Assembly (NCBI GenBank): GCA_013329455.1
Contig: DUKF01000124.1
Span: 4,420 to 14,522, forward strand
Source: Methanotrichaceae archaeon
GTDB lineage: Archaea > Halobacteriota > Methanosarcinia > Methanotrichales > Methanotrichaceae
Reading direction: 5' to 3'
DNA: 10,103 nt
Notes under the pieces: generated by a model
Database searches by the model: none
Seen by the model: the letters and a program-made list of their open reading frames with translations, nothing else
Told to the model about the DNA's origin: nothing
Part shown: positions 1 through 10,103 of the stretch, in pieces
How positions within the stretch are numbered: the stretch's first letter is position 1
Layout: each line of letters opens with the position of its first letter
Translations under genes and position numbers: made by a program

Positions 1-147
1 TACGAGAAGTACTACAACATAGACTTGAACGACTTTTCCGTCTACGACCTCGTCATAGATTCCAAGACTTGGAACGAGAAAGGAGCCGTCGCGATCGCCC
101 TGGCTGCAGTGAGGTCTCTTGAAGATGACGGGAATTCTACCCTCTGA
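1..147 (+). CDS. cmk: Cytidylate kinase, archaeal type (3' end only)
   Basis: Frame 1 is open from the left edge to a TGA at 145-147 and encodes the last 48 residues of a protein whose start lies outside the window. The tail, with IDLNDFSVYDLVIDS followed by a W and a final helix, matches the C-terminus of the small archaeal CMP kinases, which phosphorylate CMP/dCMP to the diphosphate in the cytoplasm. The identification leans on context: in many euryarchaea cmk lies directly upstream of cbf5 in the secY-adk-cmk-cbf5 ribosomal cluster, and cbf5 follows here with about 23 bases of overlap. The Walker A motif and the CMP-binding part are not visible, so activity cannot be judged. No oddities are seen in the visible part. 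Confidence 0.8.
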   Translation, partial: YEKYYNIDLNDFSVYDLVIDSKTWNEKGAVAIALAAVRSLEDDGNSTL

Positions 148-1123
148 TCGGGTCCGTGAGGTTCTCGTCCGAAGGGAGGGAAGAGCCGACCCCAACTACG
201 GCGTTCTGCCTCACCAACGGCCCCTCGACCTTCACCTCAGGCTCGGCTGTATAAACCTCGACAAGCCCCCCGGCCCCACCAGCCACGAGGTGGTGGCCTG
301 GGTGAAGAGGATCCTCGAGATCGAGAGAGCAGGCCACAGCGGCACCCTCGACCCCAAGGTGACGGGGATTCTTCCAACGATGCTTGGCGACTCCACCCGG
401 ATCGTAGAAACTCTTCTCAGAGCGGGAAAGGAGTACATCTGCCTTATGCGAGTTCACGCAACCCTTCCCAGAAAGAGTATCCTTGAGGCGTGCGCCGAGT
501 TCCAGGGCGATATCTACCAGCGTCCGCCCCTCAAGTCCAACGTCAAGAGGGCACTTCGGACAAGGGAGATCTACTACCTCGAGGTCCTCGAAATCGAGGG
601 TCCGAGCGTCCTGATGCGGGTCGGCTGCGAGGCAGGCACCTACATCCGCAAGCTATGTCACGACATCGGCCTCGCCCTGGGGACCGGAGCCCACATGGAG
701 GAGCTTCGAAGGACGAAGAGCGGTCCCTTTCGCGAAGACGAGACCCTTGTGACCCTTCACAACCTCAAGGACGCGAAAGAAATCTGGAAAGAGACCGGTG
801 ACGAAACCCTTCTGCGACAGGCGATCCAGCCGGTTGAGGCAGCTCTTCGGCATATGCCGTCTCTCGTCATCAGCGATGGCGCAGTCGACGCTATATGTCA
901 CGGAGCGCCCCTGGCAGCGCCGGGCCTTCTCACCCTCGAATCAGGTATAATTGAGGGCGAGAGGGTAGTTATTTATACCCTGAAAGGAGAAGCTGTTGCC
1001 GTGGCCGCTGCGGCTATGTCGAGCGAGGATATGATGAAGTCCTCCTCAGGGATAGTTGCCAAGACGTCGAGAGTCGTCATGGCTCCGGGAACCTATCCAA
1101 AGCTGTGGTCCAAAAAGTCGTGA
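125..1123 (+). CDS. cbf5: tRNA/rRNA pseudouridine synthase Cbf5 (H/ACA RNP catalytic subunit)
   Basis: Cbf5 is the catalytic subunit of archaeal H/ACA ribonucleoproteins (with Nop10, L7Ae and Gar1). It converts uridine to pseudouridine in rRNA and, in archaea, can also make pseudouridine 55 in tRNA. The 332-residue product has the TruB-family core: LDKPPGPTSHEVVAWVKRIL near residues 45-64, then HSGTLDPKVTGILP with the catalytic aspartate at about residue 76. A PUA domain follows from about residue 245 (LVISDGAVDAICHGAPL, then IVAKTSRVVMAPGTYPKLW). The size is normal for the family. I chose ATG 125 because GAGGT at 111-115 lies 9 bases upstream. A TTG two codons earlier (119) is only 3 bases from that site. 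The gene overlaps the end of cmk and is followed after 4 bases by a tRNA, so all three may share a transcript. Confidence 0.95.
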   Translation: MTGILPSDRVREVLVRREGRADPNYGVLPHQRPLDLHLRLGCINLDKPPGPTSHEVVAWVKRILEIERAGHSGTLDPKVTGILPTMLGDSTRIVETLLRAGKEYICLMRVHATLPRKSILEACAEFQGDIYQRPPLKSNVKRALRTREIYYLEVLEIEGPSVLMRVGCEAGTYIRKLCHDIGLALGTGAHMEELRRTKSGPFREDETLVTLHNLKDAKEIWKETGDETLLRQAIQPVEAALRHMPSLVISDGAVDAICHGAPLAAPGLLTLESGIIEGERVVIYTLKGEAVAVAAAAMSSEDMMKSSSGIVAKTSRVVMAPGTYPKLWSKKS

Positions 1124-1127
1124 TCGT

Positions 1128-1223
1128 GCCGAGGTAGTCTAGTGGTAAGGCGCAAGCCTGGAATTCTGTACTGAAAGCTTGTGATTCGCAAGGGTCGCGG
1201 GAGTTCGAATCTCCCCCTCGGCG
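1128..1223 (+). tRNA. tRNA-Ser(GGA) with a 12-nt anticodon-loop intron
   Basis: A full cloverleaf can be drawn. The 7-bp acceptor stem is perfect (1128-1134 with 1216-1222) and the discriminator is G1223, as expected for archaeal serine tRNA. The D stem is 1137-1140/1148-1151 and the T stem 1199-1203/1211-1215 closes a TTCGAAT loop. The variable region is long (1182-1198): a 5-bp stem 1183-1187/1192-1196 is closed by a GCAA tetraloop, making this a class II tRNA. The anticodon stem is CAAGC (1153-1157) with GCTTG (1177-1181). Between them lie 19 bases instead of 7, so 12 must be removed to leave the loop CTGGAAA with anticodon GGA. CCA is not encoded. A T5 run at 1225-1229 follows. No TATA box is evident in the cbf5 tail, so read-through from cbf5 is likely. 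Confidence 0.92.
1164..1175 (+). other. tRNA-Ser intron (position 37/38, splice site ambiguous)
   Basis: Removing TTCTGTACTGAA restores a standard 7-base anticodon loop. The exact cut is not fixed by sequence: the insertion is bounded by GAA on both sides (1161-1163 and 1173-1175), so four registers give the same mature tRNA. For the canonical 37/38 register the bulge-helix-bulge central helix would be C-U-G-G (1158-1161) against A-C-U-G (1170-1173), of which only two pairs are Watson-Crick. A canonical motif is therefore not obvious, and the site would need a relaxed splicing endonuclease. Confidence 0.7.
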
Positions 1224-1224
1224 C

Positions 1225-1229
1225 TTTTT
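1225..1229 (+). terminator. T-run terminator after tRNA-Ser
   Basis: Five T residues follow two bases after the discriminator. Archaeal RNA polymerase can stop at such runs without a hairpin. The downstream sequence to about 1300 has further T-rich patches (1285-1287, 1295-1298) that could serve as backup. Confidence 0.45.
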
Positions 1230-1539
1230 CATAACTTCTCTTTAACAACTTCACCTTCACAACCACTTCGACGACTTTTGCGATTTTGGCCGATTTTTCA
1301 CTCTGTTGTCATCCAGGTGATTCATCTGCCCACAGTTCTCATCCCCAAACTCTCACCCTCGCCACCTTCCGGGACGACCTCCTGCCAAAGCTGATCTCAG
1401 GCGAGATCAGGGTGAAGGGCGCCGAAAAGCTCGCGGGGGGCAGGGGGCGGTTACCGGCACCCTGACGTGAAGGTCGGCGAGATGCAGTTGCAGTAGATGG
1501 AGTAACCCTAAAATACCATATGTGCTGAGGGTTTTCTAT
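1230..1539. other. Non-coding gap containing an HsdS relic
   Basis: No intact gene is seen between the tRNA and the NapH-like gene. The left part is T/C-rich and shows no features I can support. The middle holds the HsdS C-terminal relic annotated separately. The right end carries the ribosome binding site of the next gene (GAGGG 1527-1531) and an AT-rich patch (CTAAAATACC, 1508-1517) that could be part of its promoter, although its spacing to the start is short. Confidence 0.5.
1349..1465 (+). pseudogene. Relic of the C-terminus of a type I restriction specificity subunit (HsdS)
   Basis: Frame 2 reads [20 protein letters not shown] and continues RVKGAEK before a TGA at 1463-1465. The pattern [25 protein letters not shown] is the well-known last helix of HsdS, the DNA-recognition subunit of type I restriction-modification enzymes. 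The frame stays open leftwards without a start codon, without target-recognition domains and without hsdM or hsdR nearby, so only a scar of about 35-40 codons is left. The residues after AEK (a G-rich run and LPAP) do not look native. A second copy lies at 2335-2511 on the other side of the NapH-like gene. The call rests on motif memory; a profile search would settle it. Confidence 0.65.
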
Positions 1540-2277
1540 ATGAAAAGCTTCATAAAAAACAGGCAGAGGATCCGGAAGGCGTTGATTATTTTTTCATTCG
1601 TTCTATTGCCGGTCACCTTTGTTTATATATCCTGTCCGATAATAACCCAAGGTGCATCAGAAGGGATAATTACCGGCGGCCTGATAGTCTTCATCCTCAT
1701 CTTTATCAGTTCACTATTTTTGGGACGACTCTGGTGCGGGTGGCTCTGCCCCGCAGGAGGTCTGCAGGAAATTTATTTTCAGATTAATAATAAACAAGTT
1801 AATATTGGGAGGCTAAACTGGATCAAATATATCACCTTTCTTGCAATTTTTACATCCATCATTCTTGCAATTCGCTCTGCTGGAGGATTAACAACAATCG
1901 ATCTATTTTATTACACAGATCACGGAATCTCGATCGCAAAAGAGGGAGCATCTCCGAAATTCTATGGCCAAATCATTTTTATCACCATATTCGCTTTATC
2001 GGTCGGAAAACGTGGTTTCTGTCATTATTTCTGCCCGATCGCGGTGATCATGATCACCGGCAGGAAAATCCGAAATCTCATCCGTTGGCCGGCGCTTCAC
2101 CTGTCAGCTGATATGAACCTGTGTACAGACTGCAGGAAATGCTCAACAAACTGCCCGATGGGACTCGATGTGAACGATATGGTCCGGCGGGGGAATATGG
2201 AAAATACTGAGTGCATACTCTGTGGCGGCTGTGTGGATGCCTGCCCGAAACAAGCGATCCGCTATGCCATACATTGA
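1540..2277 (+). CDS. NapH/MauN-type membrane ferredoxin (4Fe-4S binding protein)
   Basis: This is a 245-residue polytopic membrane protein of the NapH/NosR/YccM type, which passes electrons between membrane carriers and a redox partner. Hydrophobic segments lie at about residues 13-32, 44-62, 95-112 and 142-158. Two family cysteine signatures end membrane segments: CGWLCP (C66, C70) and CHYFCP (C161, C165). A cytoplasmic tail carries two complete CxxCxxCxxxCP clusters (C195/198/201/205 and C225/228/231/235), consistent with two [4Fe-4S] centres. I chose ATG 1540 because GAGGG at 1527-1531 sits 8 bases upstream; a GTG at 1522 would add six residues and swallow that site. No redox partner gene is adjacent, so the substrate is unknown. 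The codons are AT-richer than in cbf5 or metG, and HsdS relics flank the gene, both of which suggest horizontal acquisition. Confidence 0.88.
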   Translation: MKSFIKNRQRIRKALIIFSFVLLPVTFVYISCPIITQGASEGIITGGLIVFILIFISSLFLGRLWCGWLCPAGGLQEIYFQINNKQVNIGRLNWIKYITFLAIFTSIILAIRSAGGLTTIDLFYYTDHGISIAKEGASPKFYGQIIFITIFALSVGKRGFCHYFCPIAVIMITGRKIRNLIRWPALHLSADMNLCTDCRKCSTNCPMGLDVNDMVRRGNMENTECILCGGCVDACPKQAIRYAIH

Positions 2278-2334
2278 CGGGAGAACGCGATTCATGACTG
2301 GAAGAATGGAATCAGAAGCGCCGGTGATCATTTC

Positions 2335-2511
2335 ACACAGCAGAGCCAGTCCATCCAGGCCGCAGGCCTCCAAGGCACCCTCCTACCGAAGATGATATCG
2401 GGCGAGATCGAGGTGAGGGACGCCGAAAAATACGTGGAGGCGAGGGGCGTGAAGGTTTGCGGCCTCATCTCAATATCCGGCATTTGTAAATCACGAAATG
2501 GGGTTTTGTGA
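2335..2511 (+). pseudogene. Second HsdS C-terminal relic
   Basis: Immediately downstream of the NapH-like gene and in the same frame, the sequence reads QSQSIQAAGLQGTLLPKMIS and then GEIEVRDAEKYVEARG before drifting into repeat sequence and a TGA at 2509-2511. Aligned with the relic at 1349-1465, 13 of 17 residues are identical over the LLPK...AEK core, and the DNA is also recognisably similar. This is again the terminal conserved region of a type I specificity subunit, without start, without recognition domains and without partner subunits. Either the NapH-like gene entered an hsdS array or two hsdS genes decayed around it. The terminal codons overlap the palindrome cluster that starts at 2456. 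Confidence 0.62.
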
Positions 2512-2549
2512 TTCACAAACGAGTTTGTCGATATTCTATGAGCCGCAAA
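2456..2549. repeat. Long imperfect hairpin built on two palindromic 16-mers
   Basis: The outer arms TTTGCGGC (2456-2463) and GCCGCAAA (2542-2549) are perfect complements. Further inside, TCAT/ATGA (2465-2468 with 2538-2541) and AATATC/GATATT (2472-2477 with 2530-2535) also pair. In the centre, TTTGTAAATCACGAAA (2483-2498) and TTTTGTGATTCACAAA (2504-2519) are inverted copies of one 16-mer, differing by one mismatch and one wobble. The whole 94-base unit can fold into one stem with small internal loops. It lies in a gene-free area; it may be a MITE-like element, a terminator or a recombination site. I do not recognise the family. Confidence 0.7.
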
Positions 2550-2550
2550 T

Positions 2551-2593
2551 CCCTTTGTGAATCATGAAAGGCGGTTTCGTGATCCACAAACCC
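2551..2593. repeat. Second inverted pair of the same 16-mer
   Basis: TTTGTGAATCATGAAA (2554-2569) and TTTCGTGATCCACAAA (2575-2590) are inverted copies with two differences. They are flanked by CCC/GGG-type clamps and form a compact hairpin with a 5-base loop. Together with the preceding hairpin this makes four copies in alternating orientation. Each copy is itself a near-palindrome around TTTGTGA-TTCACAAA, so the cluster could alternatively be a set of operator sites for a dimeric DNA-binding protein. Confidence 0.65.
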
Positions 2594-2616
2594 CACTGGA
2601 GCCCTCTGGCCAATAA

Positions 2617-2916
2617 AACAAAGGACTTTTCCGCAAAAGCTATTTTTATTGTGAACTGCTTGGAGCAAATGGAGAGCTGCATCTTACCCAAGCTGAAGCC
2701 GATGCCATGATAGACATGCCCAATTGCAAGACAGACGATGATGTGGTGATTATCCAGCTCCTGGAGACTCATTAGTATTATCTCCGACCACCTCCAGCGA
2801 CGACGATCTCCAAAAGACAGTCGAGGAGATTAAAACTTACTGATTTGGGTGGAACAAGTATCCGAAACCCGCATGAACCGCATCGGGGAGGTTTTGTTCT
2901 GCTGGAGAATAGATGA
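2617..2916 (+). pseudogene. Broken small gene, possibly DUF6978-like
   Basis: Frame 1 reads GELHLTQAEADAMIDMPNCK with an aspartate-rich continuation up to a TAG at 2773-2775. After a stretch without recognisable similarity, the same frame reads TDLGGTSIRNPHEPHRGG and stops at 2914-2916. From memory, both pieces resemble a small uncharacterised family (I believe DUF6978): its N-terminus has LTQEEADALIAM and its middle has LDLGGxxHRNPDG, in this order. No start codon is present in frame before the first piece, and the internal stop and the missing middle mark a decayed gene. Members of this family turn up near restriction and toxin-antitoxin genes, which fits the HsdS relics next door. The family call is tentative; that the region is non-functional as a protein gene is more certain. 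Confidence 0.4.
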
Positions 2917-2944
2917 AATTGCGGCCCCCTGAGTCGGTGGTTTC

Positions 2945-5623
2945 ATGACCTTGCGAAAGAAGACCTTGGTCGTCACCGTCGTGATAATTCTCATCATGAT
3001 CATGATCATCAGCGCCTTTATGTGGCAATTGATGGTCGCTAACCTCTCAGAGCTGGAGGAGGAAGATGCCCGCCGAGAGGTCGAAGGGGTCCTCTTCGCC
3101 TTCCAGGAGGAGCTTTCCACCTTGAACAGGATCAGCGGTGATTGGGCACCCTGTAATGAAACGTACGATTTCGTAATGGACGGAAACGAGGAGTACGTCC
3201 AGGCGAACCTGGGCGAAGCAACCTTCACAAACCTCGGCGTCAATCTCATGCTCTTCTACAACACGTCGGGCGGGCTGGTTTACGGAAAAGCCTTCGACCT
3301 CGATTCCGGGAGGGAGGTCTCGGTTCCGCTGGATCTGGCAGATCTTCCCGAGAACGACTTCCTGATCAGTCACACCTCTCCAGAAGACGATGTGACTGGC
3401 ATAATCGCACTTCCTGAAGGTCTGATGATGGTGGTTTCTCGCCCCATCCTGGACAACCAATGGAATGGTCCCATCCGCGGAACGCTGATAGTAGGTCGTC
3501 TCCTGGACAATGCCCGAGTCGACGAGCTGGGCAAGCTGAGCGGCGGCGTCCTGAGGATAGAGCCTATAGACACGGCTCAGACGTCTATTGAATTGCGCAG
3601 CCTCGCCTCACCAGACTCTTTCGTTCTGATCGAGCCGATGGATGAAGACACTCTCCAGGCCCTCAAGACCATCGAGGACGTGTACGGAAACCCGTCTGTC
3701 CTTCTCGAAGCTCGCCTCCCGAGGAATATCCGCAAGCTCGGAATGGAGGTCGTCCGTTATCTGGAGCTTGCAGTCATACTGACCTGCCTGACCTTCGGGG
3801 GCGTCATTCTCATATTCCTGGAACATTTCGTACTCTCACCCCTGGCCATCATCAGCAGCTCAGTGGATGAGATCAGCAGGACAGAAGAGCCCGATAAGGT
3901 GCGCGTTCCCGGGGCTGGAAATGCCGAGCTCGCGAATCTGGCGGAAACTATCAACGAGATGCTGAACCGTTTGGGGACCTACAACCGAAAGCTCAGGGAC
4001 AGCGAAGAGAAGTTCAGGACCATCTTTGAGACCGCCCAGGACTGCATCTTCATCAAAGACAGAGAAAGCAGGTACGTTCAGGTCAATCCTGCAATGGAGA
4101 GGCTCTTTGAAATGCCCACTTCAGAGATCATGGGAAAGATGGACGAGGACCTCTTCGGATCCCGGGCAGCGGTTCAAACCCGTGGGGCCGACTCCCGGGT
4201 GCTGTCCGGCGACACTGTCGTCGACGAAGTGCGTGCTAATCCCGTCGGCGGGATTTCGGCCACTTTCCACGTGGTAAAGGTGCCCTTGAGAGACGAACTC
4301 GGCCAGGTCGTTGGGATCTGCGGAATCGCAAGAGACATCTCCGAGCGGAAACGAAACGAGATCGAACTTAAGAATAGGGATTTCCTCCTCGTGGCCTCGG
4401 CTGTTGCCTCCAACGCCCTCTTGGTCGAGGAAGATCTCGACCGCATCGTCGTCGATGCCCTCCAGTTCCTGGCCGAAACGGTCGGGGCCGACAGGGCCTA
4501 CATCTTCGAAAACCACAATGATACCGGCGAAGTTCTCATGAGCCATCTCTACGAATGGGCGGGTGAGGGGGTCGAGCCCCAGATAAGAAATCCTTCGCTT
4601 CAGAACCTACTTTATCATCCCGACTACGCCGGGCTTTATGAGACCATTTCCAGAGGCAAGCCGTACAAAGGTCTGGTCAAGGACTTTCCCGAATCGCAGA
4701 GGGCGATACTCGTACCCCAAGGGATAACCTCCATTCTGATCGTCCCCATAACCATACAAGACCAGCTCTGGGGCTTTGTGGGCTTCGACGACTGCCATTC
4801 CGAGAGGATCTGGAGTAAAAACGTGATATCAGTGCTCCAGGTAGCGGCAGGCAGCATCGGTGGGGCCGTAATCCGGAATCGAACGAAGAACGACCTGGTC
4901 CGGGCACGAGACGAGCTTGAGAGGAGGATCGAGGAAGTGGAGGCGAAGAACACCGAGATGGAACGGTTCGTCTACACCGTATCCCACGACCTCAGGTCCC
5001 CCCTGGTCACCGTCCAGGGCTTCGTCGGCTTCCTCAAAGAGGACGTCTCAGAAGGCGATCATGAGAAGGTTGAGACCGACCTATCGATGATCGAGGACGC
5101 CGTCGTCAAGATGGACCATCTTTTAAAAGACACTCTGAAGCTCTCCAGGATCGGGAGGGTGGCAAACCCACCGGAAGATGTCTCTTTCGGCGAGATCGCC
5201 CAGGAAGCCCTGGAACGCTTCTCCGAGGAGATCGGATCGAGGGGAATTGAGGTCTTACTCGCTGAGAACTGGCCTATCGTCCGGGCGGACCGGCTGAGGA
5301 TCCTCGAGGTTCTGACGAACCTGATTGAGAACAGCTCGAAGTACATGGGTGACATATTCAATCCCAAAATAGAGATCGGCTGGAGACAGAACGGCAGCGA
5401 GACCGCGTTCTTCGTCCGGGACAACGGGATCGGGATCGAGCCCGATCAGCAAGAGAAAGTCTTCGACCTGTTCTACAAGCTGGACCCCAGCATTGAGGGA
5501 AGCGGTGTTGGCCTTGCGATCGTAAAACGCATAATAGAGGTTCACAACGGTCGTATATGGATAGAGTCTGAAGAGGGCAAGGGCACGACAGTCTGCTTTT
5601 CGCTTCCCACAGCCGAGGCGTAA
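2945..5623 (+). CDS. Membrane sensor histidine kinase, CHASE4-HAMP-PAS-GAF (FilI-like)
   Basis: This 892-residue sensor kinase is expected to autophosphorylate and pass the phosphate to a response regulator. A first membrane helix spans about residues 7-32. An extracellular CHASE4-type domain follows, with its DWAxxxxTYxF signature at 66-76. A second membrane helix lies at about 272-293, then HAMP (294-345), PAS (353-470), GAF (about 488-650) and a short coiled linker. The HisKA H-box is SHDLRSPL with the phosphoacceptor H681. The ATPase domain has an N-box at 792-800, G1 DNGIGI at 826-831, an F-box near 838-846 and G2 GSGVGLAIVK at 852-861, so all catalytic boxes are intact. No receiver is fused, so a separate partner is needed; the convergent gene at 5677-7056 supplies one. 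Only ATG 2945 follows the upstream TGA (2930); GGTGG at 2936-2940 is a close, weak binding site. Membrane CHASE4/PAS kinases of this kind include FilI of Methanosaeta harundinacea; orthology is not proven. Confidence 0.93.
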   Translation: MTLRKKTLVVTVVIILIMIMIISAFMWQLMVANLSELEEEDARREVEGVLFAFQEELSTLNRISGDWAPCNETYDFVMDGNEEYVQANLGEATFTNLGVNLMLFYNTSGGLVYGKAFDLDSGREVSVPLDLADLPENDFLISHTSPEDDVTGIIALPEGLMMVVSRPILDNQWNGPIRGTLIVGRLLDNARVDELGKLSGGVLRIEPIDTAQTSIELRSLASPDSFVLIEPMDEDTLQALKTIEDVYGNPSVLLEARLPRNIRKLGMEVVRYLELAVILTCLTFGGVILIFLEHFVLSPLAIISSSVDEISRTEEPDKVRVPGAGNAELANLAETINEMLNRLGTYNRKLRDSEEKFRTIFETAQDCIFIKDRESRYVQVNPAMERLFEMPTSEIMGKMDEDLFGSRAAVQTRGADSRVLSGDTVVDEVRANPVGGISATFHVVKVPLRDELGQVVGICGIARDISERKRNEIELKNRDFLLVASAVASNALLVEEDLDRIVVDALQFLAETVGADRAYIFENHNDTGEVLMSHLYEWAGEGVEPQIRNPSLQNLLYHPDYAGLYETISRGKPYKGLVKDFPESQRAILVPQGITSILIVPITIQDQLWGFVGFDDCHSERIWSKNVISVLQVAAGSIGGAVIRNRTKNDLVRARDELERRIEEVEAKNTEMERFVYTVSHDLRSPLVTVQGFVGFLKEDVSEGDHEKVETDLSMIEDAVVKMDHLLKDTLKLSRIGRVANPPEDVSFGEIAQEALERFSEEIGSRGIEVLLAENWPIVRADRLRILEVLTNLIENSSKYMGDIFNPKIEIGWRQNGSETAFFVRDNGIGIEPDQQEKVFDLFYKLDPSIEGSGVGLAIVKRIIEVHNGRIWIESEEGKGTTVCFSLPTAEA

Positions 5624-5676
5624 GCGTCCAAGAGCCGAAGGGCGACAAAAGTCTTTGGTGGGTCGAATTATTATTA
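5624..5676. other. Convergent intergenic spacer with TAA repeats
   Basis: Only 53 bases separate the stop codons of the two converging genes. On the minus strand the regulator ends in four tandem TAA codons (5668-5679), which gives a T/A-rich run in both directions. CTTTT on the minus strand (5646-5654 region) and the AT repeat may serve as a bidirectional hairpin-free terminator. No strong stem-loop is visible. Confidence 0.4.
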
Positions 5677-7056
5677 TTATTTAGCGCCTTTTTCTGATCG
5701 GATTTCGCCTTCGCCAAGTTTTGTGGAACCCTGCATATCGTCCTTCTTAAGCTTTTGTCCTTTATACTCTCGCCACTTGAAAATAGATCGTTTTGCGATC
5801 TCCGGAAGCTTATGCATGCTCTCCGCGTCCTTTACCACATAATCCATGGCACCAGACTTGAAGGCTTGAACTGCGATCTTCTCCGAGCCAAACCCGGTGA
5901 GTATTATCAGAGGAAAACCCACTTCCAGTGGACTCTCCGCATTCCCTGCCAGATCCAAGCCGCGGCCGTCCGGAAGAAGATAGTCTGCAATGATCAGAAA
6001 CGATCTGTCTTTATTGTCCTCGACCCACCTCAACGCATCCCGAAGATTCATAACGTGATTGATATCCAATTTTGAATTGCTTTCGTAGAACAACCGGCGA
6101 ATAAAAGCAGCATGGGCCACATTATCCTCGACGAGCATGATGGTATCGACCTCTGCAGGGCTTGATTCTTGTCCTTTGTACGGGACCACAGCTGTCTCAT
6201 CGAAGTACGAAAGTTTTTGCGATAACGACACTGCCATCAGCTCCTGCTCATCGACATCCGAAGAGTTCGCAGAATAATATTCGAATAGCTGCATACCCCA
6301 AGTAACCGCACATTCTCCGATGTAAATCGTTCCGCATCCGACATCATAGACCCCGTCATGCCTCCAGAGCCCCAGGTAAACAAAAGATTCGGTGACTATT
6401 AGAGCGAACTTTATATCGTCGGTGGATAGATGTAACTTGAAATTCTCGAATTTGAGCGACTTCTTAAATTCAGGTGCTAGCATGCCGTCTTCGTTGAGAA
6501 GAGTTCCTGCAACTTTATCCGTTATTAACAGATCTACATGGCTTCCTTTTCTGAGGGCGTTTATAAATATGTCTGACTCTTTGGGAAATATCAAGACTGG
6601 TAAAATTGCGTGAATTTTCTTTGACTTGGACAGCATCGATACCAGGCTCTCATGGCACTTCAACGGCGTGGAGGGATCTGAGCATATAATCTCCGACTGA
6701 AAAAGCATGCTCAACCTGTCCAATATGTCTGGAGGTATGCTGCTTATGTCATGGTTCAGCCAAAAATCGGGGTTCGTCTCCAGATTCTCAAAGACACTTA
6801 TAACATTGTCTAAAACGCTCGTTTTTATTTTGCCAAGATTGGTCAGCTTATAACCATATCGATCTTTGGTGATTAGATCAGAATCACTCATATCCTTGAT
6901 CGCGTGCAGAATGGTGGTGTTTCTGCCGCCCAATTCTTTCTGCAAATCATTTATATCTTTTTCATCGTTTTTTAAACAAAGTAAAATATTCATTCTTAAC
7001 TCTGAACTTGCGAACGCTTTGACTTGCTTTACCAGATCTCTTTCGTCCATGTCCAT
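5677..7056 (-). CDS. FilR1-like response regulator: winged helix - DUF1724 middle domain - C-terminal receiver
   Basis: This 459-residue protein is probably the DNA-binding partner of the kinase encoded opposite. Residues 10-85 form an ArsR/TrmB-like winged helix (SSELRMNILLCLKNDEKDIN at the start, a wing near DRYGYKLTNLG). Residues about 110-265 match the methanogen domain called DUF1724 or FilR1 middle domain (ILPVLIFPKE, VDLLITDKVAGTLL, LIVTESFVYLGLW). Residues 303-425 are a complete receiver: acidic pair E310/D311, phosphoacceptor D358 (IIADYLLPDG), T387 and K409. The receiver at the C-terminus reverses the usual bacterial order. The start is ATG 7054-7056, with a second ATG two codons inside; no good ribosome binding site precedes either. 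Base composition is more AT-rich than in the kinase or metG. The final 30 residues are charged and look disordered. Its promoter region carries an inverted repeat over the TATA box. Confidence 0.9.
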   Translation of the reverse strand: MDMDERDLVKQVKAFASSELRMNILLCLKNDEKDINDLQKELGGRNTTILHAIKDMSDSDLITKDRYGYKLTNLGKIKTSVLDNVISVFENLETNPDFWLNHDISSIPPDILDRLSMLFQSEIICSDPSTPLKCHESLVSMLSKSKKIHAILPVLIFPKESDIFINALRKGSHVDLLITDKVAGTLLNEDGMLAPEFKKSLKFENFKLHLSTDDIKFALIVTESFVYLGLWRHDGVYDVGCGTIYIGECAVTWGMQLFEYYSANSSDVDEQELMAVSLSQKLSYFDETAVVPYKGQESSPAEVDTIMLVEDNVAHAAFIRRLFYESNSKLDINHVMNLRDALRWVEDNKDRSFLIIADYLLPDGRGLDLAGNAESPLEVGFPLIILTGFGSEKIAVQAFKSGAMDYVVKDAESMHKLPEIAKRSIFKWREYKGQKLKKDDMQGSTKLGEGEIRSEKGAK

Positions 7057-7133
7057 ACGTTCCCGCGTTATTATTAGCTCTCAACTTTGAGGATTTGTGA
7101 AAACCTAATCGTAAATTAGAATTACATAATCAG

Positions 7134-7164
7134 CTTACTTATATGCAGGCAAACATATAGTAAG
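7134..7164. promoter_or_regulatory. Inverted-repeat operator candidate over the TATA box
   Basis: CTTACTTATATG (7134-7145) and CATATAGTAAG (7154-7164) are inverted copies with a single extra T, separated by 8 bases. The left arm contains the TATA box of the regulator gene on the minus strand, so a dimer bound here would compete with TBP. A winged-helix autoregulator such as the gene's own product is the obvious candidate ligand. A second, weaker palindrome (CTAAT-N5-ATTAG, 7105-7119) lies around the expected start site. Confidence 0.5.
7138..7145 (-). promoter_or_regulatory. TATA box for the FilR1-like gene
   Basis: On the minus strand this reads CATATAAG, a good archaeal TATA element. A start site about 25 bases downstream (near 7112-7115) would give a leader of roughly 55 bases before ATG 7056. 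No transcription data are visible here. Confidence 0.5.
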
Positions 7165-7561
7165 AATGAACGGTTTCGCGGATCCTCCATTGCAACTGGC
7201 GGATCTTATGCATTTTGGCATTTAAGTAATTTGCTCTGACTTGCCAATTGTTCGGAAATCTTGTTCTCTTATCCAGTGCTCAATTCGGTTTCTCGATGAA
7301 GTTGCAGTTTACAGGACAGGCGGTTTCTCGCCTCGACCAAAGGACCAAAGCACCCCGCCTTCTTGACCAAAGCCGCAGCCCTAGCTGAACCTCGACTCGC
7401 AGCCCAATGTGCTGAGCGCGTCGGCCGCAGCACCGGGCCCGATCACATTCGCATCCGAACGCCTCGCGAGAAAGGATCCCTCCGGGCCCCGGCAGATTTA
7501 GGAGGAAACAGAGGGCATCTTTGGACCGCTGTCCTCATCCGCAGACTGACGTGCTCGATAG
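7165..7561. other. Long non-coding gap upstream of metG
   Basis: About 400 bases have no gene I can support. A frame on the plus strand is open from 7363 to 7611, but it has only a TTG start, no binding site, runs across the metG promoter and resembles nothing I know. The left part contains a possible transposase scar on the minus strand (about 7240-7303). A short hairpin GGCG-GTTTCT-CGCC lies near 7319-7332. The sequence changes from AT-rich on the left to GC-rich on the right. Confidence 0.5.
7240..7303 (-). pseudogene. Possible transposase C-terminal scar
   Basis: The minus strand reads NFIEKPN, a TGA, then ALDKRT. DDE transposases and integrases commonly end with a motif like NFxRPHxALxxKTP, so this could be the last piece of an insertion sequence with a stop at the variable position. 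The match is short, no terminal repeats or catalytic residues are present, and chance similarity is possible. Confidence 0.15.
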
Positions 7562-7581
7562 CATCTCTTTTTTTTGAGATG
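7562..7581. promoter_or_regulatory. CATCTC-T8-GAGATG inverted repeat upstream of metG
   Basis: A perfect 6-bp inverted repeat encloses a run of eight T residues and ends 7 bases before the presumed metG TATA box. As DNA it resembles an operator next to the core promoter; as RNA on the opposite strand it would be a small hairpin with an A8 loop. It is too short to be sure of a role. Confidence 0.35.
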
Positions 7582-7583
7582 GG

Positions 7584-7594
7584 AAACGTATATC
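7584..7594 (+). promoter_or_regulatory. BRE/TATA candidate for metG
   Basis: AAACGTATATC combines a purine-rich BRE-like stretch with a TATA-like core at 7589-7594. A start site about 25 bases later would fall near 7615-7619, just in front of the AAGGTG ribosome binding site, giving a very short leader. It is the best-placed candidate. Confidence 0.4.
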
Positions 7595-7617
7595 TGGAAG
7601 TTTGGGCATAGCCTCAC

Positions 7618-7623
7618 AAGGTG
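7618..7623 (+). promoter_or_regulatory. metG: Ribosome binding site deciding the metG start
   Basis: AAGGTG lies 7 bases before TTG 7631. It selects this start over the TTG at 7574, which would add 19 residues (with [15 protein letters not shown]) not expected in front of the [10 protein letters not shown] core and would read through the promoter. Confidence 0.65.
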
Positions 7624-7630
7624 TTCTTAT

Positions 7631-9655
7631 TTGCCTTCATCCGAACTTCCCACACTCATAACTTGCGGACTGCCCTACGCCAACGGCCCCTGTCACATCG
7701 GGCACCTGAGGACCTACGTGCCCGCCGACATCTACGTTAGGGGGCTCAAGAAGATGGGAAAAGACCCCATCTTCATCTGCGGATCCGACTCCCACGGGAC
7801 CCCCATCGTCGTCAATGCCGAGGAGAGGGGGACGACCCCCACGGAGCTTGTGACGAAGTATCACGACCATTTCGACGACGTCTTCAAGCGCATGGAGGTG
7901 GAGTTCGATTATTTCGGAAACACCGACGACCCCTCCAACCACAGCCGGACCCAGTCGATTGTCGAATCCCTGATGAACGAGGGGTACGTCTACCCCCAGG
8001 AGATCCAGCTCGCATACTGTCCCTCCTGCGACCGCTTCCTTCCCGATAGATACGTCGAGGGAACCTGCCCCTACTGCAAGTCCCCTGCTAGAGGCGACGA
8101 GTGCGACCAGGGATGCGGCCGCCACCTCGAGCCCGGCGAGATCACCGAGCCCCTCTGCAAGATCTGCGGAGGCGAGGCGGAGTACCGAACCCAGAAACAT
8201 TACTTCTTCAGGCTCTCGGCCTTCAGCGATTTTCTCATCGACTATCTAGAAGGGCTGGGGGGCACCTCGAACGCCAGAAACTACGCCCTCGAGTGGGTCA
8301 AGCAGGAGCTGAAAGACTGGTGCATCACCCGAAACCTCGAATGGGGCGTCAAGTTCCCCGGCCAGGAGAAGCTTGTCGTCTACGTCTGGGTCGACGCGCC
8401 CATCGGCTACATATCCTTCACAGAGGAGTGGGCGAAGCGATCCGGAGGCGACTGGGAGAGCTACTGGAAAAATCCCTCGAGGATCGTCCACTTCATCGGA
8501 GGCGACATCGTATACCACCACTGTATATTCTGGCCTGCGATGTTGAAAGGGGCGAGCTACACTCTCCCGAGCGCCGTCGTCGCGAGCGGGATGCTCAAGA
8601 TCGATAACAAGACCTTCTCCAAGAGCAGGGGTTACGTCGTCTGGGTAATCGATGACTACCTCGAAAAGGGGCTTCACCCCGATCTTCTGCGGTACTACCT
8701 CGCCTCCTACACATCCCACACCAAGGAGCTGAACTTCTCCTGGACGATCTTCGGGGAAAAGGTGAACGGCGAGCTGGTGGGGGCTCTGGGCAACTTCGTC
8801 AACAGGGCCGTCACCTTCACCTCCAAGAACTTTGATCGGTCCGTCCCCGAGGGTGACCTCGATCCAAAGGTCACTTCCAAGATCGAGGCGACCCTCGCTG
8901 AGGTGAAGGCGGCCCTCGAGGATTACGAGTTCAAGAAGCTGGTCGACGGCGCTATGTCTCTGGCGGACTATGGGAACACATACTTCCAGGCGAACGAGCC
9001 CTGGAAGCTCGCCAAGACCGATCGGGCCAAGTGCGGCGCCGTCTTGAGAAACTGTCTCCAGATCGCGAAGGCCCTGGCGATCATGCTCCAGCCGGTGATG
9101 CCGGCCGCAATGGAGTCAGCCTGGAAGCAGCTGGGCCTCGAGGGGACCGCGGCTGACGCCCTCTTCGACGATGCCCTCGTTCCCATAGAGGCGGGAAGAA
9201 GGCTAGGAGTTCCAGAGCACATCTTCAAGAAGATGGACGACTCAATGGTATCGGAACTGGACGAAGTATTCAGGGAGAGGATAGCGAGCCTTGAAGCGAA
9301 AGAGGGAAAGAAGAAGGGTGAAGAGAAGATGAGCACCATAAAGTTTGAAGATTTCAAGAACCTCGACATCAGAATCGGAGAGGTGTTGGCGGCAGAGAGG
9401 ATCAAAGGCTCAGACAAGCTCCTCCGCCTGATGGTCGATATAGGGTCCGAGGAGAGGCAGATAGTAGCAGGGATCGCCCAGACCCACAGTCCCGAGGATC
9501 TGGTTGGACGAAATATTGTCGTCCTCGCCAACCTGGAGCCTGCCAAGCTCTTCGGCGTCGAGTCCCAGGGGATGCTTCTTGCCGCCGACCTGGGAGACTC
9601 CGCGGTCCTGCTCACCCCGGAGAAGGCGGCACCCCCGGGGTCCAAGATCCGCTGA
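7631..9655 (+). CDS. metG: Methionyl-tRNA synthetase with fused C-terminal tRNA-binding domain
   Basis: This class I synthetase charges tRNA-Met (initiator and elongator) with methionine in the cytoplasm. From TTG 7631 it has 674 residues. The Rossmann core starts at about residue 9 ([10 protein letters not shown]) with HIGH at 22-25. The connective insertion has two zinc knuckles: C130/C133 with C146/C149, and C158/C162 with C176/C179. The KMSKS loop is KTFSKS at 327-332. An anticodon-binding helical domain covers about 380-540. After a lysine/glutamate linker (555-566), an OB-fold tRNA-binding domain of EMAP II/Arc1p type fills 567-674 ([11 protein letters not shown], then [11 protein letters not shown]). 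In several other archaea this domain is a separate MetRS-beta protein. A strong Shine-Dalgarno sequence precedes M567. Codon use is GC-rich, as in cbf5. A stem-loop follows the stop. Confidence 0.96.
9316..9331 (+). promoter_or_regulatory. Internal Shine-Dalgarno and ATG in metG
   Basis: GGGTGA (9316-9321) lies exactly 7 bases before ATG 9329, in frame with metG. It is at the junction between the charged linker and the tRNA-binding domain. Initiation here would yield a free 108-residue domain (9329-9655) equal to the stand-alone MetRS-beta of other archaea. That the domain starts with [11 protein letters not shown], as a stand-alone protein would, supports a former or present start. Confidence 0.4.
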
Positions 9656-9663
9656 AGTCGCCA

Positions 9664-9710
9664 GATCGGTCGGGAACGGGTCGATCCCGATTCGAGATTC
9701 CCGACCGATC
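9664..9710 (+). terminator. Strong stem-loop after metG
   Basis: GATCGGTCGGGAA (9664-9676) and TTCCCGACCGATC (9698-9710) form a perfect 13-bp stem starting 8 bases after the metG stop. Its 21-base loop can hold a nested CGGG/CCCG hairpin (9677-9680 with 9686-9689). There is no T-run behind it, so it may protect the 3' end or assist termination rather than be an intrinsic terminator. Confidence 0.65.
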
Positions 9711-9788
9711 CAAAGTTTCCGATCCTTCACAGGTCGAACGTATCGAGAGAATAGATCGGCTAAAGGCTGTACGAGATGAACATCCACC

Positions 9789-9798
9789 AAAAAATTTA
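9789..9798 (+). promoter_or_regulatory. AT-rich promoter candidate for atwA
   Basis: AAAAAATTTA is the only clear AT-rich block between the metG stem-loop and the next start. A start site about 25 bases on (near 9820) would leave a short leader containing the GGAGGT ribosome binding site at 9834-9839. Confidence 0.35.
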
Positions 9799-9846
9799 CG
9801 TCAAATTCCAGATTTGCAGAGATGAAAAGATGAGGAGGTCCTGATA

Positions 9847-10103
9847 TTGATCAAGGTTGAGAACTTATCCAAAGTCTACCAGCTCAAAGATCACCAAGTG
9901 GAGGCCCTGAAAGGGGTGAGCTTCACCGCCAAAGAGGGCGAGATCCTGGGAATTGTGGGAAAAAGCGGCAGTGGCAAGAGCACACTCATGAAGATCCTGC
10001 GCGGCGTTGAGACCTTCGACTCCGGCCGGATCGAGATAGACGGCCTCGAGATCACGTCCGACTCAGAGCCGGAGATTATGCACAAACAAAGGCAAGTCAC
10101 CGC
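9847..10103 (+). CDS. atwA: Methyl-coenzyme M reductase system component A2 (ABC ATPase), 5' end only
   Basis: The visible 85 residues are the beginning of an ABC-type ATPase. MIKVENLSKVYQ opens the domain and the Walker A motif GKSGSGKST is at residues 38-46. The following ILRGVETFDSGRIEIDGLEI is typical of AtwA (component A2), the ATP-hydrolysing factor that takes part in reductive activation of methyl-coenzyme M reductase. AtwA normally has two fused ATPase halves; only the first half of the first one lies in the window. The start is TTG 9847, supported by GGAGGT at 9834-9839 with 7 bases of spacing. No membrane partner is visible. A different soluble ABC ATPase cannot be excluded until the second half is seen, but LRGVExFDxG strongly favours A2. 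Confidence 0.75.
   Translation, partial: MIKVENLSKVYQLKDHQVEALKGVSFTAKEGEILGIVGKSGSGKSTLMKILRGVETFDSGRIEIDGLEITSDSEPEIMHKQRQVT

Follow-up and report, generated by a model that had tools for sequence, protein, structure and literature searches.

A filI/filR1 two-component locus in a Methanothrix-type methanogen, orthologous to that of Methanosaeta harundinacea and marked by lineage-specific loss of filR2

According to an excerpt of one article (PMC11784639), bench work has been done on few archaeal two-component systems, FilI/FilR among them, and an excerpt of another names filI as the one archaeal gene with an empirical link to a quorum-sensing pathway (PMC12240190). In Methanosaeta (Methanothrix) harundinacea 6Ac, the 886-aa kinase FilI is co-transcribed with FilR2, a stand-alone receiver whose gene lies 37 bp from filI, and FilR1 runs to residue 446 (Figure 1 legend); published work on this strain shows phosphotransfer from FilI to FilR1 as well as binding and activation of promoters, and binding of FilR1 to the acs, mtr and its own promoters is published for this strain only (PMC3991700). 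Throughout, we take genome G001 (filI 886 aa, filR1 446 aa, filI–filR2 gap 37 bp) as M. harundinacea 6Ac.

We analysed a 10,103-nt stretch of a Methanotrichaceae archaeon genome (contig DUKF01000124.1; “the window”), whose assembly is fragmented and 81.5% complete (features in Table 1). Both open reading frames lie where the original prediction placed them and are indeed convergent, their stop codons 53 bp apart in the ORF map of the window. The kinase is 60% identical to the G001 FilI over 889 residues and the regulator 59% identical to the G001 FilR1 over 448 residues, and the 6Ac system is likewise convergent and flanked by the NapH-like ferredoxin gene and by metG. Convergent filI–filR1 with metG beyond filR1 recurs in 7/9 genus genomes, the window's own included; truB is also present in the stretches of G001, G002, G003 and G004 examined, and we take the NapH-like gene to be the “ferredoxin gene” adjoining filR2 in M. 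harundinacea. The window pair are syntenic orthologues of M. harundinacea FilI and FilR1; the tree, the identities and the conserved locus thus bear out the assignment of both proteins to these families, and their pairing. FilR1 is found in 7/9 genus genomes, each time beside FilI; the two genomes that lack FilI lack FilR1 as well. Outside the genus, 14 FilR1-type receiver loci are among the matches listed; 6 of them have a FilI-type kinase core at most 1 kb away, and for the other 8 no listed FilI-type kinase lies that close.

Table 1. Features of the window, with positions counted from its first nucleotide.
Feature	Position	Strand	Description	Evidence
filI orthologue	2945..5623	+	892-aa histidine kinase, phospho-acceptor H681	ORF, Pfam, tree
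filR1 orthologue	5677..7056	-	459 aa; winged helix, FilR1_middle, C-terminal receiver (D358, T387, K409)	
filR2 remnant	2774..2876	+	3' end; 63-bp deletion, in-frame stop	
NapH/MauN-like membrane ferredoxin gene	1522..2277	+	upstream neighbour, at 6/7 genus loci carrying filI–filR1	
Two 37-nt palindromes	2483..2590	not applicable	upstream of filI	
TATA-like element	7217..7234	-	upstream of filR1; conserved in filR1–metG intergenic alignment	
metG, methionyl-tRNA synthetase	7574..9655	+	divergent from filR1; 7/7 loci	
truB/Cbf5-type pseudouridine synthase	119..1123	+	upstream neighbour	

The kinase matches the Pfam domains CHASE4 (E 1.2e-36), HAMP, PAS, GAF, HisKA and HATPase_c, in the FilI-family order CHASE4-HAMP-PAS-GAF-HisKA-HATPase and with two membrane segments, the hydrophobic stretches flanking CHASE4 (residues about 1–35 and 269–307). 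A third, weak hydrophobic stretch lies at 586–605, within GAF. The boxes described earlier as intact prove to be so at their key letters: SHDL (H681), the N-box asparagine pair, DNGIG, both F-box phenylalanines and the glycines at 852, 854 and 856 are invariant in 27/27 aligned FilI rows, the other positions of the H, N, G1, F and G2 boxes being variable. Pfam finds no receiver domain in the kinase, as had been predicted. A tree built from 46 kinase cores, of which 44 differ, puts the window and 6Ac kinases (G001 standing for 6Ac) in one 27-row FilI clade with support of 100/100, so that the kinase is not placed far from FilI. Architecture and catalytic residues of kinase and regulator alike are those of the 6Ac system, with one difference in degree: between the window and 6Ac kinases CHASE4 is less conserved than DHp (49% vs 75% identity). 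The CHASE4 domain of IsmP from Pseudomonas aeruginosa is 13% identical to that of the kinase, and its structures (PDB 8wct, 8z6n) fall outside the 50 best in Foldseek's own ranking.

In the regulator, FilR1_middle (PF08350, 1.1e-20) and Response_reg (5.6e-12) both exceed the Pfam cut-offs; HVO_A0261_N falls slightly under its own (32.6 bits vs 35), the winged-helix model being under cut-off in the FilR1 of the window and of 6Ac alike. Window FilR1 unites winged helix, FilR1_middle and C-terminal receiver in one protein, as do 24/26 FilR1 clusters, the shorter P0145 and P0146 having the last two only, and D358, T387 and K409, predicted to be intact, are invariant in 27/27 aligned FilR1 rows. 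For the FilR1 model, Foldseek ranks TrmBL2 structures highest (PDB 5bpd, 5box, 5bqt; E 3e-9), and by Foldseek the middle domain has a predicted PLD-like fold; this assignment rests on Foldseek because the VIA-align matches listed for FilR1 were to receivers. The TrmBL2 matches to the whole model have low TM-scores and a large rmsd. TrmBL2 is an archaeal regulator that combines a winged helix with a phospholipase-D-like domain but, unlike window FilR1, is not known to have a receiver. One-component regulators such as C249 of the same genome (42% identity) likewise have winged helix and PF08350 in common with FilR1, but lack its receiver in all 18 clusters listed.

That the pair might be a diverged FilI/FilR1 paralogue, or a recent assembly of parts with different origin, had been proposed from the convergent arrangement, the GAF domain and the unlike composition of the two genes. 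The compositional difference is real (GC3 0.712 for filI vs 0.504 for filR1, the latter gene also lower in G+C than its 6Ac counterpart), and pairwise CHASE4 and DHp identities are only moderately correlated (r = 0.51), which allows some domain exchange; a low filR1 GC3 is, however, common to the sister genome G002 (0.513). Neither the GAF domain nor the gene order marks a departure, because M. harundinacea FilI carries GAF too and its locus has the same order and neighbours; convergence beside metG is shared with six other genus genomes. G002, G003 and G006 also have FilI-like paralogues, which group in a supported clade of their own, and a check for other filI-like loci in the window's own genome (81.5% complete) gave no second full-length FilI or FilR1. 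We rejected divergence as a paralogue and recent assembly on synteny, tree and the composition common to G002, and regard either as hardly credible.

The window locus differs from that of 6Ac most plainly at filR2, of which only a remnant of about 100 bp is left; there is no intact stand-alone FilR2 in an operon with filI. The remnant scores 61.7 bits, vs a maximum of 26.5 in 200 dinucleotide shuffles; its best-supported stretch is 2801–2876, and its final TGA sits where the gene's own stop would. In G002 filR2 is frameshifted. The view of FilR1 as the only receiver nearby needs the amendment that filR2 once adjoined filI. Relocation of filR2 was considered and not adopted: the sole other stand-alone candidate in the genome (C220:650-1012) is just 37% identical to FilR2, such C220-like receivers (33–40% identity to FilR2) occur in 9/9 genus genomes whether or not these have a true filR2, and, in this 81.5% complete genome, the remnant is still at the original place. 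Along receiver helix alpha-1, FilR1 is 38–44% identical to four FilR2, vs 22–27% overall, and 25% identical to the C220 receiver, vs 27% overall; this likeness is at most suggestive of a kinase shared by FilR1 and FilR2. No earlier report of filR2 loss is among the literature matches listed. The window's FilI/FilR1 belongs to a known kind of system from which this lineage has lost filR2, and with filR2 gone we infer FilR1 to be the one local output.

Might the rest of the module be following filR2? Compared with G002, dN/dS is 0.27 for filI and 0.20 for filR1, pointing to purifying selection; constraint on the two genes may nevertheless be weakening, since these values are two to three times those of metG and truB, each near 0.09. 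G004 and G007 lack the whole fil module, which is thus dispensable in the genus. On one reading, constraint on filI and filR1 has relaxed after the decay of filR2 and both are heading for loss as in those two genomes, a course to which the frameshift in G002 and the filI of G008, broken into two overlapping frames, could also be referred along with the remnant and the raised dN/dS. Both window frames are, however, full length with catalytic residues, and ratios of 0.20–0.27 are still far below 1, and we judge impending loss improbable. It is rather unlikely, though worth stating, that the lineage amounts to a natural filR2 knock-out, in which selection has maintained FilI/FilR1 as a two-protein switch since the decay of FilR2, which may have served as a phosphate sink or a branch output. 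Under this tentative proposal CHASE4 is the fastest-diverging part, and each species may therefore read its own extracellular signal into a conserved methanogenesis switch.

Upstream of filI, the two 37-nt palindromes also pair with each other through 45-nt arms, and 4/6 genome matches to their 16-nt half-site lie within 2483–2590. They have no match at this place in G003, G006, G008 or, in a further difference from 6Ac, G001. Outside the locus and its G002 counterpart, the half-site has 10 near-matches (1–2 mismatches) in 9 genus genomes; these may exceed chance, because a reversed control pattern gives 1. Inspection by eye found no acs, mtr or fwd genes among their listed neighbours. The palindromes are a putative operator or hairpin; we did not adopt them as a FilR1 operator, as 6/10 near-matches are inside called ORFs and the window has no half-site near filR1. 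Judging by its sequence, the TATA-like element is a putative part of the filR1 promoter.

Taken together, we consider it very probable that a Methanothrix-type methanogen here carries its orthologue of the M. harundinacea filI/filR1 two-component system, with an H681-to-D358 switch acting on methanogenesis promoters. Most likely, histidine-to-aspartate phosphotransfer between the two proteins is still in operation, with FilR1 as its only local output. An extracellular signal read by CHASE4, and further inputs received by PAS and GAF, would set H681 autophosphorylation, and the phosphoryl group would pass to D358 of FilR1. Phospho-FilR1 would then bind DNA through its winged helix and activate its own promoter, filI, acetyl-CoA synthetase and other methanogenesis promoters. 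For the window pair, phosphotransfer and these targets are predicted from the experiments on its orthologues.

Whether the system is also one of quorum sensing, the kinase making or sensing carboxyl-acyl-homoserine lactones, is a separate matter, and we find that reading quite improbable. Neither the window nor the 6Ac kinase has a Pfam match to an autoinducer-synthase family (LuxI type) at E up to 10, a search limited by HMMER filters that discard most matches above about 0.1; in a genome scan with PF00765 the control was silent. PMC3991700 puts the identity of 6Ac FilI to AhlI at 39.6%; as Pfam gives no match, we did not accept 6Ac FilI as homologous to LuxI.

In a known methanogen, then, this sensor-regulator pair acts on acetate-to-methane genes, and here it is found trimmed, its third gene lost. 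Genomes without filR2 but with an intact, selected FilI/FilR1, and others without the whole module, offer a comparison for testing both the role of FilR2 and whether acetate methanogenesis needs the system.

The two long open reading frames (ORFs) at the centre of the window, which converge on stop codons 53 bp apart, carry the domains read from the sequence alone in the original prediction and retain intact catalytic residues, as judged by Pfam and by two 27-row alignments: the key catalytic letters of the kinase are identical in 27/27 FilI rows, and D358, T387 and K409 of the regulator in 27/27 FilR1 rows. Each set combines 24 or 25 database clusters with the window and genus genome G001 (plus G003 in the FilI set), and some rows duplicate one protein, as with P0015 and G003, whose kinase cores do not differ. 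The regulator scores 32.6 bits against the winged-helix model HVO_A0261_N, below that model's cut-off of 35.

We take G001 to be Methanosaeta harundinacea 6Ac because its filI of 886 aa, its filR1 of 446 aa and the 37 bp between its filI and filR2 agree with the published locus (FilI of 886 aa, a 37-bp gap, and FilR1 ending at residue 446 according to the Figure 1 legend; PMC3991700). The window kinase shares 60% identity with this FilI over 889 residues, and the regulator 59% with its FilR1 over 448. A midpoint-rooted tree was built from 46 kinase cores, 44 of them distinct, and the program flagged four of its branches as long. It unites all 27 FilI rows, among them those of the window and 6Ac, in a single clade (support 100/100), which supports the proposed FilI membership of the kinase; FilI-like paralogues from G002, G003 and G006 make up a separate clade. 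These paralogues represent a second FilI-like kinase family in the genus (L083, L084 and L082, respectively; frames of 889–915 aa), with kinase cores 64–65% identical to that of the window. The pair itself is one more instance of an already described system.

The GAF domain and the convergent arrangement, which had been read as marks of a diverged or recently assembled pair, are shared with that system. The 6Ac FilI has the same six domains as the window kinase, GAF among them, so the GAF domain is no departure from FilI; and although PMC3991700 describes filR1 as “divergently transcribed”, the G001 coordinates place filI and filR1 convergently, as in the window. The contrast in base composition between the two genes is real (third-position GC, GC3, 0.71 for filI and 0.50 for filR1) but gives no sign of recent assembly in the window's genome, since it is common to the sister genome G002 (0.71 and 0.51; 0.86 and 0.81 in G001); an older replacement in the common ancestor of the window's genome and G002 would be compatible with the shared values. 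Between the window and G002, dN/dS is 0.27 for filI, 0.20 for filR1, 0.17 for the NapH-like gene and 0.09 for both metG and truB: filI and filR1 are under selection, though less strictly than the housekeeping genes.

Across nine genomes of the genus (G000, that of the window, to G008; loci L013 and L014 were taken as G002 and G006, each counted once), convergent filI and filR1 with metG beyond filR1 occur in seven (G000, G001, G002, G003, G005, G006 and G008), with the NapH-like gene upstream in six of these seven loci; the contig fetched for G005 did not yield it. Two of the loci carry reservations: the filR1 of G005 is broken into two ORFs and contains a run of 33 N, and two overlapping frames are needed to read filI in G008. 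From the corresponding stretch of G004 and G007, filR2, filI and filR1 are all missing. Because the NapH-like gene breaks off near residue 144 in both genomes and is followed by metG, a single shared deletion likely took out the module; the stretch fetched for G004 contains truB, but none was found in the one for G007.

Features of the window and of the compared loci.
Feature	Sequence	Position	Strand	Details
tRNA gene	Window	1128-1223		Rfam 51.3 bits; ARAGORN with introns allowed: tRNA-Ser(GGA), 12-base intron
Open stretch after NapH-like gene	Window	2278-2508
Two 37-nt palindromes	Window	2483-2590		mutual pairing, 45-nt arms, 76% complementary
filR2 remnant, ~100 bp	Window	2774-2876		match to 3' end of filR2
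filI orthologue, membrane histidine kinase	Window	2945-5623	+	892 aa; CHASE4-HAMP-PAS-GAF-HisKA-HATPase (Pfam)
filR1 orthologue	Window	5677-7056	-	459 aa; winged helix, Pfam FilR1_middle, C-terminal receiver
Cut NapH-like gene	L102 and L103	6910-7338 and 13058-13468		G004 and G007

The stand-alone receiver gene filR2, co-transcribed with filI in M. harundinacea (PMC3991700), survives in the window only as a remnant at its original position. The match scores 61.7 bits against a maximum of 26.5 among 200 dinucleotide shuffles, and its final stop sits where that of filR2 belongs, with a 63-bp deletion immediately before 2801 and an internal in-frame stop. The gene is a full ORF in G001, G003, G006 and G008; G005 also has a full ORF, one containing 10 Ns, and in G002 a frameshift splits the gene. 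That frameshift could be an assembly error; such an error is less likely to account for the window's deletion plus stop, which are contig-internal in an assembly 81.5% complete. In that same 81.5%-complete assembly no other close filR2 was found, the best being a 37% relative on contig C220, of a kind occurring in 9/9 genus genomes. Among open-licence papers we found no report of filR2 decay or fil-module absence within the genus (further related literature: PMC5847659, PMC11784639, PMC12240190, PMC6944256, PMC4823666).

Upstream of the remnant, the palindromes contain four of the six matches to a 16-nt half-site in the window's genome, the other two having 2 mismatches; G002 has one perfect half-site at the equivalent position. 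Folded as RNA, they give z = -4.6. The open stretch has a translation that we take to resemble the end of a type I restriction specificity subunit; Pfam yielded nothing for it at E values of 1 or below. The tRNA gene was missed by the default tRNA scan.

FilI and FilR1 are either both present (7/9) or both absent (2/9) in the genus. Outside it, 14 loci among the matches listed encode a FilR1-type receiver (E < 1e-20): a FilI-type kinase core is found within 1 kb in six cases (G018, G020, G026, G028, G032 and G034) and 5–6 kb away in two (G013 and a second G032 locus), and for the other six none is near among the matches listed. At L091 (G020:C65), in another genus, the genes for a FilI-type kinase and for a protein with a FilR1-type receiver likewise converge, with about 0.9 kb between them. 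In all seven outside-genus proteins examined the receiver is N-terminal-most, and a cluster domain survey found no FilR1_middle in them; FilR1 probably arose by fusion of such a receiver onto a winged-helix/FilR1_middle protein. A protein search restricted to candidates of 0.55 to 1.75 times query length returned 90 clusters, 26 with FilR1_middle and receiver, 18 with the middle domain without receiver and 46 the reverse. The window's genome also encodes a one-component FilR1 relative (G000:C249:4789-5574), 42% identical over winged helix and middle domain and lacking a receiver; relatives of this type occur in at least 24 of 37 family genomes among the matches listed.

Mean pairwise identity among the 27 FilI rows is 58% for CHASE4, 66% for PAS, 74% for GAF, 81% for DHp and 73% for CA, with CHASE4 and DHp identities correlated at r = 0.51. 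Because outer domains commonly diverge faster, the CHASE4 divergence should be read as no more than a hint that signals have changed or domains have been exchanged. As to the lactone, neither the window kinase nor that of 6Ac has a Pfam match to an autoinducer-synthase family, and carboxyl-AHLs added in vitro had very weak effects on FilI (PMC3991700).

In 6Ac, FilI autophosphorylates and transfers phosphate to FilR1 and FilR2, and FilR1 binds its own, filI-filR2, acs1, acs4 and mtr promoters, with activation shown in a reporter system (PMC3991700). Since architecture, residues and locus are equal, a 6Ac-like flow from FilI to FilR1 would be expected in the window's organism, with FilR1 as the sole local receiver.
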